A DNA stretch of 64,000 bases from the NCBI RefSeq assembly GCF_020694005.1, contig NZ_CP073013.1, forward strand, positions 1,746,578 through 1,810,577, given 5' to 3'. Positions 1 through 64,000 of this stretch are shown here, one piece after another. Each line of letters opens with the position of its first letter. The stretch's first letter is position 1. A program made the translations under genes and the position numbers. Below the pieces are notes generated by a model. The model saw nothing but the letters and a program-made list of their open reading frames with translations. It did not search any database and was not told where the DNA came from. This DNA is from Marinomonas profundi (GTDB taxonomy: Bacteria; Pseudomonadota; Gammaproteobacteria; Pseudomonadales; Marinomonadaceae).

Positions 1-45
1 GATGGATAGAAAAGGCGCATTGATATATTTCCACGGTTTTTTCAT
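1..45 (-). CDS. Start of an unidentified gene, cut by the window edge
   Basis: Only the first 15 codons are present, reading MKKPWKYINAPFLSI on the minus strand from an ATG at 43-45. A good ribosome binding site (AGGAG) lies about 9 bases upstream. The gene is divergent from the LacI-family regulator at 298, and the region between them holds two LacI-type operators, so it is probably part of the same sugar-related regulon. The fragment is too short to assign a family. Confidence 0.5.
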   Translation of the reverse strand, partial: MKKPWKYINAPFLSI

Positions 46-96
46 TGCACTCACTCCTGTTCTTGTTTTTGTTGAGTTTATTTTAAATATGAGAAC

Positions 97-141
97 GTAA
101 ACGTTTACTCATGCTTTTGAAATTAACGTAAACCTTTACGT
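97..141. promoter_or_regulatory. Two LacI-family operators in the divergent promoter region
   Basis: GTAAACGTTTAC at 97-108 is a perfect 12-bp palindrome. ACGTAAACCTTTACGT at 126-141 is a second, one-step imperfect copy. Their centres are 31 bp apart, close to three helical turns. The same motif recurs twice at 1358-1390. The central CG and the overall form match the classical LacI/GalR-family operator, so the LacI-type product of the gene at 298 is the likely binder. Binding here would control both the minus-strand gene at 45 and the regulator itself. Confidence 0.85.
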
Positions 142-297
142 CAGTCAATGAAATATGGAAATAATTAGCATGCTTTCAAAAAAAGACAGTGAGGATAAAA
201 CGACATGAAGGTTTTTCCGCGGTCAGTCGCTTGTGTGGTACATTTGCGATATTCTTAAAAGTCTTATCCCATATTCTAAAAAAGCGATCATCACTGC

Positions 298-1263
298 ATG
301 AGTAATAAGTCGGTTACGATTCACGAATTGGCCAATTTAGCAGGCGTGTCTATTGCGTCGGTCAGTCGAGCATTAAATGGCAAACCCGGTATTAGCGACG
401 CCTTGCGCGCCCGTATTTTGTCGTTAAGTGAGGAAATTAATTACCAACCTAATGTCATGGCCCGTCAGCTTATTTCAGGAAAAACGCCGGTAGTGGCTCT
501 GTGCATGCCGCCTTCTCCTTATGAGTTTTCTGATAGACCGTATTTCGTTCATCTTTACCAAGCACTAACCTTGTATTTACATCGCAAAGGCTTGGTTCCA
601 GTGTTATTCGCCTATGAAAATATTGATCAGGTGTTCTCTCAAGCAAGCTCGGCTATTTTGTTAGGGGCAACGGAAGATGACAGGCCTGAAATATTTGATC
701 GGCAGGCGTTTCCTTACGTCACGTTAGAGACGGGTGTGGGTGCATCGGTGGTGATTGATGAGTCAAACGGTGTGTACAAGCTCACCCATTACCTTGCTCA
801 AAAAGGCCGTAAAAAGATGCTTTTTTTAGGCGAAAATATTGATATTTCGACCAGCCAAGGGCGGCTTCGAGGCTATCGAAAAGCCATGGCGGAGCTTGAG
901 TTGCCGGAATATTTTGATAATGTGTCTCGCCATATAAGTGCCTCGTTAAGTGCTTATCGACGAATGATGGTGCACTTTCAGTCACCTGAATCCTTTCCTT
1001 ACGATGCGGTTATTTGCGTCAATGATGAATTGGCCGTTGGGGTGATTCAAGCGGCAGAAGATGCGGGTTATCAAGTGCCTGAAGATATTTCGGTAACCGG
1101 ATTCGATGATTTACCACGGTTTTCGAATAAGATTACAACAATCCATCAAGATATCCCCAAAATTGCTGAGGCCGCTGTCAGTTTGCTATCAGAGCAGTTA
1201 GATGGACTCCCTCCGCGCGTTGTCGAAGTGATGACGCGGCTGGTTAGCCGAGAGAGCGCTTAA
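298..1263 (+). CDS. LacI/GalR-family transcriptional regulator
   Basis: A 321-residue protein with an N-terminal LacI helix-turn-helix (about residues 6-26, TIHELANLAGVSIASVSRAL) and hinge region. A periplasmic-binding-protein-like effector domain follows to the C-terminus, including the conserved VTGFDDLPRF segment near residue 265. LacI-family proteins are usually repressors released by a sugar or sugar derivative. The gene is flanked by four copies of a GTAAACGTTTAC palindrome, two upstream and two in front of the ThuA/oxidoreductase operon at 1438, so it most likely governs that operon and itself. The effector cannot be read from sequence; the neighbours suggest an oxidised sugar or disaccharide. 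No strong ribosome binding site precedes the ATG. Confidence 0.9.
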   Translation: MSNKSVTIHELANLAGVSIASVSRALNGKPGISDALRARILSLSEEINYQPNVMARQLISGKTPVVALCMPPSPYEFSDRPYFVHLYQALTLYLHRKGLVPVLFAYENIDQVFSQASSAILLGATEDDRPEIFDRQAFPYVTLETGVGASVVIDESNGVYKLTHYLAQKGRKKMLFLGENIDISTSQGRLRGYRKAMAELELPEYFDNVSRHISASLSAYRRMMVHFQSPESFPYDAVICVNDELAVGVIQAAEDAGYQVPEDISVTGFDDLPRFSNKITTIHQDIPKIAEAAVSLLSEQLDGLPPRVVEVMTRLVSRESA

Positions 1264-1357
1264 GTCCTTCGTGCTCTCTCCACTTCTCCTCTGGCTACCA
1301 CTACCAGCATTACAAGCTTTGTAATTTATTTTATCAAAAAGGCTTTTATTATTTTGA

Positions 1358-1390
1358 GTAAACGTTTAAGTTAATAACGTAAACGTTTAC
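1358..1390. promoter_or_regulatory. Tandem LacI-family operators before the thuA-like operon
   Basis: GTAAACGTTTAA at 1358-1369 and GTAAACGTTTAC at 1379-1390, centres 21 bp apart (two helical turns). They lie 48-80 bp upstream of the ThuA-like start codon and match the two sites at 97-141. The phasing suggests cooperative binding on one face of the DNA. Confidence 0.85.
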
Positions 1391-1437
1391 TCACGTTTAT
1401 TTTCCATTATCAAAAAAACAACATCTTGGAGAACAGA

Positions 1438-2217
1438 ATGACAATAAAAGTGACGGTATGGGGCGAAAACGTCCATGAAAAAACCAATAAAGTGGTCGCC
1501 CGCATTTATCCTGATGGTATGCACAACTGCATTGCGGAGGGGTTAAATGAAGATAAAGCGATCACCGCAACCAGTGTTACCTTGCAGGATAAAGAGCACG
1601 GCCTTACCGAAGAAAAATTAGAAAATACCGATGTTTTAATTTGGTGGGGACATGCTGCTCATGGTGATGTGTCTGATGAAATTGTAGACCGCGTACAACA
1701 ACGTGTACTGGAAGGTATGGGCTTATTGGTTTTGCACTCTGGACATTATGCCAAAATATTTAAGCGTTTAATGGGCACGACCTGCTCTCTTAAATGGCGT
1801 GAAGCCGGCGAACGTGAGCGCCTCTGGGTCGTCAATCCGGGCCACCCTATTGTTCAAGGTGTGGGCGATTATATTGAGTTACCCCATACTGAAATGTATG
1901 GCGAACCCTTTGCGGTCCCCAATCCTGATGAGGTGATCTTTATCAGCGCTTTTGAAGGCGGAGAAGTATTCCGTTCAGGTCTTGTCTATCGTCGCGGCAA
2001 TGGCAAGATTTTCTACTTTCGTCCTGGTCATGAAACTTATCCAATTTACTATGATGACAAGGTCAAACGTGTTCTAAAAAATGCGGTGAAATGGTCTCAG
2101 CCCGAAGGCAGCCGTTGGATTGACTCTTGTCCTTGTGTACCGGCGGATCAAGCGCCGAACCCTATCGAGGTTAAAGGTGAAGGTTTGCATCAAGCTGGTG
2201 AAGAGGGCTTCAAATAA
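1438..2217 (+). CDS. ThuA-like domain protein
   Basis: A 259-residue protein of the ThuA (trehalose utilisation) family, which has a class I glutamine-amidotransferase-like fold. Visible family features are [10 protein letters not shown] at the N-terminus, [13 protein letters not shown] and LLVLHSGHY in the middle, and the ending [17 protein letters not shown]. In rhizobial thuAB the partner ThuB is a Gfo/Idh/MocA dehydrogenase and the pair acts on 3-keto derivatives of disaccharides; here two such dehydrogenases follow directly. The ATG at 1438 is preferred over an upstream in-frame TTG at 1426 because GGAG sits 6-9 bases before it. Exact substrate unknown. Confidence 0.85.
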
Positions 2218-3266
2218 TGATTCGCATTGGCATTATTGGAACGGGCGGAATGGCCCGATCTCATGCAGAGGCGTTTGCTAACATTGCTAATTGTGAGCTT
2301 GTTGCGGCATGCGATCTTAACGCGGCGCGTGTTGAGAGTTTTGCTAAGGCGCATAATATCCCCCACGCTTTTGAATCCATAGAGGACTTAATCACCAGTG
2401 GATATGTGGATGCGGTATCCATTGTGACACCGGATCCTTTTCACAAAAAACTAGCGCTTCAAGCGCTTGAAGCGGGTTTGCATGTGTTATGTGAAAAGCC
2501 TTTAGCACTCAATGCATTGGACGCCAAAGAGATGGCAGATGCCGCGTTAAAAGCAAAACGCATTAACATGGTTAATTTGAGCTACCGCAATGCGCATTCA
2601 TTGCAAAAAGCTCGAGAGCTGATTGCTGCTGGTCGAATCGGCAATATTCGTCATATAGAAGCCAGCTATTTGCAGAGTTGGTTAGTATCGCCTAAATGGG
2701 GGGATTGGAAGACTGAAGATACTTGGTTGTGGCGGCTTTCCAGTGCACACGGCAGTAAAGGCGTCTTGGGCGACGTGGGGGTTCATATCCTCGACTTTGT
2801 GCGCTTTCCGGTTGGCGAGTTTGCGAGTGTAAACTGTACCCTAGCGACCTTTGATAAGGCGGATAATAACCAAATTGGTGACTATCATCTTGATGCAAAC
2901 GACAGCGCCTTAATTACCGCTCGAATGCAAAATGGTGCTATGGCGTCTATTCATGCTTCTCGTTGGGCCACGGGAAATCTCAATGATTTGCGTTTGGTTG
3001 TGCATGGCGATAAAGGCGCAGTGAAAGTGTCATTAAAGCTGGATCAGGAATGGAATCAACTGGAAGTATGCTTGGATGACGATGTGATTGACGGCGTCTG
3101 GAAAACCGTAAAGTGCGAAAGCACGCCCAATATCTATCAACGCTTTGTCAGTAGTATCTTGTCGGGTAAACAAGAGCAACCCGATTTTAATGCCGGGCTG
3201 CAGGTGCAGCGGGTGCTGGATGCCTGTGAGCAATCTGACCAGCTAGGTCAGGCGGTACAACTTTAG
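2217..3266 (+). CDS. Gfo/Idh/MocA-family NAD(P)-dependent oxidoreductase
   Basis: A 349-residue soluble dehydrogenase. The N-terminal Rossmann motif GIIGTGGMARSHAEAF (residues 4-19) and the CEKPLAL motif (about residue 91), which positions the nicotinamide and contains the catalytic-region lysine, are both present. The C-terminal half is the usual GFO_IDH_MocA alpha/beta domain. The ATG overlaps the TAA of the ThuA-like gene by one base, so the two are translationally coupled. Members of this family oxidise sugar or inositol hydroxyls. Together with the next gene it probably forms a ThuB-like pair acting on a sugar glycoside; the substrate is not determinable. Confidence 0.9.
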   Translation: MIRIGIIGTGGMARSHAEAFANIANCELVAACDLNAARVESFAKAHNIPHAFESIEDLITSGYVDAVSIVTPDPFHKKLALQALEAGLHVLCEKPLALNALDAKEMADAALKAKRINMVNLSYRNAHSLQKARELIAAGRIGNIRHIEASYLQSWLVSPKWGDWKTEDTWLWRLSSAHGSKGVLGDVGVHILDFVRFPVGEFASVNCTLATFDKADNNQIGDYHLDANDSALITARMQNGAMASIHASRWATGNLNDLRLVVHGDKGAVKVSLKLDQEWNQLEVCLDDDVIDGVWKTVKCESTPNIYQRFVSSILSGKQEQPDFNAGLQVQRVLDACEQSDQLGQAVQL

Positions 3267-3277
3267 GAGCGTATTGG

Positions 3278-4399
3278 ATGACGATATTACGTTGGGGAAT
3301 GGTCGGCGGTGGAGAAGACGCTTTTATTGGCGATGTTCACCGCATGGCGGCCCGCTTAGATGGAGGCTACCAGCTTGTCGCTGGTTGCTTTTCCTCTAAC
3401 CTCGAAAAAACAAAAACGTCCGCAATAGTACTAGGTGTGGCGGAAGATCGAGCTTACGCTGATTTTCACACTATGGCTGAGACGGAAAGCCAACGAAAAG
3501 ATGGCATTGAGGTAGTGAGTATTGTCACCCCCAACTTTTTGCATTATGACAATGTAGCGGCTTTTTTAAACGCCGGTATCGCGGTTATCTGTGAAAAGCC
3601 CCTTACCGTTTCGTTGGCTCAGGCTCAAGCGTTACAGACGTTGGCAAAGGAGCGAAACACGTTTCTCGGAGTGACCTATAACTATATTGAAAACCCTATG
3701 GTTAAGGTGGCACGAGAACGGGTCAAAAACGGTGAATTGGGCGAATTGTTAATGATAGACGCCTACTATTTACAAGATTGGTTGGCTGTAGACATTGAGC
3801 ATTCTGGTCAAAAACAAGCCGCTTGGCGTACGGACCCCGCGAAGGCAGGACGTGCTGGCTGTTTAGGCGATATAGCGATACATGCTTATAATTTGCTCAG
3901 TTATTTGGTTGGTTATTCGGCCACATCCGTGAATGCACGCTTAACGTCTTTTGTTGAGGGAAGAAAAGTGGATGACCATGCGGATATTCAATTAAGTTAC
4001 TCAGATCGTCTTTTGCAAGGTCGAGTGCTGGCTTCTCAGGTGATGACGGGGCATGAAAATGATCTCGGCTTTCGCTTGACTGGCCGTAAAGCAACGCTTG
4101 AGTGGCGCCAAGAAGACCCTAATGTGTTGTGGTTTAGGCCACTTGGCGCACCAGCCCAGCGCCTCACCCGTAATGGCCCTGATTATCCTGAGAGCTTAAA
4201 CGCCTGGTGTCGTGTTCCGGCAGGTCACCCTGAAGGTTACTTAGAAGCTTTTGCCAATGTGTATCAAAATATCCGTCTGGCTTTATTGGAAAAGGATACT
4301 TTGCACTACTCAAATATCGATCAGGCGGTGAAAGACATGGCGTTTGTTGAAGCCTGCTTACAGTCTCATGATCAAGGTAACTGGCGTGAGGTTGAATAG
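3278..4399 (+). CDS. Second Gfo/Idh/MocA-family oxidoreductase
   Basis: A 373-residue paralogue-type dehydrogenase, third gene of the operon, 11 bases after the preceding stop and behind a GGAGCG ribosome binding site. The nucleotide-binding glycine motif is WGMVGGGEDAFIGDVHR, a variant seen in the longer ThuB/MocA-like branch, and the CEKPLTV motif is present around residue 105. GRAGCLGDIAIHAYNLL carries the conserved aspartate/histidine pair of the active site. Likely works with the gene before it on the same carbohydrate. Confidence 0.9.
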   Translation: MTILRWGMVGGGEDAFIGDVHRMAARLDGGYQLVAGCFSSNLEKTKTSAIVLGVAEDRAYADFHTMAETESQRKDGIEVVSIVTPNFLHYDNVAAFLNAGIAVICEKPLTVSLAQAQALQTLAKERNTFLGVTYNYIENPMVKVARERVKNGELGELLMIDAYYLQDWLAVDIEHSGQKQAAWRTDPAKAGRAGCLGDIAIHAYNLLSYLVGYSATSVNARLTSFVEGRKVDDHADIQLSYSDRLLQGRVLASQVMTGHENDLGFRLTGRKATLEWRQEDPNVLWFRPLGAPAQRLTRNGPDYPESLNAWCRVPAGHPEGYLEAFANVYQNIRLALLEKDTLHYSNIDQAVKDMAFVEACLQSHDQGNWREVE

Positions 4400-4438
4400 G
4401 CATACGGGAATAAACAATATCGCTCCTGCCGAAAAAGG

Positions 4439-5029
4439 CTAAGCCGTATTTTCTAACCCGCTGTTGAGTCGGTTGACGATGCGTTCTTGGGCGCGTTTTA
4501 AAAAGTCGCTTTGCAGCGGTTGATCAAAGGAGCGTGCGATGGCGACGGTTCCAACTAGCGAGACGACCGTTTCTTCGGCGAGGGCTTCGGCTTCGTGGCT
4601 ACCGCGTTTTTTCAAAATCCCGGCAAGACGTTCAACTAGGCTATCAAAACATGCTTGGTAAGCTTGGCGAACTTTTTCTTCGTTGTGCGCAGCGTCAGTG
4701 ACCAAAAACTCCAATGGTGATGGGTGCTCTTTGTCACTGCGACTCCAGCTTAGGTAACGGGTCACCAGGGCTTTCAAGTGCGTCTCATTGCTTTCGGTTT
4801 TTTTGTCGTTACGCGCCCAAAAACCATGGGACGTGGCGAATTGCATGGCCGCTTCATATAGGCTGCTTTTACCTGAAAAATGCGCGTAAAACGCACCGTG
4901 CGTCATGTTGGCTTGTTTCATGATTTGGGTCAGCGTGACGCGATCAAAACCATGCGAACAGAAGAGTTTTGCCGCGGCTTGCAAAATGCGTTGTCGAGTT
5001 TGCTCTTTGTGTTTTGGGGTGTAAGACAT
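4439..5029 (-). CDS. TetR/AcrR-family transcriptional regulator
   Basis: A 196-residue regulator with a typical TetR DNA-binding head: RQRILQAAAKLFCSHGFDRVTLTQIMKQANMTHGAFYAHFSGKSSLYEAA (about residues 12-61). The remainder is a helical ligand-binding domain. A strong AGGAGG ribosome binding site precedes the ATG. It is convergent with the Gfo/Idh gene, and its upstream side faces a truncated fabF remnant, so the gene it once controlled may have been lost. No operator was identified with confidence. Confidence 0.9.
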   Translation of the reverse strand: MSYTPKHKEQTRQRILQAAAKLFCSHGFDRVTLTQIMKQANMTHGAFYAHFSGKSSLYEAAMQFATSHGFWARNDKKTESNETHLKALVTRYLSWSRSDKEHPSPLEFLVTDAAHNEEKVRQAYQACFDSLVERLAGILKKRGSHEAEALAEETVVSLVGTVAIARSFDQPLQSDFLKRAQERIVNRLNSGLENTA

Positions 5030-5111
5030 GGTTAACCTCCTTTATATCCCATGATAAAACGAATTCTAAATATTATCTTGATCATATATAGGCTCACTCT
5101 AGCATGGGGAC

Positions 5112-5747
5112 TTGAAGGCGCTGTCTACGAGAAACGACGACCCAGCAAAAGCGTCGCGCCCTTTTGATAAAGACCGTGAAGGCTTTGTGATGGGCGAAGG
5201 TGCTGGCTTAGTAGTGCTAGAAACTCTTGAGCATGCCTTGGCTCGTGGTGCGACACCTCTGGCTGAAATCGTCGGTTACGGCACTAGTGCCGATGCTTAT
5301 CATCTGACGTCTGGCCCAGAAAATGGCGAAGGCGCCGCTCGTGCGATGCAAACCGCGCTCAACATGGCGGGCATTACTGCGGATCAGATTGGTTATGTAA
5401 ACGCCCATGCTACATCGACGCCAGTGGGTGATCGCGGTGAAATTAACGCCTTGCGTCGTGTATTTGGTGAAAAAGTGACAGAGGTGGCGATTTCGTCGAC
5501 AAAATCGGCGACAGGTCATTTGTTGGGTGCCGCTGGTGGCGTAGAAACCATTTTCAGTGTTCAAGCGCTTATCACTGGCATTTTGCCGCCAACACTGAAC
5601 CTTGAAAACCCAGAAGACTGCATGGCGGATTTGGATCTTATCCCCTTGGTTTCACGTGAAAAAAGTGTTGAGTATGTGCTGTGCAATGGCTTTGGCTTTG
5701 GCGGCGTAAACGCAGCGATTATCTTAAAACGTTACCTTGATGGATAA
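5112..5747 (+). pseudogene. fabF: 5'-truncated beta-ketoacyl-ACP synthase II (fabF remnant)
   Basis: The reading frame encodes about the C-terminal half of Fab[24 protein letters not shown], then the catalytic-histidine segments [11 protein letters not shown] and [13 protein letters not shown], ending with the conserved [10 protein letters not shown]. Full-length FabF is about 412 residues; this ORF has 211 and starts near residue 209 of the family. The half with the nucleophilic cysteine is absent, and an in-frame TAG lies 10 bases before the TTG. No N-terminal half is found nearby. It cannot catalyse condensation alone and looks like a deletion scar, although its frame is intact, implying a recent event or some residual expression. 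Confidence 0.85.
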
Positions 5748-5918
5748 AGGCAACAGACATTTGTCGTGGCGTTACGGATAGCGGAGGTCGTGGTGTTTGA
5801 TTGATAAGCTATTTTCTACCTTAAAGATGCAGAAAGAAGGATGAAAGCGATATAAATCAATGTAAAGTTAGAAAATCAGCGAACTGATAACCACGATAAG
5901 ATCAAACTGGGAGAGGCG

Positions 5919-6857
5919 ATGAGTGCAAAAAACTACTCACTGGGGCAAGTTGGTGATTACGAGATCAAGCAGCTAAAAGTGTTTAAAACCGTGGTGGATT
6001 GCGGTGGCTTTTCAGCAGCGGAAACCTCTCTTAATATTGGTCGTTCCACCATCAGCTTGCATATCTCCAATTTAGAAGCGCGCCTCAATTTAGTGCTCTG
6101 TAAGCGTGGGCGTGGTGGATTTTCGCTGACCGAAGAAGGCGTCATTATCTATAAAATGACCGAGAACCTACTCGAATCACTCGATGCCTTTCGAACCACG
6201 GTCAATAATCTAAACGCCAGCTTAACTGGACAGCTTCGCCTCGCCCTTTCCGATAAAGTCAGCTTGGATCCTCGCAGTCATTTTCCTGAACTTATCCAGC
6301 GCTTTTCGACCGAAGCGCCTGAAGTGTCTATCACCACTAACGTGGCGTCGATGTCGAACATCGAACGGATGATTCTGAATGATGAGGCAGACATTGGCTT
6401 CATTCCTTATCACCGCAAACTGGATGGCCTAAGTTATGTGCATTTGTACAGCGACGATTGTTATCTTTACTGCGGGAAACAGCATCCATTGGCAACCATG
6501 TCGTTTGCAGAGCAAGAAGCGCAAGCGGATAAATACCCCGCCACCCACGCAGGCTTAAAGCCACATGAAGCGGTCAGCGAGCAAATTTCTCATATGAACC
6601 TCACCGCCATTTCGTATTTTTATGACAGTCGCCTCGCGCTTATTTTATCGGGTAAATATATCGGATTTTTGCCAGAGCAATACGCCCTGCCTTACGTTGA
6701 AAAAGGCGACATCGTTAAAGTCTCACCGCACGATCGCTCTTATACTCTCGGTGTGGCAGTGATTTGCAAGAAAACCACCCAGCCCAACAAGCCTCGTGAA
6801 TTGTTCTTAAAAGTGCTTCATCAGACCGTTGAAGAGCTTGTCGTGGCGCCTTATTAG
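5919..6857 (+). CDS. LysR-family transcriptional regulator
   Basis: A 312-residue LysR-type regulator. The N-terminal winged helix (KQLKVFKTVVDCGGFSAAETSLNIGRSTISLHISNLEARLNLVLCKRG, residues 18-65) is followed by a substrate-binding domain. It starts at an ATG preceded by GGGAGAGGC. It is convergent with gabT and separated from it by a shared bidirectional terminator. LysR regulators near gab genes sometimes respond to GABA, but nothing in the sequence fixes the target here. Confidence 0.88.
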   Translation: MSAKNYSLGQVGDYEIKQLKVFKTVVDCGGFSAAETSLNIGRSTISLHISNLEARLNLVLCKRGRGGFSLTEEGVIIYKMTENLLESLDAFRTTVNNLNASLTGQLRLALSDKVSLDPRSHFPELIQRFSTEAPEVSITTNVASMSNIERMILNDEADIGFIPYHRKLDGLSYVHLYSDDCYLYCGKQHPLATMSFAEQEAQADKYPATHAGLKPHEAVSEQISHMNLTAISYFYDSRLALILSGKYIGFLPEQYALPYVEKGDIVKVSPHDRSYTLGVAVICKKTTQPNKPRELFLKVLHQTVEELVVAPY

Positions 6858-6899
6858 TTCTGTCTTTAAATAGGTCATTTAAACAATTTGCTGAAATAA

Positions 6900-6933
6900 A
6901 AAACACGGCCTTGATACATCAAGGCCGTGTTTT
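6900..6933. terminator. Bidirectional intrinsic terminator (lysR / gabT)
   Basis: A perfect 16-bp stem: AAAACACGGCCTTGAT at 6900-6915 pairs with 6918-6933 around a 2-base spacer. A-runs on one side and T-runs on the other allow termination in both directions between the convergent genes. Confidence 0.9.
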
Positions 6934-6952
6934 AGCTGGTGCAATGTTGGTA

Positions 6953-8230
6953 TTAAACCAGTTCTTTAAAGCAGCGTTTGAAGATCTCCATACCTTCGTC
7001 GATCAGTGCCATTTCAATGGTCAAAGCAGGCAAGAAGCGAATAACGTTGCCGCGAATACCACAAGACAGAAGCACTAAACCATTTTCAGAGGCTTTTGCT
7101 GACAGTTTTTTAGCAAGCTCTGGATAAGGTTTGTTGACGTCACCATCGTGCACGAACTCCACCGCGATCATCGCGCCCGCGTTACGCACATCACCAATCA
7201 CTTGCGGGTAATCAGCCTGAAGCGCTTTTAAATGCTCAACAAAGTATGTGCCAATCTGCGTGGCACGATCACATAGTTTCTCTTCTTCGATTACTTCAAA
7301 GACGGCAAGACCTGCTGCACAACCAACAGGAGAACCGCCGTAAGTGCCGCCTAGGCCGCCAGGAATGGGCGCATCCATAATGTCTGCTTTACCGACTACT
7401 GCCGCGATGGGGAAGCCACCAGCGATGCCTTTTGCCGCCGTCATAAGATCGGCTTCAATGCCCGCTTGCTCGTGACAGAACAGGGTGCCAGTACGGGCAA
7501 AGCCTGTTTGAATTTCATCAAGAATCAATAAAATGCCGTGCTCGTCACATAGCTTACGAAGTTTCTGTAGGAAGCTTGCGGACGCTTTGTAGAAACCGCC
7601 CTCACCTTGTACTGGCTCGATGATGATGGCCGCAACGCGTGATGGCTCAATGTCACATGTGAAGCGCAATTGCAGGTCAGCAAGTGCTTGCTCTTCGGTA
7701 ATACCTAGGTAGTCATTTGGGTAAGGAACATGGAAAATATCGCTTGGGAAAGGGCCGAAACCAATCTTGTAAGGATTCACCTTCCCCGTTAGACCCATGG
7801 TCATATTAGTACGGCCATGGAAGCCACCATTGAAGGCGATAATGCCAGGACGACCAGTGTAAGCACGAGCAATTTTTACACAGTTTTCCACTGCTTCAGC
7901 GCCTGTGGTAACAAAGATAGACTTCTTCGGAGTGCTACCTGGTGCCGCCGCGTTTAGCTTCTCTGCCAACGCCACAGCGGATTCGTATGGGCTAACCATC
8001 ACGCAAGTGTGAGTGAAGCGTTCAAGTTGGGCTTGCACTGCGGCTTTTACTTTTGGGTGGTTATGGCCCGTGTTGACCACGGCGATACCCGCACCAAAAT
8101 CAATGTGGCGTTTGCCTTCAACGTCCCAAATTTCGGCGTTTAAAGCACGGTCAACATAAACGGGTGCCATGTTTCCTTGGCCGCGAGCAATCGCACTTTC
8201 TTTGCGTTTTTGTAGATCTGCGTTGTTCAT
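6953..8230 (-). CDS. gabT: 4-aminobutyrate aminotransferase
   Basis: A 425-residue class III PLP-dependent aminotransferase, matching the 426 residues of E. coli GabT. It transfers the amino group of GABA to 2-oxoglutarate, giving succinate semialdehyde and glutamate. Seen: FVTTGAEAVENCVKIARAYTGR, FHGRTNMTMGLTG, the PLP-region LILDEIQTGFARTG and the Schiff-base lysine in TAAKGIAGGFP. The ATG at 8230 (MNNADLQKRK) is chosen over an in-frame start 36 bases upstream because AAGG lies about 10 bases before it and it fits the family length. gabD lies 96 bp upstream on the same strand, forming a gabD-gabT operon. Confidence 0.95.
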   Translation of the reverse strand: MNNADLQKRKESAIARGQGNMAPVYVDRALNAEIWDVEGKRHIDFGAGIAVVNTGHNHPKVKAAVQAQLERFTHTCVMVSPYESAVALAEKLNAAAPGSTPKKSIFVTTGAEAVENCVKIARAYTGRPGIIAFNGGFHGRTNMTMGLTGKVNPYKIGFGPFPSDIFHVPYPNDYLGITEEQALADLQLRFTCDIEPSRVAAIIIEPVQGEGGFYKASASFLQKLRKLCDEHGILLILDEIQTGFARTGTLFCHEQAGIEADLMTAAKGIAGGFPIAAVVGKADIMDAPIPGGLGGTYGGSPVGCAAGLAVFEVIEEEKLCDRATQIGTYFVEHLKALQADYPQVIGDVRNAGAMIAVEFVHDGDVNKPYPELAKKLSAKASENGLVLLSCGIRGNVIRFLPALTIEMALIDEGMEIFKRCFKELV

Positions 8231-8326
8231 TTTGTCTTTTACCTTAAGAGCAAGCTCTATGCACATGAAGCAGCATTTTGCTCCGCTTGTTAATGAAAAT
8301 AAGAGAGGTTGTGTGAGGTAAAAACC

Positions 8327-9793
8327 TTACGCCAAGCCGCCCATGCACAAGTATTTAATTTCAACGTATTCATCAATGCCGTACTGAGAACCTTCACGGC
8401 CACTGCCAGACTCTTTTACACCACCAAACGGCGCCACTTCACTGGAAATAATGCCTTCGTTGATGCCAACCATGCCGTATTCCAAGGCTTCAGAAACACG
8501 CCAAATACGCGCAATATTTTGGGAATAGAAATAAGACGCCAAGCCAAATGGGGTATTGTTTGCCATGGCAACGGCTTGGTCTTCGGTTTTAAATTTAAAC
8601 AAGGGCGCAACAGGGCCAAAAATTTCATTAGAGAAAATATCCATGTCTTCGGTGACGCCAGTCAAAATCGTTGGCTCGAAGAACTGCGCGCCAGCCGCTG
8701 TGGCTTTTGATCCGCCAATCAAAGCCTTTGCGCCTTTTGCCAGCGCATCGCCAACAAGTTGCTCAACTTTGCTGATCGCCGCAGGATTGATCAATGGACC
8801 AATATTGACGCCTTCGGCAAAACCATCGCCGGTTTTAAAGGTCGCAACACGCTTCGCAAGCTTCTCGGCGAACGCATCGTACACGCCTTCTTGTACCAAG
8901 ATTCGGTTCGCACAGACACAGGTTTGACCAGCGTTACGGTATTTAGACGCAATCGCGCCTTCTACAGCGGCGTCTAAATCAGCATCATCAAACACGATGA
9001 AAGGTGCGTTGCCGCCCAATTCCATTGACGTGCGTTTCACCGTTTGTGCGCACTGAGAAAGTAATAATTTGCCCACTGGCGTCGATCCCGTGAAAGACAA
9101 TTTACGCACTGTCGGATGGCCCGTTAATACACCACCAATGGCTTTTGCGTCTTTGCCGACCACCACGTTCAACACGCCAGCTGGAATACCTGCTTGATGG
9201 GCAAGCTCTGCCAGCGCCAAGGCACACAACGGCGTTTCATCAGATGGTTTGATCACAATCGCACAACCCGCCGCCAATGCTGGGCCAGCTTTACGAGTGA
9301 TCATGGCGATCGGGAAGTTCCATGGTGTAATGGCTGCCACCACACCAATAGGCTGCTTGATGGTCAATACACGTTTGTCTTTCGCAAAAGTCGGAATCAC
9401 ATCGCCATTTAAACGACGCGCTTCGTCAGCAAACCAATCAATAAAAGACGCGCCATAAGCCACTTCGCCTTTGGCTTCGGCAAAGGGTTTGCCTTGTTCC
9501 AAGGTCATCAAGGTCGCTAAATCGTTTTGATTATCCAGAATAAGCTGATTCCAACGACGCAATAGGGTCGCACGCTCTTTTGCGGTGCGGCCTTGCCATT
9601 CTTTTTGGGCTTTTTCAGCGGCTTCAACGGCAAGCGTTGTCTCTTCTGCGCCTAAATCCGCAACATCGATAATGTGTTCGCCATTCGCCGGGTTGGTAAT
9701 CGCGAAGGTCTTGCCAGATTTGGCTTCTACCCACTCACCCCCAATGTATGAGTGACTTTTGAGTAGAGAGGGCTGAGATAGTATTGCTGTCAT
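8327..9793 (-). CDS. gabD: Succinate-semialdehyde dehydrogenase
   Basis: A 488-residue aldehyde dehydrogenase of the GabD class; it oxidises succinate semialdehyde to succinate with NAD(P)+. Key elements: PWNFPIAMITRKAGPALAAGC, the glycine motif FTGSTPVGK, catalytic glutamate in MELGGNAPFIV and nucleophilic cysteine in NAGQTCVCANR (about residue 288). GGAGTG precedes the start. It is the first gene of the gab pair. A related function, 2-oxoglutarate semialdehyde dehydrogenase for the hydroxyproline cluster at 10.9-14.0 kb, cannot be excluded, but the protein resembles GabD throughout and gabT follows directly. Confidence 0.92.
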   Translation of the reverse strand: MTAILSQPSLLKSHSYIGGEWVEAKSGKTFAITNPANGEHIIDVADLGAEETTLAVEAAEKAQKEWQGRTAKERATLLRRWNQLILDNQNDLATLMTLEQGKPFAEAKGEVAYGASFIDWFADEARRLNGDVIPTFAKDKRVLTIKQPIGVVAAITPWNFPIAMITRKAGPALAAGCAIVIKPSDETPLCALALAELAHQAGIPAGVLNVVVGKDAKAIGGVLTGHPTVRKLSFTGSTPVGKLLLSQCAQTVKRTSMELGGNAPFIVFDDADLDAAVEGAIASKYRNAGQTCVCANRILVQEGVYDAFAEKLAKRVATFKTGDGFAEGVNIGPLINPAAISKVEQLVGDALAKGAKALIGGSKATAAGAQFFEPTILTGVTEDMDIFSNEIFGPVAPLFKFKTEDQAVAMANNTPFGLASYFYSQNIARIWRVSEALEYGMVGINEGIISSEVAPFGGVKESGSGREGSQYGIDEYVEIKYLCMGGLA

Positions 9794-9916
9794 AAAACAC
9801 TCCAGGCTTGGCTACGGAGAATGGTTAATAAGTGCTGCTCGTCATATAACGTAGCACTTTTAATACCCATCGATAGTAGGCAATGGCGGAAGTTTGAAAA
9901 ATGAGAAGCTATCAAT

Positions 9917-9944
9917 TCAATGTTTGATGTATTTCAAACATTGA
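9917..9944. promoter_or_regulatory. Inverted repeat between gabD and the GntR gene
   Basis: CAATGTTTGA at 9918-9927 and TCAAACATTG at 9934-9943 form a perfect 10-bp dyad with a 6-base spacer, extended by one more pair on the outside. It lies about 125 bp upstream of gabD and 127 bp upstream of the GntR-family gene, in their shared promoter region. This is a good candidate operator for the adjacent regulator. A TATAAT-type -10 element (10023-10028) probably serves the GntR gene. Confidence 0.6.
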
Positions 9945-10070
9945 TCTATGTTTTTAGAAACGTTAATCGCGAATAACACTCTAAAAAAGCGCTGTTAACC
10001 TCACGTTAGCGGCGCTTTTGCGTATAATAGCTTGATCTTCCTGTATTTTAGTTGATGAAGGAGTCATAGC

Positions 10071-10739
10071 TTGGTGCCAAAAAGAGCCGTTGTTCGTCAG
10101 AGTTTACCCGATGTCATTGCGGCCGATTTGCGTCAGCGTATTTTGTCTGGCGATTTGGTTGAAGGGGAATTGATTCGTCAGGAACTTTTAGCGGAAGAAT
10201 ATGCTGTGTCACGCATGCCCATTCGTGAAGCGTTAAAGCGTCTTGATGCGGAAGGGCTGGTGGTGTTTACCAATAATCGTGGTGCCACTGTGACCAAACA
10301 CTCGTTAGATGAAATTGCCGAAATCTTTGATGTGCGCATGATGCTAGAAGTGGATCTGTTCACCCGCGCCATTCCTCTCATGCAAGCAGCACACTTTGCG
10401 GAATGCGAGAGCATTCTGGAAGAGATGGAAATCTCTTATCAACGTGGTGATGTGGCGGCTTGGGGGCCGTTAAACGCGAGATTTCATGGTGCGCTGTATG
10501 CCGCAGCAGACCGAAAGTTAACCAGTAATTTATTAGAACGCGCCAGCTTACAATCCAATCGATATGTGAGTATGCACATCGACCAGTTGAATAAATCCCA
10601 AAGCGCCCAGCAAGATCACAGCGATTTATTGGTCTTGGCAAGACAAGGTAACGTACAAGGCGCGGCAGACAAACTGCGTTCTCATATAGACAACACCAAG
10701 TTCCAAGTGCTGGAATGGATTACCGCCGCTCGCCGCTGA
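10071..10739 (+). CDS. GntR-family regulator, FadR/FCD subfamily
   Basis: A 222-residue regulator with an N-terminal winged helix (IAADLRQRILSGDLVEGELIRQELLAEEYAVSRMPIREALKRLDAEGLV, about residues 16-64) and a C-terminal all-helical FCD domain. The FCD metal site is suggested by D..R.MLE and the histidines ARFHGALY and SHID. Translation starts at TTG 10071 or GTG 10074; AAGGAG at 10058-10063 fits both. It sits between gabDT (divergent) and the hydroxyproline-type operon (convergent) and could serve either. FCD regulators of hydroxyproline catabolism are known, and a dyad before that operon (14086-14103) resembles FCD operators. Confidence 0.9.
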   Translation: MVPKRAVVRQSLPDVIAADLRQRILSGDLVEGELIRQELLAEEYAVSRMPIREALKRLDAEGLVVFTNNRGATVTKHSLDEIAEIFDVRMMLEVDLFTRAIPLMQAAHFAECESILEEMEISYQRGDVAAWGPLNARFHGALYAAADRKLTSNLLERASLQSNRYVSMHIDQLNKSQSAQQDHSDLLVLARQGNVQGAADKLRSHIDNTKFQVLEWITAARR

Positions 10740-10774
10740 TTTTTATTCAGGTTCTTAACGTTGCCTTTATTGCC

Positions 10775-10842
10775 GATTAATAAGAGTGGCGTTTTTGATG
10801 AGGTAGGCGATAGTTTCGAAGAAAAACGCCACTCGTTTAATC
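10775..10842 (+). repeat. Hairpin with conserved 20-nt loop, copy 1
   Basis: A perfect 13-bp stem (10784-10796 with 10822-10834) encloses a 25-nt loop containing GAGGTAGGCGATAGTTTCGA at 10800-10819. Flanking GATTAA/TTAATC arms (10775-10780 and 10837-10842) extend it beyond an internal loop. The same 20-nt loop sequence occurs at 31227-31246 inside a stem of entirely different sequence. Both copies are on the plus strand, between convergent genes, just after a regulator gene. I do not recognise the family. Confidence 0.75.
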
Positions 10843-10866
10843 TGCTTTTGCACAGGTTAGAAGAGG

Positions 10867-12117
10867 TTAAAAACGGGCGGCTGAAAACGGCGTGAGGTCG
10901 ATTTCTGGCGTTTCGTTGTTAGCAAGTGCCGCGACTAACTCTGCCGTCCCTGCGGATTGTGTTAATCCTAAATGTCCATGTCCGAAGGCGTAAATCACTC
11001 GTTTAGATCGGTTTGAATAGCCGATTACCGGTAGGCTGTCTGGCATGGAAGGACGAAAGCCCATCCATTGCTTTCCGCCCTCGGTTTTTAACCCGGGTAA
11101 GAATTCCGCCGCTTTGTTGAGCAAAACGTCCGCACGCTTGTAATTGGGTTCTAGGTTCAAACCACCCAGCTCCACTGCGCCGCCAACTCGTACACCCTCG
11201 CCTATTTTTGTCACCACAAAACCGTGATTACTAAAGGTGATATGGGTTTTTAAGTTAAATGCGCCAGCTGGTAAGGTCGTGTTGTACCCGCGCTCGGTGT
11301 CCAATGGCAAACTGTCACCAATGGATTGCGCTAGGGTTTTCGACCAAGCCCCTGCTGCCAGCACCACTTGATGGGCTTCATAATCGGCCGAGTCGCTTTT
11401 TAATGTCACTGAATCCTTGTTTATCGTCATAGAATGAATCGACGCAATGGCAATTTTACCACCGAGCTTTTCAAATTCGTTGGCTAGGTGCTGAGTCCAT
11501 TCGGCAGGATCACAGACATTCTTCCATTCTGGGGTGAACACCGCGTGGGTGAATCTAGGGTGAATGCCGGGCTGTCTTTTGGCAATGGCATCAGGTGTGA
11601 GCAACAGCTCATAGCGCACACCGTGTTTTTGACGTGTTTGCCAACCAGCAAGACTGGCACTGAACTCGGCTTCGCCTTCATAAAGTTGCAACTGCCCTTC
11701 GCGTCGAATCATGGCCTCGCCATTAACGGCGTTAATTTGACGTTCTAGCGCCGCTTTCGACAAATCCATTAAACTGGCTTGTGCGGCCAAGGCAGCTTGG
11801 TATTTGTCTTGCCAGCTGGCCCGCCAGAAACGCAACATCCAAGGTAAGATTTTCAGCGCGTAAGCAGGACGCAAGGACAAGGGGCCGAGCGGGTCGATTA
11901 ACCACTTTGGTGCCTTGCGCATAATTCCGGGGGTGGCGAGTGGAATCACATCGGCAAAGGCAAAGGCGCCTGCGTTGCCAGCGGAGGTTTCGGCCGCCAC
12001 GCCTTTTCGATCCAACACTAAGACCTGACGGCCTTGAGATTGCAGCTTGAGCGCAATGCTTATGCCGATAATCCCAGCGCCAATGACAATTACATCCTGA
12101 TTTGTTGCCGTGTCCAT
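10867..12117 (-). CDS. FAD-dependent D-amino-acid oxidoreductase, probable D-hydroxyproline dehydrogenase
   Basis: A 416-residue DAO/DadA-superfamily flavoprotein. The N-terminal dinucleotide motif DVIVIGAGIIGISIALKLQSQGRQVLVLDRKG (residues 9-40) binds FAD, and GAWSK and YAFGHGHLGLTQSAGTAEL near the C-terminus are typical of the family. It is the last gene of an operon with a DapA-like lyase and a proline racemase-family epimerase, 12 bases after the epimerase stop. In known trans-4-hydroxy-L-proline pathways the epimer cis-4-hydroxy-D-proline is oxidised by such an enzyme to pyrroline-4-hydroxy-2-carboxylate. That role is inferred from context; DadA (D-alanine) activity is the alternative. 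Confidence 0.85.
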   Translation of the reverse strand: MDTATNQDVIVIGAGIIGISIALKLQSQGRQVLVLDRKGVAAETSAGNAGAFAFADVIPLATPGIMRKAPKWLIDPLGPLSLRPAYALKILPWMLRFWRASWQDKYQAALAAQASLMDLSKAALERQINAVNGEAMIRREGQLQLYEGEAEFSASLAGWQTRQKHGVRYELLLTPDAIAKRQPGIHPRFTHAVFTPEWKNVCDPAEWTQHLANEFEKLGGKIAIASIHSMTINKDSVTLKSDSADYEAHQVVLAAGAWSKTLAQSIGDSLPLDTERGYNTTLPAGAFNLKTHITFSNHGFVVTKIGEGVRVGGAVELGGLNLEPNYKRADVLLNKAAEFLPGLKTEGGKQWMGFRPSMPDSLPVIGYSNRSKRVIYAFGHGHLGLTQSAGTAELVAALANNETPEIDLTPFSAARF

Positions 12118-12129
12118 TTTTTGTCCCTA

Positions 12130-13065
12130 TTAAGAGAGCCTAATGCCGTTTTTTAATGGGTCGTTAGGGTTCATGATTAAAGTAGCTTCCTTAGTAACAA
12201 ACGCCTGTCCGGTAATGTTAGGGATAATCGTATCGCCTGTCGCAGGCTGATAGCTCAAACGATAGTGGCTGCCAATGGTGCTTTCTTGAATGATCTCTTC
12301 GCCCGGCGCAAGACGATTATCCGCCGCGAGGCAAGCCAAGCGAGCCGAGCTTCCCGTACCGCAAGGTGAGCGATCATAAGCATTGTCAGGGCATAAAACG
12401 AAGTTGCGGCTGTGGCCGTTTTTGTTCAAAGCTGGCCCATACAAAACAACGTGATCAATGATGCCGCCCTCTGACCCTGTTAATTTTTTCTCTTCAATGG
12501 CATCGCGTAACTTGATAGCGACTTCCGTTAGAGTGCGAATGTTGCTGGGAATCACAGGAACAGGGCTTTTATCGACGATAAAGAACCAATTTCCACCATA
12601 AGCCACATCACCAAAAACTGTACCCACACCATCGATTTCAAGGCGAACGTCTTTCTGTAAACGGCGGCTGGCAACGTTTTTCACCGTCACAGTATTCGCA
12701 TCAGACAAGGTGACTTCAACCACACCGACGGGCGTTTCGATTTTGTGCGTACCAATATCAATTTTACCCATGTGAGCCAGCGTGGCCGCGACGCCAATCG
12801 TGCCATGACCACACATACCAATAACCGCCGCCGCGTCAAAATAAATCACCCCAGCGACGCAGGTTGGATCGACCGGTTCGACCAGCATCACGCCGACCAT
12901 GGCTTCTTGCCCGTAAGGCTCGGACACCACAGAACGATAAAAATCCTGGTGCTCTGTGGCTAATATCTTGGCGCGTTCCGCTAACGAACCAGAACCCAAA
13001 TCTGGCCCGCCAGACACAATAACGCGAGTGGGTTCACCTTCCGTATGACTGTCGATTACTTGCAC
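12130..13065 (-). CDS. 4-hydroxyproline 2-epimerase (proline racemase family)
   Basis: A proline racemase-family enzyme of about 311 residues. Both catalytic cysteines are present, in GMCGHGTIG and in DRSPCGTGSS. This distinguishes epimerases and racemases from the trans-3-hydroxyproline dehydratases, which have threonine at the first position. GTG at 13065 gives the usual start MQVIDSHTEGEP and has GGTGGAG 10 bases upstream; an in-frame TTG at 13095 is less likely. The gene overlaps the end of the DapA-like gene by 10 bases, implying coupling. With its neighbours it points to trans-4-hydroxy-L-proline as substrate. Confidence 0.88.
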   Translation of the reverse strand: MQVIDSHTEGEPTRVIVSGGPDLGSGSLAERAKILATEHQDFYRSVVSEPYGQEAMVGVMLVEPVDPTCVAGVIYFDAAAVIGMCGHGTIGVAATLAHMGKIDIGTHKIETPVGVVEVTLSDANTVTVKNVASRRLQKDVRLEIDGVGTVFGDVAYGGNWFFIVDKSPVPVIPSNIRTLTEVAIKLRDAIEEKKLTGSEGGIIDHVVLYGPALNKNGHSRNFVLCPDNAYDRSPCGTGSSARLACLAADNRLAPGEEIIQESTIGSHYRLSYQPATGDTIIPNITGQAFVTKEATLIMNPNDPLKNGIRLS

Positions 13066-14033
13066 GAATCTATTACTCCACCTTGCTTTTTCCAATCCGC
13101 GAACCAGTCTTTGAAAAGTGCATATTGCTCTTCACAATAATGACGTTGCGCGGCATTTAGCTCGTCTGTTTCGTTAAAGTGTAATCGATACGCTTCTTCG
13201 CCGTTTAAAACAAGCAAATATTTGAAGAACAATACCAGATCAGGCCCTTCGTCGAAGCTCGCTAAGACAGAAAAGGCTTCTTCTAACTCTTGCGCGCGAA
13301 CGCGTGCTTCGGCGTTGCCCTTCGCAGCCAATCGACAGAGATTGGCGAGCAACAAAACTTCTTTCGGCAATGCTGTGCCAATACCCGTGATGGCACCCAC
13401 TGCGCCGCATTTGACAAAACCGTGGTAGACCGCTGTATCCACACCCACCATCAGCAACACATCATCGTCTTGGGAGGTGATATTTTCCGCGGCATAGCGC
13501 AAGGCTTCTTTGCTACCAAACTCTTTAAACCCCACCAGATTTTTGTGCTCCGCTCGCAATGCAAAAAATAAATCCGCACGGGTTTCAAAACCATACACAG
13601 GGCTGTTGTAGATAATCGCTGGAGTGGAAGGCGCCGCGGCTAAAATCGCCTTGAAATGATGCTTCTGCGCCGCGATTACCGAGCCACGAGACAGTACGCG
13701 AGGAATCACCATCAAACCCGCTGCACCGATTTTTTCGGCGTGTGCTGCCAACGCCACCGCCGATTTGGTATTAATCGCCCCAGTGCCGACCACCACAGGA
13801 ATGCCTGCGTTAACCAAACGCTCCACGCCTTCCATGCGTTCCGCATCCGTCAACAAAGGCCAATCTCCCATGGAACCGCAATACACCACCGCCGACATCC
13901 CTGCCGCCATCATTTCCTTGCCCTTCTTCACCAAGTTATCAAAATCTGGCGTGCGATCCGCCTTACAAGGCGTCATCAACGCCGGCATGATGCCGTTAAA
14001 AACACTTACATCAAAAACGTCATTGCTCATCAT
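13056..14033 (-). CDS. DapA/NAL-family lyase, probable pyrroline-4-hydroxy-2-carboxylate deaminase
   Basis: A 325-residue dihydrodipicolinate synthase/N-acetylneuraminate lyase-family protein (TIM barrel). The Schiff-base lysine is in LVGFKEFGSKEAL, and the partner tyrosine in AIIYNSPVYGF. First gene of the operon. In hydroxyproline catabolism a DapA-like enzyme converts the pyrroline product to 2-oxoglutarate semialdehyde; gene order here fits that. Two adjacent ATG codons (14033 and 14030) can both use AAGG upstream. No dedicated 2-oxoglutarate semialdehyde dehydrogenase is in the operon. Confidence 0.85.
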   Translation of the reverse strand: MMSNDVFDVSVFNGIMPALMTPCKADRTPDFDNLVKKGKEMMAAGMSAVVYCGSMGDWPLLTDAERMEGVERLVNAGIPVVVGTGAINTKSAVALAAHAEKIGAAGLMVIPRVLSRGSVIAAQKHHFKAILAAAPSTPAIIYNSPVYGFETRADLFFALRAEHKNLVGFKEFGSKEALRYAAENITSQDDDVLLMVGVDTAVYHGFVKCGAVGAITGIGTALPKEVLLLANLCRLAAKGNAEARVRAQELEEAFSVLASFDEGPDLVLFFKYLLVLNGEEAYRLHFNETDELNAAQRHYCEEQYALFKDWFADWKKQGGVIDSCK

Positions 14034-14085
14034 TCGATACCTTTTTTAAGAAGTTGAAGGAACTTGCTAACCATTGGTTAAAATG

Positions 14086-14103
14086 TATTTTGTATCCAAA
14101 ATA
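14086..14103. promoter_or_regulatory. Candidate GntR/FCD operator before the hydroxyproline-type operon
   Basis: TATTTTG and CAAAATA form a perfect 7-bp inverted repeat around TATC, about 53 bp upstream of the DapA-like start. The TTG-TATC-CAA centre resembles operators of FCD-type GntR regulators, of which one is encoded at 10071 at the other end of this operon. Confidence 0.55.
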
Positions 14104-14257
14104 TACCTAGAGCAAAAAGTAGTCAATGGTGTAAAGTTAAATTATGAAGACTTGAGTAGGTAAGTAGCAGTACGATAGAAGCGTGTTTTATGCATTGAAA
14201 ATAATAATGTTAATGTATAGACGTTGAAAGGCATCGAAAAACCATTAAGGACTTAGC

Positions 14258-14992
14258 ATGAATGATGAGTTTAATTTTCAGATAGCATTGAATGCTTGCG
14301 CTCAAGATATTTTTAGGTCACAGGCGGATCAAGATTATATTTCAGCTAGATCTAGTTATTTTATGGGGTTTCAGCAACAGTTTTTATGGTCAGCTCAACA
14401 GGCAGTTGAAAAATACTTGAAGGCAATACTGCTTTATAATGGCAATACCGCTCGTTGGAAAAAAGAACCAAACTCAAATGGAAATGGAGGTAAGACTTTT
14501 GGGCATGACTTGATTGCATTAAATAGTAAAGTCAAAGAAATTGGTTACTTAGAATACTCTCTTCCTGAGTGGGGGGAATTATATTTAAACAAACTAGCTA
14601 AGTTTGGTGGCGCTAATCGTTATCTTTCACAATGGTCAGATACTACATATGAAGATTTAGAAAAGTTGGATGAGCTAGTTTGGTATATCCGTAGGTATTG
14701 CTTTTTTATTCGCGAAAATACTGAAAAAATGAGTTTTAGGGATACAAAGATAAATAGTATTAAGTCAAAAAGTTTTCCAACTATGCACAACTTGAATGAT
14801 GGTTTACTGGAAAAAGTTATTAAAAACAAATCTACTGCTAGAGATGCGTTGGTAAGAGAAAACCGTGTGTACGGAACTGAGAATGATTTATTACAAGAAA
14901 CTCAAATATCATCCTCTATAATTCCTCCGCGAGATCGAGATTGGTTTACTGAGGATATGAAAGAGCGGTTAGAGTATTTCATACAGCCATAA
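14258..14992 (+). CDS. HEPN-like domain protein
   Basis: A 244-residue protein whose first half fits the HEPN helical bundle: SARSSYFMGFQQQFLWSAQQ followed by AVEKYLKAILLYNG, then GHDLIALNSKVKEIGY. HEPN proteins are often RNases or partners of nucleotidyltransferases in toxin-antitoxin or defence systems. The R-X4-6-H RNase motif is not seen in the expected last helix (LVWYIRRYCFFIREN), so this may be a non-catalytic member. The C-terminal 80 residues match nothing I recognise. No nucleotidyltransferase gene is adjacent. The coding sequence is clearly richer in A+T than its neighbours, suggesting acquisition. AAGGA precedes the ATG. Confidence 0.7.
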   Translation: MNDEFNFQIALNACAQDIFRSQADQDYISARSSYFMGFQQQFLWSAQQAVEKYLKAILLYNGNTARWKKEPNSNGNGGKTFGHDLIALNSKVKEIGYLEYSLPEWGELYLNKLAKFGGANRYLSQWSDTTYEDLEKLDELVWYIRRYCFFIRENTEKMSFRDTKINSIKSKSFPTMHNLNDGLLEKVIKNKSTARDALVRENRVYGTENDLLQETQISSSIIPPRDRDWFTEDMKERLEYFIQP

Positions 14993-15041
14993 TGCCTTTA
15001 ATCAAGCTGCAAAATGATTTTATAAGTTAGAAAGGATTAAC

Positions 15042-15419
15042 GTGGTTCGGTTGGAGAGAATGTGTTTGCCCTATTTCGATCAGTTTATGCAGCAGTGGAA
15101 AGCCTATTTAACGCAGCAGCTTTCCCAATGCGGGCTACGTTATGAAGTCTCAGACGCTGGTGATGTAGTGGATATTAAAACGAATTCATTGGCGTATTTT
15201 GCTTGGTTGAGGACGCATTCCATCGAACTTGTTGGAATCGATGAAGCAAGGGATGGCGTGGCGTGGGTCATGTTGGAAAAGCAGTTAAAAATCTTAGCGG
15301 AAAAAGCCGAAAAAGGTACTTTTGATCTGGTTTCGAAGCTGCATATTGAAGCAAGCCAAATCCAGATTGACCTGAATTTTAGTTATGATGACGAACAGCA
15401 TATTGTTTATGTAAGTTGA
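15042..15419 (+). CDS. Conserved-looking small protein of unknown function
   Basis: A 125-residue soluble, slightly acidic protein without transmembrane segments or a recognised motif. It starts at GTG 15042 with AAAGG 7-10 bases upstream; an internal ATG at 15060 with a close GGAG is possible. It lies 50 bp after the HEPN-like gene and just before a REP pair. Codon use looks more like the core genome than the HEPN gene does. No function can be given. Confidence 0.6.
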   Translation: MVRLERMCLPYFDQFMQQWKAYLTQQLSQCGLRYEVSDAGDVVDIKTNSLAYFAWLRTHSIELVGIDEARDGVAWVMLEKQLKILAEKAEKGTFDLVSKLHIEASQIQIDLNFSYDDEQHIVYVS

Positions 15420-15509
15420 TCTCGGGCTTCCTGGTTATTGTTTTTCATCATAAGAAAATGTTCTCGCATTCCCGAGAAGGCGGGTGTTGCTAAACCACTT
15501 CCGTTGATC

Positions 15510-15591
15510 TTGTAGGTCGTCGCGCATTTATGCCGACAAAAAACTCCTCATAACACATTCCGTCTTGTCGGGCTAAAGCCACGACCTACAA
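15510..15591. repeat. Inverted pair of REP-like elements
   Basis: Two units face each other: 15510-15539 and 15565-15591. The outer arms are complementary (TTGTAGGTCGT and ACGACCTACAA), as are the inner GCCGACAA/TTGTCGGGC arms. Each carries the 5' GTAG signature of REP elements, followed by an imperfect palindrome (GTCG...CGAC). The arrangement is that of a REP doublet, lying in the gap between the gene ending at 15419 and lpd (minus strand, ending 15661). Confidence 0.75.
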
Positions 15592-15660
15592 AAAACAATA
15601 TAAATCAATAAATTGTACGTGAACAACCATAGGTTGCTCACGTAAAGAGCTCTGTAATCA

Positions 15661-17064
15661 TTAAGCTTTCTTTGCTTTCTTGTTCGGCAAGTCGGTGATC
15701 GTTCCTGCACCGAGTTCCGCCGCTAAGCCGACGGATTCGTGTAGGCTTGGGTGGGCGTGGATGGTTAAGGCGATGTCTTCCAATGTAGCACCGAACTCGA
15801 TGGCTAGGGTTAGTTCACCGAGTAATTCTCCTGCATGAGAACCAACGATGCCAGCACCCAAGACGCGTTCTGTGGCTTCATCATAGATGAGTTTGGTTTT
15901 GCCTTGGGTGACACCAGAAGCAATGGCGCGTCCGCTTGCAGTCCATGGAAAAACAGCGGTTTTAACAGGGATGCCCTGCTTTTTCGCTTCGGTTTCGGTT
16001 AAGCCCACCCAAGCGACTTCTGGATAAGTGTAAGCAATCGATGGAATGGCAAGGGGCTGAAAATCGACTTTGTGACCAGCAATGACTTCAGCGGCGGTAT
16101 GGCCTTGATGGGATGCTTTGTGTGCCAGCATGGGGCCGTGAGTGACGTCGCCAATGGCATATATATTGGGTACAGATGTTCTGCATTGTTCATTGGTCAA
16201 TACAAAACCACGTTCGTCTAATGTGACGCCAATGTTGGCAATACCAGCGGTTTTGCCATTCGGCGAGCGGCCTACCGCAACCAGTACGGCATCCACCGCG
16301 AGCTGGCGTTCGCCGTCTTTGTCTTTTAGGGTGACATTTAGCGCTTCTGGTGTGGCTTCTATGTTGGTGACTTGGGTTTTGATTAAAAAGCTCATGCGGT
16401 CTTTGTTTACTTGCTCGAAGACACTAACAAGGTCTTTGTCTGCGCCGGTCATGATTTGCTCGCCCAATTCCGCCACGGTAATTTTTGCGCCTAGCGACTG
16501 GTAAACGGTGGCCATTTCAAGACCAATGATGCCACCGCCAAGCACCAATAAATGTTCTGGAATACGTTCGAGTTGCAAGGCGCTGGTGGAGTCTAAAATG
16601 CGCGGATCGTCATAAGGCACAAACGGCAATTTAATGGCGCGTGAACCGACGGCAATAATGGCGTTTTTGAATGCTACTTTTTCTTCTGAACCTGCTTTTG
16701 AGACAGTTATTGAATTGACTGAGTCAAACTTCCCTTCCCCATGCAGCACGGTGACTTTTCGCCCCTTGGCCATCATGGTAAGGCCGCCAGTTAATGTGTC
16801 GACAGTGGATTGTCTGTGATGGCGGATGGCTTCAAGGTCGATGGTTGGCTTGGCAAATTGCACGCCATGAGCGGGCTCTTCTGCCATCAATATTTTCCCC
16901 GCCACATGCAATAACGCTTTGGACGGAATGCAGCCAACATTAAGACAAACACCACCCAATGTATTATGACGTTCTATCATGGCCACCTTTAAACCCAAAT
17001 CTGCCGCTCGAAATGCCGCCGCATATCCGCCAGGGCCACTGCCTAACACCACTAGATCGTACAT
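15661..17064 (-). CDS. lpd: Dihydrolipoyl dehydrogenase
   Basis: A 467-residue pyridine nucleotide-disulfide oxidoreductase, the E3 component that reoxidises dihydrolipoamide with NAD+. Seen: FAD motif LVVLGSGPGGYAAAFRAADLG, redox disulfide GGVCLNVGCIPSKALL, NAD motif VLGGGIIGLEMATVYQSLGA, second FAD motif IYAIGDVTHGPMLAHKA and the C-terminal His-Glu dyad in HAHPSLHESVG. ATG 17064 is chosen because GAGGAG lies 9 bases before it; an in-frame start 54 bases upstream would run through an operator. No E1 or E2 gene is adjacent. It is divergent from a TetR regulator, with twin operators between them, so it is probably a regulated extra copy. Confidence 0.92.
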   Translation of the reverse strand: MYDLVVLGSGPGGYAAAFRAADLGLKVAMIERHNTLGGVCLNVGCIPSKALLHVAGKILMAEEPAHGVQFAKPTIDLEAIRHHRQSTVDTLTGGLTMMAKGRKVTVLHGEGKFDSVNSITVSKAGSEEKVAFKNAIIAVGSRAIKLPFVPYDDPRILDSTSALQLERIPEHLLVLGGGIIGLEMATVYQSLGAKITVAELGEQIMTGADKDLVSVFEQVNKDRMSFLIKTQVTNIEATPEALNVTLKDKDGERQLAVDAVLVAVGRSPNGKTAGIANIGVTLDERGFVLTNEQCRTSVPNIYAIGDVTHGPMLAHKASHQGHTAAEVIAGHKVDFQPLAIPSIAYTYPEVAWVGLTETEAKKQGIPVKTAVFPWTASGRAIASGVTQGKTKLIYDEATERVLGAGIVGSHAGELLGELTLAIEFGATLEDIALTIHAHPSLHESVGLAAELGAGTITDLPNKKAKKA

Positions 17065-17109
17065 ATCATTGTTCTCCTCAGACTGTTTAGTGAATGAATA
17101 AGTATTTCT

Positions 17110-17183
17110 ACCTATCACTAGATAGGTGCAATATAGCTTGAGTATTTAAGCTTGGTCAATAGAATACCTATCACTAGATAGAT
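17110..17183. promoter_or_regulatory. Twin TetR-type operators between lpd and tetR
   Basis: ACCTATCACTAGATAGGT at 17110-17127 is a perfect 7-bp dyad around ACTA. A second copy, ACCTATCACTAGATAGAT, lies at 17166-17183. Centres are 56 bp apart. The first is 46-63 bp from the lpd start, the second 23-40 bp from the regulator start, so the adjacent TetR protein probably represses both genes. Confidence 0.85.
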
Positions 17184-17205
17184 GAAATGATGAGATAGAT
17201 CAAAG

Positions 17206-17766
17206 ATGGCTGATAAAAACGATACTAAAACCAAACTCTTAGACGCTGCCGAAGGCTTTATTGTGCAAGGCGGCTACAATGCGTTCAGTTTTCGTGATCT
17301 TGCTGAAGCGGTTGGTATTAAGAGTGCAAGTGTTCACTATCACTATCCGACCAAAGAAGACTTAGTCGCAGCGGTCATGGCGCGTTATACCGAATTATTT
17401 TCGCAATTATTGCCTGATCCCAATGATAACGTGCTGGACCCTAAACGCTTATTAAAGGGCTTTATCGATGGTTTTAAAGCCAAGATCGTCGATCAGAAAA
17501 ATATGAGTATATGTACTGTACTGGCATCCGATAAAAGGCTATTGCCTGAGTCGGTTGGCAGAGAACTTGCGGGGTTTTATCAGTTAAAGCTAAATTGGCT
17601 CGCTCAGATCTTTGTGCGCCTAGGTTACACTGAGGGCGAGTCTGCCTTGGTGCAGGCCAGCCAGTTACTCGCTTGCCTACATGGTGCATCGATTCTAGTA
17701 CAAGGTACGAATCAGCCCGACTTTTTTGATCGTGCTTTGTCTACATGGCGTCAGCTAAGTGGTTGA
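17206..17766 (+). CDS. TetR/AcrR-family regulator of lpd (inferred)
   Basis: A 186-residue TetR-type regulator. The DNA-binding head is KTKLLDAAEGFIVQGGYNAFSFRDLAEAVGIKSASVHYHYPTKEDLVAAV (about residues 8-57). The rest is a ligand-binding helical domain with a single interior cysteine region (SICTVLASDKRLLP) of the kind used by some redox or electrophile sensors, though that is speculative. Two dyad operators flank its promoter and that of lpd. Autorepression and control of lpd are the simplest reading. Confidence 0.88.
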   Translation: MADKNDTKTKLLDAAEGFIVQGGYNAFSFRDLAEAVGIKSASVHYHYPTKEDLVAAVMARYTELFSQLLPDPNDNVLDPKRLLKGFIDGFKAKIVDQKNMSICTVLASDKRLLPESVGRELAGFYQLKLNWLAQIFVRLGYTEGESALVQASQLLACLHGASILVQGTNQPDFFDRALSTWRQLSG

Positions 17767-17849
17767 AATAAAGCAACACAATTGTATTTTCAGCTGTTGG
17801 AGGATTGCTGTATCATCAAACATCCACAATTTATGCGAAATGTTGCCAA

Positions 17850-18788
17850 ATGAGATCTGCTGATAAGCATTTATACAATCCTACTTTTCAATGGCGATTT
17901 CTTCATCCTCGGTTTTGGTTAACTTGGTTGGGTGTTGCGGGGGTGCTGGCGATTGCCTTTTTCCCGTTGCGTTGGCGCGATAAGTTAGCAAGTTGGATAG
18001 CTTGTCGTTTGTTGCATACCAAAAGTGGTGCCTTAAAAAGAGCACGGATTAATTTGGCGCAATGCTTTCCTGAAAAGTCGTCGCAAGAACGCGAAGCGCT
18101 GCTCAAACAAAGCTTTCAGACCGCCGCGCAGTACTTTATTGCCTATGGTGAGTTGATTGTGCGTAGTAAACGTCATTGTGAAAATCGCTGTGTGATTTTT
18201 GGCGAAGAGCATTTATTTCCCTTGCTAGAAAGCGATCAGAATGTGATTGCCTTGGTGCCGCATTGTTGGGCGATTGATTACGCTGGGGTGATGTTGACGG
18301 CAAAAGGTCATAAAACCGTGGCCATGATCCGTATCCAGAAAAATCCTATCTTTAATTGGTTGATTCATTGCCAACGAGTGCGTTATGGCGCTCGCGTGTA
18401 TTTGCGTAGCGCCGGTATTAAGCCTTTTATGACGTCAATCAAAGAAGGTTATTTAGGGTATTACTTGCCGGACGAAGACTTGGGTGCTCAGCATTCTGTT
18501 TTTACGCCTTTTTTTGCCTCTAACAAAGCCACCATGAAAGGCTTGGGGCGCTTGGCCTGCTTGGCCGACGCGAAAGTAGTGCCCATGTTGCCTGCCTATA
18601 ATGCTGAATTGGGCCGATATGAGTTGTTTATTTCTCCGCCTTTAGAAAACTTCCCAAGCGGTAATGAAGAGACCGACGCGCTGATGATGAACCAAGCTCT
18701 TGAGGCGATGATTGCCAAACATCCTGAGCAATATATGTGGGTACTGAATTTGCTTCGCACCCGTCCCGATGGTTCGCGTCTTTATTAA
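17850..18788 (+). CDS. lpxM: Lipid A myristoyltransferase (LpxM/MsbB type)
   Basis: A 312-residue membrane-anchored acyltransferase that adds the last secondary acyl chain to lipid A. It follows E. coli LpxM along its length: HPRFWLTWLGVAG, INLAQCFPEKS, the catalytic HX4D motif HCWAID (about residue 140), GIKPFMTSIKEGYLGYYLPDED, and PEQYMWVLNLLRTR. The ATG at 17850 gives 18 residues before HPRFW, against 19 in E. coli. The reading frame extends to a TTG at 17805 right behind GGAGG, but the spacing is too short, so the start remains uncertain. One N-terminal membrane helix is visible. Confidence 0.9.
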   Translation: MRSADKHLYNPTFQWRFLHPRFWLTWLGVAGVLAIAFFPLRWRDKLASWIACRLLHTKSGALKRARINLAQCFPEKSSQEREALLKQSFQTAAQYFIAYGELIVRSKRHCENRCVIFGEEHLFPLLESDQNVIALVPHCWAIDYAGVMLTAKGHKTVAMIRIQKNPIFNWLIHCQRVRYGARVYLRSAGIKPFMTSIKEGYLGYYLPDEDLGAQHSVFTPFFASNKATMKGLGRLACLADAKVVPMLPAYNAELGRYELFISPPLENFPSGNEETDALMMNQALEAMIAKHPEQYMWVLNLLRTRPDGSRLY

Positions 18789-18921
18789 CGATAACCGTAA
18801 TGAACAAGTTGCGTCGCGATGGGGCTCTTTTCAGTGCTAAACTTGGGTAACTATTTAGCTAGGCTCTTCTTTAGCCATTTTTTACGTTTTTTATAAAACT
18901 GTTTTTTTTACGATTTTTTAA

Positions 18922-19899
<978 letters not shown>

Positions 19900-19923
19900 T
19901 TGTTTAACATGAAAGGACATATT

Positions 19924-20724
19924 TTGGATCAATACGCCGTTGTTGGAAACCCGATTGCTCACAGCAAATCCCCCAGTATTCATGCCTATTTTGCTCAGCA
20001 AACGGGGCAGGATTTGGTTTATTCGACCTTACTCGGAGATGAGGTCGAATTTGAAAACCAAGTGCGAGACTTTTTTGAAAAAGATGGAAAAGGTTTAAAT
20101 ATAACCGTGCCTTTCAAAGAGCGCGCGTTTGCCATGTGCGATATTCTCAGCCAACGCGCCAAGCAAGCGGGGGCGGTAAATACCTTGATGATGGGCAAAA
20201 ATGGCGACCTGTTCGGCGATAATACCGACGGCGTCGGCATGGTTCGTGACATTATTAAAAACCATGGCCAGAGCTTAACCGCTAAAAGCATTCTTATTTT
20301 AGGGGCGGGTGGCGCGGTGCGTGGTGTGCTTGAACCTATTTTAGCCGAGAATCCAGAATCTGTTACCATCGCTAATCGTACTCTTGAAAAAGCACACGCC
20401 TTGGCGGACCAATTTGATTGCCTCGCTTCGTCTTTCGAAGACTTAGAAGGCCCGTTTGATATTATCATCAACGGCACGTCGGCGAGCTTGTCGGGCAGCT
20501 TGCCACCCTTAAAAGACGCCTTAGTGAATGCTGAAACATGGTGCTACGACATGATGTACGGCAAAGACCGCACGGTATTTTTACAGTGGGCCCATGAACG
20601 CGGTGCCGATGGCGCGGATGGCCTTGGTATGTTGGTCGGCCAAGCGGCCGAGGCATTTTATTTATGGCGACAAGTACGACCCGAAACCGCCAGCCTAGTG
20701 GATGACATGCGCCAACAGATGTAA
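19924..20724 (+). CDS. aroE: Shikimate dehydrogenase
   Basis: A 266-residue NADP-dependent shikimate dehydrogenase (3-dehydroshikimate to shikimate). The N-terminal substrate motif YAVVGNPIAHSKSPSIH, the catalytic lysine in NITVPFKERA, the NTDGVGMVRDI segment and the nucleotide motif LILGAGGAVRGVL are present. TTG at 19924 with AAAGGA 6 bases upstream gives the usual MDQYAVVGNP start; an in-frame ATG at 19909 lacks a ribosome binding site. It is the housekeeping copy; a divergent second homologue is at 33747. Confidence 0.94.
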   Translation: MDQYAVVGNPIAHSKSPSIHAYFAQQTGQDLVYSTLLGDEVEFENQVRDFFEKDGKGLNITVPFKERAFAMCDILSQRAKQAGAVNTLMMGKNGDLFGDNTDGVGMVRDIIKNHGQSLTAKSILILGAGGAVRGVLEPILAENPESVTIANRTLEKAHALADQFDCLASSFEDLEGPFDIIINGTSASLSGSLPPLKDALVNAETWCYDMMYGKDRTVFLQWAHERGADGADGLGMLVGQAAEAFYLWRQVRPETASLVDDMRQQM

Positions 20725-20765
20725 GCCAAACAGTCTTTGCAATAAGCAATAGAAAGGAAAGTGGT

Positions 20766-21926
20766 ATGAAAGCGCAGTGGTTCAACTCAGTTGATCAAAT
20801 AGGCGAAGCCAAATGGCAAGCGGCTATTGGCGAGACCCGTTATCCCTTCGCGCAATTTGCTTTTCATCAGGCGTTAGAGCAAAGCCACAGTATTGGTGAT
20901 GGCACGGGTTGGTACCCTGAATACTTATTGGTGATGGACGATGATGACAGTCCACTGGCCATCGCCCCAACCTATTTGAAAACCCATTCCCAAGGCGAAT
21001 TTGTCTTTGATTGGTCGTGGGCCGATGCCTATCAGCGTTACGGTATGCGTTACTTTCCTAAGCGCATTTGGGCGATTCCCTTTTCGCCTGTAACCGGTGT
21101 GCGGCTTTTTTCTCATCTTGATCCAAACGGCGATGACGTAGCGTTCTCGCATCTGTACCCAGCGCTTGCCGACATCATGACCCAAGCCAACCAAGAGCGA
21201 GGCTTTTCAAGCTGGCATCTGTTATTTGCCAAGCCAGAACATGTCGCACTATTCGCGCCAAGCAAAGATCTGCTACAGCGAATCTCCTGTCAGTTCCATT
21301 GGTTCAACCGTGGCTACAAAGACATGGACGATTACTTCTCACACTTCTCTAGCCGCAAACGCAAAACCGCCCGTAAGGAACGAGAAAAGGTTGCCAAAGA
21401 AGGCATCAAACTGACTCGAACCCTAGGTAGCGATTTGACCTCGGCCGACATCGATTTCTTTTATCTGTGTTACCAATCCACCTACGCCAAACGCGGACAA
21501 CAAGGCTATTTAACCCGAGAGTTCTTTAGGCAACTGGCCGAGACCATGGGCGATCAAATCCTCTTGGTACAAGCCTTTCGGGACGACGAGCCTATTGCCG
21601 CGTCTTGGTGTTTCTTTGACCATCATTCCTTGTATGGCCGTTATTGGGGCTGTATGGAAGAAGTGGATTGCCTGCACTTCGAAGTCTGCTATTACCAAGG
21701 CATCGAATTTTGCCTCGAAAAAGGCTTACAGCACTTTGACCCTGGCACCCAAGGGGAACACAAAATCGCCCGTGGATTTGAACCGGTATTCAGCCACAGC
21801 GTCCACTACATCGCCCATGACGGCTTCCGCGACGCCATTGGCAACTTCTGCGAAGAAGAAGCCCAAGCCGTGCGTGAGTACCATCAAGACACCCATGCGT
21901 TGTTGCCGTTTAAGCAAGAAACTTAG
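20766..21926 (+). CDS. FemAB-like/GNAT acyltransferase of the COG3146 family
   Basis: A 386-residue protein of the FemAB_like (formerly DUF482) family, with a GNAT-type fold. Recognisable are YPEYLLVMDDDDSPLAIAPTYLK, FDWSWADAYQRYG, SRKRKTARKEREKV, and the C-terminal EVCYYQGIEFCLEKGLQHFDPGTQGEHKIARGFEP. Family members are of unknown substrate but are predicted N-acyltransferases. AAAGGAAAG precedes the ATG. The last 54 bp are duplicated at 24619-24671, so this 3' end is the left boundary of an accessory patch. Confidence 0.85.
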   Translation: MKAQWFNSVDQIGEAKWQAAIGETRYPFAQFAFHQALEQSHSIGDGTGWYPEYLLVMDDDDSPLAIAPTYLKTHSQGEFVFDWSWADAYQRYGMRYFPKRIWAIPFSPVTGVRLFSHLDPNGDDVAFSHLYPALADIMTQANQERGFSSWHLLFAKPEHVALFAPSKDLLQRISCQFHWFNRGYKDMDDYFSHFSSRKRKTARKEREKVAKEGIKLTRTLGSDLTSADIDFFYLCYQSTYAKRGQQGYLTREFFRQLAETMGDQILLVQAFRDDEPIAASWCFFDHHSLYGRYWGCMEEVDCLHFEVCYYQGIEFCLEKGLQHFDPGTQGEHKIARGFEPVFSHSVHYIAHDGFRDAIGNFCEEEAQAVREYHQDTHALLPFKQET

Positions 21927-21927
21927 T
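21874..21927 (+). repeat. Direct repeat, left copy (3' end of the COG3146 gene)
   Basis: This 54-bp segment recurs at 24619-24671, 2.75 kb away, with only small insertions or deletions. The 30-bp core 21888-21917 is identical to 24635-24664. Between them lie the TA pair, an orphan membrane protein and a TSUP fragment. The geometry (gene 3' end duplicated downstream of a cargo) is that of an attachment-site duplication or a recombination scar. Confidence 0.85.
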
Positions 21928-21988
21928 AACCCCCTCCCCTTTTGTCTTCCAAGGGGAAGAGTTAAAGATCACACGTCTTGATGTGTGA
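21928..21988. repeat. Copy of the hmp 3' tip and its downstream hairpin
   Basis: ATCACACGTCTTGATGTG at 21969-21986 is identical to the last codons and stop of hmp (28169-28186 on the plus strand). The preceding CTTCCAAGGGGAAG and CCCCTCCCC pieces resemble the 28101-28165 segment downstream of hmp. The order is the same in both places, so this looks like an ectopic copy of the sequence bordering hmp. Confidence 0.65.
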
Positions 21989-22010
21989 AAAATGTTTTGT
22001 TCAGGCACAA

Positions 22011-22037
22011 AAAAACCACCCGAAGGTGGTATTTTTT
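22011..22037. terminator. Intrinsic terminator, usable in both directions
   Basis: AAAAACCACC, a CGAA tetraloop and GGTGGTATTTTTT form a short GC-rich hairpin with flanking A and T runs. It sits between the COG3146 gene (plus) and the PIN-domain gene (minus). Confidence 0.85.
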
Positions 22038-22061
22038 AAGCAATACAGGATTTTATTTAAG

Positions 22062-22616
22062 TCACGACTCCCTTACTAAGTGAGTAAAACTTGGAACTGA
22101 ACGTTCAAGCTTTATTAGTAAGTCTTCGACTGTAAGCTTTGGATCTTTGTGTACACGAGCAAAATTATCTAAAGCTTGCATGACATTATCTTTCTCATTA
22201 GTGAACAAGAAACACATCAATTCGTCTCTTGTCATCGTTCTAATGCCATACTCAGCCAATAATTTTGCTGGAAAATGTTTAATGTTATCTGTCGCAATAA
22301 TGTTACAACCCGTCTTTATAGCAGCGGCGAGTACATGGCGATCATTTGGATCAGGAAGCTCAAGCAGCTCTATTAATGGCTCGTAATCTAAGACATAACA
22401 GTCAAAAAAGGACGTCTTAATAGATTTAACTTGGCTGATAACGCTTTCTTTGCCTTCAGGGTGATTGCGATTTAAAGCACCAGTCCATTCCGCATCTATC
22501 TTATCTGTCCAAAACAATTGAACTGAACACTCATCTAAATTGGCTAAATTGAGAAGCATCATTCTCAATGGCTGTGAATACAAGACATTCGCATCCAATA
22601 AAACTTTATCACTCAT
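22062..22616 (-). CDS. PIN-domain ribonuclease toxin
   Basis: A 184-residue PIN-domain protein. The acidic active-site residues are visible: aspartate in VLLDANVLY (residue 8), glutamate in KIDAEWTGAL (about 43), aspartate in PDPNDRHVLAAAI (about 91) and aspartate in IIATDNIKHF (about 109). PIN toxins cleave RNA using a Mg2+ cluster. The gene starts 9 bp after the stop of an excisionase-type HTH gene, the arrangement of a type II toxin-antitoxin operon with antitoxin first. It lies in the patch bracketed by direct repeats. Confidence 0.88.
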   Translation of the reverse strand: MSDKVLLDANVLYSQPLRMMLLNLANLDECSVQLFWTDKIDAEWTGALNRNHPEGKESVISQVKSIKTSFFDCYVLDYEPLIELLELPDPNDRHVLAAAIKTGCNIIATDNIKHFPAKLLAEYGIRTMTRDELMCFLFTNEKDNVMQALDNFARVHKDPKLTVEDLLIKLERSVPSFTHLVRES

Positions 22617-22625
22617 GGTATTTCC

Positions 22626-23093
22626 TTACATAAAATCTGACTCCTGTTCAAAGTTAGCAATTAAACTAAGGGTTTCATCACGCGACATTTTCGCGTTAGA
22701 AAGCTTTTCTCTGAATAACATCACATCCGCCATTTTTACACGGTGATGAGTGCCTACCTTCATAGATGGAATTTGCCCAGCCAAAATATAACCGGTTACT
22801 TTTGGTCGTGACATTCCAAGGTATTTCGCTGCAATAGCCGGACTAACCATTTTATTTGGATCAACCTGTTGCACTTCAAAGTTTTCACTTTCCCCATTTT
22901 TAGCCAATTGACTTAACGCCTGAACAAGTACTTCAAGGGTTAGTGTTGGCACTTCAAATTCGGCTTTTTGGCCATTTTTTAGAAGCACATCAATTTTTAA
23001 CTTGTCTAGATCCGCTTGGTGCTGTGTTAGATACTGTTGCGCTCTCATTATTGCGCTAACATCCGGTTCAACATGTAAACGTGTCTTATTCAT
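22626..23093 (-). CDS. Excisionase-type HTH protein, probable antitoxin
   Basis: A 155-residue protein. The C-terminal third is a MerR/excisionase-like DNA-binding domain: MVSPAIAAKYLGMSRPKVTGYILAGQIPSMKVGTHHRVKMADVMLFRE (about residues 83-130). The N-terminal part is charged and probably binds the toxin. It precedes the PIN gene by 9 bp in the same orientation, matching known PIN/HTH_17 pairs, and likely autoregulates the operon. The name excisionase refers only to the fold; no integrase is nearby. Confidence 0.82.
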   Translation of the reverse strand: MNKTRLHVEPDVSAIMRAQQYLTQHQADLDKLKIDVLLKNGQKAEFEVPTLTLEVLVQALSQLAKNGESENFEVQQVDPNKMVSPAIAAKYLGMSRPKVTGYILAGQIPSMKVGTHHRVKMADVMLFREKLSNAKMSRDETLSLIANFEQESDFM

Positions 23094-23494
23094 TAATAAC
23101 TCCTTCCTCTTAGCATTATCGAAGCAAGCCGAAGCTAGGAATTCTCAAACGTCTTAGAGGGTTATAATTTTTACTAAATCTTTGATAACTAATAACAAAG
23201 ATCCACTATTTTATACCAACATAGGTTTTAGCTGGCTAAGTTTCGCCCTTAGATAGAGCTTTAATTACCAATTATCTTGGTTCTAGAGGCATCCAACGAT
23301 GCTGCAAATTGTGTTACTGGATTCGACACCAGTAACACAGATAATAAGTGAAACAACTGAAAAAAACAACTGAAAATTCAGATATTTCATTTATTTTTTT
23401 TAGGATATTAATCTCCAGTTTTGCAACCAGAAATGAGGCGGGATTTCAAGAATGACGAACTCTAGGGTAAAGTAGCGAGATCAATCATTTATTC
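23094..23494. other. Intergenic stretch inside the accessory patch, with one hairpin
   Basis: About 400 AT-rich bases without a convincing gene. The one structure is a perfect 11-bp hairpin at 23310-23339 (TGTGTTACTGG, 8-nt loop ATTCGACA, CCAGTAACACA). It has no T-run, so it is not an obvious terminator. The part next to 23093 must hold the TA promoter; the part before 23495 the promoter of the next gene. Nothing else is seen. Confidence 0.6.
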
Positions 23495-24076
23495 ATGGAC
23501 GACACCATGCTCAAAAAAATTGAAGCACTTCTAACTTACTCTGTAATGGCTTTATTGCTAATTATTACTGGTTTTGCAATTGGCTTATTAGCAGCTGCTT
23601 TGTACTTCATACCTATCTATCAAACCAAACTCACTTTTGCTGACATAGGTGGAATGCTGGCTGGTGTTGGCACAATGGGGCTTTTGGTTGTGGCACTCAA
23701 GACAGCAAGCTCATGGAAAAAACAGCTTAAAGAACAAGATAGAACACGCACTATAGAAGAGTATTTTGAAGCTAGGCGTCAACTAACTAAGATTATGGTA
23801 GAGCTAGCCAGTACTGAGTATTTAGATAACAAAGACAATGTTGATGAAGTAGTAATATACCAAAAACTCGATAATGCCTATGACGTATTTCAGCAAAAAT
23901 ATTTAAAGCTAATAACTGCATATGGTGCTGATGAAAAACATGGGCTTCAAGTCTTAAATATGGCAAATAAAATGAAACTACAAAATAGACCTAACATGGA
24001 AGAGCTCTACACAATGCGTCAGCAAATGATGGATCAAGAAGAAAAACAACTAGTCAAACTCTATAGCAAACACTAG
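23495..24076 (+). CDS. Predicted membrane protein of unknown function
   Basis: A 193-residue protein with two N-terminal transmembrane helices (about residues 12-38 and 49-68) and a mostly helical, charged cytoplasmic part beginning with ASSWKKQLKEQDRTRTIEEYFEARRQLTKI. No enzyme motif is seen. Proteins of this general shape are common cargo in accessory regions, but I cannot name a family. The coding sequence is AT-rich like the TA pair. An ATG at 23507 is an alternative start; neither has a strong ribosome binding site. Confidence 0.6.
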   Translation: MDDTMLKKIEALLTYSVMALLLIITGFAIGLLAAALYFIPIYQTKLTFADIGGMLAGVGTMGLLVVALKTASSWKKQLKEQDRTRTIEEYFEARRQLTKIMVELASTEYLDNKDNVDEVVIYQKLDNAYDVFQQKYLKLITAYGADEKHGLQVLNMANKMKLQNRPNMEELYTMRQQMMDQEEKQLVKLYSKH

Positions 24077-24246
24077 GGGCATTTCGTCCCTTGTTCCTTC
24101 TCTGTTCTACCCTTCTCCTAAGTGACGGCCTGTGGCGTTTTTTACGTGTTCGATGGTTTGGTTGACCATGCTGGGTTAGTTTGGAGTCTGGTAGCTTGTT
24201 GTTAGCTGTTGCAGATGGTTTGTACCATTGTTCATTAGGCAAATAA

Positions 24247-24561
24247 TGGGGCTGGAAATTTTTAAGCGGAAGTTTCTTAATATTTTTATTTGTAAGAGGC
24301 TTTGGCTTTGATTTTTTGAATGCATCAGCCTCAGCCAAGCTTATTAACATGGGAACATTCACCGCAGCACTGTTGTTTTTCATACCCACTGGAAATGTGC
24401 TGTGGCAGGTGGGCGCTATTATTGCTGTCTGCAATATTCTCGGTGCATTTGTTGGCGTTTTCCTTGCTCTACGTTTTGGTAGCGGATTCATTCGAATTTT
24501 GTTCTTAATATTGCTGGTTTTTTTAATCGGCCGCATGGGGCTAGACCTATTATTTAACTGA
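24247..24561 (+). pseudogene. C-terminal fragment of a TSUP (TauE/SafE) permease
   Basis: Reading from just after a TAA at 24244, the frame gives GSFLIFLFVRGFGFDFLNAS, ASAKLINMGTFTAALLFFIP, ALRFGSGFIRILFLILLVFL and ends at 24561. This is the C-terminal third of a YfcA-like TSUP permease, which normally has about 250 residues. The similarity begins before any start codon (TTG at 24316), and no N-terminal part is found upstream, so the gene is truncated. It is bounded on the right by the second direct repeat. It is not closely similar to the intact TSUP gene at 38783. Confidence 0.8.
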
Positions 24562-24618
24562 TGTTTGAAGTTTTCATATCATGGCGAAAACCTCTAAAGT
24601 TGAATCTCAAAATAGAGT

Positions 24619-24671
24619 GTGAGTACATCAAGAAGACACCCATGCGTTGTTGCCGTTTAAGCAAACTTAGT
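24619..24671 (+). repeat. Direct repeat, right copy
   Basis: 53 bp matching 21874-21927, the 3' end of the COG3146 gene. The 30-bp core at 24635-24664 is identical. One 3-base insertion (AGA), one 1-base deletion and one 3-base deletion are the only differences. It is not in an open gene here, so it is the displaced copy. It marks the right end of the patch holding the PIN/HTH pair. Confidence 0.85.
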
Positions 24672-24826
24672 GCCTTGAGTTACTTTTCGCATTAATCTTT
24701 TAATCTTGTCTTATGGCCCTTTTATCGGCTCCAAAGCAATTTTTGACAGGCACACTTGGCGGTTATTAGCGTGCTGAATAATGCCAAACAGTGATTAAAA
24801 TTGAAGTCGGGTTATCAGCATGGTGT

Positions 24827-26425
24827 TTATGACTGCATTAGCATCATATCTGCGCCTTTTTCGGCGATCATGATGGTGACCGCGGTTGTATTCCCCCCGA
24901 TCAAGGTTGGCATGATAGACGCATCGACAACGCGCAGCCCTTCAAGGCCGTGTACTTTAAGTGTGTCGTCAACCACTGCCATATCATCATGGCCCATTTT
25001 ACAGGTGCCTACGGGGTGGTAAATGTTGTCCGCTTTTTGACGAATAAAGGCTCTGATTTCTTCGTCGCTTTGCACGCTTTCCCTTGGGAATATTTCATCG
25101 CCGCGCCATGATTCCAATGCTTTTTGAGCAAATATAGTACGGACTGCTTTCACGCCACGAACCATGCGCTCTAAATCATCAGGATGGCTTAGTAAATTGG
25201 GGTCAATCAGTGGGGGGCTGTTTGGATTGGCATCTCGTAACGTTAGGGTACCCCGACTTTTAGGCCGTAGCACACAGGCATGGCCCGAGTAACCATAGCC
25301 AAGAGTGAAGGCTAAATTAAGGCCATGATTATCCAAACGTACGCAACTCATGTGCAACTGAATATCGGGGATGTTTTCTTCCGGGCGTGATTTAATAAAT
25401 CCGCCGGATTCTGCGACGTTAGACGTTAAAATCCCCGTTCGTTTAAAAATATAATGATATAAGGCAGCAGGGCCATTTATGCAGATCATTTTTGGTGTGA
25501 TGGCTATGGTGTCCCGGCGCTTACTTTTGTGCACAATTAAAACATCGGGGTGATCTTGTAGATTCTCGCCAACGCCAGGTAGTTCATGTAGCACAGCAAT
25601 GCCATGTTTTTCTAACTCATCTCTCGGGCCAACACCTGATAATTTTAGGAGTTTCGGTGAGTTAATTGCGCCACCCGATAAAATAATTTCGGTACCTTCG
25701 AGTGTTTCTTTCGTCTTGCGCGTCTTAGCGATTTCAACACCGGTCGCACGTTTGCCAGCAAACACAACCTTATTAACGGTGACGCCGGTCATAACCGTGA
25801 GATTGGGACGGTTTACGATGGGATGAAGATAGCCACGAGCGGCACTAAAGCGTTCGCCATTTTTCTGGAATACTTTGAATAAACTGACGCCTTCTGGGGT
25901 GGCGGTGTTTAAATCGTCAGTTGCTGAGTAACCGGCTTCAATGCCCGCGTCGACAAACGCTTTGCTAACGTCTAATGGCGATTGCAAATCGGCAATGTTT
26001 AACGGACCACCGACGCCATGAAATTCATTCTCGCCGGCTTCGTAGTGCTCGCTACGCTTAAAAATAGGCAATACGTCATGGTAGCCCCAACCTTTATTGC
26101 CTAACGATTCCCAATGATCAAAATCCCATTGATGGCCGCGGGTATAACACATGGCATTGACCGCCGATGAGCCGCCTAACGTTCGTCCACGTGGGATGTA
26201 AACTTTGCGGTTGTTAAGCGCTTTTTGTGGTTCAGTCCAATAGCGCCAATTACGGCTAAGCGAACGCATCATGACAATAATACCGGCGGGCACTTTAATA
26301 AAAAGGCTGTTGTCGGTTGGGCCCGCTTCAATCAGGCAGACTTTATTGTTTGGGTCTTCCGATAGACGATTGGCTAATACACAACCGGCCGCACCTGCAC
26401 CAACGATAATGTAATCAAATGTCAT
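24827..26425 (-). CDS. GMC-family flavin alcohol/choline dehydrogenase
   Basis: A 532-residue glucose-methanol-choline oxidoreductase. FAD motif FDYIIVGAGAAGCVLANRLSED (residues 3-24), GMC signature 1 GRTLGGSSAVNAMCYTRG and signature 2 SGGAINSPKLLKLSGVGP are clear, as is the C-terminal catalytic His segment YHPVGTCKMG and the ending GGNTTAVTIMIAEKGAD. It most resembles AlkJ/BetA-like alcohol dehydrogenases that pass electrons to the membrane. The aldehyde dehydrogenase just upstream in the same orientation suggests a two-step oxidation of an alcohol to an acid. BetA (choline) is possible, but no BetB or BetI is present. Confidence 0.88.
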   Translation of the reverse strand: MTFDYIIVGAGAAGCVLANRLSEDPNNKVCLIEAGPTDNSLFIKVPAGIIVMMRSLSRNWRYWTEPQKALNNRKVYIPRGRTLGGSSAVNAMCYTRGHQWDFDHWESLGNKGWGYHDVLPIFKRSEHYEAGENEFHGVGGPLNIADLQSPLDVSKAFVDAGIEAGYSATDDLNTATPEGVSLFKVFQKNGERFSAARGYLHPIVNRPNLTVMTGVTVNKVVFAGKRATGVEIAKTRKTKETLEGTEIILSGGAINSPKLLKLSGVGPRDELEKHGIAVLHELPGVGENLQDHPDVLIVHKSKRRDTIAITPKMICINGPAALYHYIFKRTGILTSNVAESGGFIKSRPEENIPDIQLHMSCVRLDNHGLNLAFTLGYGYSGHACVLRPKSRGTLTLRDANPNSPPLIDPNLLSHPDDLERMVRGVKAVRTIFAQKALESWRGDEIFPRESVQSDEEIRAFIRQKADNIYHPVGTCKMGHDDMAVVDDTLKVHGLEGLRVVDASIMPTLIGGNTTAVTIMIAEKGADMMLMQS

Positions 26426-26505
26426 TTGGTTTTGCCCTCAATGATAAGCGATCTAGTCGATGTGATTGGCCTGTGTAAATGGTGAGGCAAGTCATCAGGA
26501 TACAA

Positions 26506-27948
26506 TTAACGGATAAAAATTTTGTAAATCAGTTTGTGCCATGCTGTGCCATAGGGCGGATAAATAATTTTACCGATATTAAAGCGCCCTTTACGGTGTA
26601 CTGATTTTGCTTTTGATAATGTTAAGAACCCTTCTTTACCATGGTAATGTCCCATGCCAGAAGGGCCGATACCGCCAAATGGCATATCATCTTGAGCAAT
26701 GTGCATCAGTGTGTCGTTGATGGAGACTCCTCCTGAATGAGTCTGTTTTAACACATGCTCTTGTTGCACTTTATCTCCGCTAAACAGGTATAACGCGAGG
26801 GGGCGTTCCCTATTATTAATGTAGTGGATGGCATCATCAAGGGACTGGTAAGGCACGATTGGCAAAATCGGACCAAACAATTCTTCTTGCATGATTGTCA
26901 TGCTGTCGGTTCCCTCTTCGATAATATGTGGCGGCATTTTGCGTGTTCCGGCAAAATCTTCATGTGCAGGGTTGATCTGGGTGATTTTCGCGCCTTTGTC
27001 TTCTGCCTCTAGTAGCCAGCCCGCTAAGCGTTCGTATTGGCGGTCATTAATGATCGCCGTATAGCTGCTGTTGTCGCGCAAAGAAGGGTACATCTGAGTG
27101 AAAGCTTGGCGGTATTTATCAATAAACTCTTTTTCGGCTCCTTTCGGTAGTAAAACATAATCAGGTGAAATACAGGTTTGCCCTGCGTTGACTGATTTAC
27201 CAAAGCAGATGCGGTCAACCGCATCATGTAGATCCGCTCCCGGTGCGATAATAGCGGGCGATTTGCCGCCGAGTTCAAGCGTGACGGGGGTAAGGTTTTT
27301 TGCCGCTGCAGACATGACGTGTTTACCGACAGCGGTCGATCCGGTGAAGATCAAATGATTCCACGGGGTTTCTGAAAACGCGCTCGATACTTCAACTTCA
27401 CCCTCTATAACGGCAACGGATTCTTCGTCGAACACGTCCGCAAGCAATTTTTTGATTACCGAGTTTGTCGCGGGGGTAAATTCCGACATTTTGATCATGG
27501 CGCGATTGCCCGCAGCAATAGCGGTTGCTAAGGGAACAATGGCGAGCTGAATGGGGTAATTCCATGGCACCATAATGCCAACGACACCTAGCGGTTGGTA
27601 GATGACTTGGTTAGATGATGGGGTAAACAACAGACTGACACGACGGCGTGACGGACGCATCCATCGGTGTATATTTTTGATCATATAGTTCAGTGATTGA
27701 ACCGTCATCATGATTTCAGTGATCAGGGTTTCGTCTTTGGCTCGACAGCTAAAGTCTTCGTTTACAGCATGAATAATGGCGTCTTGATGGTGGATTAACG
27801 CGACTTTTAGTGCACGCAGTTGGTCAATTCGAGAAGCGGCGCTTGGCATAGAATGGCAATGAAAGGCCGATTGTTGTTTGGCGAAAAGATCTTGTAGCCG
27901 AGCTATTTCTTGTGCGGGCGGATGCATTCCAGTAACCGTGCTAACCAT
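26506..27948 (-). CDS. Aldehyde dehydrogenase, coniferyl-aldehyde-dehydrogenase type
   Basis: A 480-residue class 3-like aldehyde dehydrogenase. Seen: VVGIMVPWNYPIQLAIVPLATAIAAGNRAMIKMSE, FTGSTAVGKHV, catalytic glutamate in TLELGGKSPAII, nucleophile in VNAGQTCISPDYVL, and EELFGPILPIVPY. The protein fits the CalB/coniferyl aldehyde dehydrogenase branch, which accepts hydrophobic aldehydes. ATG 27948 follows GCAGGAG with 6-base spacing, better than the ATG at 27963. It is 80 bp before the GMC gene, most likely its operon partner. The actual substrate is not known. Confidence 0.88.
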   Translation of the reverse strand: MVSTVTGMHPPAQEIARLQDLFAKQQSAFHCHSMPSAASRIDQLRALKVALIHHQDAIIHAVNEDFSCRAKDETLITEIMMTVQSLNYMIKNIHRWMRPSRRRVSLLFTPSSNQVIYQPLGVVGIMVPWNYPIQLAIVPLATAIAAGNRAMIKMSEFTPATNSVIKKLLADVFDEESVAVIEGEVEVSSAFSETPWNHLIFTGSTAVGKHVMSAAAKNLTPVTLELGGKSPAIIAPGADLHDAVDRICFGKSVNAGQTCISPDYVLLPKGAEKEFIDKYRQAFTQMYPSLRDNSSYTAIINDRQYERLAGWLLEAEDKGAKITQINPAHEDFAGTRKMPPHIIEEGTDSMTIMQEELFGPILPIVPYQSLDDAIHYINNRERPLALYLFSGDKVQQEHVLKQTHSGGVSINDTLMHIAQDDMPFGGIGPSGMGHYHGKEGFLTLSKAKSVHRKGRFNIGKIIYPPYGTAWHKLIYKIFIR

Positions 27949-28100
27949 TTTGGGCTCCTGCATTGATCTATTGTTAGTTGCCCTGTCATTTTTACATTGT
28001 TAGGGTAATGACTGATATGTTGTTAGGCGATATTTATCAGATTTTTATATGTGTCTTGTGCCTCGTCTCATCTGACCTACGGGGGGTAACCCCATCCTCC

Positions 28101-28131
28101 ACCTTCCCCTTGGAAGACACAAGGGGAAGGT
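28101..28131. repeat. Strong intergenic hairpin downstream of hmp
   Basis: ACCTTCCCCTT at 28101-28111 and AAGGGGAAGGT at 28121-28131 form a perfect 11-bp stem with a 9-nt loop. Further C- and G-rich arms flank it (TAACCCC at 28087-28093; GGGGTTA at 28149-28155 and 28160-28166). There is no T-run. A related sequence is at 21929-21960. Confidence 0.75.
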
Positions 28132-28170
28132 ACTAAGCCCAGCTCAGCGGGGTTAGGGAGGGGTTAACTA

Positions 28171-29361
28171 TCACACGTCTTGATGTGGGCCGAATAGTTC
28201 GTAGTGAATGCGGTCGGCTTCTACGCCAAGGGTTAACAATTGCTGTTTAACGAACATCATGAAGCCAACGGGGCCGCATAGATAAAACTCACCATTGGTC
28301 AGCGGTAAGCTGTCTTTGATGGCTTCTAGCTGCATCATGCCGTTTGATACGCCCTCTTCTGCGCTGTCTGCTTGCTCGTACCAAGTGTGGACAGACAAAT
28401 TCAATTGGTCTTTTAGGCTGTTTACGTGGTCTTTGAACGAATGCTGACTTGGCTGGGCACAAGCGTGCAAATAGCTTACTGGTTGGCGATATTGCTGCTT
28501 AGCAAGGGTATTTAATATGGCTTGCATGGGCGTTAAGCCAACACCGCCAGAAATCAGTACCACGGGCGTTTGCTTGTCTTGGAAAACGAAGTCGCCTGCG
28601 GGTGGCATAGCGTCAACTTCATCGCCCACGTTTAAGTGATCATGTAGGTAATTCGACATAACGCCTGCAATGTCGCCCGCGCCTTCGCGTTTTACGCTGA
28701 TGCGGTAGTTTTTGCCATTTGGCGTGGTTGATAGAGAGTATTGACGTATCTCATCGAACTCATTGCCTTTTGGGTGTAACTTAACGCCCAAATATTGGCC
28801 GGGTTGGTAGTCGATTACCGCGCCGCCATCGACTGGTTCAAACACAAAGCTGGTCACTAAATCGGACTCTGGTGTTTTAGACGCCACACGGAAGCGACGG
28901 AAATCTTTCCAGCCACCCAGTTGCGCGGCGCGTTCTGCATAAAGATCGCCTTCGACCTTGATGAAGATGCCTGCTAATTGGCCATAAGCGGCTCCCCATG
29001 CTTCTTCTACGTCTTGGGTAAAAGCGTCTGGTGCCAGTTCGCGTAAGGTTTCAATCAGGTGATGGCCAACGATATCGTATTGATTTGGTTGGATATTAAA
29101 GCTGGTGTGCTTATGAGCAATACGCATCACCGCACTGGTCAGCACTTCTAGGTTATCGATGTGCGTGGCGTAGGCAGCGATGGCGTTGAACAAGGCGGCA
29201 GGTTGACCACCTGTTCTTTGGTGCGTCATGTTGAACACGTCTTTTAGTTCTGGATTATGAGAAAACATGCGCTGGTAAAAATGCTCGGTAATGGCGGTGC
29301 CAGCAGACGCAAGCAGAGGAATAGTTGCTTTCACTGTGTCTATATGTTGTTGAGATAACAT
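28171..29361 (-). CDS. hmp: Flavohemoprotein / nitric oxide dioxygenase
   Basis: A 396-residue Hmp, the same length as in E. coli. It converts NO and O2 to nitrate using heme, FAD and NADH. The globin domain (residues 1-140) has the proximal histidine in RIAHKHTSF (about 85) and Phe/Tyr/Gln residues near the start. The FAD domain carries RQYSLSTTP (about 206) and the NAD domain VVLISGGVGLTPM and FYLCGPVGFM. The promoter is unusual: a GG-N10-GC sigma-54 site 50-66 bp upstream and NorR-type sites beyond it, shared with the divergent norR. This predicts NO induction through NorR, in place of NorVW control. Confidence 0.96.
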   Translation of the reverse strand: MLSQQHIDTVKATIPLLASAGTAITEHFYQRMFSHNPELKDVFNMTHQRTGGQPAALFNAIAAYATHIDNLEVLTSAVMRIAHKHTSFNIQPNQYDIVGHHLIETLRELAPDAFTQDVEEAWGAAYGQLAGIFIKVEGDLYAERAAQLGGWKDFRRFRVASKTPESDLVTSFVFEPVDGGAVIDYQPGQYLGVKLHPKGNEFDEIRQYSLSTTPNGKNYRISVKREGAGDIAGVMSNYLHDHLNVGDEVDAMPPAGDFVFQDKQTPVVLISGGVGLTPMQAILNTLAKQQYRQPVSYLHACAQPSQHSFKDHVNSLKDQLNLSVHTWYEQADSAEEGVSNGMMQLEAIKDSLPLTNGEFYLCGPVGFMMFVKQQLLTLGVEADRIHYELFGPHQDV

Positions 29362-29410
29362 GTTTGTTTCCTTTTTAAGCGAGTGAATAAAGTCTTATTG
29401 TCTCTTCTAT

Positions 29411-29427
29411 AGCGAAACGCGTGCCAA
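29411..29427 (-). promoter_or_regulatory. Sigma-54 promoter of hmp
   Basis: On the minus strand the sequence TTGGCACGCGTTTCGCT has the invariant GG and GC separated by exactly 10 bases and matches the consensus TGGCACG-N4-TTGCT except for one base in the -12 element. The transcription start should lie about 12 bp further, near 29400, giving a leader of about 40 nt before hmp. Confidence 0.85.
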
Positions 29428-29479
29428 CTTAAAATAATTAATAAAATCAATGTTTTAAGGTTTTTCTTCAAATAAAAGA

Positions 29480-29534
29480 GTCGATAAGACTCGCTAATAA
29501 AAAAGTCTATATGGTATCTTTGAGTCAAATTGAC
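29480..29534. promoter_or_regulatory. NorR enhancer sites, GT-N7-AC
   Basis: GTCGATAAGAC at 29480-29490 and GTCAAATTGAC at 29524-29534 both fit the NorR core GT-N7-AC. They lie about 65-125 bp upstream of the sigma-54 promoter of hmp and just before norR. A degenerate half-site (GTCTATATGGT, 29505-29515) lies between them; E. coli norVW has three such sites. Confidence 0.8.
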
Positions 29535-29567
29535 ATAAAACAAATCTCTCCCTATGAGCCGATTACC

Positions 29568-31178
29568 ATGAATCAGGTTTCTAATAATGCCTTGCTGAGC
29601 TTTGCCCTCGACCTTGCCAGTGCGGTGACGCAACCCAATCGCTTCGAACAATTAGTGTATGCCGTGCGCGCAACGATTAACTGCGATGCGGTTGTTTTGT
29701 TGGTCAATCATGATGGTGTGTTAATCCCCATGGCTCAACGTGGCTTAACGGAAGACCTGATGGGACGGCGATTTATTATTGATGAACACCCGCGTTTGAA
29801 AGCCATCAGTAGCGGTCATTATCCGGTGCGCTTTCCTGCTGATTCCGATCTCCCTGACCCTTACGATGGCATGGTGTTAGGCCATGACGAAAATCTACCG
29901 GTGCATTCCTGTATGGGCGTACCACTGTATTTGGAAGGCAAATTGATTGGCATTGTCACGCTCGACAGCATCATGCCGGGTGTGTTTGACGATATTGACG
30001 CGCGCGCGTTGGAAATCATCGGCACCATGGCCGCCATGACGCTAAATACCGCGATTTTGATGGAGCAATTAGAAAGCAAGTCGCAACATGCACAGCATGT
30101 TTTAAAGGTCATAAGTGAGCAAAGTCATGAAATGATCGGCCAAAGTAAGGCCATGCAAGATCTCAAACAATCGATCAATCTGGTGGCGCCATCGGACTTT
30201 GCCATCTTGATCGAAGGCGAAACCGGCGTGGGCAAAGAATTGGTGGCTCGAGCGCTGCACGAGCACTCTTCTCGTTCTGATGCGCCTATGGTGTATGTGA
30301 ACTGCGCAGCCATTCCTTATCATCTGATTGAAAGTGAGCTTTTTGGACACGTCAAAGGCGCCTTTACTGGCGCGAATCGAGACAGAGACGGCAAGTTTTT
30401 ATTGGCCGATGGTGGAACCTTGCTGCTCGATGAAATTGGTGAGCTGCCGTTAGAAGTACAAGGTACCTTGTTAAGGGCGATTCAGAACCAAGAAATTCAA
30501 GCCGTCGGCAAAGATCAAATTCGCAAGGTAAACGTGCGTATCATAGCCGCCACCAACCGACATTTAGAAACCGAAGTCGCCGAAAATCGTTTTCGTGCTG
30601 ACCTCTTCCATCGCCTCAGCGTTTTCCCTATTCATGTACCGCCGCTACGAGACCGACAAGGCGATATTCCGCTCTTGGCAGGTTTTTTTGCTGAACGCTT
30701 TTGCCGTAAATTGGGACTTCAGCAACTGACCTTGTCTGCGTCAGCTATCAACTTATTAGAGGCTTATCATTGGCCTGGCAATGTGCGCGAGCTAGAGCAC
30801 GTTATTTCCCGTGCGGCACTATTTTCTAAGGCCGAGAGCTCAAAAGCCGAGAGTTCTAAGGCAGAAAGCGCTAAAGCGGATAATGCAACAGGGATTACCG
30901 TTATTTCATCGGCACACTTAACTGGATTACAGATAGACAGTAGTGTTCAAGAAAAGAAACAGAAACACGACACATCGCCGTTAGCCTTGGATAATCAAAA
31001 ATCAATCGATTTGCGTTTAGAAACAGAAGCTTACCAACGAGACTTAATCCGTAAAGCATTGGAAACCAATCAAGGTAACTGGACCAAAGCCGCGCAGCAG
31101 TTGTCTATGGACCGCGCCAACCTAGCGCGCTTGGCAAAACGCTTGGGAATTGTCGTCGCCAAGGAAGTACGCATTTAA
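29568..31178 (+). CDS. norR: NorR, NO-responsive sigma-54-dependent activator
   Basis: A 536-residue bacterial enhancer-binding protein. An N-terminal GAF domain senses NO through a mononuclear iron; segments such as [30 protein letters not shown] and [15 protein letters not shown] follow E. coli NorR closely. The AAA+ domain (about 190-425) has Walker A GETGVGKE, the sigma-54-contact loop GAFTGA and Walker [10 protein letters not shown]. The C-terminus has a Fis-type HTH ([26 protein letters not shown]). The linker before the HTH contains a short SKAES tandem repeat (from residue 420), making the protein longer than E. coli NorR (504). ATG 29568 is preferred because the upstream in-frame ATG 29511 would place a NorR site inside the gene. 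Confidence 0.94.
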
Positions 31179-31205
31179 AGACACCAGAATGACATTATTT
31201 AAAGC

Positions 31206-31266
31206 AAAGCAAAATGACATTCATACGAGGTAGGCGATAGTTTCGAGGAAGAATGTCATTTGCTTT
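31206..31266 (+). repeat. Hairpin with conserved 20-nt loop, copy 2
   Basis: A 16-bp stem with one bulged A (31206-31222 with 31251-31266) closes a 28-nt loop containing GAGGTAGGCGATAGTTTCGA (31227-31246). The loop is identical to that at 10800-10819, while the stems share nothing. It lies between norR (plus) and the truncated hemoglobin gene (minus). An extra copy of the stem word ATGACATT is at 31189-31196. Confidence 0.75.
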
Positions 31267-31291
31267 GATTACAAGTCGCGTTGGGAATAAT

Positions 31292-31717
31292 TTATTGGTG
31301 TCTCGCCGCGCTCACCTGTCGAATTCGCTCGGCAGGAAAGGCAAGTTGAGGTAGCAAATAGGCTTTCAACTCTTCAGGATAATTTAGTTCGTCCAGTGCC
31401 GCTGCCATGCAGTTTAGCCACATGGCTTTTTCTTTTTCGGTGACGATTAAGTGGGCATGAGCTTGCGGTAAGCTGATTGGGCCATATTTTTGCGAGAACA
31501 GTTTTTCACCCCCCATCCAGCCGGATAAAAACGACACCAGTTTATCAATGGTTAGCTCAATATTGTTTGGGTGCATATCAAACAAGGGGCGAAACTCTGC
31601 TGTGTTTTGCATGATTCGGTAAAAGGTTTCGACCAAGGTTTGCAAGCCAGTTAAACCGCCAACAGCTTGTAATGTCGCGTCGCCTTCGCCATAAACAGGT
31701 GGGTGAGAGTGAGTCAT
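31292..31717 (-). CDS. Group II truncated hemoglobin
   Basis: A 141-residue truncated globin (TrHbII/YjbI-like), with Phe/Tyr near the N-terminal helix (ETFYRIMQ), proximal histidine in PQAHAHLIVT and the group II tryptophan in EKAMWLNCM. Such globins bind O2 and NO and are linked to oxidative or nitrosative stress. It starts 1 nt after the stop of a small membrane protein gene, so the two are coupled. Its place beside norR and hmp points to a role in NO handling, although no NorR site was found at this operon. Confidence 0.88.
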   Translation of the reverse strand: MTHSHPPVYGEGDATLQAVGGLTGLQTLVETFYRIMQNTAEFRPLFDMHPNNIELTIDKLVSFLSGWMGGEKLFSQKYGPISLPQAHAHLIVTEKEKAMWLNCMAAALDELNYPEELKAYLLPQLAFPAERIRQVSAARHQ

Positions 31718-31718
31718 T

Positions 31719-31934
31719 TTATTTGGCGTCTTGTTTGTTTTCGTTTGGTTGATTTTGTGCTTTTTTCGCGGCTTTTTCTTGATCCATTTTGATCGAGTTG
31801 CGATAACCGCCAAGCGCCGCTAAAGCGCCAATGATGAAACTCATATACAGCGGAATTTCAAATAACATCGTGATGCTGATAAAGACGCAGCCGACGGCTA
31901 AACCTTCCAGATAGGGTTTAAATTGCTTTGGCAT
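31719..31934 (-). CDS. Small membrane protein coupled to the truncated hemoglobin
   Basis: A 71-residue protein with two predicted transmembrane helices (about residues 9-26 and 28-44) and a charged C-terminal tail (KMDQEKAAKKAQNQPNENKQ). GGAGA precedes the ATG. Its stop is separated from the globin ATG by a single base. No family is recognised with confidence. Coupling suggests that it anchors or assists the globin, but this is inference only. Confidence 0.7.
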   Translation of the reverse strand: MPKQFKPYLEGLAVGCVFISITMLFEIPLYMSFIIGALAALGGYRNSIKMDQEKAAKKAQNQPNENKQDAK

Positions 31935-32000
31935 TGGGCTTCTCCGAGAGATAAAAATAAACGCGAGTTTAGCAAAGTTTTACGACGATGTGCGCCTGAT

Positions 32001-32252
32001 TGTGGAAAAAAGCACCACTTATCCCATATTAGAAACAGTGAATTTGATCGGATTGATGGTGTCTATTTTTGTGGGTAAGTCCGCGCTAAACGAGAACCAT
32101 ACCTGATAGTAGCCAGTTTTTGATCCGTTAATGCACAAAATCAGTAAAAACCGCCTCTAAATGTGAATAAATGTTATTATTTTCCACAGATCGGCGCGTT
32201 CCGGTTTTCCAATTTTGATTATTTTTTATCCACAGATTTTGAAATATCCACA
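32001..32252. promoter_or_regulatory. Cluster of DnaA boxes
   Basis: Four perfect TTWTNCACA boxes lie within about 235 bp: 32001-32009 (minus), 32162-32170 (minus), 32180-32188 (plus) and 32226-32234 (plus, the strong form TTATCCACA). Three one-mismatch boxes are at 32070-32078, 32129-32137 and 32244-32252. By base composition about four perfect boxes would be expected in the whole 64 kb. The stretch is AT-rich and has three GATC sites. It could be a DnaA-titration or reactivation locus or a DnaA-controlled promoter; there are no typical origin neighbours (dnaA, mnmG). Confidence 0.75.
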
Positions 32253-32264
32253 AGTGAGACTCGT

Positions 32265-33629
32265 GTGTCAAAGTTATCCCCCAGTGCTATTTTTCACTCG
32301 TATCGTGCTAATGCGGTATTAAATCAAAAAATTTGGCGTATGGCGTGGCCGCCGATGGTGTCGAATATCACCACGCCGCTGCTTGGCTTGGTCGATACGG
32401 CGGTGGTTGGGCATTTGGGAACGGCAACGCATTTGGCTGCGGTGGCGATTGGCGCGAGTATTTTTAGTTTTCTATTTTGGGCGTTTGGTTTTTTGCGCAT
32501 GGGTTCAACCGGATTAACCGCGCAAGCGCTTGGACAAGGCGATGACAGACGCGTGCGTGAATTGCTGCTGCAATCGATTTTGATGGGCGTGTTTATCGGC
32601 TTGATGCTGATTCTATTTCGAGCGCCCTTAATTGATTTGGCGATTACCCTGATGGCGCCCAGCGCTGAAGTGGAGCCTTGGGCGCGATTGTATTGTGAAG
32701 CGCGGATTTTCAGCGCGCCAGCTGTGTTGGCGGGTTACGCCTTAATGGGGTGGTTCTTTGGCGTGCAATATTCCAAAGGGCCGTTGTGGATGTTGTTGGT
32801 GATCAATGTCGCCAACATGATTCTCGATTATTTCGCGGTATATGGCTTGGGCATGGCGAGTGACGGCGTGGCGTGGGCAACGGTGGCGGCGCATTATATC
32901 GGCGTGACGGTAGCGGCTGTGTTGGCTTGGCATAAGCTAAAAGGCTTTTCGGGCCATGTGCCATTCAGTGTGTTGGCAAAATGGCGCGAATACACGGCCT
33001 TGGTCAAAGTAAACCGCTATCTGTTTGTGCGCACGATTCTCTTGTTGTTGGTGATGTTGTTTTTTACTGCTCAAGGCGCGCGCCAAGGGGATTCGATTCT
33101 GGCCGCCAACGCGGTTTTGCTGACGTTTTTGATGATTATATCTAACGCCTTGGATGGCTTTGCTTTTTCGGTAGAAGCCTTGTGTGGCGAATATTATGGT
33201 CGTAAAGACAAAGCCAATTTTAAAAAAGTGATTCAGCTATCGACCTATTGGGCGCTGCTCGCTGCGGTTGTTTTGATGCTGATATTTTGGCTTTTTGGTA
33301 ATCAAATCATTGCCTTACTGACCAGCGTGCAAAGCGTTCGAGACGATGCTGCTCTGTACCTACCTTGGCTTATTTTCTTTCCTTTGTTGGGTATTTGGTC
33401 TTTTATGCTGGATGGCATTTTCATCGGCACTACCAGCGTAAAACAAATGCAAAACACCATGATTATTTGTGTGGTTGGTGTGTTCTTCCCTGTATGGTTT
33501 ATCACCCAAGACCTTGGTAACCATGGTTTATGGTTTAGCCAAGCCATGCTGTTTATCGCCAGAGCCATTACCCTTTATTGGTGTTACCTGCAAAACATGA
33601 AAAAAGGCGTGTGGTTCGCGAATGCTTAA
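32265..33629 (+). CDS. dinF: MATE-family efflux transporter, DinF type
   Basis: A multi-spanning MATE transporter (12 predicted helices) that exports drugs or metabolites in exchange for cations. It aligns with E. coli DinF at IWRMAWPPMVSNITTPLLGLVDTAVVGHLG and FLRMGSTGLTAQALGQGD. The frame is open from a GTG at 32163, but that would include several DnaA boxes and lacks a ribosome binding site. GTG at 32265 with AAGTGAG upstream gives 454 residues, near the family length. No LexA site was seen, unlike E. coli dinF. Confidence 0.88.
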   Translation: MSKLSPSAIFHSYRANAVLNQKIWRMAWPPMVSNITTPLLGLVDTAVVGHLGTATHLAAVAIGASIFSFLFWAFGFLRMGSTGLTAQALGQGDDRRVRELLLQSILMGVFIGLMLILFRAPLIDLAITLMAPSAEVEPWARLYCEARIFSAPAVLAGYALMGWFFGVQYSKGPLWMLLVINVANMILDYFAVYGLGMASDGVAWATVAAHYIGVTVAAVLAWHKLKGFSGHVPFSVLAKWREYTALVKVNRYLFVRTILLLLVMLFFTAQGARQGDSILAANAVLLTFLMIISNALDGFAFSVEALCGEYYGRKDKANFKKVIQLSTYWALLAAVVLMLIFWLFGNQIIALLTSVQSVRDDAALYLPWLIFFPLLGIWSFMLDGIFIGTTSVKQMQNTMIICVVGVFFPVWFITQDLGNHGLWFSQAMLFIARAITLYWCYLQNMKKGVWFANA

Positions 33630-33746
33630 AGACTATTACCTCGTGTAAAGGCTTCTGTTAACAATTGAAATTTTTTTGGTGACTGGGTTTGTTACCATGC
33701 ATGACGTGTTCTTTTTTAAAGCCACCAAACATGGAGAGAATTCAAT

Positions 33747-34622
33747 ATGTCGAAGCATTTTTTAAGCGAGTTAACCGGTTCTTTTGCCACGCCAGCGTTA
33801 GAGAACCCGACTGGCGTGATGATGGAAGCTGCGTACCAGAATTTGGGTCTGGATTGGCGTTATATTAACTGTGAGATCCAGCCAGATGATCTAAAAAACG
33901 CCGTATTAGGGGCGAAAGCCATGAACTGGCGCGGCTTTAACTGCTCTATTCCTCATAAAGTGTCCGTTATTGCTCACCTTGATGACTTAGGCGAGTCGGC
34001 TCGCATCATTGGTGCGGTGAATACCGTGGTGAACCGTGATGGCAAGTTGATTGGTGAAAATACCGATGGTCGTGGCTTTGTCGAATCGGTTAAATCCAGC
34101 TTAGCACTGGCCAATAAACGTGTGGTCTTGTTCGGTGCGGGTGGCGCGGCACGAGCGGTGGCAGTGGAGCTTGCCTTAGCCGGCGTCGCGCACATAATCA
34201 TAGTGAATCGTAACCAAGAACGTGGTCAAGAGCTTGCTAGCTTAGTTGCCGAGAACACGCCTGCTGATGCGGAATACCATGCTTGGACACAGCAATATCA
34301 GATTCCCGCAGAGGCAGATTTAGTGATCAATGTGACCTCTATTGGCTTGTTTCCTAACGTGGATGCAGAGCTAGATATAGACACAGAATCGATTAAATCA
34401 AGCATGGTAGTTGCAGATGGGATTTTTAATCCACCTGAAACTCGACTGATCCAAACTGCGAAATCTAAGGGCTGCACGACGGTAAATGGCTTGGGTATGC
34501 TCGTCCAGCAAGGCGTGATCGCCTTCGAATATTGGACAGGTAAAACGCCTTCTATCGATGTAATGAAAGCCGCATTGAGTGATGCTTTGGATATCACTGA
34601 CCTGAAGAGTACAGAAAAGTAA
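33747..34622 (+). CDS. Second shikimate dehydrogenase homologue (shikimate/quinate type)
   Basis: A 291-residue AroE-superfamily protein: ELTGSFATPALENPTGVMMEAAYQNLGL, catalytic lysine in FNCSIPHKVSV, AVNTVVNRDGKLIGENTDGRGFVESV, nucleotide motif VVLFGAGGAARAVAVELALAG and VNGLGMLVQQG. It departs from the housekeeping AroE at 19924 in the substrate motif (usual SKSP replaced by ATPA), as do YdiB-like or other non-biosynthetic members. The physiological substrate may be quinate or another cyclic polyol acid. GGAGAG precedes the start. It is convergent with the lldR-type gene 15 bp away. Confidence 0.85.
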   Translation: MSKHFLSELTGSFATPALENPTGVMMEAAYQNLGLDWRYINCEIQPDDLKNAVLGAKAMNWRGFNCSIPHKVSVIAHLDDLGESARIIGAVNTVVNRDGKLIGENTDGRGFVESVKSSLALANKRVVLFGAGGAARAVAVELALAGVAHIIIVNRNQERGQELASLVAENTPADAEYHAWTQQYQIPAEADLVINVTSIGLFPNVDAELDIDTESIKSSMVVADGIFNPPETRLIQTAKSKGCTTVNGLGMLVQQGVIAFEYWTGKTPSIDVMKAALSDALDITDLKSTEK

Positions 34623-34637
34623 TTTTCCAAAGATCGT

Positions 34638-35414
34638 TCAAAACGGATTCTGGTGCTCGTTTCTGCGTAGCGAGCGCTGGATTCGTGTTTCCTCTTGGCG
34701 CATTTTCAATAAGTTGTCTTCTACAAACACCAAATGCATATGTGCTGCTGTTCGAGCCGCGTCCGCATTGCCCGCCATGATGGCTTGATAAAGAGTCGTG
34801 TGTTGTTCCATCACGCGCTGTCGGGCGGCGTGTTTCTCAAATAGGTTCCTAAGGTTGCTTGAAATACTTTTTGCCAACATGGCGTGCAGGCTGCGGAGTG
34901 TGTGTAGCAAGACCACATTGTGCGCTGCTTCCGCGATGGTCATATGAAACTCCACATCGAGCTTGGCTTCTAAGGCGAAAGCTTTATTTTGGTTGGCTTC
35001 TACTAGCTGATTAAAGCAGTGCGTGAGTTTGGTTTTGTCGGCGTCTGTACTACGTAACGCGGCGTAATAAGCGGCGAGACTTTCTAACGCATCGCGAAAT
35101 TCCAATTGATCGTATAAAAACTCATCGTGCGAGCTGAGCAAATCTTGTAGCGGGTCGGCAAAGGAGCTGCCGAGTTGTTCCGACACATAGGTTCCGCCGC
35201 CATGACGACTGAATAACACACCGCGGGCGATCAGCTTTTGAATGGCTTCCCGCAGCGAAGGTCGAGACACTTCAAAACGCGCCGCCAATTCCCTTTCTGG
35301 TGGTAGTTTTTGCCCAGCGGTAAAACTGCCTTCTACAATCATGCTTTCGAGTTCTTTCATGATGATGTCGGAGATTTTGGGCTGTTTAACGCGAGCAAAG
35401 TGATTGGAATCCAT
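34638..35414 (-). CDS. GntR/FCD regulator of the LldR/PdhR type
   Basis: A 258-residue regulator, the length of E. coli LldR. Winged helix: KISDIIMKELESMIVEGSFTAGQKLPPERELAARFEVSRPSLREAIQKL (about 13-61), followed by the beta-wing GVLFSRHGGGTYV and an FCD domain with the metal-binding pattern EFRDALE, DVEFHMTIAEAAHN and H.TLYQAI. It is divergent from the D-lactate dehydrogenase gene. Two TTGGT-N3-ACCAA operators lie between them. Likely a lactate-responsive repressor of that gene. Confidence 0.9.
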   Translation of the reverse strand: MDSNHFARVKQPKISDIIMKELESMIVEGSFTAGQKLPPERELAARFEVSRPSLREAIQKLIARGVLFSRHGGGTYVSEQLGSSFADPLQDLLSSHDEFLYDQLEFRDALESLAAYYAALRSTDADKTKLTHCFNQLVEANQNKAFALEAKLDVEFHMTIAEAAHNVVLLHTLRSLHAMLAKSISSNLRNLFEKHAARQRVMEQHTTLYQAIMAGNADAARTAAHMHLVFVEDNLLKMRQEETRIQRSLRRNEHQNPF

Positions 35415-35476
35415 GACGTTTCCTAAAAAATGGTTTTTTAGCTATTTCTTTCGTGAAGGCTGTGCATAAGCTAAAA

Positions 35477-35601
35477 AGTGGTAAAACCAATTAATATTGT
35501 CGTTAAAATTCACGAAATATCGACTAAACTATCGGTTGACAAAGTTTATTAAGCTTCTTAATGTGCCTTATATTTAAAAGGTAAATTGGTCTTACCAATT
35601 T
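35477..35601. promoter_or_regulatory. LldR/PdhR-type operators
   Basis: AAATTGGTCTTACCAATTT (35583-35601) is a perfect dyad of the form AATTGGT-N3-ACCAATT, known for PdhR/LldR-type FCD regulators. A second, one-sided copy (AGTGGTAAAACCAATT) is at 35477-35492. The perfect site is about 60 bp before the D-lactate dehydrogenase start; the other is about 63 bp before the regulator start. Confidence 0.85.
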
Positions 35602-35659
35602 GTCTAGCATTCATTTTTAGTACACATAATAAAAATAGGCTTCTGCCGTGGAATTTTTG

Positions 35660-38566
35660 ATGAACACTGCCTCAACTGCTATCGACTCACTCGCACACAA
35701 AACAGCTCAATACCGTGATTTATACCTTGCCCTGAAAGACGCGAAAAACGGCGCGATTGATGAGGCTCGATTAATCCGCGATCCACTGCGTACCTTAGCT
35801 TATGGTACGGACGCGAGTTTTTATCGCCTGATTCCGCAGTTGGTGGTGCGAGTCGATAACGAAGCTGAGGTGCAATTGGTACTAAAAGAAGCCCGAAAGC
35901 GTCATTTGCCGGTGACGTTCCGCGCGGCGGGCACGAGTTTGTCTGGGCAGGCGGTAACCGATTCCATCTTGATGCAGTTGTCCGATAACTGGAAAGGTCA
36001 CCGAGTGCATGAGCATGGCCATCGTATTTCGCTGCAACCTGGCATTATCGGCGCGCGAGCCAACCAACTGCTGGCGCCTTTTCAACGAAAAATCGGCCCA
36101 GATCCCGCGTCTATTAATGCCTGTATGATTGGCGGTATCGCCGCCAACAACGCCAGCGGCATGTGCTGTGGCACGGCGCAAAACAGCTATCACACCATCC
36201 AAAGTGCTCGGCTGATTTTCGCCGATGGTTCGGTATTGGACACCGCTGACGAAGCCAGTCGTTTGGCGTTTGGTAACCGCCATGCCGATCTACTTGATAC
36301 ACTCAGTCGTTTGTCTAAAAGCGTGCAAGCTAACAGCGAGCTAGCCGAAAGAATTAGACACAAATATCGTTTAAAAAACACCACAGGATACAGTTTAAAC
36401 AGCCTAGTCGACTTTGAAGACCCGTTTGATATCTTGCTGCATTTGATGATCGGCTCCGAAGGCACCTTGGGCTTTATCAGCGAAATCACCTACGCAACCG
36501 TGGTCGATCATCCGATTAAAGCAGCGGCGATGATCTTCTTTGAGGATATGAAAACCACCTGCCAAGCCGTCACCGCGTTAAAAAGCTCGCCAGTCTCTGC
36601 GGTAGAATTGATTGACCGCGCAGGCCTGCGTGCTGTGGAAGGCAAACCGGGCATGCCGGACATCTTGTCGTCCCTTGGTTCGCAAGTGGCGGGGTTATTG
36701 GTCGATGTGCGCGCCGCCGATGCAGAGGAATTAGCTGCGAATTTGCTCTTGGTGAAACAGGCATTACGCGGTCAAGCAACACTCAATGAGATTGAATTTA
36801 CTCAAGACAAAGCCATTTATGATTCCTACTGGAAGATTCGCAAAGGCTTGTTCCCTGCGGTCGGCGCGGTGCGTCCTGTTGGTACCACTGTGATCATCGA
36901 AGACGTGGCCTTCCCTGTCGAACAACTGGCAGAAGGGGTTTTAGAGCTGCAAGGTGTGTTTCAAAAACATGGCTATCGTGAAGCAATTTTGTTCGGTCAC
37001 GCCTTAGAAGGCAATTTGCACTTTGTTTTTACCCAAGGCTTTGATGATCCGAACGAGGTAAAACGCTACGAGCAATTGATGGACGAAGTGGCGCAACTGG
37101 TAGCGGTGAAATACCAGGGTTCGTTGAAAGCGGAACACGGTACAGGCCGCAACATGGCGCCGTATGTGGAACTGGAATGGGGCAAAGAAGCCTATGACAT
37201 TATGTGGCAAATCAAACGCGCGTTTGACCCGCAAGGCTTGCTCAACCCAGATGTGATCTTGTCGCACAATGCCAACTTGCATGTACAGAATCTCAAGCCT
37301 TTGCCCAAAGCCAATGACAAGGTCGATACCTGTATCGAATGCGGCTTTTGTGAATCCTCTTGTCCATCAAAATCCATTACCTTAACGCCGCGCCAGCGGA
37401 TCGTGATTTGGCGCGAGATTCAGCGGTTGACCGCAATGGGTACAGATCCGCTGCGTCTTGTTGAACTGAAAAAAGATTATGATTATCAAGGTGTTGATAC
37501 CTGTGCTGGTTGTGGTTTGTGCTCGATGCAATGTCCAGTCGGCATCAATACGGGCGATTTAACCCGCGAATTACGACATGATCGCCATCCAGGTAGTAAA
37601 GTCGGTTATTGGATTGCCGATCATTTTGCAGGTGTAACCAAAACCGCAAGAATGGGGCTTGGCCTTGCTGGCGGTACGCGTCGAATTATTGGCGATTCTG
37701 GCATGTCTGCTGTTAGCTCAATGATGAACAAGGTATCTCACGGCGCAGTGCCGAAGTGGCATAAGCAAATGCCCAGCGCTGCGGCGTCTTTGAAGTCTAT
37801 TCCTGTCATTCAATGTAATGATATTCAAAGTAATGAGATGCAAGCGGATGACAGGCAGAAAGAAGTCATTTACTTCCCCAGTTGCGCCACTCGCGTGATG
37901 GGCGCAGGACCAAATGCAGAAGATAAACGTTCTGTCATGGAGGTGATGTTCTCTGTATTGCAAAAAGCAGGCTATAAAGTCACTGTACCTAATAATATCG
38001 ACAGTCAATGCTGCGGTATGGCGTTTCAGTCCAAAGGGCAATTCGACGCAGCGAACAAAAAAGCAAATGATCTCAATAATTTACTACTCGAAGCCAGCGA
38101 TAATGGCCGAATCCCTATCGTCTGCGATGTCAGCCCTTGCTTGCTACGAATGCAGGAAAGCCTTGATCCTTGTTTGGAACTGCATGAGCAAGTAGGCTTT
38201 GTCTCGACTTATGTGATGCCAAACCTAATGGTAAAAGAGAAGCTTGGCAAAATCGCGCTGCATGTCACTTGCAGCACCACCCGCATGGGGCTCGCCGACA
38301 GCTTCGTGCAACTGGCTCACCAACTCGCCGATGAAGTGGTGATTCCGCCAGACATTACTTGCTGTGGCTTTGCTGGCGACAAAGGCTTCTCGACACCCGA
38401 ACTCAACGCCAGCGCCTTGAAAACCCTAGCCAAAGCCGTAGAAGGCTGCGAAGCAGGTTACTCCAACAGCCGCACCTGCGAGATTGGCTTATCGGAACAC
38501 AGCGGCATCGAGTATCAATCCATCGTCTATCTGGTTGATCAATTGTCTGAATCCTCAACTTCCTAA
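35660..38566 (+). CDS. FAD/Fe-S D-lactate dehydrogenase (Dld-II type)
   Basis: A 968-residue fusion enzyme. The N-terminal half is a FAD-linked oxidase (PCMH FAD domain PVTFRAAGTSLSGQAVTD, PASINACMIGGIAANNASGMCCG; C-terminal GlcD-like part with FGHALEGNLHF and KAEHGTGRNMAPYVE). Two 4Fe-4S motifs follow (CIECGFCESSCPS about residue 560, CAGCGLCSMQCP about 612). The C-terminal part has two CCG domains (SQCCGMAFQSKG, ITCCGFAGDKG). This is the architecture of the quinone-linked D-lactate dehydrogenase known from Shewanella. ATG 35660 is preferred to GTG 35648. The promoter carries LldR-type operators. Other D-2-hydroxy acids are possible substrates. Confidence 0.92.
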   Translation: MNTASTAIDSLAHKTAQYRDLYLALKDAKNGAIDEARLIRDPLRTLAYGTDASFYRLIPQLVVRVDNEAEVQLVLKEARKRHLPVTFRAAGTSLSGQAVTDSILMQLSDNWKGHRVHEHGHRISLQPGIIGARANQLLAPFQRKIGPDPASINACMIGGIAANNASGMCCGTAQNSYHTIQSARLIFADGSVLDTADEASRLAFGNRHADLLDTLSRLSKSVQANSELAERIRHKYRLKNTTGYSLNSLVDFEDPFDILLHLMIGSEGTLGFISEITYATVVDHPIKAAAMIFFEDMKTTCQAVTALKSSPVSAVELIDRAGLRAVEGKPGMPDILSSLGSQVAGLLVDVRAADAEELAANLLLVKQALRGQATLNEIEFTQDKAIYDSYWKIRKGLFPAVGAVRPVGTTVIIEDVAFPVEQLAEGVLELQGVFQKHGYREAILFGHALEGNLHFVFTQGFDDPNEVKRYEQLMDEVAQLVAVKYQGSLKAEHGTGRNMAPYVELEWGKEAYDIMWQIKRAFDPQGLLNPDVILSHNANLHVQNLKPLPKANDKVDTCIECGFCESSCPSKSITLTPRQRIVIWREIQRLTAMGTDPLRLVELKKDYDYQGVDTCAGCGLCSMQCPVGINTGDLTRELRHDRHPGSKVGYWIADHFAGVTKTARMGLGLAGGTRRIIGDSGMSAVSSMMNKVSHGAVPKWHKQMPSAAASLKSIPVIQCNDIQSNEMQADDRQKEVIYFPSCATRVMGAGPNAEDKRSVMEVMFSVLQKAGYKVTVPNNIDSQCCGMAFQSKGQFDAANKKANDLNNLLLEASDNGRIPIVCDVSPCLLRMQESLDPCLELHEQVGFVSTYVMPNLMVKEKLGKIALHVTCSTTRMGLADSFVQLAHQLADEVVIPPDITCCGFAGDKGFSTPELNASALKTLAKAVEGCEAGYSNSRTCEIGLSEHSGIEYQSIVYLVDQLSESSTS

Positions 38567-38570
38567 TCGC

Positions 38571-38632
38571 GGTTCAAGAGGACGTTTTGCTTGCGTCACT
38601 GACGTCGTCACCGCAAAACGCCCTCTTGAACC
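38571..38632. repeat. Long intergenic hairpin after the D-lactate dehydrogenase gene
   Basis: A 20-nt left arm (38571-38590) pairs with 38613-38632 with a single A-C mismatch; loop of 22 nt. No T-run follows, so it is not a plain terminator, although it directly follows the stop codon. It contains GGACGTT, also present in the next hairpin. Confidence 0.75.
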
Positions 38633-38674
38633 GCTTGAACCTGTTATGTCGATACTATTGCTCATTTAGCGAAT

Positions 38675-38739
38675 GTCACTAGATCAACACCGAGCGGACG
38701 TTCTCGCTTTAGCGCCGAAGCGAGGGTTGATCTAGTGAC
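38675..38739. repeat. Second intergenic hairpin with nested stem
   Basis: An outer perfect 14-bp stem (GTCACTAGATCAAC at 38675-38688 with 38726-38739) encloses an inner 7-bp stem (CTCGCTT 38703-38709 with AAGCGAG 38718-38724). The segment 38696-38702 reads GGACGTT, as in the preceding hairpin. It lies between convergent genes. Confidence 0.75.
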
Positions 38740-38782
38740 TGAGCTAACCGTGAGTGGCTGCGTTAAAGACGAATTAAAAACC

Positions 38783-39589
38783 TCAAAGCATGAACGTCGA
38801 GTACAAGCCAAATCCGCAGACGATGAGTAGTGCCCAGCCGACGAATTGGAAGAAGACGGGTGTTTCAGCTTTTTGAATTCGGTTGTGGAGCTTTTGCCCA
38901 AAGACGTGTCCAAGCAAGGCGCAAGGCAGTAACCAAAGTTGGTGAATGAGTTGTAGGTCGATGCCGGCGATGAGGAAGGACGCCATTTTGATCATCACTA
39001 AGATAAACCAAAGTACGAACAAGGTGTCGCGCAGTTGGTGGCGCGGTACTTTGGTGGCGAAGACGGAGACGATAAGCGGTGCGCCGATTAAGGAGGTGCC
39101 GCTGACGTAACCGCCGAGCATGAGGAAAACCGTATCGAGGAATTTGTTGTTGGTATAAAAAGGTTTATTCAGAATGTAAGACACGGCAAATACCGCGACG
39201 ATGACGAAAATCACCCCAGTGACTATGTTGCCCGGTAAGGTTAATAAACCAAATACGCCGATCAATTTCGGCACTATCATGATACCGAGTGCTTTCTTTA
39301 AATAACCCCAGGCGATGTTGCCCTGGGCTTCTTGCGGTGCTTCGCCTCGCTCTGCGGCGAGTTGAGCTTGTTTCTTGCTCGTTCTCGCACCTTGCCAAGC
39401 AATCCAGCTGGAAAATACCAAAAGGTGAATGGAAATAATCGGCAAAAATAACAGCGGATCGTTTTTCACCAATAATAGGAAAGGCAAAGCCAGTACCGCG
39501 CCGCCAAACCCTAGGCCGCTGCGAACAAAGCCGCTCCATATAAAAATGGCGCCGATTAAGGCGTATTGCCACCAGAATAAGTTTTCCAT
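38783..39589 (-). CDS. TSUP (TauE/SafE)-family permease
   Basis: A 268-residue integral membrane protein with about eight hydrophobic helices in two half-repeats (GAIFIWSGFVRSGLGFGGAVLALPFLLL and MLGGYVSGTSLIGAPLIVSVFA), typical of TSUP transporters that move small anions such as sulfite, sulfonates or carboxylates. It is convergent with the D-lactate dehydrogenase gene. Permeases of this family are often seen near lactate genes, so lactate or a related acid is a possible substrate, by context only. Confidence 0.88.
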   Translation of the reverse strand: MENLFWWQYALIGAIFIWSGFVRSGLGFGGAVLALPFLLLVKNDPLLFLPIISIHLLVFSSWIAWQGARTSKKQAQLAAERGEAPQEAQGNIAWGYLKKALGIMIVPKLIGVFGLLTLPGNIVTGVIFVIVAVFAVSYILNKPFYTNNKFLDTVFLMLGGYVSGTSLIGAPLIVSVFATKVPRHQLRDTLFVLWFILVMIKMASFLIAGIDLQLIHQLWLLPCALLGHVFGQKLHNRIQKAETPVFFQFVGWALLIVCGFGLYSTFML

Positions 39590-39655
39590 GAGTATCCTTT
39601 AATCGGTATAAAAATAAATGCTGTGCGCTAGTATAACTAAATTTCCCTTTTTAAA

Positions 39656-40546
39656 CTAAGGGCTTGGGTGGAACCAAGTCTGTTGCTGGAGGAATTTAGT
39701 GAGTTCATCACGCAATAATTTTGCTCTGGCTGATAAGCTGCGTCTGTAAGGCCAGACTAAGAAAATTTCTCTATTTTGTCCGCGCCACTCTGGCAATACT
39801 CGAACTAGTTCGCCTGCTTCAAGGGCGTGTATAACCATGCTCATGGGCATTAAAGCAATGCCTGCGCCTGCTTTGGCTAGGTTGAGGGTGACATTCATGT
39901 CGTTGCTAATATGCCTGTGTTCTTTGTTTAGTGGATGAAGCTCACTTTGGCTATTCATTAATAACCAATCGGCAAACATATTAGACGCGATACTTGGAGC
40001 TTGCTGTAAGTCGTCTATCGATTCTGGCAGCGGAAACGTTATGTTGGGTGATGCCACTAAAATGGGCTCAATGTGCCCCAGTTTTTTTTGAATAAGTGAT
40101 GAACTCGGCAGCGTTCCTGAGCGCAAAGCAATGTCGGCGCGAGTATCTCTTATGTCTTGCACTGTGTTGCTCAGTTCGATATTTAATTCAATCTCTGGGT
40201 ATTGTTGAACAAAGTCGCGCCAAAATCCATCTAGAGGCCCACTGCCTAAATTGACAGGTGCCAATATTTTTAACTCGCCTTTTAGGCTGTTCAAGGTTTG
40301 ATCGAGATTGGATATGCGTTGGTCTAGCGCATCGATAAATTCGGCGCATTCTTGATAGTAGCTTTCCCCTATTGGCGTCAGCGTTAGACCTTTTGTTGAG
40401 CGATGTAATAGCTCGCAGCCGAGTTTTTGCTCAAGCGCACTGATACGACGCGACACAGTAGCGATGGTCATATCGAGATGCTGAGCCGCAGCGGTCAGGC
40501 TATTTTTATTGGCCGCGGTGATAAAAATCTTTAGATCATCAATCAT
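39656..40546 (-). CDS. LysR-family transcriptional regulator
   Basis: A 296-residue LysR-type regulator starting MIDDLKIFITAANKNSLTAAAQHLDMTIATVSRRISALEQKLGCELLHRS. ATG 40546 is chosen because it gives the standard start of the family; the frame runs 72 bases further upstream but through the promoter. The effector domain belongs to the CrgA/AaeR-like branch. It is divergent from a small DUF2798 membrane protein gene, about 95 bp away, and probably regulates it. Confidence 0.88.
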   Translation of the reverse strand: MIDDLKIFITAANKNSLTAAAQHLDMTIATVSRRISALEQKLGCELLHRSTKGLTLTPIGESYYQECAEFIDALDQRISNLDQTLNSLKGELKILAPVNLGSGPLDGFWRDFVQQYPEIELNIELSNTVQDIRDTRADIALRSGTLPSSSLIQKKLGHIEPILVASPNITFPLPESIDDLQQAPSIASNMFADWLLMNSQSELHPLNKEHRHISNDMNVTLNLAKAGAGIALMPMSMVIHALEAGELVRVLPEWRGQNREIFLVWPYRRSLSARAKLLRDELTKFLQQQTWFHPSP

Positions 40547-40640
40547 TTTGCATTTTTGTAAATTTGATTTTAAAAAATCAGTATATTTACAAATAAAGAT
40601 GTTTGCTAGCATGAACACATAAGTTCATCAGGAGAGAAAA

Positions 40641-40856
40641 ATGAAACACAGAATTATTTTTGCGGTATTAATGTCGTTTACCTTGTCGTTGATGATGTCT
40701 GCGTGGATTACTTACGTGAACATTGGACTGCACCCAGATTTTGTGTCCTTTTGGATGCATGCTTGGGTATTGGCATGGCCAGCTGCTGGCCTTATTTCTT
40801 TTATCGCTGGCCCATTCTTACATGGCTTAGCGCATAAATTGGCAGTGAAATTTTAG
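40641..40856 (+). CDS. DUF2798 small membrane protein
   Basis: A 71-residue protein of the DUF2798 family: two transmembrane helices (about residues 4-27 and 41-62), the pattern LMMSAWITYVNIG in the first and FWMHAWVLAWPAAGLISF before the second, and a basic C-terminus HGLAHKLAVKF. Function unknown. AGGAG precedes the ATG. A strong terminator follows, so it is a single-gene transcript. Divergent LysR neighbour. Confidence 0.85.
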   Translation: MKHRIIFAVLMSFTLSLMMSAWITYVNIGLHPDFVSFWMHAWVLAWPAAGLISFIAGPFLHGLAHKLAVKF

Positions 40857-40897
40857 TTTTTGCGAAGAGCTTGAAAGAGTCTTGATTGCCAAAAGAG

Positions 40898-40924
40898 AAC
40901 CCGCTGATGTGCAGCGGGTTTTTT
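40898..40924. terminator. Intrinsic terminator after the DUF2798 gene
   Basis: AACCCGCTG (40898-40906) pairs with CAGCGGGTT (40912-40920) over a 5-nt loop and is followed by TTTT. It can also serve the converging symporter gene. Confidence 0.92.
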
Positions 40925-40955
40925 GGAAAACGTGTTATGAGCTGGCAATAACGGC

Positions 40956-42362
40956 TTATTTGCTTGGTTTTTCATCCCATACGGTTAGATCGATATCGTC
41001 ACGAACTTCTGGGAAGTCTTCGGAGTTGAAGACTGGAGTGTGAGTTTTCAATTGCGTGAAATAGTCTTTGGTTAATTTCACCACCAAACCAGATAACATC
41101 ATGATGGCAATCAGGTTGATTGTCGCCATTAGTCCCATCGCTGCGTCTGCGGCATTAAAGACCATAGCCACACTTTCATAGGCGCCCCAAGGAATCATGC
41201 CCAGTGCTAAGATGCGAAGAATGAAAATACCAGGCTTATTTGCCCATTTTAGGTAAGTCAGTGCATTTTCAGCGTAACTGTAGTTACCAATGATGGACGT
41301 AAACGCAAAGAAGAAGATCGCAATCGCCACAAAGTATTGACCCGCGCTACCGATGTGAGTTGTAAGAGCTGTTTGCGTCAAAGCGATACCGGTTTGGCCG
41401 TTACCCAAGGCACCTGACAGTAGGATCATTAAGGCGGTTGCTGTACAAATTAGCAAAGTATCAATGAAGACACCAAGGGACTGAACCATACCTTGAGACG
41501 CAGGATGATGAGGGTTTGGTGTCGCCACTGCAGCGATATTGGGCGCAGAGCCCATACCCGCTTCGTTAGAAAATAAACCACGTTTTATACCGTTTAGCAT
41601 GGCACCCAAAACGCCGCCAGCGGCTTGCTCAATACCAAATGCGCTTTTGAAAATTAACGCGAAGGCTGCTGGTACATCGGAGATGTTGGTGAAAATAACG
41701 TATAAAGCTAATAGTAGATACAAAGCTGCCATGAATGGCACAACAATTTCAGCAAAGCGTGCGATTTTTTTGATACCGCCGAAGATGACAATCGCCGCCA
41801 ACAGCATGATAATGATGCCAGTGATACTAGTGTCGATACCAAACGCACCTTCCATTGCGCCAGCAATTGAGTTTGCTTGCACCGCGTTGAAAACCAAACC
41901 AAACGCTAATATCAGTGCTAGAGAAAATACTGCGCCAGCCCAAGGTGCTTTTAAACCTTTACTGATGTAAAACGCCGGACCACCACGCAATTGACCATTC
42001 TGATCACGTACTTTATAGAGTTGCGCTAAAGTGCTTTCCGCGTAAGCGGTGGCCATACCAATAATAGCGACGATCCACATCCAAAAAATAGCGCCTGGGC
42101 CACCCAAATATAATGCGACAGCCACACCTGTCATGTTGCCGGTTCCGACACGAGAAGCGAGGCTAGTACAAAGTGCTTGGAAAGGAGAAATACCGCCACG
42201 ATCGGATTGTGGAGCTTTAAGAACCGTTCGAATGAATTCCGGAAAACGATGGATCTGAATAAAACCTAGGCGTAAGGTGAAATATACGCCTACGGCTAGT
42301 AGTCCGTAGATGAGGATGTAATTCCAGAAAATAGTATTTAAAAAATCTATGATGGCTGCCAT
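40956..42362 (-). CDS. Alanine/glycine:cation symporter (AGCS family)
   Basis: A 468-residue sodium-coupled amino acid transporter with about 11 helices. Family signature: FQALCTSLASRVGTGNMTGVAVALYLGGPGAIFWMW, KRGLFSNEAGMGSAPNIAA, and GNYSYAENALTYL. ATG 42362 follows AGGGAG with 8-base spacing and is preferred over GTG 42371. The 272 bp upstream contain a hairpin but no glycine riboswitch that I can recognise. Likely imports alanine, glycine or a D-amino acid. Confidence 0.92.
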   Translation of the reverse strand: MAAIIDFLNTIFWNYILIYGLLAVGVYFTLRLGFIQIHRFPEFIRTVLKAPQSDRGGISPFQALCTSLASRVGTGNMTGVAVALYLGGPGAIFWMWIVAIIGMATAYAESTLAQLYKVRDQNGQLRGGPAFYISKGLKAPWAGAVFSLALILAFGLVFNAVQANSIAGAMEGAFGIDTSITGIIIMLLAAIVIFGGIKKIARFAEIVVPFMAALYLLLALYVIFTNISDVPAAFALIFKSAFGIEQAAGGVLGAMLNGIKRGLFSNEAGMGSAPNIAAVATPNPHHPASQGMVQSLGVFIDTLLICTATALMILLSGALGNGQTGIALTQTALTTHIGSAGQYFVAIAIFFFAFTSIIGNYSYAENALTYLKWANKPGIFILRILALGMIPWGAYESVAMVFNAADAAMGLMATINLIAIMMLSGLVVKLTKDYFTQLKTHTPVFNSEDFPEVRDDIDLTVWDEKPSK

Positions 42363-42577
42363 GTAGGGCACTCCCTTTATTCGATAGGATTATCGCTTTA
42401 TTGTTCGTGGGTTGAATGTTAGAGATGTATTTTTGGGTAAAAAAGGCACTCTAAGAAACGCGCAGAAGCTTAAAAAAGTGTGCAAGGGTAGCGATTTTAT
42501 GGAAAACCGCAAGAAAAAAACCATTTCCACGCACATAAAAAGTGCATAAAAGGTGATTTGTGGCTCTTGGAGGGAAT

Positions 42578-42612
42578 GCGAGACAAAGATCTGGAAAAAG
42601 ACTTTATCTCGC
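42578..42612. terminator. Hairpin after the PNPOx-like gene
   Basis: GCGAGACAAAG (42578-42588) pairs with CTTTATCTCGC (42602-42612) with one mismatch. It lies 23 bp beyond the stop of the PNPOx-like gene on the minus strand. No T-run is present, so termination is uncertain. Confidence 0.45.
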
Positions 42613-42634
42613 TGGTGAATAAATGTGTTTATGT

Positions 42635-43285
42635 TTAGAACGCACTTGGGCTGGTTGGGAAAGGTAAAATCGCTGTTTGAATTGGATCCTGCTCCACCTC
42701 ACCCCACTGTTTTTCTAAAGGAATAACGCCCGCCCATACGGGCCAGTCTTTATCGGCTGGATCATCAATAGGTGGTTCGGCACGCATTTTTACCGAGGCT
42801 TCTTCGATTTTAATGCGAACTAAGCCGGTGGCTTTGATTTCTTGATCGTTGACTGGACGTAGTTCGTCCCAGCGACCTGGGCTGACTTTTTCTAAGAAAA
42901 TCTTAAATTGACGGACTTTCTCTTCTTTCTCTTCGACCCGTTCAGGCACACCAAATAACGTCACTGAGCGATAGTTCACAGAATGGTGGAATGCTGAGCG
43001 CGCCATCACCAAACCATCGAGCTGGGAGATATTGATACAGACTTTCTCCTGTGCATCAATGGGCCCTTTGACATTTCGAGCCTTCGAGTGGCCGTGCCAA
43101 TACAAATAGTCACCATCGCGCCAGTGGCAAGTGGGAGTAACAAAGACTTGACCATCTTTAGTTTGTCCTACATGGCACATCAGCGATGAATCAATAATAT
43201 GGAGCGCGATGTCTTTGTCGTAAGAGGCACGATTTGGCCCACGCTTGACCTTGCTTAATGCCGTTTCTTCTAGTGACTGGCTCAC
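42635..43285 (-). CDS. Pyridoxamine 5'-phosphate oxidase-like flavin protein
   Basis: A 216-residue split-barrel protein of the Pyridox_ox_2 family: RASYDKDIALHIIDSSLMCHVGQTKDGQVFVTPTCHWRDGDYLYWHGHSKARN, then VCINISQLDGLVMARSAFHHSVNYRSVTLFG. Members bind FMN or heme; most are not true PdxH. AAGGAG precedes the ATG. It is divergent from a MocR-type regulator, a common pairing, so it may take part in B6-vitamer or amine metabolism under that regulator. Confidence 0.86.
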   Translation of the reverse strand: MSQSLEETALSKVKRGPNRASYDKDIALHIIDSSLMCHVGQTKDGQVFVTPTCHWRDGDYLYWHGHSKARNVKGPIDAQEKVCINISQLDGLVMARSAFHHSVNYRSVTLFGVPERVEEKEEKVRQFKIFLEKVSPGRWDELRPVNDQEIKATGLVRIKIEEASVKMRAEPPIDDPADKDWPVWAGVIPLEKQWGEVEQDPIQTAILPFPTSPSAF

Positions 43286-43390
43286 GAATTATCTCCTTGT
43301 GTCTTAATAAGTGATTGGCTATAACAAGACTTTAGAAGAATCTGGCTTTTATAAAAATAGCCAGAATTAGGATAAATTAGCAGGCCAGAT

Positions 43391-44860
43391 ATGAAGCATG
43401 CCATCGCCAGTTTACGTTTCTCTTTAGAGGACGGGGCGCCTTATTACCAACAATTGGTGGAACAGATACAGCAAGGCATAGTGTCGGGTGAATTGTTTGT
43501 TGGTGACAAACTTCCCTCCTCGCGTTTTCTGGCGGGATCACTAGGCGTTTCACGAAGTACTACGTCGCGGGCTTATGATCAGTTAATTGCCGAAGGCATT
43601 TTAACCAGTGAAGAAAAACGCGGTGTGTTTGTTGCAGCCTTGCCCATGGTGAGTCATCGTTCAACGAAACACCCTTCCACTTCAGTGAGTGATATAAAGC
43701 AGATGCCCTTGGCATTTGACGCAGGCGTGGATGTGTCTGTTTTTCCTACCAAGGAATGGGCGGCAAGTATGCGACGTAGCTGGCTTAATCCTGACATGAC
43801 TGTGTTGGAAGGCGGTTATGCAACAGGTTACCCGGATTTAAAAGCAGCGATAGTCGACTATTTGTATCGCGTGCGTGGCCTTGAATGCTCTGCAGAGCAA
43901 ATTATTGTCACGGCTGGTAGTCGGGATTCGTTGCTTTTATTACAACATGCGATTACGTCATTGGGTGATTCTGGAGATTCGGCAATGAAGTGGTGGTTAG
44001 AGGAGCCGACATATCCGCCTATCCGTGAGACGATTTCTTCCCGCACAAAAAAAGTCGGTACACTTTTAATTGATGAAGATGGGCCGTGTTTGCCTGATAG
44101 TGCACACATTTCGAATGTGGCGATTGTTACACCGAATCGGCAATACCCTCTTGGGGCAAGCATGAGTGCGGTTCGACGGCAGCAATGGTTGCAAGCCTTA
44201 CAGCATGATTCGCCAAGCTGGTGGTTGGTAGAAGACGATTATGACAATGAGTTTGTTTATCAAGGTCGCAGCAATGTGCCTTTTATGCAAACGGCGAGCG
44301 TGCATGAACAGGCTCGTGATCGTGTGTTCTTTGTGGGGAGTTTTTCTAAAGTGTTGTTTCGTGGCTTGCGACTTGGTTTTATTGTCGCACCGACAAGGCA
44401 TGTTGTGACATTGCATAAAAGTCAGAGCGTTCTGGGGACATCTGCGTCTTTGCCAATACAGCCTGCGGTGGCTGATTTTATGCAACAAGGGAACTTTGAC
44501 CGTCATGTAAATAAGATGCGTCGACATTATCGATTGAAGCGGGATTTCTTAATCTTGCAATTAGATAGACGATTCACCTCTTGGTTTGAATGGAGAAAGC
44601 CGCGAGGGGGGATGCATATATTAATAACGCTTAAACCGTCCATTGTGTTGGCGCTGTCGTCTGATATGGCATTGGATCAACGCATAGCGTTAGATCTCGC
44701 GCAAATAGGTATTGAGCTTTCGCCTCTGTCTGCACATTATAATGACGCTTCTTGTGCTACACACATGGGGTTCTTATTGGGCTTTAGTGGTGCTAAAGAA
44801 GAAACTATGGTGCACATTGTTGTCGCATTGGAACATTGGTTTGAGAAAAAACTGGGGTAA
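43391..44860 (+). CDS. MocR-family (GntR-aminotransferase) regulator
   Basis: A 489-residue fusion. An N-terminal GntR winged helix (YYQQLVEQIQQGIVSGELFVGDKLPSSRFLAGSLGVSRSTTSRAYDQL, about 18-63) is joined to a type I aminotransferase domain. The PLP lysine is in FFVGSFSKVLFRGLRLGF, and EDDYDNEF and TPNRQYPLGASMS are also typical. MocR proteins sense PLP or PLP-amino acid adducts. It most likely controls the divergent PNPOx-like gene 105 bp away. Confidence 0.92.
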   Translation: MKHAIASLRFSLEDGAPYYQQLVEQIQQGIVSGELFVGDKLPSSRFLAGSLGVSRSTTSRAYDQLIAEGILTSEEKRGVFVAALPMVSHRSTKHPSTSVSDIKQMPLAFDAGVDVSVFPTKEWAASMRRSWLNPDMTVLEGGYATGYPDLKAAIVDYLYRVRGLECSAEQIIVTAGSRDSLLLLQHAITSLGDSGDSAMKWWLEEPTYPPIRETISSRTKKVGTLLIDEDGPCLPDSAHISNVAIVTPNRQYPLGASMSAVRRQQWLQALQHDSPSWWLVEDDYDNEFVYQGRSNVPFMQTASVHEQARDRVFFVGSFSKVLFRGLRLGFIVAPTRHVVTLHKSQSVLGTSASLPIQPAVADFMQQGNFDRHVNKMRRHYRLKRDFLILQLDRRFTSWFEWRKPRGGMHILITLKPSIVLALSSDMALDQRIALDLAQIGIELSPLSAHYNDASCATHMGFLLGFSGAKEETMVHIVVALEHWFEKKLG

Positions 44861-44879
44861 GGTACAATCTACACATTGT

Positions 44880-44943
44880 AAGGAAACCGTCTTATAAGGG
44901 CGTTACTCTTTGGGATGAGAGTAAAAATCAGGGATTTCCTTAT
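44880..44943 (+). other. Possible structured RNA or terminator after the mocR gene
   Basis: An outer stem TAAGGAAA (44880-44887) / TTTCCTTA (44936-44943) encloses an inner hairpin TTACTCT (44904-44910) / AGAGTAA (44919-44925) and a small palindrome CTTATAAG (44892-44899). It follows the mocR stop by 20 bp and lies about 150 bp before the small membrane protein gene at 45093. Could be a terminator region or a leader element; no known riboswitch class is recognised. Confidence 0.4.
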
Positions 44944-45092
44944 GCTTAGAATGTGAATTTTTATAAAAAGACAGTGAAGCAAAGAAGAACAAAGGCTAAA
45001 CTACGCTTTGTGTGGTTGCTTAAATTTTGCTATATTTCGCCTACGTAAATTCGTATGAAGCGAGTAAAAACGGCATCTACACTTTTGTTTTT

Positions 45093-45506
45093 ATGGATTG
45101 GATGGATAAATTGAACAATTTTCAAGACATTTTGCATCATTGTATGCATTCAGTATCCAGCGTCTTGGCGGATTCCTTACGCCCTGTGATTGCTGTGTCT
45201 TGCCTTTGCCTATGTTTCTTTGTATTTACTGCCGCTCCTTCCTCTGTTGATAGCCTAGGCGTTATCAGTGTCGACCCTATTATTAAGACGGGGCTACCTC
45301 TTAGCCTCGTTTTTACCACCCTATTATTGGTTAGTTATTGGTCCGTTATGACCAATATCAACCCTGCTCGCCAGATATTGGCCTTCTCTTTAGTTCATGT
45401 GTTTGCTCCTAATGAGCAATCTAGTCGTGCTGAGGCCCGACGCATGTTGAGATGTAGAGCTCCCTTTTTCAGATTAGGTGATCCAAAAAAATCATTACTG
45501 CGTTAA
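45093..45506 (+). CDS. Hypothetical membrane protein before the cyo operon
   Basis: A 137-residue protein from ATG 45093 with two hydrophobic helices (PVIAVSCLCLCFFVFTA and GLPLSLVFTTLLLVSYWSV) and a basic, arginine-rich C-terminus. No family is recognised, and neither of the possible starts (45027, 45093, 45102) has a good ribosome binding site. It is 132 bp before cyoA and in the same direction. Moderately likely to be real. Confidence 0.45.
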   Translation: MDWMDKLNNFQDILHHCMHSVSSVLADSLRPVIAVSCLCLCFFVFTAAPSSVDSLGVISVDPIIKTGLPLSLVFTTLLLVSYWSVMTNINPARQILAFSLVHVFAPNEQSSRAEARRMLRCRAPFFRLGDPKKSLLR

Positions 45507-45638
45507 TAGTATTAACTTAGTAATGGTTTTTGTGCTGTTCTCAGTATGGTGATCTTTACTGAAATACCCGGCATTAGCCGGATTTTCGTTCTGTTACCTG
45601 ATCTTAGGTAGCAGTTTTGTGAACATAAGGGTTAGAGG

Positions 45639-46625
45639 ATGATTCTCTTGTTAACTCGTATCCTAAGTAAAGTCGCTTTGGCGCTAATGGTGGGCTTGCT
45701 CGCCGGTTGTCAGGGTGGTGTGCTCGATCCTAAAGGGCAAATTGGTATTGAAGAGAAGCAACTAATTATTGTTGCGACTTTGCTGATGCTGCTTGTTGTG
45801 ATTCCTGTCATTTTCATGACACTGTATTTCGCTTGGAAATACCGTGAAGGTCGTGACGAAATCTACGAACCGAAGTGGTCCCACTCCACAAAAATTGAAA
45901 TCATAGTATGGGCTATTCCAATTGTCATCGTCATCATTCTTGGTGTGATTACATGGAAATCCACTCATGCACTAGATCCTTATAAGCCGTTGAAATCGGA
46001 TAAAGATCATATCAACGTTCAGGTCATTTCAATGAACTGGAAGTGGTTATTTATCTATCCGGATCTTGGTATTGCTTCTGTGAACGAGCTGAGATTCCCA
46101 GCAAACGTTCCTGTTGCTTTCCAGATTTCATCTGAAGGCACAATGAATTCGTTCTTCATACCTCAATTGGGTAGTCAAATTTACTCAATGGCAGGCATGG
46201 TGACCAAGCTACATTTGATTGCGAATGAACCAGGCACATTTGATGGTATTTCGGCAAACTACAGTGGTGCTGGTTTCACTGGTATGAAGTTCAAAGCCAT
46301 TGCGACAGAAACAGAAGCAGATTTTGAAGCTTGGGTTGAAGGTGTGAAAGCACAATCCATAGAGGGCGCCATTAACAATGGCGTACTGGATCAGGCTTCC
46401 TATGAGGCGCTTGCTGAATTTGATCTAGATGCTCATCACATTGAACCTACGCCAGTTCAATACTACAACTCTATTAAATCAAGCATTTTCATGGACAATG
46501 TTATGAAGTTTATGAAAGATCACGGCAAGGTTGAGTTGCTTAAAGGAACTGTTTTTGATTCTAAAATGATTCATGAGGAGTCTCAACACTCATCGCATGA
46601 TATGCATACGGAGGCTGAAAAATAA
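45639..46625 (+). CDS. cyoA: Cytochrome o ubiquinol oxidase subunit II
   Basis: A 328-residue lipoprotein subunit of the bo3-type quinol oxidase in the inner membrane. The lipobox LLAGC places the lipidated cysteine at residue 24. Two transmembrane helices follow (about 42-66 and 88-108), then a periplasmic cupredoxin-like domain with [25 protein letters not shown] and [21 protein letters not shown]. As expected for a quinol oxidase, the CuA cysteine ligands are missing. First gene of cyoABCDE; the stop overlaps cyoB by one base. Confidence 0.96.
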
Positions 46626-48604
46626 TGTCTGCACTCTTAGGCAAATTATCTTGGGACGCGCTTCCATACGACCCGATTGTTATCACGACTTTGTGCGTGG
46701 TAGCGGTTGCGGCGTTTGTTGTTGCCTTCCTAGTGATAAAAAACAACTTACTTGGTGTACTCTGGAATGACTGGTTAACGTCCGTTGACCACAAACGTCT
46801 GGGTGTAATGTACATCGTACTGGCACTCGTAATGCTTATTCGTGGCTTCGCTGATGCCATCATGATGCGTTTGCAACTTGCACTCGCCACGAACGGTGAT
46901 CCTGGCTATTTGCCTCCAAGTCACTACGACCAAATCTTTACCGCTCACGGTGTGATCATGATCATCTTCATGGCTATGCCATTTATGATTGGTTTGATGA
47001 ATATCGTGGTGCCTTTACAGATTGGTGCTCGTGACGTTGCATTCCCGTTCTTGAACAACTTAAGCTTCTGGCTTGCTGTTTCTGGTGCGGTATTAGTCAA
47101 CATTTCCTTAGGCCTTGGTGAATTTGCTATGACGGGTTGGGTAGCGTATCCACCATTGTCTGGTTTGGAATACAGTCCAGGCGTTGGGGTAGACTATTAT
47201 ATCTGGGCATTGCAGATATCGGGTATCGGTACCACTTTAACTGCGGTTAACTTCTTGGCAACTGTGTTTAAAATGCGTGCTCCTGGCATGAAATTGATGG
47301 ATATGCCGATCTTTACTTGGACCTGTACTTGGGCCAATATTTTGATCGCAGCATCATTCCCGATTTTGACTGCTTTACTGGCTATGTTAACGCTTGACCG
47401 TTACCTAGACTTCCATTTCTTTACGACTGATGGCGGCGGTAACTCAATGATGTATATCAACTTGTTCTGGGCATGGGGTCACCCTGAGGTGTACATCCTT
47501 GTACTTCCAGCGTTTGGTATCTTCTCTGAAGTTGTATCTACCTTTACAGGTAAGCGTTTGTTTGGCCATAAATCTATGATTTGGGCAAGTGGTGCAATTT
47601 CCATTCTTGGCTTCATCGTGTGGTTGCATCACTTCTTTACCATGGGCTCCAGCGCAAACGTCAATGCCTTCTTTGGTATCATGACAATGATTATCGCGGT
47701 CCCAACGGGTGTGAAATTGTTTAACTGGTTGTTCACTATGTACCGCGGTCGTCTTCGTGTGACTGTTCCGGTTCTATGGACGCTTGGTTTTATGGTGACC
47801 TTCACTATCGGTGGTATGACTGGTGTACTTCTAGCATTGCCTGGCGCTAACTATGTATTGCATAACAGCCTATTCTTGATTGCTCACTTCCACAACACCA
47901 TCATTGGTGGTGCGGTATTTGGTTATCTAGCTGGTTTTGTTTTCTGGTTCCCGAAAGTGATGGGCTTCCACCTCAACGTGAAGTTGGGTAAAGCGGCTTT
48001 CTGGTGCTGGTTGGTCGGTTTCTTCTTAGCCTTTATGCCTCTTTACGTATTGGGCTTCTTGGGTATGACTCGTCGTCTTAACCACACGGATAACCCAGAC
48101 TGGAATATCTGGCTGTACATAGCGGTTGTGGGTGCGTTTGTTATCCTTGCGGGTATCATCTGTCAGTTCCTACAACTGTACGTCAGCTTCCGTGATCGCA
48201 AGCAGAACTTAGACACAACGGGTGATCCATGGAACGCTCATACGCTTGAGTGGGCTACCTCGTCTCCACCACAGTTTTATAACTTTGCCGAGATTCCTGT
48301 TGTTTCTGATATCGATGCGTTTACTGATATGAAAGAAAAAGGCACAGCGTACGTTCGTAAAGCAAGTTACGCACCTATCCACATGCCTAAGAATACGAAT
48401 GCTGGAATTATCATCGGTGCTCTTATCACAGCCTTTGGTTTCGCTATGATTTGGCATATTTGGTGGTTAGCAATCGTTGGCTTGGTAGGCTCTATCGTGG
48501 CCTTTGTGGTTCGCGCTTATACCAAAGATGTGGATTACTATGTTCAGCCAGATGAAGTGGCTCGCATTGAGAATGCACATTTAGATAACGTGGCTAAGGG
48601 GTAA
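46625..48604 (+). CDS. cyoB: Cytochrome o ubiquinol oxidase subunit I
   Basis: A 659-residue heme-copper oxidase catalytic subunit with about 15 helices. The low-spin heme and binuclear-centre ligands lie in [16 protein letters not shown], the [17 protein letters not shown] motif (His-Tyr crosslink region), WLHHFFTMG (CuB histidine pair) and [13 protein letters not shown] (heme o3 and b ligands). It reduces O2 to water and pumps protons. ATG overlaps the cyoA stop. Confidence 0.97.
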
Positions 48605-48606
48605 TC

Positions 48607-49230
48607 ATGAGCACAACACATATGAGTACACACGGCGCTCACGACGCCGCTCATGACGAGCATCACGATACTGGTGGCAACACCGTATTCGGGTTCTGGT
48701 TATACTTGATGACAGACTGTTTGCTTTTTGCATCAGTCTTCGCTACCTATGCTGTGCTCTTTATGAACTCAGCAGGTGGTGTTACAGCCAAAGAAGTGTT
48801 TGAGCCTACGTTGAGCCTGATTTTGGTGGGAACGTCTGCGTTACTTATTTCAAGTATCACATTCGGCTTCGCTATGATCAGTGCTCATAACAAAAATCGT
48901 TCTGGCACGTTAATGTGGTTGCTGGCGACCTTTATTTTTGGTGGTGTGTTTATAGCACTAGAAATATATGAATTTCAGCATTTGATCCATAATGGCAACG
49001 GCCCTCAAGCCAGCGCATTTTTGTCAGCATTTTTTAGCCTTGTTGGCTTGCATGGATTGCACGTTACAGCAGGTTTGATTTGGATGGTTATTTTAGCTGT
49101 TGAAATCATTATGACAGGGCTGACTGGTCGATCATTGACTCGTCTGGCTTGCCTAAGCTTGTTCTGGCACTTTTTGGATATTATCTGGATCTGTGTTTTC
49201 ACCGTTGTTTATCTGATGGGGGCGATCTAA
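48607..49230 (+). CDS. cyoC: Cytochrome o ubiquinol oxidase subunit III
   Basis: A 207-residue subunit III with five transmembrane helices. [22 protein letters not shown], the [12 protein letters not shown] motif and the ending [23 protein letters not shown] are typical of CyoC. A histidine-rich N-terminal tail (residues 5-22) precedes the first helix. It begins 2 bp after cyoB and overlaps cyoD by one base. Confidence 0.96.
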
Positions 49231-49550
49231 TGAGCGATCATTCTTCTGAAGCGCATTCACACGGTAGCGTTAAATCATACGTAGTGGGCTTTATTTGGTC
49301 GGTTATTCTGACCGCTATCCCATTTTGGATGGTTATGACGGAAGCGTTTGATAAAGGACCAACTTACATAACAATCGTTGTGTTGGCCATTGTTCAGATT
49401 TTTGTACATTTGAAGTACTTCCTTCATTTGAACTTTTCTCAACAAGGTAAGTTGGATACTTATTCATTTATTTTTTCTGTTGTTATCATTGTTATGGTGG
49501 TGGGATTGTCCGTATGGATTATCTACGCTTCCAACGCGATGATGATGTAA
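49230..49550 (+). CDS. cyoD: Cytochrome o ubiquinol oxidase subunit IV
   Basis: A 106-residue small membrane subunit with three helices: SYVVGFIWSVILTAIPFWMVM, YITIVVLAIVQIFVHLKYFLHLN, and FIFSVVIIVMVVGLSVWIIY. The start is the ATG overlapping the cyoC TAA (TAATG at 49228-49232); the frame is open 81 bases further upstream inside cyoC but that is a shadow. Subunit IV stabilises assembly of the oxidase. Confidence 0.95.
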   Translation: MSDHSSEAHSHGSVKSYVVGFIWSVILTAIPFWMVMTEAFDKGPTYITIVVLAIVQIFVHLKYFLHLNFSQQGKLDTYSFIFSVVIIVMVVGLSVWIIYASNAMMM

Positions 49551-49621
49551 GCAGAGTAATTTGATGATTATGCGGACTTTTTTCATGTTATGTGATACCT
49601 GTCCGGTGGGAGCCTATAAAG

Positions 49622-50512
49622 ATGTTTAAGCGTTATCTTCAGGTGACTAAGCCTGGCATCATTATGGGCAACCTCATCTCTGTTGCGGGGGGCTTCTTTC
49701 TAGCCTCCCGTGGCGAGATTGATTGGATTCTTATGCTAGCGACGGTTATTGGCTTGTCGTTAGTGGTTGCTTCTGGCTGTGCCATTAACAACTATGTCGA
49801 TAGAGATATTGATGCAAAAATGCAACGTACACGTAACCGCGTTACGGTCAATGGTGAAATGTCCGGTAAAGCGGCGTTTTTTCATGGTGTTGTGTTAGGT
49901 GTTATTGGTTTTGCTTTATTGGCGTATTTTACTAACTGGGTAGCGGTTGCTTTTGCTGCCTTTGGTTATGTTGTCTACGTTGGCTTGTATACCATGTATT
50001 TCAAGCGCAATTCCGTTTATGGAACCTTTGTTGGTAGTTTATCGGGTGCGGTTCCTCCAGTGGTAGGATATTGTGCCGCTGCAGGTCAGTTTGACGCTGG
50101 TGCTGCTATTCTTCTGACGATGTTTTGTATTTGGCAGATGCCACATTCTTATGCGATTGCTATTTTTCGCTATAAAGATTACGAAGCGGCAGGTATTCCT
50201 GTTTTGCCTGTGTCACAAGGTATTGCAAAAGCCAAGCGCCATATAGTCCTCCACATTGCTGCTTTTGCAGTGGTTGCAGCACTTTTACCACTGACTGGCT
50301 ATGTTGGAATTGGCTTTATGGTTGTTGCTCTGGCGACTAGCCTTTGGTGGTTAGCCATGGCGTTGCGAGGTTACCGTTTAGGTATTGATGTGAATAAGTG
50401 GGCACGACAAGTGTTCTTCTTTTCTATTATCACAGTAACGGCGCTTAGCGTGACCATGGCGTTGGACTTTAATGAGGTGTCACCCAATTTGCTGGTGTTT
50501 AGCGCCCATTAA
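49622..50512 (+). CDS. cyoE: Protoheme IX farnesyltransferase (heme O synthase)
   Basis: A 296-residue UbiA-family prenyltransferase with about eight helices, making heme O for the CyoB active site. Signature: [25 protein letters not shown], the aspartate-rich [19 protein letters not shown] and a second motif [17 protein letters not shown]. The ATG at 49622 follows GGTGGGAG; the 30-base upstream extension is not needed. Last gene of the operon, followed by a terminator. Confidence 0.96.
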
Positions 50513-50524
50513 TTCAAGCGTTGC

Positions 50525-50552
50525 AAAACGGGCTTTTCAGCCCGTTTTTTTA
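50525..50552 (+). terminator. Terminator of the cyo operon
   Basis: AAAACGGGC (50525-50533), TTTTCA loop, GCCCGTTTT (50540-50548), followed by more T residues: a classical intrinsic terminator. Confidence 0.95.
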
Positions 50553-50718
50553 TTTGTCTCTTCTGACGCCAATACTTTCTTCTGATAACTTTCTATTTGC
50601 CCCATTATTCGTTATTTTGAAGGCTTGCCTGTTAAATCCCATGCTTAAAAAAGCCTTTCTTATAATACTGGGAATAATTTCTTTGCTCTGACATTAAAAA
50701 TCAAAAAGGACGATGTGT

Positions 50719-52383
50719 ATGAGAACGCTGTTTATCGTATTGGCCCCCGTTATTGTGCTTTCTATGCTAACGAGTCATTCCACTCTGGCGAATGGGGCGA
50801 GTTGCCAAGCTTTACCCACGCAAGCACCGGATAATGTCAGTATAAAAACCACTATGATGGCGCCAGATAAGGACGTGAGAAGCGCTTATTGTTTGGTGTC
50901 TGGTGTCATGGCGCAACGCATGGGAGTGGACGATAAAGCTTATTCGATTCAATTTGAACTGCGTTTACCGCATTTTTGGCAAGGACGTTTTGCCTATCAG
51001 TTTAATGGCGGTAACGACGGCGAAGTTAAACCCGCTTTAGGCAAGGTGACAGGGCTTAAAGGTTATCAGTATGCGATTAACCAAGGCTTTGCGGTGGTCT
51101 CGAGTAATGGTGGTCATGACGCAAACGCGAACCCTGAACGGGGCCTGGTTGGCGGAGCGGTATTTGGACATGACCCAGAAGCGCGCCGTGATTACGGTTA
51201 CGCCGCGGTAGAAAAATTAAACCCAGTCGCTCGATTTCTGGTGGAAAGTTATTACGAGTCGCCTATCCGCTATTCTTATGGCTTGGGTCAGTCGAATGGC
51301 GGGCGCATGGCGATGGTCGCGGCGACGCGTTTTCCGGATAGTTTTGACGGACTGTTAGTGGGTTATCCCGGGTTTAATTTGCCCAAAGCCGCTTTACAGC
51401 ATGCTTGGGATATTCAAGCGTTGCATCGGGTAAACGCCGACATTAGCCAATCCTTAACTCAAAGGGACGTGACCTTTTTTTCGAATAAACTGCTTGAGCA
51501 GTGCGACACACTGGACGGTATCAGTGACGATATGATCTTCGCTGCTGACGCCTGTCAAAAGGTGTTCGAACCTAAGGCGTTAGTTTGCAAAAATGAGTTT
51601 GATCGAGACTGTTTGCCATTGCTAAAGGTCGCCGCGTTAATCAAGATGCACAGAGGTCCGCATAACTCGAAAAACCAAGCCCTCTACTCGGATTGGGTAT
51701 ATGACGCTGGCATTCGTTCGAATAACTGGCGCATGTGGAAAGTAGCAAGCCCAGTATCCGCGTGGAATAATAAACCTATCATTGGCGTGATGGGGGCGGC
51801 TTCTTTAGCGCATGTGTTCACCACGCCTTTTACCAATGTGGCTGGCGATATTTATTCATTAGAGAATTACCTGCTCAAGTTTGATTTTGATAAAGACGCG
51901 CCAAAAATCTACAGCACGAATCAGCAATTTAAAGCATCCGCCATGGCGATAATGACCCCACCGGATGCGGCCAAGCCGAAGCTTACTGAGTTTAAACAAA
52001 ATGGCGGCAAGATGATTATTTTCCATGGCAACAGTGATCCGGTGTTTTCTGTCAAAGACACCATGCGTTGGTATGATTTTCTCGACTTTGGTTTAGTGGG
52101 TCGCGCCCATCAGTTCGTGCGTTTGTATCGCGTGCCGGGTATGTCGCATGGTGCTGGCGGGCCATCGGCGGATCAGTTTGACATGCTTCAGCCCTTAATA
52201 TCCTGGGTCGAAAGAAACCAAGCGCCGCAAGAAATCGTGGCAGCGACACGAGCCGACAACCCAGAAATTACGCCTCGTATGGTGGGTATGACGCGCCCTT
52301 TGTGTCCTTACCCAGCGTACGCTAAGTACCATAAAGGCGACTTTCTGACCGCGAGTTCCTTTCAATGTGTGGTTGCTAAATAG
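50719..52383 (+). CDS. Secreted tannase/feruloyl-esterase family protein
   Basis: A 554-residue alpha/beta hydrolase of the tannase family with a signal peptide (residues 1-25, cleavage near LANGA). The nucleophile serine is in GLGQSNGGRMA (about 194), the acid in HGNSDPVFS and the histidine in GMSHGAGG. Family members cleave galloyl or feruloyl esters; most have a cysteine next to the catalytic serine and another next to the histidine, linked as a disulfide. Here these positions are Gln and Gly, so the usual CS-D-HC arrangement is absent. Start at 50719 because AAAAAGGA has an 8-base spacing to it. Single gene. Confidence 0.82.
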   Translation: MRTLFIVLAPVIVLSMLTSHSTLANGASCQALPTQAPDNVSIKTTMMAPDKDVRSAYCLVSGVMAQRMGVDDKAYSIQFELRLPHFWQGRFAYQFNGGNDGEVKPALGKVTGLKGYQYAINQGFAVVSSNGGHDANANPERGLVGGAVFGHDPEARRDYGYAAVEKLNPVARFLVESYYESPIRYSYGLGQSNGGRMAMVAATRFPDSFDGLLVGYPGFNLPKAALQHAWDIQALHRVNADISQSLTQRDVTFFSNKLLEQCDTLDGISDDMIFAADACQKVFEPKALVCKNEFDRDCLPLLKVAALIKMHRGPHNSKNQALYSDWVYDAGIRSNNWRMWKVASPVSAWNNKPIIGVMGAASLAHVFTTPFTNVAGDIYSLENYLLKFDFDKDAPKIYSTNQQFKASAMAIMTPPDAAKPKLTEFKQNGGKMIIFHGNSDPVFSVKDTMRWYDFLDFGLVGRAHQFVRLYRVPGMSHGAGGPSADQFDMLQPLISWVERNQAPQEIVAATRADNPEITPRMVGMTRPLCPYPAYAKYHKGDFLTASSFQCVVAK

Positions 52384-52398
52384 CGTCAAGCGGCGCGG

Positions 52399-53148
52399 TT
52401 AACGACCGCCGCCCACATCAATAAAACCGCCTGTTGAATAGCTGGATTTGTCGCTGAGTAACCAGAGGATAGCTTCCGCGACTTCTTCTGGTTGTCCACC
52501 ACGCTGCAATGGTAAATTGGGTCCAATGCGATCCACTCGGCCAGCTTCGCCGCCATCGGCGTGCATGTCGGTATATATTAACCCTGGTCTCACCACATTG
52601 ACGCGAATGCCATCGCCCGCCACTTCCAAAGCAAAGCCTTTGGAAAAAGAATCGACAGCGCCTTTACTGGCGGCGTAATCCACATATTCATTTGGCGAAC
52701 CATAAACCGAGGCGAGAGAAGATACGTTGACGATGGTTCCGCCTTGGCCTCCACGACTCAGCGCCATGTCTTGGAAGGCTTCTTGGCAGCACTGCATGGT
52801 GCCAAAGACATTGGTTTGAAAGATGCGTTGCCAGCGTTCTGGCGTGGTATCAACAAAATGTGCTTGTTGATCCAAGACACCGGCATTATTGACTAAGGCT
52901 TTAATCGCTCCCCATTCACGTCTAATCCTTGCAAACATCTCGGAGACTTGTTGAGTATCGCTGATGTCAGCTTGTACGCAATGGACCAAGCCGCCAAATG
53001 CGGTAATATCGGCGACCACTTTTTCGGCCGATGCCCGATCCTTTTTGTAATTAATAATAACCTGGTAGCCCTGCTGCGCTGCGAGTTTCGCCGTGGCCGC
53101 ACCAATGCCTCGGCCTCCGCCTGTGATCAACATAAGCGGTGCTTTCAT
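52399..53148 (-). CDS. Short-chain dehydrogenase/reductase
   Basis: A 249-residue classical SDR. NAD(P) motif MLITGGGRGIGAATAKLA, the NNAG motif, and the catalytic Ser-Tyr-Lys in NVSSLASV and YVDYAASKGAVDSF are present, as is the ending SYSTGGFIDVGGGR. The lysine-rich stretch after strand 2 (INYKKDRAS) suggests NADPH preference. It is convergent with the tannase-like gene and divergent from marR. Substrate unknown. Confidence 0.9.
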   Translation of the reverse strand: MKAPLMLITGGGRGIGAATAKLAAQQGYQVIINYKKDRASAEKVVADITAFGGLVHCVQADISDTQQVSEMFARIRREWGAIKALVNNAGVLDQQAHFVDTTPERWQRIFQTNVFGTMQCCQEAFQDMALSRGGQGGTIVNVSSLASVYGSPNEYVDYAASKGAVDSFSKGFALEVAGDGIRVNVVRPGLIYTDMHADGGEAGRVDRIGPNLPLQRGGQPEEVAEAILWLLSDKSSYSTGGFIDVGGGR

Positions 53149-53375
53149 CTTATTCTCCTGATTGTGTTGTGAGTCACCGTGTCGTGAGTCTCAGTGTTGT
53201 TCATCATTGTTTGACAACGATAACCTGCTCGATCAAGCAAAACCAGTTGAATGACGGACAGATAGTGGCTGACTGAACGGCCGATTAAGGAAGTATTAGG
53301 CATCTTTATACGTTCATATTGAATATAGTAAGTAACATATATAATAATCATAGCGTATTAAATAGGGTGATTTAA

Positions 53376-53801
53376 ATGCAGACAAAAAATATTGGCTTTC
53401 TCTTAACCGACATTCTTCGACTGATGCGTCGGGAGTATACCAAAAGCGATTTAGACATGACGCCAATGCAAGCACGGGCGCTGGTGTATGTTTCCCATAG
53501 TGAAGGTATTCGGCAGGTCACATTGGCGGAAATGCTCGACATACAGCCCATCACACTGGCGCGTTTGATCGATCAATTGGCGTTGGACAATTTGGTTGAG
53601 CGTCGATCAGACCCAACAGACCGCCGTGCCTATGGTTTGTATCTGACCAAGGACGCGGCTCCGTTATTAGAAAAAATTGAGATTGAGGTTAAGCGAGTGC
53701 GTGAAAAAGCATTGCAGGGCTTAACCGACGCACAAGTAGAGGTCATGTTGGATGCCTTACTGACGTTGCACGCCAATTTATCAACTGATTCGTCACTGTA
53801 G
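53376..53801 (+). CDS. MarR-family repressor of emrAB (inferred)
   Basis: A 141-residue MarR-type regulator with the winged helix core TLAEMLDIQPITLARLIDQLALDNLVERRSDPTDRRAYGLYLTK (about 50-93). It is followed within 24 bp by emrA and then emrB in the same direction, the standard organisation of drug-efflux operons (marR/emrR-emrA-emrB), so it most likely represses this operon and is released by phenolic or lipophilic compounds. Confidence 0.9.
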   Translation: MQTKNIGFLLTDILRLMRREYTKSDLDMTPMQARALVYVSHSEGIRQVTLAEMLDIQPITLARLIDQLALDNLVERRSDPTDRRAYGLYLTKDAAPLLEKIEIEVKRVREKALQGLTDAQVEVMLDALLTLHANLSTDSSL

Positions 53802-53824
53802 ACTTTATCTGGAGACACCCCTTT

Positions 53825-54904
53825 ATGAGTGAACATGAAACGAGAGAACATGAAACGCCCCCGTCATTACCAAAGCATGTTGAGAGGCGCAGAACGCGGC
53901 GTGTTTTATTATTGGCCTTGCCATTGGTCGTGGTATTGGCCTCGGTTGTTGTTTATATGCAAGGCGGACGTTATGTTGAAACGGACAATGCGTATATTCA
54001 GTCTGAGATGACGACCATTAATGCTGAAGTATCAGGAGTGATTAAGTCCATTGCTGTGAAAGACAATAATACGGTCAAACAAGGCCAGTTACTGTTTCGT
54101 ATCGATGATGCTTCCTTTCGGGTCGCTGAGGCGAAAGCACAGGCGCAACGCCAGCAAGTTCGATTGAATATTTTGGAGCAAAAAGCCGCTTACGAAGAGA
54201 AGAAAGCGGAAATTGCACAAGCTAACAACCTTTATGACTACAACTTGCGTGAGGAAAAGCGCCAAGCTAACTTGTTGAAGCAAAAATATATTTCCGACAC
54301 CCAATACGATCAAGCGCGTCAGGCAACACGTACCAGCGAGCTAACTATTGCCACCTTGGAGAAAGATTTATTTCGCCTAAAACAAGCCTTGGGTGGTGAT
54401 CCAGATGCCGCATTGGAACGTCATCCTAGTTACCAATCCGCTCAAGCGGCATTAGATCAAGCTCGTTTAGACCTTAGCCATGTTAATGTGCGTGCGCCGA
54501 CTTCTGGGGTGGTGGCGAAAGTCCCACATAACGGAGAGTATGTGCAGGCAGGATCAACCGCCATGGTGTTGGTGTCCACTGAACAACCTTGGATTGAAGC
54601 GAATTTCACCGAAAAAGACCTCGCCTATGTTTTGCCTGGCCAAGACGTTGATATCGAAATAGACGCTTATCCAGATAGGAGGCTGCATGGCAAGGTAGAG
54701 AGTATTAGCCCTGCGACGGGGTCTGAGTTCTCAGTGATTCCAGCCGAAAACGCAACGGGTAACTGGGTGAAAATTACTCAGCGCTTAGCGGTTAAAATTT
54801 TAGTCGAGACAAATCAAAGCACGCCGGTATTGCGTTCAGGTTTCAGTACCACGGTGACGATAGACACAGAACATCAGCGTCGTTTGTTCGGTTTGGCATT
54901 GTGA
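53825..54904 (+). CDS. emrA: EmrA-type membrane fusion protein
   Basis: A 359-residue HlyD-family adaptor. One N-terminal transmembrane helix (about residues 24-44), the biotinyl-lipoyl-like segment GGRYVETDNAYIQSEMTTINAEVSGVIKSIAVKDNNTVKQGQLLFRID, a coiled-coil hairpin (about 100-190) and a C-terminal beta-barrel (LSHVNVRAPTSGVVAKV). It links the inner-membrane EmrB pump to an outer-membrane channel. Second gene of the operon. Confidence 0.93.
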   Translation: MSEHETREHETPPSLPKHVERRRTRRVLLLALPLVVVLASVVVYMQGGRYVETDNAYIQSEMTTINAEVSGVIKSIAVKDNNTVKQGQLLFRIDDASFRVAEAKAQAQRQQVRLNILEQKAAYEEKKAEIAQANNLYDYNLREEKRQANLLKQKYISDTQYDQARQATRTSELTIATLEKDLFRLKQALGGDPDAALERHPSYQSAQAALDQARLDLSHVNVRAPTSGVVAKVPHNGEYVQAGSTAMVLVSTEQPWIEANFTEKDLAYVLPGQDVDIEIDAYPDRRLHGKVESISPATGSEFSVIPAENATGNWVKITQRLAVKILVETNQSTPVLRSGFSTTVTIDTEHQRRLFGLAL

Positions 54905-54914
54905 GGCAATAGGT

Positions 54915-56441
54915 ATGGCTGTTACGCAAAGCGTGCAACCCAAGGACGCCAGCACAACACGGATCATGATTACCATCTCTGTTATGTTAGCGACCATCAT
55001 GCAGGCATTAGACACCACCATTGCCAACGTGGCGTTGCCTCATATGAGAGGCGCCATGGGAACCACTCAAGATCAAATTTCTTGGGTGCTAACGTCTTAC
55101 ATTGTGGCGGCGGCGATTTGTATGCCTCTCACCGGTGTATTAGCTGCAAAAATTGGCCGCAAGCGTCTATTTATGTGGTCTATCGTGGGCTTTACCGTTT
55201 CTTCTATTTTGTGTGGCGCAGCGCAATCTTTGGACCAAATCGTATTTTTCCGCCTACTGCAGGGTGTGTTTGGCGCGAGTCTAGTACCTTTGTCGCAGTC
55301 TGTGTTGCTAGACACCTACCCGAAAGAAAAGCATGGTTCCGCGATGGCTATGTGGGGTGTTGGCGTCATGGTTGGACCGATTCTCGGACCTTATCTGGGC
55401 GGATTATTGACCGAGTATTACAGCTGGCGTTGGGTGTTTTACATCAACGTACCGTTTGGCATTATCGCGTGGCTTGGTTTGGCGGGTTTTTTAGACGAAT
55501 CAAAGCTCGATAAAAAACGCCGCTTTGACCTATATGGCTTTGTGCTGTTGGGCGTGGCGATTGGCAGCTTGCAGATGATGCTTGACCGAGGCGAATCGCA
55601 AAGCTGGTTTGATAGTTTAGAAGTGACGATTGAAGGCTTATTGGCCCTTGTTTGTGGTTATATGTTTCTTGTGCATATTTTTACCCATGACCAGCCTTTC
55701 ATTGAGCCTAAAATGTTCCGTGACCGAAACTTCAGTATTGGTATGGTGTTTATCTTCATTGTTGGCATTATCTTGCTGTCGTCCATGGCGTTATTGCCAC
55801 CGTTTATGAGCTCCCTTATGGGGTATCCCGTTGTTGATATTGGCGCGATTCTCGCCCCTCGTGGTTTTGGCACCATGGCAGCGATGATCATCGTTGGACG
55901 CTTTGCGAATAAAGTCGATGCACGTTATTTCATCACCTTAGGTTTAGTGCTGATTACGTTTTCTATGTGGGAAATGACCTTGTTTACCACCGAGGTGACG
56001 GCATGGGACATTATTCGTACGGGCATGGTTCAAGGTATGGGGCTGGGTTTTATCTTTGTGCCTTTGTCGACTATTAGTTTTGCGACACTGGATCCGAAAT
56101 ACCGCAATGAAGGCACAGCGATGTTTAGTTTATTGAGAAACATCGGTAGCAGTATTGGGATTTCGGTGGTAACCACGTATTTGGCGCAGCGAACGCAAAT
56201 TAATCATGCGGCATTTGCCGACTATATTACGCCTTTCAGTGTACCTTTGCAGATGGCTCAGGAGCAGGGCAGCTACAATATAACCACCACCGCAGGGCTG
56301 GCCGCAATGAACGCCGTGGTCAATGGGCAAGCAGCGACCTTGGCGTATTTGCAAGATTTTCGCTTAATGATGTGGGTAACGATTGCGGCTCTGCCCTTAG
56401 TACTGCTGTTAAAAGGCTCAGCGAAAAAAGCCAAATCCTAA
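54915..56441 (+). CDS. emrB: EmrB/QacA-family multidrug transporter (DHA2)
   Basis: A 508-residue major-facilitator protein with 14 helices. DHA2 motifs: ALDTTIANVALPHM in helix 1, the antiporter motif C GVMVGPILGPYLGGLLTEYYSWRWVFYINVPFG in helix 5. It exports drugs by proton antiport together with the EmrA adaptor encoded 10 bp upstream. It ends close to the next gene, which starts 86 bp later. Confidence 0.94.
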   Translation: MAVTQSVQPKDASTTRIMITISVMLATIMQALDTTIANVALPHMRGAMGTTQDQISWVLTSYIVAAAICMPLTGVLAAKIGRKRLFMWSIVGFTVSSILCGAAQSLDQIVFFRLLQGVFGASLVPLSQSVLLDTYPKEKHGSAMAMWGVGVMVGPILGPYLGGLLTEYYSWRWVFYINVPFGIIAWLGLAGFLDESKLDKKRRFDLYGFVLLGVAIGSLQMMLDRGESQSWFDSLEVTIEGLLALVCGYMFLVHIFTHDQPFIEPKMFRDRNFSIGMVFIFIVGIILLSSMALLPPFMSSLMGYPVVDIGAILAPRGFGTMAAMIIVGRFANKVDARYFITLGLVLITFSMWEMTLFTTEVTAWDIIRTGMVQGMGLGFIFVPLSTISFATLDPKYRNEGTAMFSLLRNIGSSIGISVVTTYLAQRTQINHAAFADYITPFSVPLQMAQEQGSYNITTTAGLAAMNAVVNGQAATLAYLQDFRLMMWVTIAALPLVLLLKGSAKKAKS

Positions 56442-56527
56442 GCAACATCAAGCGTAAGCTAGTACTGTCTACGGGCTCAGGCTATCATGGCGGTACGGCG
56501 ATGCATTGGGGTTTGTTTGGAGGCGAT

Positions 56528-57136
56528 ATGAGCGTAGTAGATCGACATTTTATTTTGGGCTATGGCAGCCTAATGAACGGTGAAAGTCGTGCGAAGACGG
56601 GTGAGACAGGTGACGTTTGGCCTGTCAAACTGCACGGCTTTGAACGTCATTGGTCGGTAATGTCTGTCGAATATGGCATGAGTTCCGTGGCAGTGGTGCA
56701 GACGCCTGAAAAAGCCTGTAATGGCGTATTGGTTGAAGTCCCCCATGACCAGTTTCCGTTATTTGATGAGCGAGAGCGTGGTTATCGGCGTGCTAGAATC
56801 AAGCCCGAGCAATTAACGCCTTATCATAAAAAGACCCTGCCGCAAGGGACTTATTGGGTTTATCATACTCATAATGTCGTTGAGCCTCATGATGAATGCC
56901 CTATCGCGCTGAGTTATCTTGATGTGATCTTATCGGGCTGTTTGGAGCATGGCGACGCTTTTGCGCAAGACTTTTTAGCCCTCACCAAAGGCTGGTCTTC
57001 GCCTTTGCTGAACGATCGACAAACGCCGCGTTACCCCAGAGCGCAACCTGAACTTTCTACTGAGCGCTTAAATACGTTATTGGCGCCAGTCACCACCCTT
57101 TCTATAAAAGAGCTATCTGTTACTTATGAATCTTAA
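56528..57136 (+). CDS. Gamma-glutamylcyclotransferase-like (GGCT-fold) protein
   Basis: A 202-residue protein whose start FILGYGSLMNGESRAKTG is the GGCT/AIG2 fold signature (YGSLM). CNGVLVEVPHDQFPLFDERERGYRR contains the acidic residue expected at the active site. ATG 56528 follows GGAGG at 4-5 bases; the longer frame overlapping emrB is not used. It could be a gamma-glutamyl cyclotransferase of glutathione or amine metabolism. It overlaps rsmC by 11 bp. Confidence 0.75.
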   Translation: MSVVDRHFILGYGSLMNGESRAKTGETGDVWPVKLHGFERHWSVMSVEYGMSSVAVVQTPEKACNGVLVEVPHDQFPLFDERERGYRRARIKPEQLTPYHKKTLPQGTYWVYHTHNVVEPHDECPIALSYLDVILSGCLEHGDAFAQDFLALTKGWSSPLLNDRQTPRYPRAQPELSTERLNTLLAPVTTLSIKELSVTYES

Positions 57137-58187
57137 TTCGACCAGCCAACTATTGGTACGCAATAATACCGAATTAGCGGGCAAAATTTTATTTGCTAAT
57201 CCAGAAGACACCTACCCGCAGGACGTCAGCCGACAAGCGGACGTTTATGCTTGGTGCCAATCTAAAACCGCTTATGATGCTTTGTTGCGAGTGGGTTTTG
57301 CCGACGAAAAACTGTTTTTATCCGCGCAATGGGCGATTGAAAATGGTGATGATTTTGACCATGTTGTAATCTACCAGCCTAAAGCCAAGGAGCTGTTGGA
57401 TTATTTATTGGCGTCTGTTTTGCCGCTGTTAAAAGACGGTGGTCAAATTTGGCTGGTGGGCGACAATAAAAGCGGCGTTAAATCCTCTATGAAGCGCCTA
57501 GAAGCGGGTTTAGACGATGTCGGCAAGGTAGATGGTGCGAAACACTGCTTGCTTTACGCGGGTTACAAACGTCGTCCTGCTAAGCCATTTGTGTTCGAGG
57601 ATTGGCTTGTCACTTGGCAACAAGAAGTCGCCGGACAAACCTTAACACTGTGCAGCTTGCCGGGGGTTTTTGGCCACGGTAAATTAGACAAAGGCACCAA
57701 CATCTTGCTGAACCAGCTAAACGAGCATCGCTTTATGAGTGACGTTGCCAGTGCTCGAATACTCGACTTTGGCTGTGGCGATGGCATTATTGCACTTTGG
57801 TTGCACAACAAAACCGGCGCGAAAATGACGGCGCTCGATGACAGTGTATTGGCGCTCAAAGCAACGGAATTAACCTTTGCTGCTAACCAAGCCAGCGACG
57901 CGCTTACCTTAGTCGCGTCCAATGGTTTGGCAGACGTCAAAGGCCGTTTTAACTACGTTGTCACCAATCCACCCTTCCATACCGGTGTCAATACTGACTA
58001 CAGCATAGCGGAAAGCTTTTTTATGACGGTAAAACAACACCTTACCTTAAATGGTGAACTGTTTGTTGTCGCCAACGACTTCCTCCGCTATCCACCGATT
58101 TTAGACGCCGCGCTGGGGTCGCATACTCGCTTGTACCGAGACAAAGGCTTCGCCATTTATCATGGTCGTCAGCCGAAGAAAAAATAG
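57126..58187 (+). CDS. rsmC: 16S rRNA (guanine1207-N2)-methyltransferase
   Basis: A 353-residue protein with the two tandem Rossmann domains of RsmC. The N-terminal domain is degenerate (residues 1-170); the C-terminal one binds SAM through ILDFGCGDGIIALWL (about 213-227) and has the NPPF motif VVTNPPFHTGVNTDY (about 279) that positions the guanine. GVFGHGKLDKGTNILL is the conserved linker. It could also be RlmG, a close relative, but length and motifs favour RsmC. Coupled to the preceding gene by overlap. Confidence 0.9.
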   Translation: MNLNSTSQLLVRNNTELAGKILFANPEDTYPQDVSRQADVYAWCQSKTAYDALLRVGFADEKLFLSAQWAIENGDDFDHVVIYQPKAKELLDYLLASVLPLLKDGGQIWLVGDNKSGVKSSMKRLEAGLDDVGKVDGAKHCLLYAGYKRRPAKPFVFEDWLVTWQQEVAGQTLTLCSLPGVFGHGKLDKGTNILLNQLNEHRFMSDVASARILDFGCGDGIIALWLHNKTGAKMTALDDSVLALKATELTFAANQASDALTLVASNGLADVKGRFNYVVTNPPFHTGVNTDYSIAESFFMTVKQHLTLNGELFVVANDFLRYPPILDAALGSHTRLYRDKGFAIYHGRQPKKK

Positions 58188-58361
58188 TCGCTCAACGGCT
58201 AGGTAGTGGGTTATAAGCACCCCTTTGGTTACTGGGGGCTGAAAAATAGTTTGTTCGTCAGCGCTTTGCTTTTACAGGCAATCAGAAATGTACGGCATGG
58301 AAGTTAATATATATTGACGACTGTGTCAGATAGTGGAAGATGAATAGTAGAAACGCATAAT

Positions 58362-58430
58362 CAGCCCCGCTCGGTTAGGCAAGTCAGCCCCGCTCGGTTA
58401 GGCAAGTCAGCCCCGCTCGGTTAGGTAAGT
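58362..58430 (+). repeat. 23-bp direct repeat, three tandem copies
   Basis: The unit begins CAGCCCCGCTCGGTTAGG and spans 23 bp: 58362-58384, 58385-58407 and 58408-58430. The first two copies are identical; the third differs by one base. It lies 37 bp before the gene at 58468, in that gene's promoter region. The copies are GC-rich in an AT-rich context. Confidence 0.95.
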
Positions 58431-58467
58431 TTGAAAGGTCAAAGATACTGATATGAGGTAATAATGT

Positions 58468-58707
58468 ATGAGTAATTTTCTCAGAGGAATGGCTAGGGTA
58501 TTTAATTTGTTTCCTGCAACAGATTATATGGCCATGGTCCCGAAAGAAGGTGAAATGCTTGAAAAATCGGCTCGCGATGTCAGTCGATCAATGACAAAGG
58601 CCTATAATGACCTCTCCCAGCAATACGGATATGCTCCATATCAGAAAAGTAAAGGTGTAAAAGTAAAAGGATACTTTGAAGGAACAAGATGTCGACGTAT
58701 CAATTAA
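58468..58707 (+). CDS. Small protein upstream of a DUF2335 gene
   Basis: A 79-residue protein without transmembrane helices, reading MSNFLRGMARVFNLFPATDY then EKSARDVSRSMTKAYNDLSQ. GAGG precedes the ATG. It overlaps the following DUF2335 gene by 32 bp in another frame, so they form a pair. The layout resembles small genes seen beside DUF2335 membrane proteins, but I cannot name a family. Confidence 0.65.
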   Translation: MSNFLRGMARVFNLFPATDYMAMVPKEGEMLEKSARDVSRSMTKAYNDLSQQYGYAPYQKSKGVKVKGYFEGTRCRRIN

Positions 58708-59206
58708 CCCTCAAGATGTGCTTGACGAGATCGGCCGAGAATCGCCTGCATTAAAAGAAACCTTGGACAAAAACCCTGCTTTAGAAGGGGATTTACTAAA
58801 AGATCCTGAAGTGCTTCAGAGACTTTTGGTGCTCAGTAGAACTTCGCACACCGAGATCCGTTCCAGTCATTACCCTCCTGCAGACGAAATGATTAAAGTC
58901 GAGACTATCCATCCTGGCTATATTTCCCATCTTATGGATATGCATAAAAATGCATTGGAAAACAACAATAAGATGTCCAATAAAGGCATGGAATACGTTT
59001 TTAAAGAGCGTATGTTTGGGCAGGTCTGTGGTTTAGTTCTTGGGGTGCTGGGAGTGAGCGCCGGTGTTTACTTGGGTTTGAATGATCATGATGTTTTGGG
59101 GGGTGTTATTGGTGGATCGACGGTCATTGCTCTGGTTACCGTGTTTGTAACAGGGAAAGTTAGCCGAGTTGATAGGTCGTCGGAGCAAAACGATCAAGAA
59201 AATTAG
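58676..59206 (+). CDS. DUF2335 predicted membrane protein
   Basis: A 176-residue protein. The N-terminal half is soluble and acidic (INPQDVLDEIGRESPALKE); SSHYPPADEMIKVETIHPGYISHLMDMHKNALE matches the DUF2335 core. Two C-terminal transmembrane helices follow (about 118-136 and 141-160). It starts at TTG 58676, with AAAAGG just upstream, inside the end of the preceding gene. DUF2335 proteins occur in phage-like and accessory settings, and their function is unknown. Confidence 0.78.
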   Translation: MKEQDVDVSINPQDVLDEIGRESPALKETLDKNPALEGDLLKDPEVLQRLLVLSRTSHTEIRSSHYPPADEMIKVETIHPGYISHLMDMHKNALENNNKMSNKGMEYVFKERMFGQVCGLVLGVLGVSAGVYLGLNDHDVLGGVIGGSTVIALVTVFVTGKVSRVDRSSEQNDQEN

Positions 59207-59307
59207 CGCACTCTTTTGCCGTGTACTTTTTTCATGTTAGCCAATCTGATAAAGTCCGCCACATTGTCATTCATAGCACTGCCTTAACCTAACACTAGGA
59301 ACATATT

Positions 59308-59766
59308 TTGAACAACAACGATATTTTACGCCGCCTTCGCTATACCTTTGATTTAAAAGAGCTCACCGTAGTGGATATTTTTGCTGCCGCAGACGGTGTG
59401 GTAGCACAAGAACAAGTTACCAGCTGGCTTAAAAAAGAAGACGATGCGGGTTATGTTGAAATAACCGATGTGGAAATGGCGACGTTTCTGAATGGCTTTA
59501 TCAACACCAAACGCGGCAAACGCGAAGGCCCACAACCTGAGCCAGAAAAGCGCCTGACAAACAATATTGTCTTCATGAAGTTGCGTATTGCCTTGAACCT
59601 ACAAGCCGACGCCATTCTAGACATCATGTCGCTTGCAGAATTTAACCTAAGCAAGCATGAACTAAGCTCCTTCTTCCGCAAACCAGACAACCGTCACTAC
59701 TGCGAATGCAAAGACCAGATTCTGCGTAACTTTCTGATGGGACTGCAAAAGCAGTTTCGGGCTTAG
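59308..59766 (+). CDS. yehS: DUF1456 family protein
   Basis: A 152-residue homologue of E. coli YehS. It contains two copies of the DUF1456 motif: NNDILRRLRYTFDLKELTVVDIFA with AEQ-like WLKKEDDAGY, and NNIVFMKLRIALNLQADAILDIM with ELSSFFRKPDNRHYCECKDQILRNFL. Function unknown. TTG at 59308 with AGGAAC upstream gives the conserved start. A hairpin follows. Confidence 0.92.
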   Translation: MNNNDILRRLRYTFDLKELTVVDIFAAADGVVAQEQVTSWLKKEDDAGYVEITDVEMATFLNGFINTKRGKREGPQPEPEKRLTNNIVFMKLRIALNLQADAILDIMSLAEFNLSKHELSSFFRKPDNRHYCECKDQILRNFLMGLQKQFRA

Positions 59767-59776
59767 CGTTTAAGCT

Positions 59777-59807
59777 AAAGGGGTCGGTCAAAAGATCTGA
59801 CCCCTTT
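59777..59807 (+). terminator. Hairpin terminator after yehS
   Basis: AAAGGGGTC (59777-59785) pairs with GACCCCTTT (59799-59807), with an additional inner GGTC/GATC pairing. Only a short T-run follows, so termination may be partial. Confidence 0.65.
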
Positions 59808-59843
59808 ACGTTCCCTTTTCTATTCCCCTACCTTTTTCTCATT

Positions 59844-59864
59844 CTTTGCACACAGTGTACAAAG
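59844..59864. promoter_or_regulatory. 21-bp dyad upstream of the porin gene
   Basis: CTTTGCACAC and GTGTACAAAG flank a central A with one mismatch, about 92 bp before the porin start. Good size and symmetry for a dimeric regulator. The nearby AraC-type protein (61089) usually binds direct repeats, so the binder is open. Confidence 0.55.
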
Positions 59865-59955
59865 ATTGCAGTATACGGCTATTTTATAGCGCTGTGCTTT
59901 GCGATATTGATCCTCTAATTATAAATATAACGGTCAATAAGCAGGTGGTATCAAT

Positions 59956-61005
59956 ATGCTAATGAAAAATAAAGTTGCACAAGCGGTTATTATTGCAAGC
60001 CTTTCTTCTCAAGGGTTTGCGCTGGATTTGGGTGAGTTTAATGGCACTCAATTTAAAATCGGCGGCTACCTTAAAGCAGAAGGTGTGTTTAACAACCCAG
60101 ACACAAGCAACAGCACTTTTGAAGGAAGTGCGAGCCAGTCGCGTTTAAACGTCACCACCAGCCGTAAAGAAGGCGACCATAATCTAACAGGTTTTGTTGA
60201 AGGTGATTTTAGAGGGGACAAAGATGTATTTCGTTTGCGCCATGCCACGATTACGGTCGATAACCTAACGGTTGGTCAAACATGGACAGGGCAGTTTTTT
60301 GCCAATGCGCCGTTTGATACCGAAATGATTAACTTTTATGGAACAGGCATTGGTACCGTTTCGGGTAACGGCGCGGTTGTTAGACCGGGATTGGTTGCTC
60401 ACTATGCCAAAGACGGTGTGCGTTTAACCCTACAAGACCCCATTTACAATGAAGCCCATCACCCAGATATGGTGGCAGGTTATACTCACCGCACCGCTGA
60501 CGGTCACGCATTCAACGTGGCGGTTACGGGTCGTGATGTTGACTTGGGCAATGGTGATTCTGAGTTTGGAGCGGCCTTGTCTTTGGCGGCGAAACTTAAA
60601 TTTGGCGATACCAGTGTATCGCTGAGCGGTTTCTCTGGTAAAGGCGCCGCAGTATACGCAGGTTGGGGCTATAATGGCTCTGCTGGGGCAGCTACGTCTG
60701 AAGTCGATGCTCAAGGGGATTTGATTACTCTGACGGGCTTCTCTGCAGGGGTGGGTCACAAGTTAAGTGACAAGCTGCGTATGAACTTACGTTATGGTCA
60801 AGTGACGTCAGATGAAGTTTCATCAGCAGTCGCTGACGATACACTTAAACTGACAACAGCGAATATTATTTATACCTACCTTCCTGGACTTGATATTGGT
60901 GTAGAGCTACGCGATCAAAATATCGCTAACCGCCCAGCCTCTTCAGACACGACTACCCGCCCAGCGGGACAACAAGTGGAAGTAATGGCGATGTATTCGT
61001 TTTAA
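59956..61005 (+). CDS. Outer-membrane porin (DcaP-like)
   Basis: A 349-residue beta-barrel protein. The signal peptide (residues 1-24, ending SSQGFA) is followed by alternating hydrophobic strands: FKIGGYLKAEGVF, LTGFVEGDFRGDKDVFRLRHATI, LTVGQTWTGQFF, and a C-terminal phenylalanine (VEVMAMYSF) used by the Bam machine. The RLRHATI...VGQTWT pattern fits the DcaP-like trimeric porins that take up anionic compounds. AGGTGG lies 7 bases before the ATG. A strong terminator follows. Confidence 0.86.
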   Translation: MLMKNKVAQAVIIASLSSQGFALDLGEFNGTQFKIGGYLKAEGVFNNPDTSNSTFEGSASQSRLNVTTSRKEGDHNLTGFVEGDFRGDKDVFRLRHATITVDNLTVGQTWTGQFFANAPFDTEMINFYGTGIGTVSGNGAVVRPGLVAHYAKDGVRLTLQDPIYNEAHHPDMVAGYTHRTADGHAFNVAVTGRDVDLGNGDSEFGAALSLAAKLKFGDTSVSLSGFSGKGAAVYAGWGYNGSAGAATSEVDAQGDLITLTGFSAGVGHKLSDKLRMNLRYGQVTSDEVSSAVADDTLKLTTANIIYTYLPGLDIGVELRDQNIANRPASSDTTTRPAGQQVEVMAMYSF

Positions 61006-61039
61006 TAAGCCTGATACGCCTTTATAAAGAGTAAGCAAG

Positions 61040-61081
61040 AACAGACTGGGCTTTCCCCTTTTGCCCAGTCTGTTTTTTTTT
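61040..61081. terminator. Strong intrinsic terminator after the porin gene
   Basis: AACAGACTGGGC (61040-61051) pairs with GCCCAGTCTGTT (61063-61074) with an 11-nt loop, followed by a run of T to 61081. The converging AraC gene ends at 61089. Confidence 0.96.
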
Positions 61082-61088
61082 GATTTGA

Positions 61089-62048
61089 TTAATAAGAAAA
61101 ATCACGCAATGTTTTTGAGGGTAATTCCCCTATTTGCTCACGGTATTGCGCCGAGAATCGCCCTAAATTGGTAAAGCCATACTTCAATGCCACCTGAGTC
61201 ACATTCTTAATCCGCTCATTGTTTTTTAATTCCGCATGCACACTTTCTAGTTTCAGACGACGAACATAGGTTGAGGGGGTTAGCCCTGTTTCACGCTCAA
61301 ACAAATTGTAAAGTGATTTACGGCTAATCTGGCATAGACTGGCCAATTCGTCGATCGTGATGTCAGTGGTAATATTGTCTAATACGTAATGACGAATGCG
61401 CGCAATATAGCGATGTAATGAGGCGTTAGACACGGAATCTGAACGGACATTACTGTTGAAGATATTGAGAATGGCGCTATTGAGTAGCTTGCAGTAATAC
61501 ACCAGCGCCCGTTCGTTAAGGGTCGATTTATCTTGCTGCAGCATGTCATTTAGCAGATTAAATAACGGCCCCGCCATGGGAAAACGATGGGCGGCCGAAT
61601 CAAACTGAATCGCTCCAGCGGGTGATAAATAACCAAACTCAAGCAGCGTTTGGTGTAAAAAATCCGTGGGGATTTTCACCATGAGCTTTTTACAGTCTGC
61701 CGAGTCATCGGATTCAAAATGCGTATTAGGCATAATCATCAGCGAATCGCCGGCGGTTAATAGGCGCTCTGTGCCTTGGCCTTGTACAACACTGCGGCCA
61801 GTCAGAATCACCTGTAAAAAATACGCGTTTGACACCTTGGGAGCGTGCACCTGTACTGATGCCCCAACGCCATACTCTAAAATAGTAAGAGGGCCGAACG
61901 CTTTAAACTTCAGCGTTGCGAGCTTTTGTTGCGCTGTACTTTCAATAAAATGATGCTCCCCGAAGCCCTTGTCTAATAAAATACCAGCAAGCGCTTGAGT
62001 AGAGGCGTCTACAAGTTGAAGATCGTAAGTTGAAAAATCAAATCTCAT
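61089..62048 (-). CDS. AraC-family transcriptional regulator
   Basis: A 319-residue regulator with an N-terminal cupin-like AraC-binding domain (residues 1-200) and a C-terminal double HTH: ITIDELASLCQISRKSLYNLFERETGLTPSTYVRRLKLESVHAELK, then VTQVALKYGFTNLGRFSAQYREQIGELPSKTLRD. ATG 62048 (MRFDFSTYDL) is chosen over 62066. It belongs to the group that regulates uptake and catabolism of aromatic or amine compounds; the convergent porin is a possible target. Confidence 0.9.
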   Translation of the reverse strand: MRFDFSTYDLQLVDASTQALAGILLDKGFGEHHFIESTAQQKLATLKFKAFGPLTILEYGVGASVQVHAPKVSNAYFLQVILTGRSVVQGQGTERLLTAGDSLMIMPNTHFESDDSADCKKLMVKIPTDFLHQTLLEFGYLSPAGAIQFDSAAHRFPMAGPLFNLLNDMLQQDKSTLNERALVYYCKLLNSAILNIFNSNVRSDSVSNASLHRYIARIRHYVLDNITTDITIDELASLCQISRKSLYNLFERETGLTPSTYVRRLKLESVHAELKNNERIKNVTQVALKYGFTNLGRFSAQYREQIGELPSKTLRDFSY

Positions 62049-62232
62049 AACAACACACCAATGCATTAATTGTTTTTATAAGCCAGCAAGTTTAGGTAAT
62101 GCCTAAATTGCTATTAACGTGCCTAGTGAGTGTAGTGCGTGAGGCTTTTAATTAGTCATCCATTTTTTAGGTCAACACATCAATTATTGGTATAGTAAAC
62201 AGTCATAAAAGCCGTCCATAAAAAAACGCCAT

Positions 62233-62256
62233 AAAAAAAACGCCCTTGCGGGCGTT
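62233..62256 (-). terminator. Terminator of the dppD-dppF transcript
   Basis: On the minus strand AACGCCC, GCAA loop and GGGCGTT are followed by a run of eight T (plus-strand A run 62233-62240). It lies about 58 bp after the dppF stop. A second small stem (CTCACT/AGTGAG) is between. Confidence 0.93.
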
Positions 62257-62313
62257 CAAAAGCTCACTTTTCAGTGAGTCGGGTATGATCTGTTTGCTAG
62301 GCAGCGCGACGGG

Positions 62314-63378
62314 TTACGCGGCGTCGATGCTGATGGCGTCGATGCGCTTTTCTTCCACCGCGTGACAGGCGATCATGTGGCCTTGTTCTTGCGCTGCCTG
62401 ATCGTCTAATCTCAGCAATGGCGTTTCGCTTTTGCAGCGCTCGTTGGCGTAGCTGCAACGTCCGTGGAAAGCGCAACCAGAAGGCGGATTCAGCGGTGAA
62501 GGCAATTCGCCTTGCAGCTTAATACGCACCCGACGTTTATCGGGCGAAAGCTGCGGCGTACTAGACAGCAAAGCCAAGGTGTAAGGGTGTTTAGGGTTCT
62601 CGAATAGTTGCTCACGCGTGCCTTGTTCCACCACTTTGCCCAAGTACATCACCATCACGTCGTCGGCGATGTGTTCTACCACAGACAAATCGTGCGAGAT
62701 AAACACATAGCTCAAGCCAAACTCTTGCTGCAAATCCATCATCAGGTTCAATACTTGTGCCTGAACCGAGACATCTAGTGCCGATACAGGTTCGTCAGCA
62801 ACAATGACGTTAGGGTCGAGCATCAAGCCGCGAGCGATGGCAATACGCTGGCGCTGACCACCGGAAAACATGTGCGGGTAACGCTCGTAATGTTCGGTTT
62901 TCAAGCCAACTTTCGCCATGATAGCGAGGGCCTTTGCTTTGCGTTCGGCTTTGGAAAGCTTGGTGTTAATCACCAAAGGCTCTTCCAAAATGGCACCGAT
63001 TTTCTTGCGCGGATTCAGCGAGCCATAAGGGTTTTGGAAGATGATTTGGATCTTCTGACGTAGCTTTGCTTGCGCGTCAGAACTTAAGGTGAGTAAGTCT
63101 TCCCCTAGGTGCGACAAGCTACCCTCAGTGGGCGTTTCAATCATGGTGAGCATGCGACCAAGGGTGGATTTACCGCAACCTGATTCACCTACCACCGCAA
63201 GGGTTTTGCCCTTTTCTAGATTGAAGCTAATGCCATCGACGGCTTTCACCACCACGTCCGGTTTAAAGAAACCTTGTCTGACGTGGTAATGCTGCTTTAG
63301 ATTTTCAGCCTTTAAAATTAATTGGCTATCTAATGTATTGTCGGATGTATTGTCGGATGAATTATTAAATTGATTCAT
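62314..63378 (-). CDS. dppF: Dipeptide/oligopeptide ABC transporter ATP-binding protein
   Basis: A 354-residue ABC ATPase of the DppF/OppF type. Walker [14 protein letters not shown] (about 65-77), signature [15 protein letters not shown], Walker [14 protein letters not shown] and the switch histidine in [10 protein letters not shown] are present. The C-terminal oligo_HPY region contains [12 protein letters not shown] and the Cys cluster [15 protein letters not shown], which binds an Fe-S cluster in this family. ATG 63378 overlaps the stop of the gene before it (ATGA), and AGGGAG is 9 bases upstream. Confidence 0.93.
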
Positions 63379-64000
63379 GCGGCGGGTCTCCCTTCGCTGT
63401 CCAATGGCGTATGGCATTTTACTTGGCGGTCAAGATCGCCTTGGTTGGCAGGTTCCACCTTACGACAATGATCGGTCGCATAAGGGCAGCGCGGGCTGAG
63501 CAAACAACCCAAAGGTCGATCATATTGACCCGGAACCACGCCCGGCAAGGCTTCTAGTCGTGCTTTACCGGCGGCGGACTCTGGCAAAGAAGCCAGCAAT
63601 GCCTGCGTATACGGATGTCTTGGTGTACTGAAGACTTCCGCTGCGGGGCCAGATTCGACGATTTGACCGGCGTACATCACAATAACGCGATGGGCGACTT
63701 CGGCGACTAAGGCCAAGTCATGGGTGATCAACACCAAGCCCATTTGTTTTTTGCGCTGCAGTTCGATCAATAGATCAATGATCTGCGCTTGAATGGTCAC
63801 GTCTAGCGCCGTGGTTGGCTCGTCGGCGATCAATAAACGCGGATCACAAGCAATCGACATGGCGATCATCACCCGCTGGCTCATACCGCCTGAGAGCTGA
63901 TGAGGGTAATTGTCCAAACGCGATTCCGGCGCCGGAATGCCCACTTGCTTTAACAGTTCAAGGGCGCGCGCTTTGAGCTCTTTTTTGCTGCCGCCTTGGT
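63375..64000 (-). CDS. dppD: Dipeptide/oligopeptide ABC transporter ATP-binding protein, 5' part missing
   Basis: The C-terminal 208 or so residues of a DppD/OppD-type ATPase; the frame runs off the window edge at 64000. Signature [33 protein letters not shown], switch histidine [16 protein letters not shown] and the oligo_HPY part [14 protein letters not shown] with the Cys group [18 protein letters not shown] are present. It is coupled to dppF by a 4-base overlap. The permease and binding-protein genes should lie beyond the window. Confidence 0.93.

Follow-up and report, generated by a model that had tools for sequence, protein, structure and literature searches.

Does the dense group of DnaA boxes between two divergent genes of Marinomonas profundi mark a place where DnaA acts and, if so, what would DnaA do there? 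The original prediction had offered three answers: a titration site like datA, a DnaA-reactivating site like the DARS loci, or a secondary or alternative origin. The features of the locus are as follows, numbered from the first nucleotide of the window (the whole 64-kb stretch of DNA that was analysed).

31719..31934, minus strand: conserved 71-aa ORF, a flanking gene; no known family matched
31935..32264, no strand: 330 bp intergenic region holding the cluster, bounded by the divergent 71-aa ORF and by the conserved start codon of MATE
32001..32009, minus strand: DnaA box B1, perfect, TTTTCCACA; perfect in 44/48 genus genomes, 97% column identity
32019..32027, plus strand: half-box B2, TTATCC(C/A), a conserved footprint that diverges from B1 at 18 bp
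32070..32078, minus strand: DnaA box B3, TTACCCACA, one mismatch in M. profundi
32129..32137, plus strand: box with one mismatch, TAATGCACA, without conservation
32162..32170, minus strand: DnaA box B4, TTATTCACA; perfect in 40/48, at most one mismatch in 47/48
32180..32188, plus strand: DnaA box B5, TTTTCCACA; perfect in 31/48, at most one mismatch in 38/48
32226..32234, plus strand: DnaA box B6, TTATCCACA; perfect in 39/48
32244..32252, plus strand: DnaA box B7, ATATCCACA, one mismatch; repeats B6 in direct orientation at 18 bp
32265..33629, plus strand: MATE-family transporter gene (DinF-like; NCBIfam matE), start GTG at 32265

The region 32001-32252 contains four perfect TTWTNCACA boxes (two per strand) and three boxes with one mismatch, just as the original prediction had counted them in the roughly 250 bp before the MATE gene. 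B4 and B5 are the divergent perfect pair that it had described, with a 9 bp gap (18 bp from start to start) at 32162-32170 and 32180-32188, and the three GATC sites that it saw interspersed fall at 32046, 32122 and 32189. The expectation of about four perfect boxes per 64 kb was too low; the computed value is about 8.6 and nine are observed, so the window overall is not enriched. What is unusual is the clustering, with four perfect boxes within 234 bp. In a simulation of 200 windows of 64 kb the maximum was three perfect boxes per 256 bp and there were never four. A genome-wide census of TTWTNCACA (3.65 Mb) found at least 354 boxes, and 354 boxes would give an expectation of some 0.0007 clusters of four within this width across the genome. 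Box clustering beyond chance and outside oriC, as looked for in a titration-type DnaA-box cluster, is therefore present here. Among the matches listed, other close DnaA-box pairs in the same genome are at 2013775-2014004, 2234449-2234475 and 2665655-2665834.

The regions upstream of the MATE gene were aligned in 48 genomes of the genus (M. profundi and 47 relatives). The boxes appear as conserved footprints within an intergenic region that otherwise drifts; at least two perfect boxes are kept in 47/47 relatives and at least three in 46/47. Across the 48 genomes their order (-,-,+,+) and the spacings of 161, 18 and 46 bp are mostly kept. Mean identity at B1, B3, B4, B5 and B6 is 0.91 against a regional background of 0.56, a value that random sets of 9-mers matched once in 100,000, and when the five aligned box positions are slid rigidly the score drops at all shifts. 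The B4/B5 pair has at most one mismatch in total in 38/48 genomes. B3 is perfect in 16 species and has one mismatch in 27/48 genomes; it reads TTATCCACA in 14 species and TTACCCACA or similar in most others. B2 is weak in M. profundi (three mismatches) and has one mismatch in nine species, mostly as TTATCCAGA. B7 is absent from ten aligned genomes, which have a deletion gap where it begins. An offset of 18 bp is common to three pairs, B1/B2 and B4/B5 being divergent and B6/B7 direct.

The scan of related Marinomonas genomes that the original prediction had put forward as its own test therefore found box order and spacing conserved, and the candidate DnaA-binding locus, judged by order, orientation and spacing, holds genus-wide. 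Because the cluster is far beyond chance and the boxes are conserved footprints, there is strong support for reading 32001-32252 as a putative DnaA-binding locus under selection throughout Marinomonas (in the GTDB sense). By analogy with DnaA boxes elsewhere, the step from conserved boxes to DnaA binding would be close to certain. The GATC sites show no conservation across the aligned genomes and there is no match to SeqA in the M. profundi genome; involvement of GATC and SeqA was rejected on these grounds.

The original prediction had also claimed that the long N-terminus of the MATE reading frame, from 32163, is non-coding, and this was borne out. When the frame is read back from its conserved part, relatives hit in-frame stops at varying places, and the start codon at 32265 is conserved as GTG, sometimes ATG or TTG, in the 30 genomes compared in correct register. 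All the boxes lie upstream of this start, so the extension is best taken as non-coding.

This arrangement raises the main rival to a titration role, namely that DnaA controls transcription of the MATE gene. The boxes would then be operators that link the DinF-like transporter, and possibly two more genes, the divergent 71-aa ORF and a globin gene, to the DnaA cycle. The boxes are flanked by a divergent gene pair that keeps its order alongside the cluster in nearly all genomes; B7 precedes the MATE start codon (32265) by 12 bp, and B1 lies upstream of the 71-aa ORF, about 67 bp from its start. Because the flanking gene pair travels with the cluster, a role in MATE regulation is inseparable by synteny. 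There is also a conserved motif other than a box, GTTTAGCAAAGTTT, at 31966-31983 (near 31968), just upstream of the 71-aa ORF, which is perhaps promoter DNA of that divergent gene. However, a promoter scan between the divergent genes gave matches no better than chance, a span of 250 bp exceeds what a simple operator needs, and the boxes are retained in two genomes of the genus in which the 71-aa ORF is undetectable. This last finding is also a point in favour of a DnaA sink. Moreover, MATE orthologues in 20 genomes from other families have no cluster upstream (one has a single isolated box, 824 bp away), so the cluster is not a generic feature of MATE genes, and a general MATE operator was ruled out. 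The absence of an Rfam match for the region likewise ruled out a known RNA element. Operators of this kind are possible, but we regard them as unlikely.

The window covers positions 1746578-1810577 of the single contig of the M. profundi genome; dnaA is at genome position 1696125 and the cluster is 82 kb further on. The original description, which set the locus apart from the usual origin genes, holds only in part, dnaA being 82 kb off. In the 11 genomes checked the cluster is 36-90 kb downstream of dnaA, and in the ten other than M. profundi the adjoining MATE gene is on the same, downstream side. The conserved origin-proximal position looked for in a titration-type cluster is thus found in all 11.

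There are two oriC-like clusters in the M. profundi genome, one in the rpmH-dnaA interval (1695821-1696047) and one beside mnmG (1679991-1680399). The latter is AT-rich, contains 13-mer-like sequence and carries six perfect DnaA boxes that share one strand; similar clusters recur in relatives, in five further loci, and the GC skew usually changes nearby. In M. profundi the skew changes sign near mnmG and not at dnaA. Because the skew changes there and the AT-rich box cluster recurs in relatives, oriC is probably at mnmG and of the E. coli type, 16 kb from dnaA, perhaps together with rpmH-dnaA. The interval between mnmE and mnmG is the E. coli-type position of oriC. In another family a multi-box cluster that includes the divergent 9 bp pair is flanked by genes reading as mnmE and mnmG, and several families of the order have divergent DnaA boxes separated by exactly 9 bp adjoining dnaA.

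A secondary or alternative origin at 32001-32252 would be in keeping with the divergent 9-bp-gap pair, an arrangement that Marinomonas also has in its rpmH-dnaA cluster and that several other families have adjoining dnaA. The rest of the evidence goes against it. The GC skew around the locus, which the original prediction had proposed computing, has no switch there and changes near mnmG, some 98 kb from the cluster. The A+T content reaches a maximum of 76% per 50 bp, at a position that is not conserved, in comparison with 86-88% over 50 bp at the oriC-like clusters, and there are no 13-mers. Because there is neither a skew switch nor a conserved AT-rich unwinding element, the locus is not an ordinary origin. 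The skew, the A+T profile and the two oriC-like clusters elsewhere led to the rejection of a secondary origin, which we consider extremely improbable.

A DnaA-reactivating site, the second of the predicted roles, might be suspected from the presence of several boxes that face opposite ways. E. coli DARS1 and DARS2, scanned likewise, gave a core of one box on the plus strand followed by minus-strand boxes at 14 bp and 12 bp. This three-box core, in which boxes I and II converge at 14 bp and box III follows at 12 bp, is absent from the cluster, whose own opposed boxes form divergent pairs with an 18 bp offset. The DARS-like reading was rejected on this geometry and is very improbable.

The cluster could instead be a functional equivalent of datA, that is, a platform for ATP hydrolysis (DDAH) and not a passive sink. 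The locus is non-coding, multi-box and origin-proximal, the M. profundi genome has a gene for IHF-beta, and with Hda-dependent hydrolysis seemingly missing (see below) another hydrolysis route might be needed. IHF is, however, essential for datA (PMC10950094), and no conserved IHF site (WATCARNNNNTTR at up to one mismatch) was found in the cluster in the 48 genomes, although the consensus is degenerate and a weak site could escape. The box geometry is also unlike that of E. coli datA. We consider this equivalent improbable. Of the original prediction, then, a titration site that is datA-like in role is the best reading, while identity with datA itself is not borne out by the IHF search.

Hda is the partner of DnaA in its regulatory inactivation. 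In the M. profundi genome the Hda model (TIGR03420) matched only DnaA itself and, at 25.6 bits, another AAA protein of 454 aa at 620428. The latter we take to be RarA-like and not Hda, and an Hda hidden under the weak match was discounted for this reason. The model does match in relatives, with Hda above the cut-off in 162 of the 195 genomes sampled from the order (14 candidates scored per genome), but no match at 1e-40 was found in any of eight Marinomonas genomes, all at least 99% complete. Several other genomes of the order without a match fall in one family. These searches are suggestive of a loss of Hda in Marinomonas. The apparent loss of Hda and the cluster are seen together in a single clade, so that the link between them amounts to one event.

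Taken together, the data lead us to favour, by a little, the view that the cluster acts throughout the genus as a DnaA sink close to the origin, doubled shortly after initiation. We infer that DnaA binds at the cluster, that its binding has a negative effect on initiation and, because Hda and SeqA were not found, that the genus relies on the sink. The cluster would be copied in the first minutes of a replication round; copying would double the high-affinity boxes, and free DnaA would fall before oriC could refire. The pairing of boxes at a fixed offset of 18 bp may permit DnaA dimers or short oligomers, and through these ATP hydrolysis might also be stimulated in a datA-like way. Against the sink, five to seven boxes are few beside at least 354 in the genome, which by counting makes it a small one unless its affinity is unusually high. 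A further proposal, that Marinomonas lacks both Hda-dependent inactivation of DnaA and SeqA and controls initiation mainly through an origin-proximal sink of its own design, is made tentatively and is rather doubtful. If true, it would describe a natural gammaproteobacterium that runs on titration and not on an Hda-driven ATP/ADP switch.

The cluster bears on whether titration alone can time replication. In theory titration alone stops premature reinitiation in fast growth only with sites near the origin, and models in which the sites are so placed make titration work at high growth rates (PMC9640692). There is experimental support for titration in E. coli, where boxes are also concentrated near oriC (PMC12371093). 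Marinomonas has a sequence-constrained origin-proximal cluster and apparently neither Hda nor SeqA, which would make the genus a natural test case, and its interest would grow if the loss of Hda holds and the cluster affects initiation.

Among known systems, the oriC-proximal DnaA-box clusters (DBCs) of B. subtilis (Okumura 2012, cited through PMC5295017) are alike in being near the origin, outside it and proposed to lower free DnaA; according to PMC5295017, deletion of six such extra-origin clusters led to early initiation. They differ in belonging to another phylum and in being six redundant clusters, as against one in Marinomonas among the matches listed, and they are known from deletion whereas the Marinomonas cluster is known from its sequence. 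An origin-proximal cluster in S. coelicolor has been described as analogous (PMC4585315, PMC10950094). This cluster (Smulczyk-Krawczyszyn 2006, via PMC4585315) is close to oriC and is said to repress untimely initiation; it too is from another phylum, and is likened by description and not by sequence.

With E. coli datA the Marinomonas cluster has in common several boxes in non-coding DNA, a place on the chromosome's origin side and a candidate role as negative regulator, but it has no conserved IHF site, a different box geometry and gene context, and is much nearer the origin. With DARS1 and DARS2 it shares a non-coding cluster of opposed boxes without the convergent 14/12 bp core. The oriC-like clusters of its own genome have consensus boxes too, and the one at rpmH-dnaA shares the divergent 9-bp-gap pair; 32001-32252, in contrast, has no conserved AT-rich unwinding element, no skew switch and another box order. 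The layout, with three pairs at an 18 bp offset of which two are divergent and one is direct, is its own. In summary, the general kind of locus is already known, its geometry is distinct and its regulatory context is notable. As a sink it would add a gammaproteobacterial genus to the bacteria in which origin-proximal DnaA-box clusters are described, B. subtilis and S. coelicolor, with a geometry unlike that of datA or the DARS loci.
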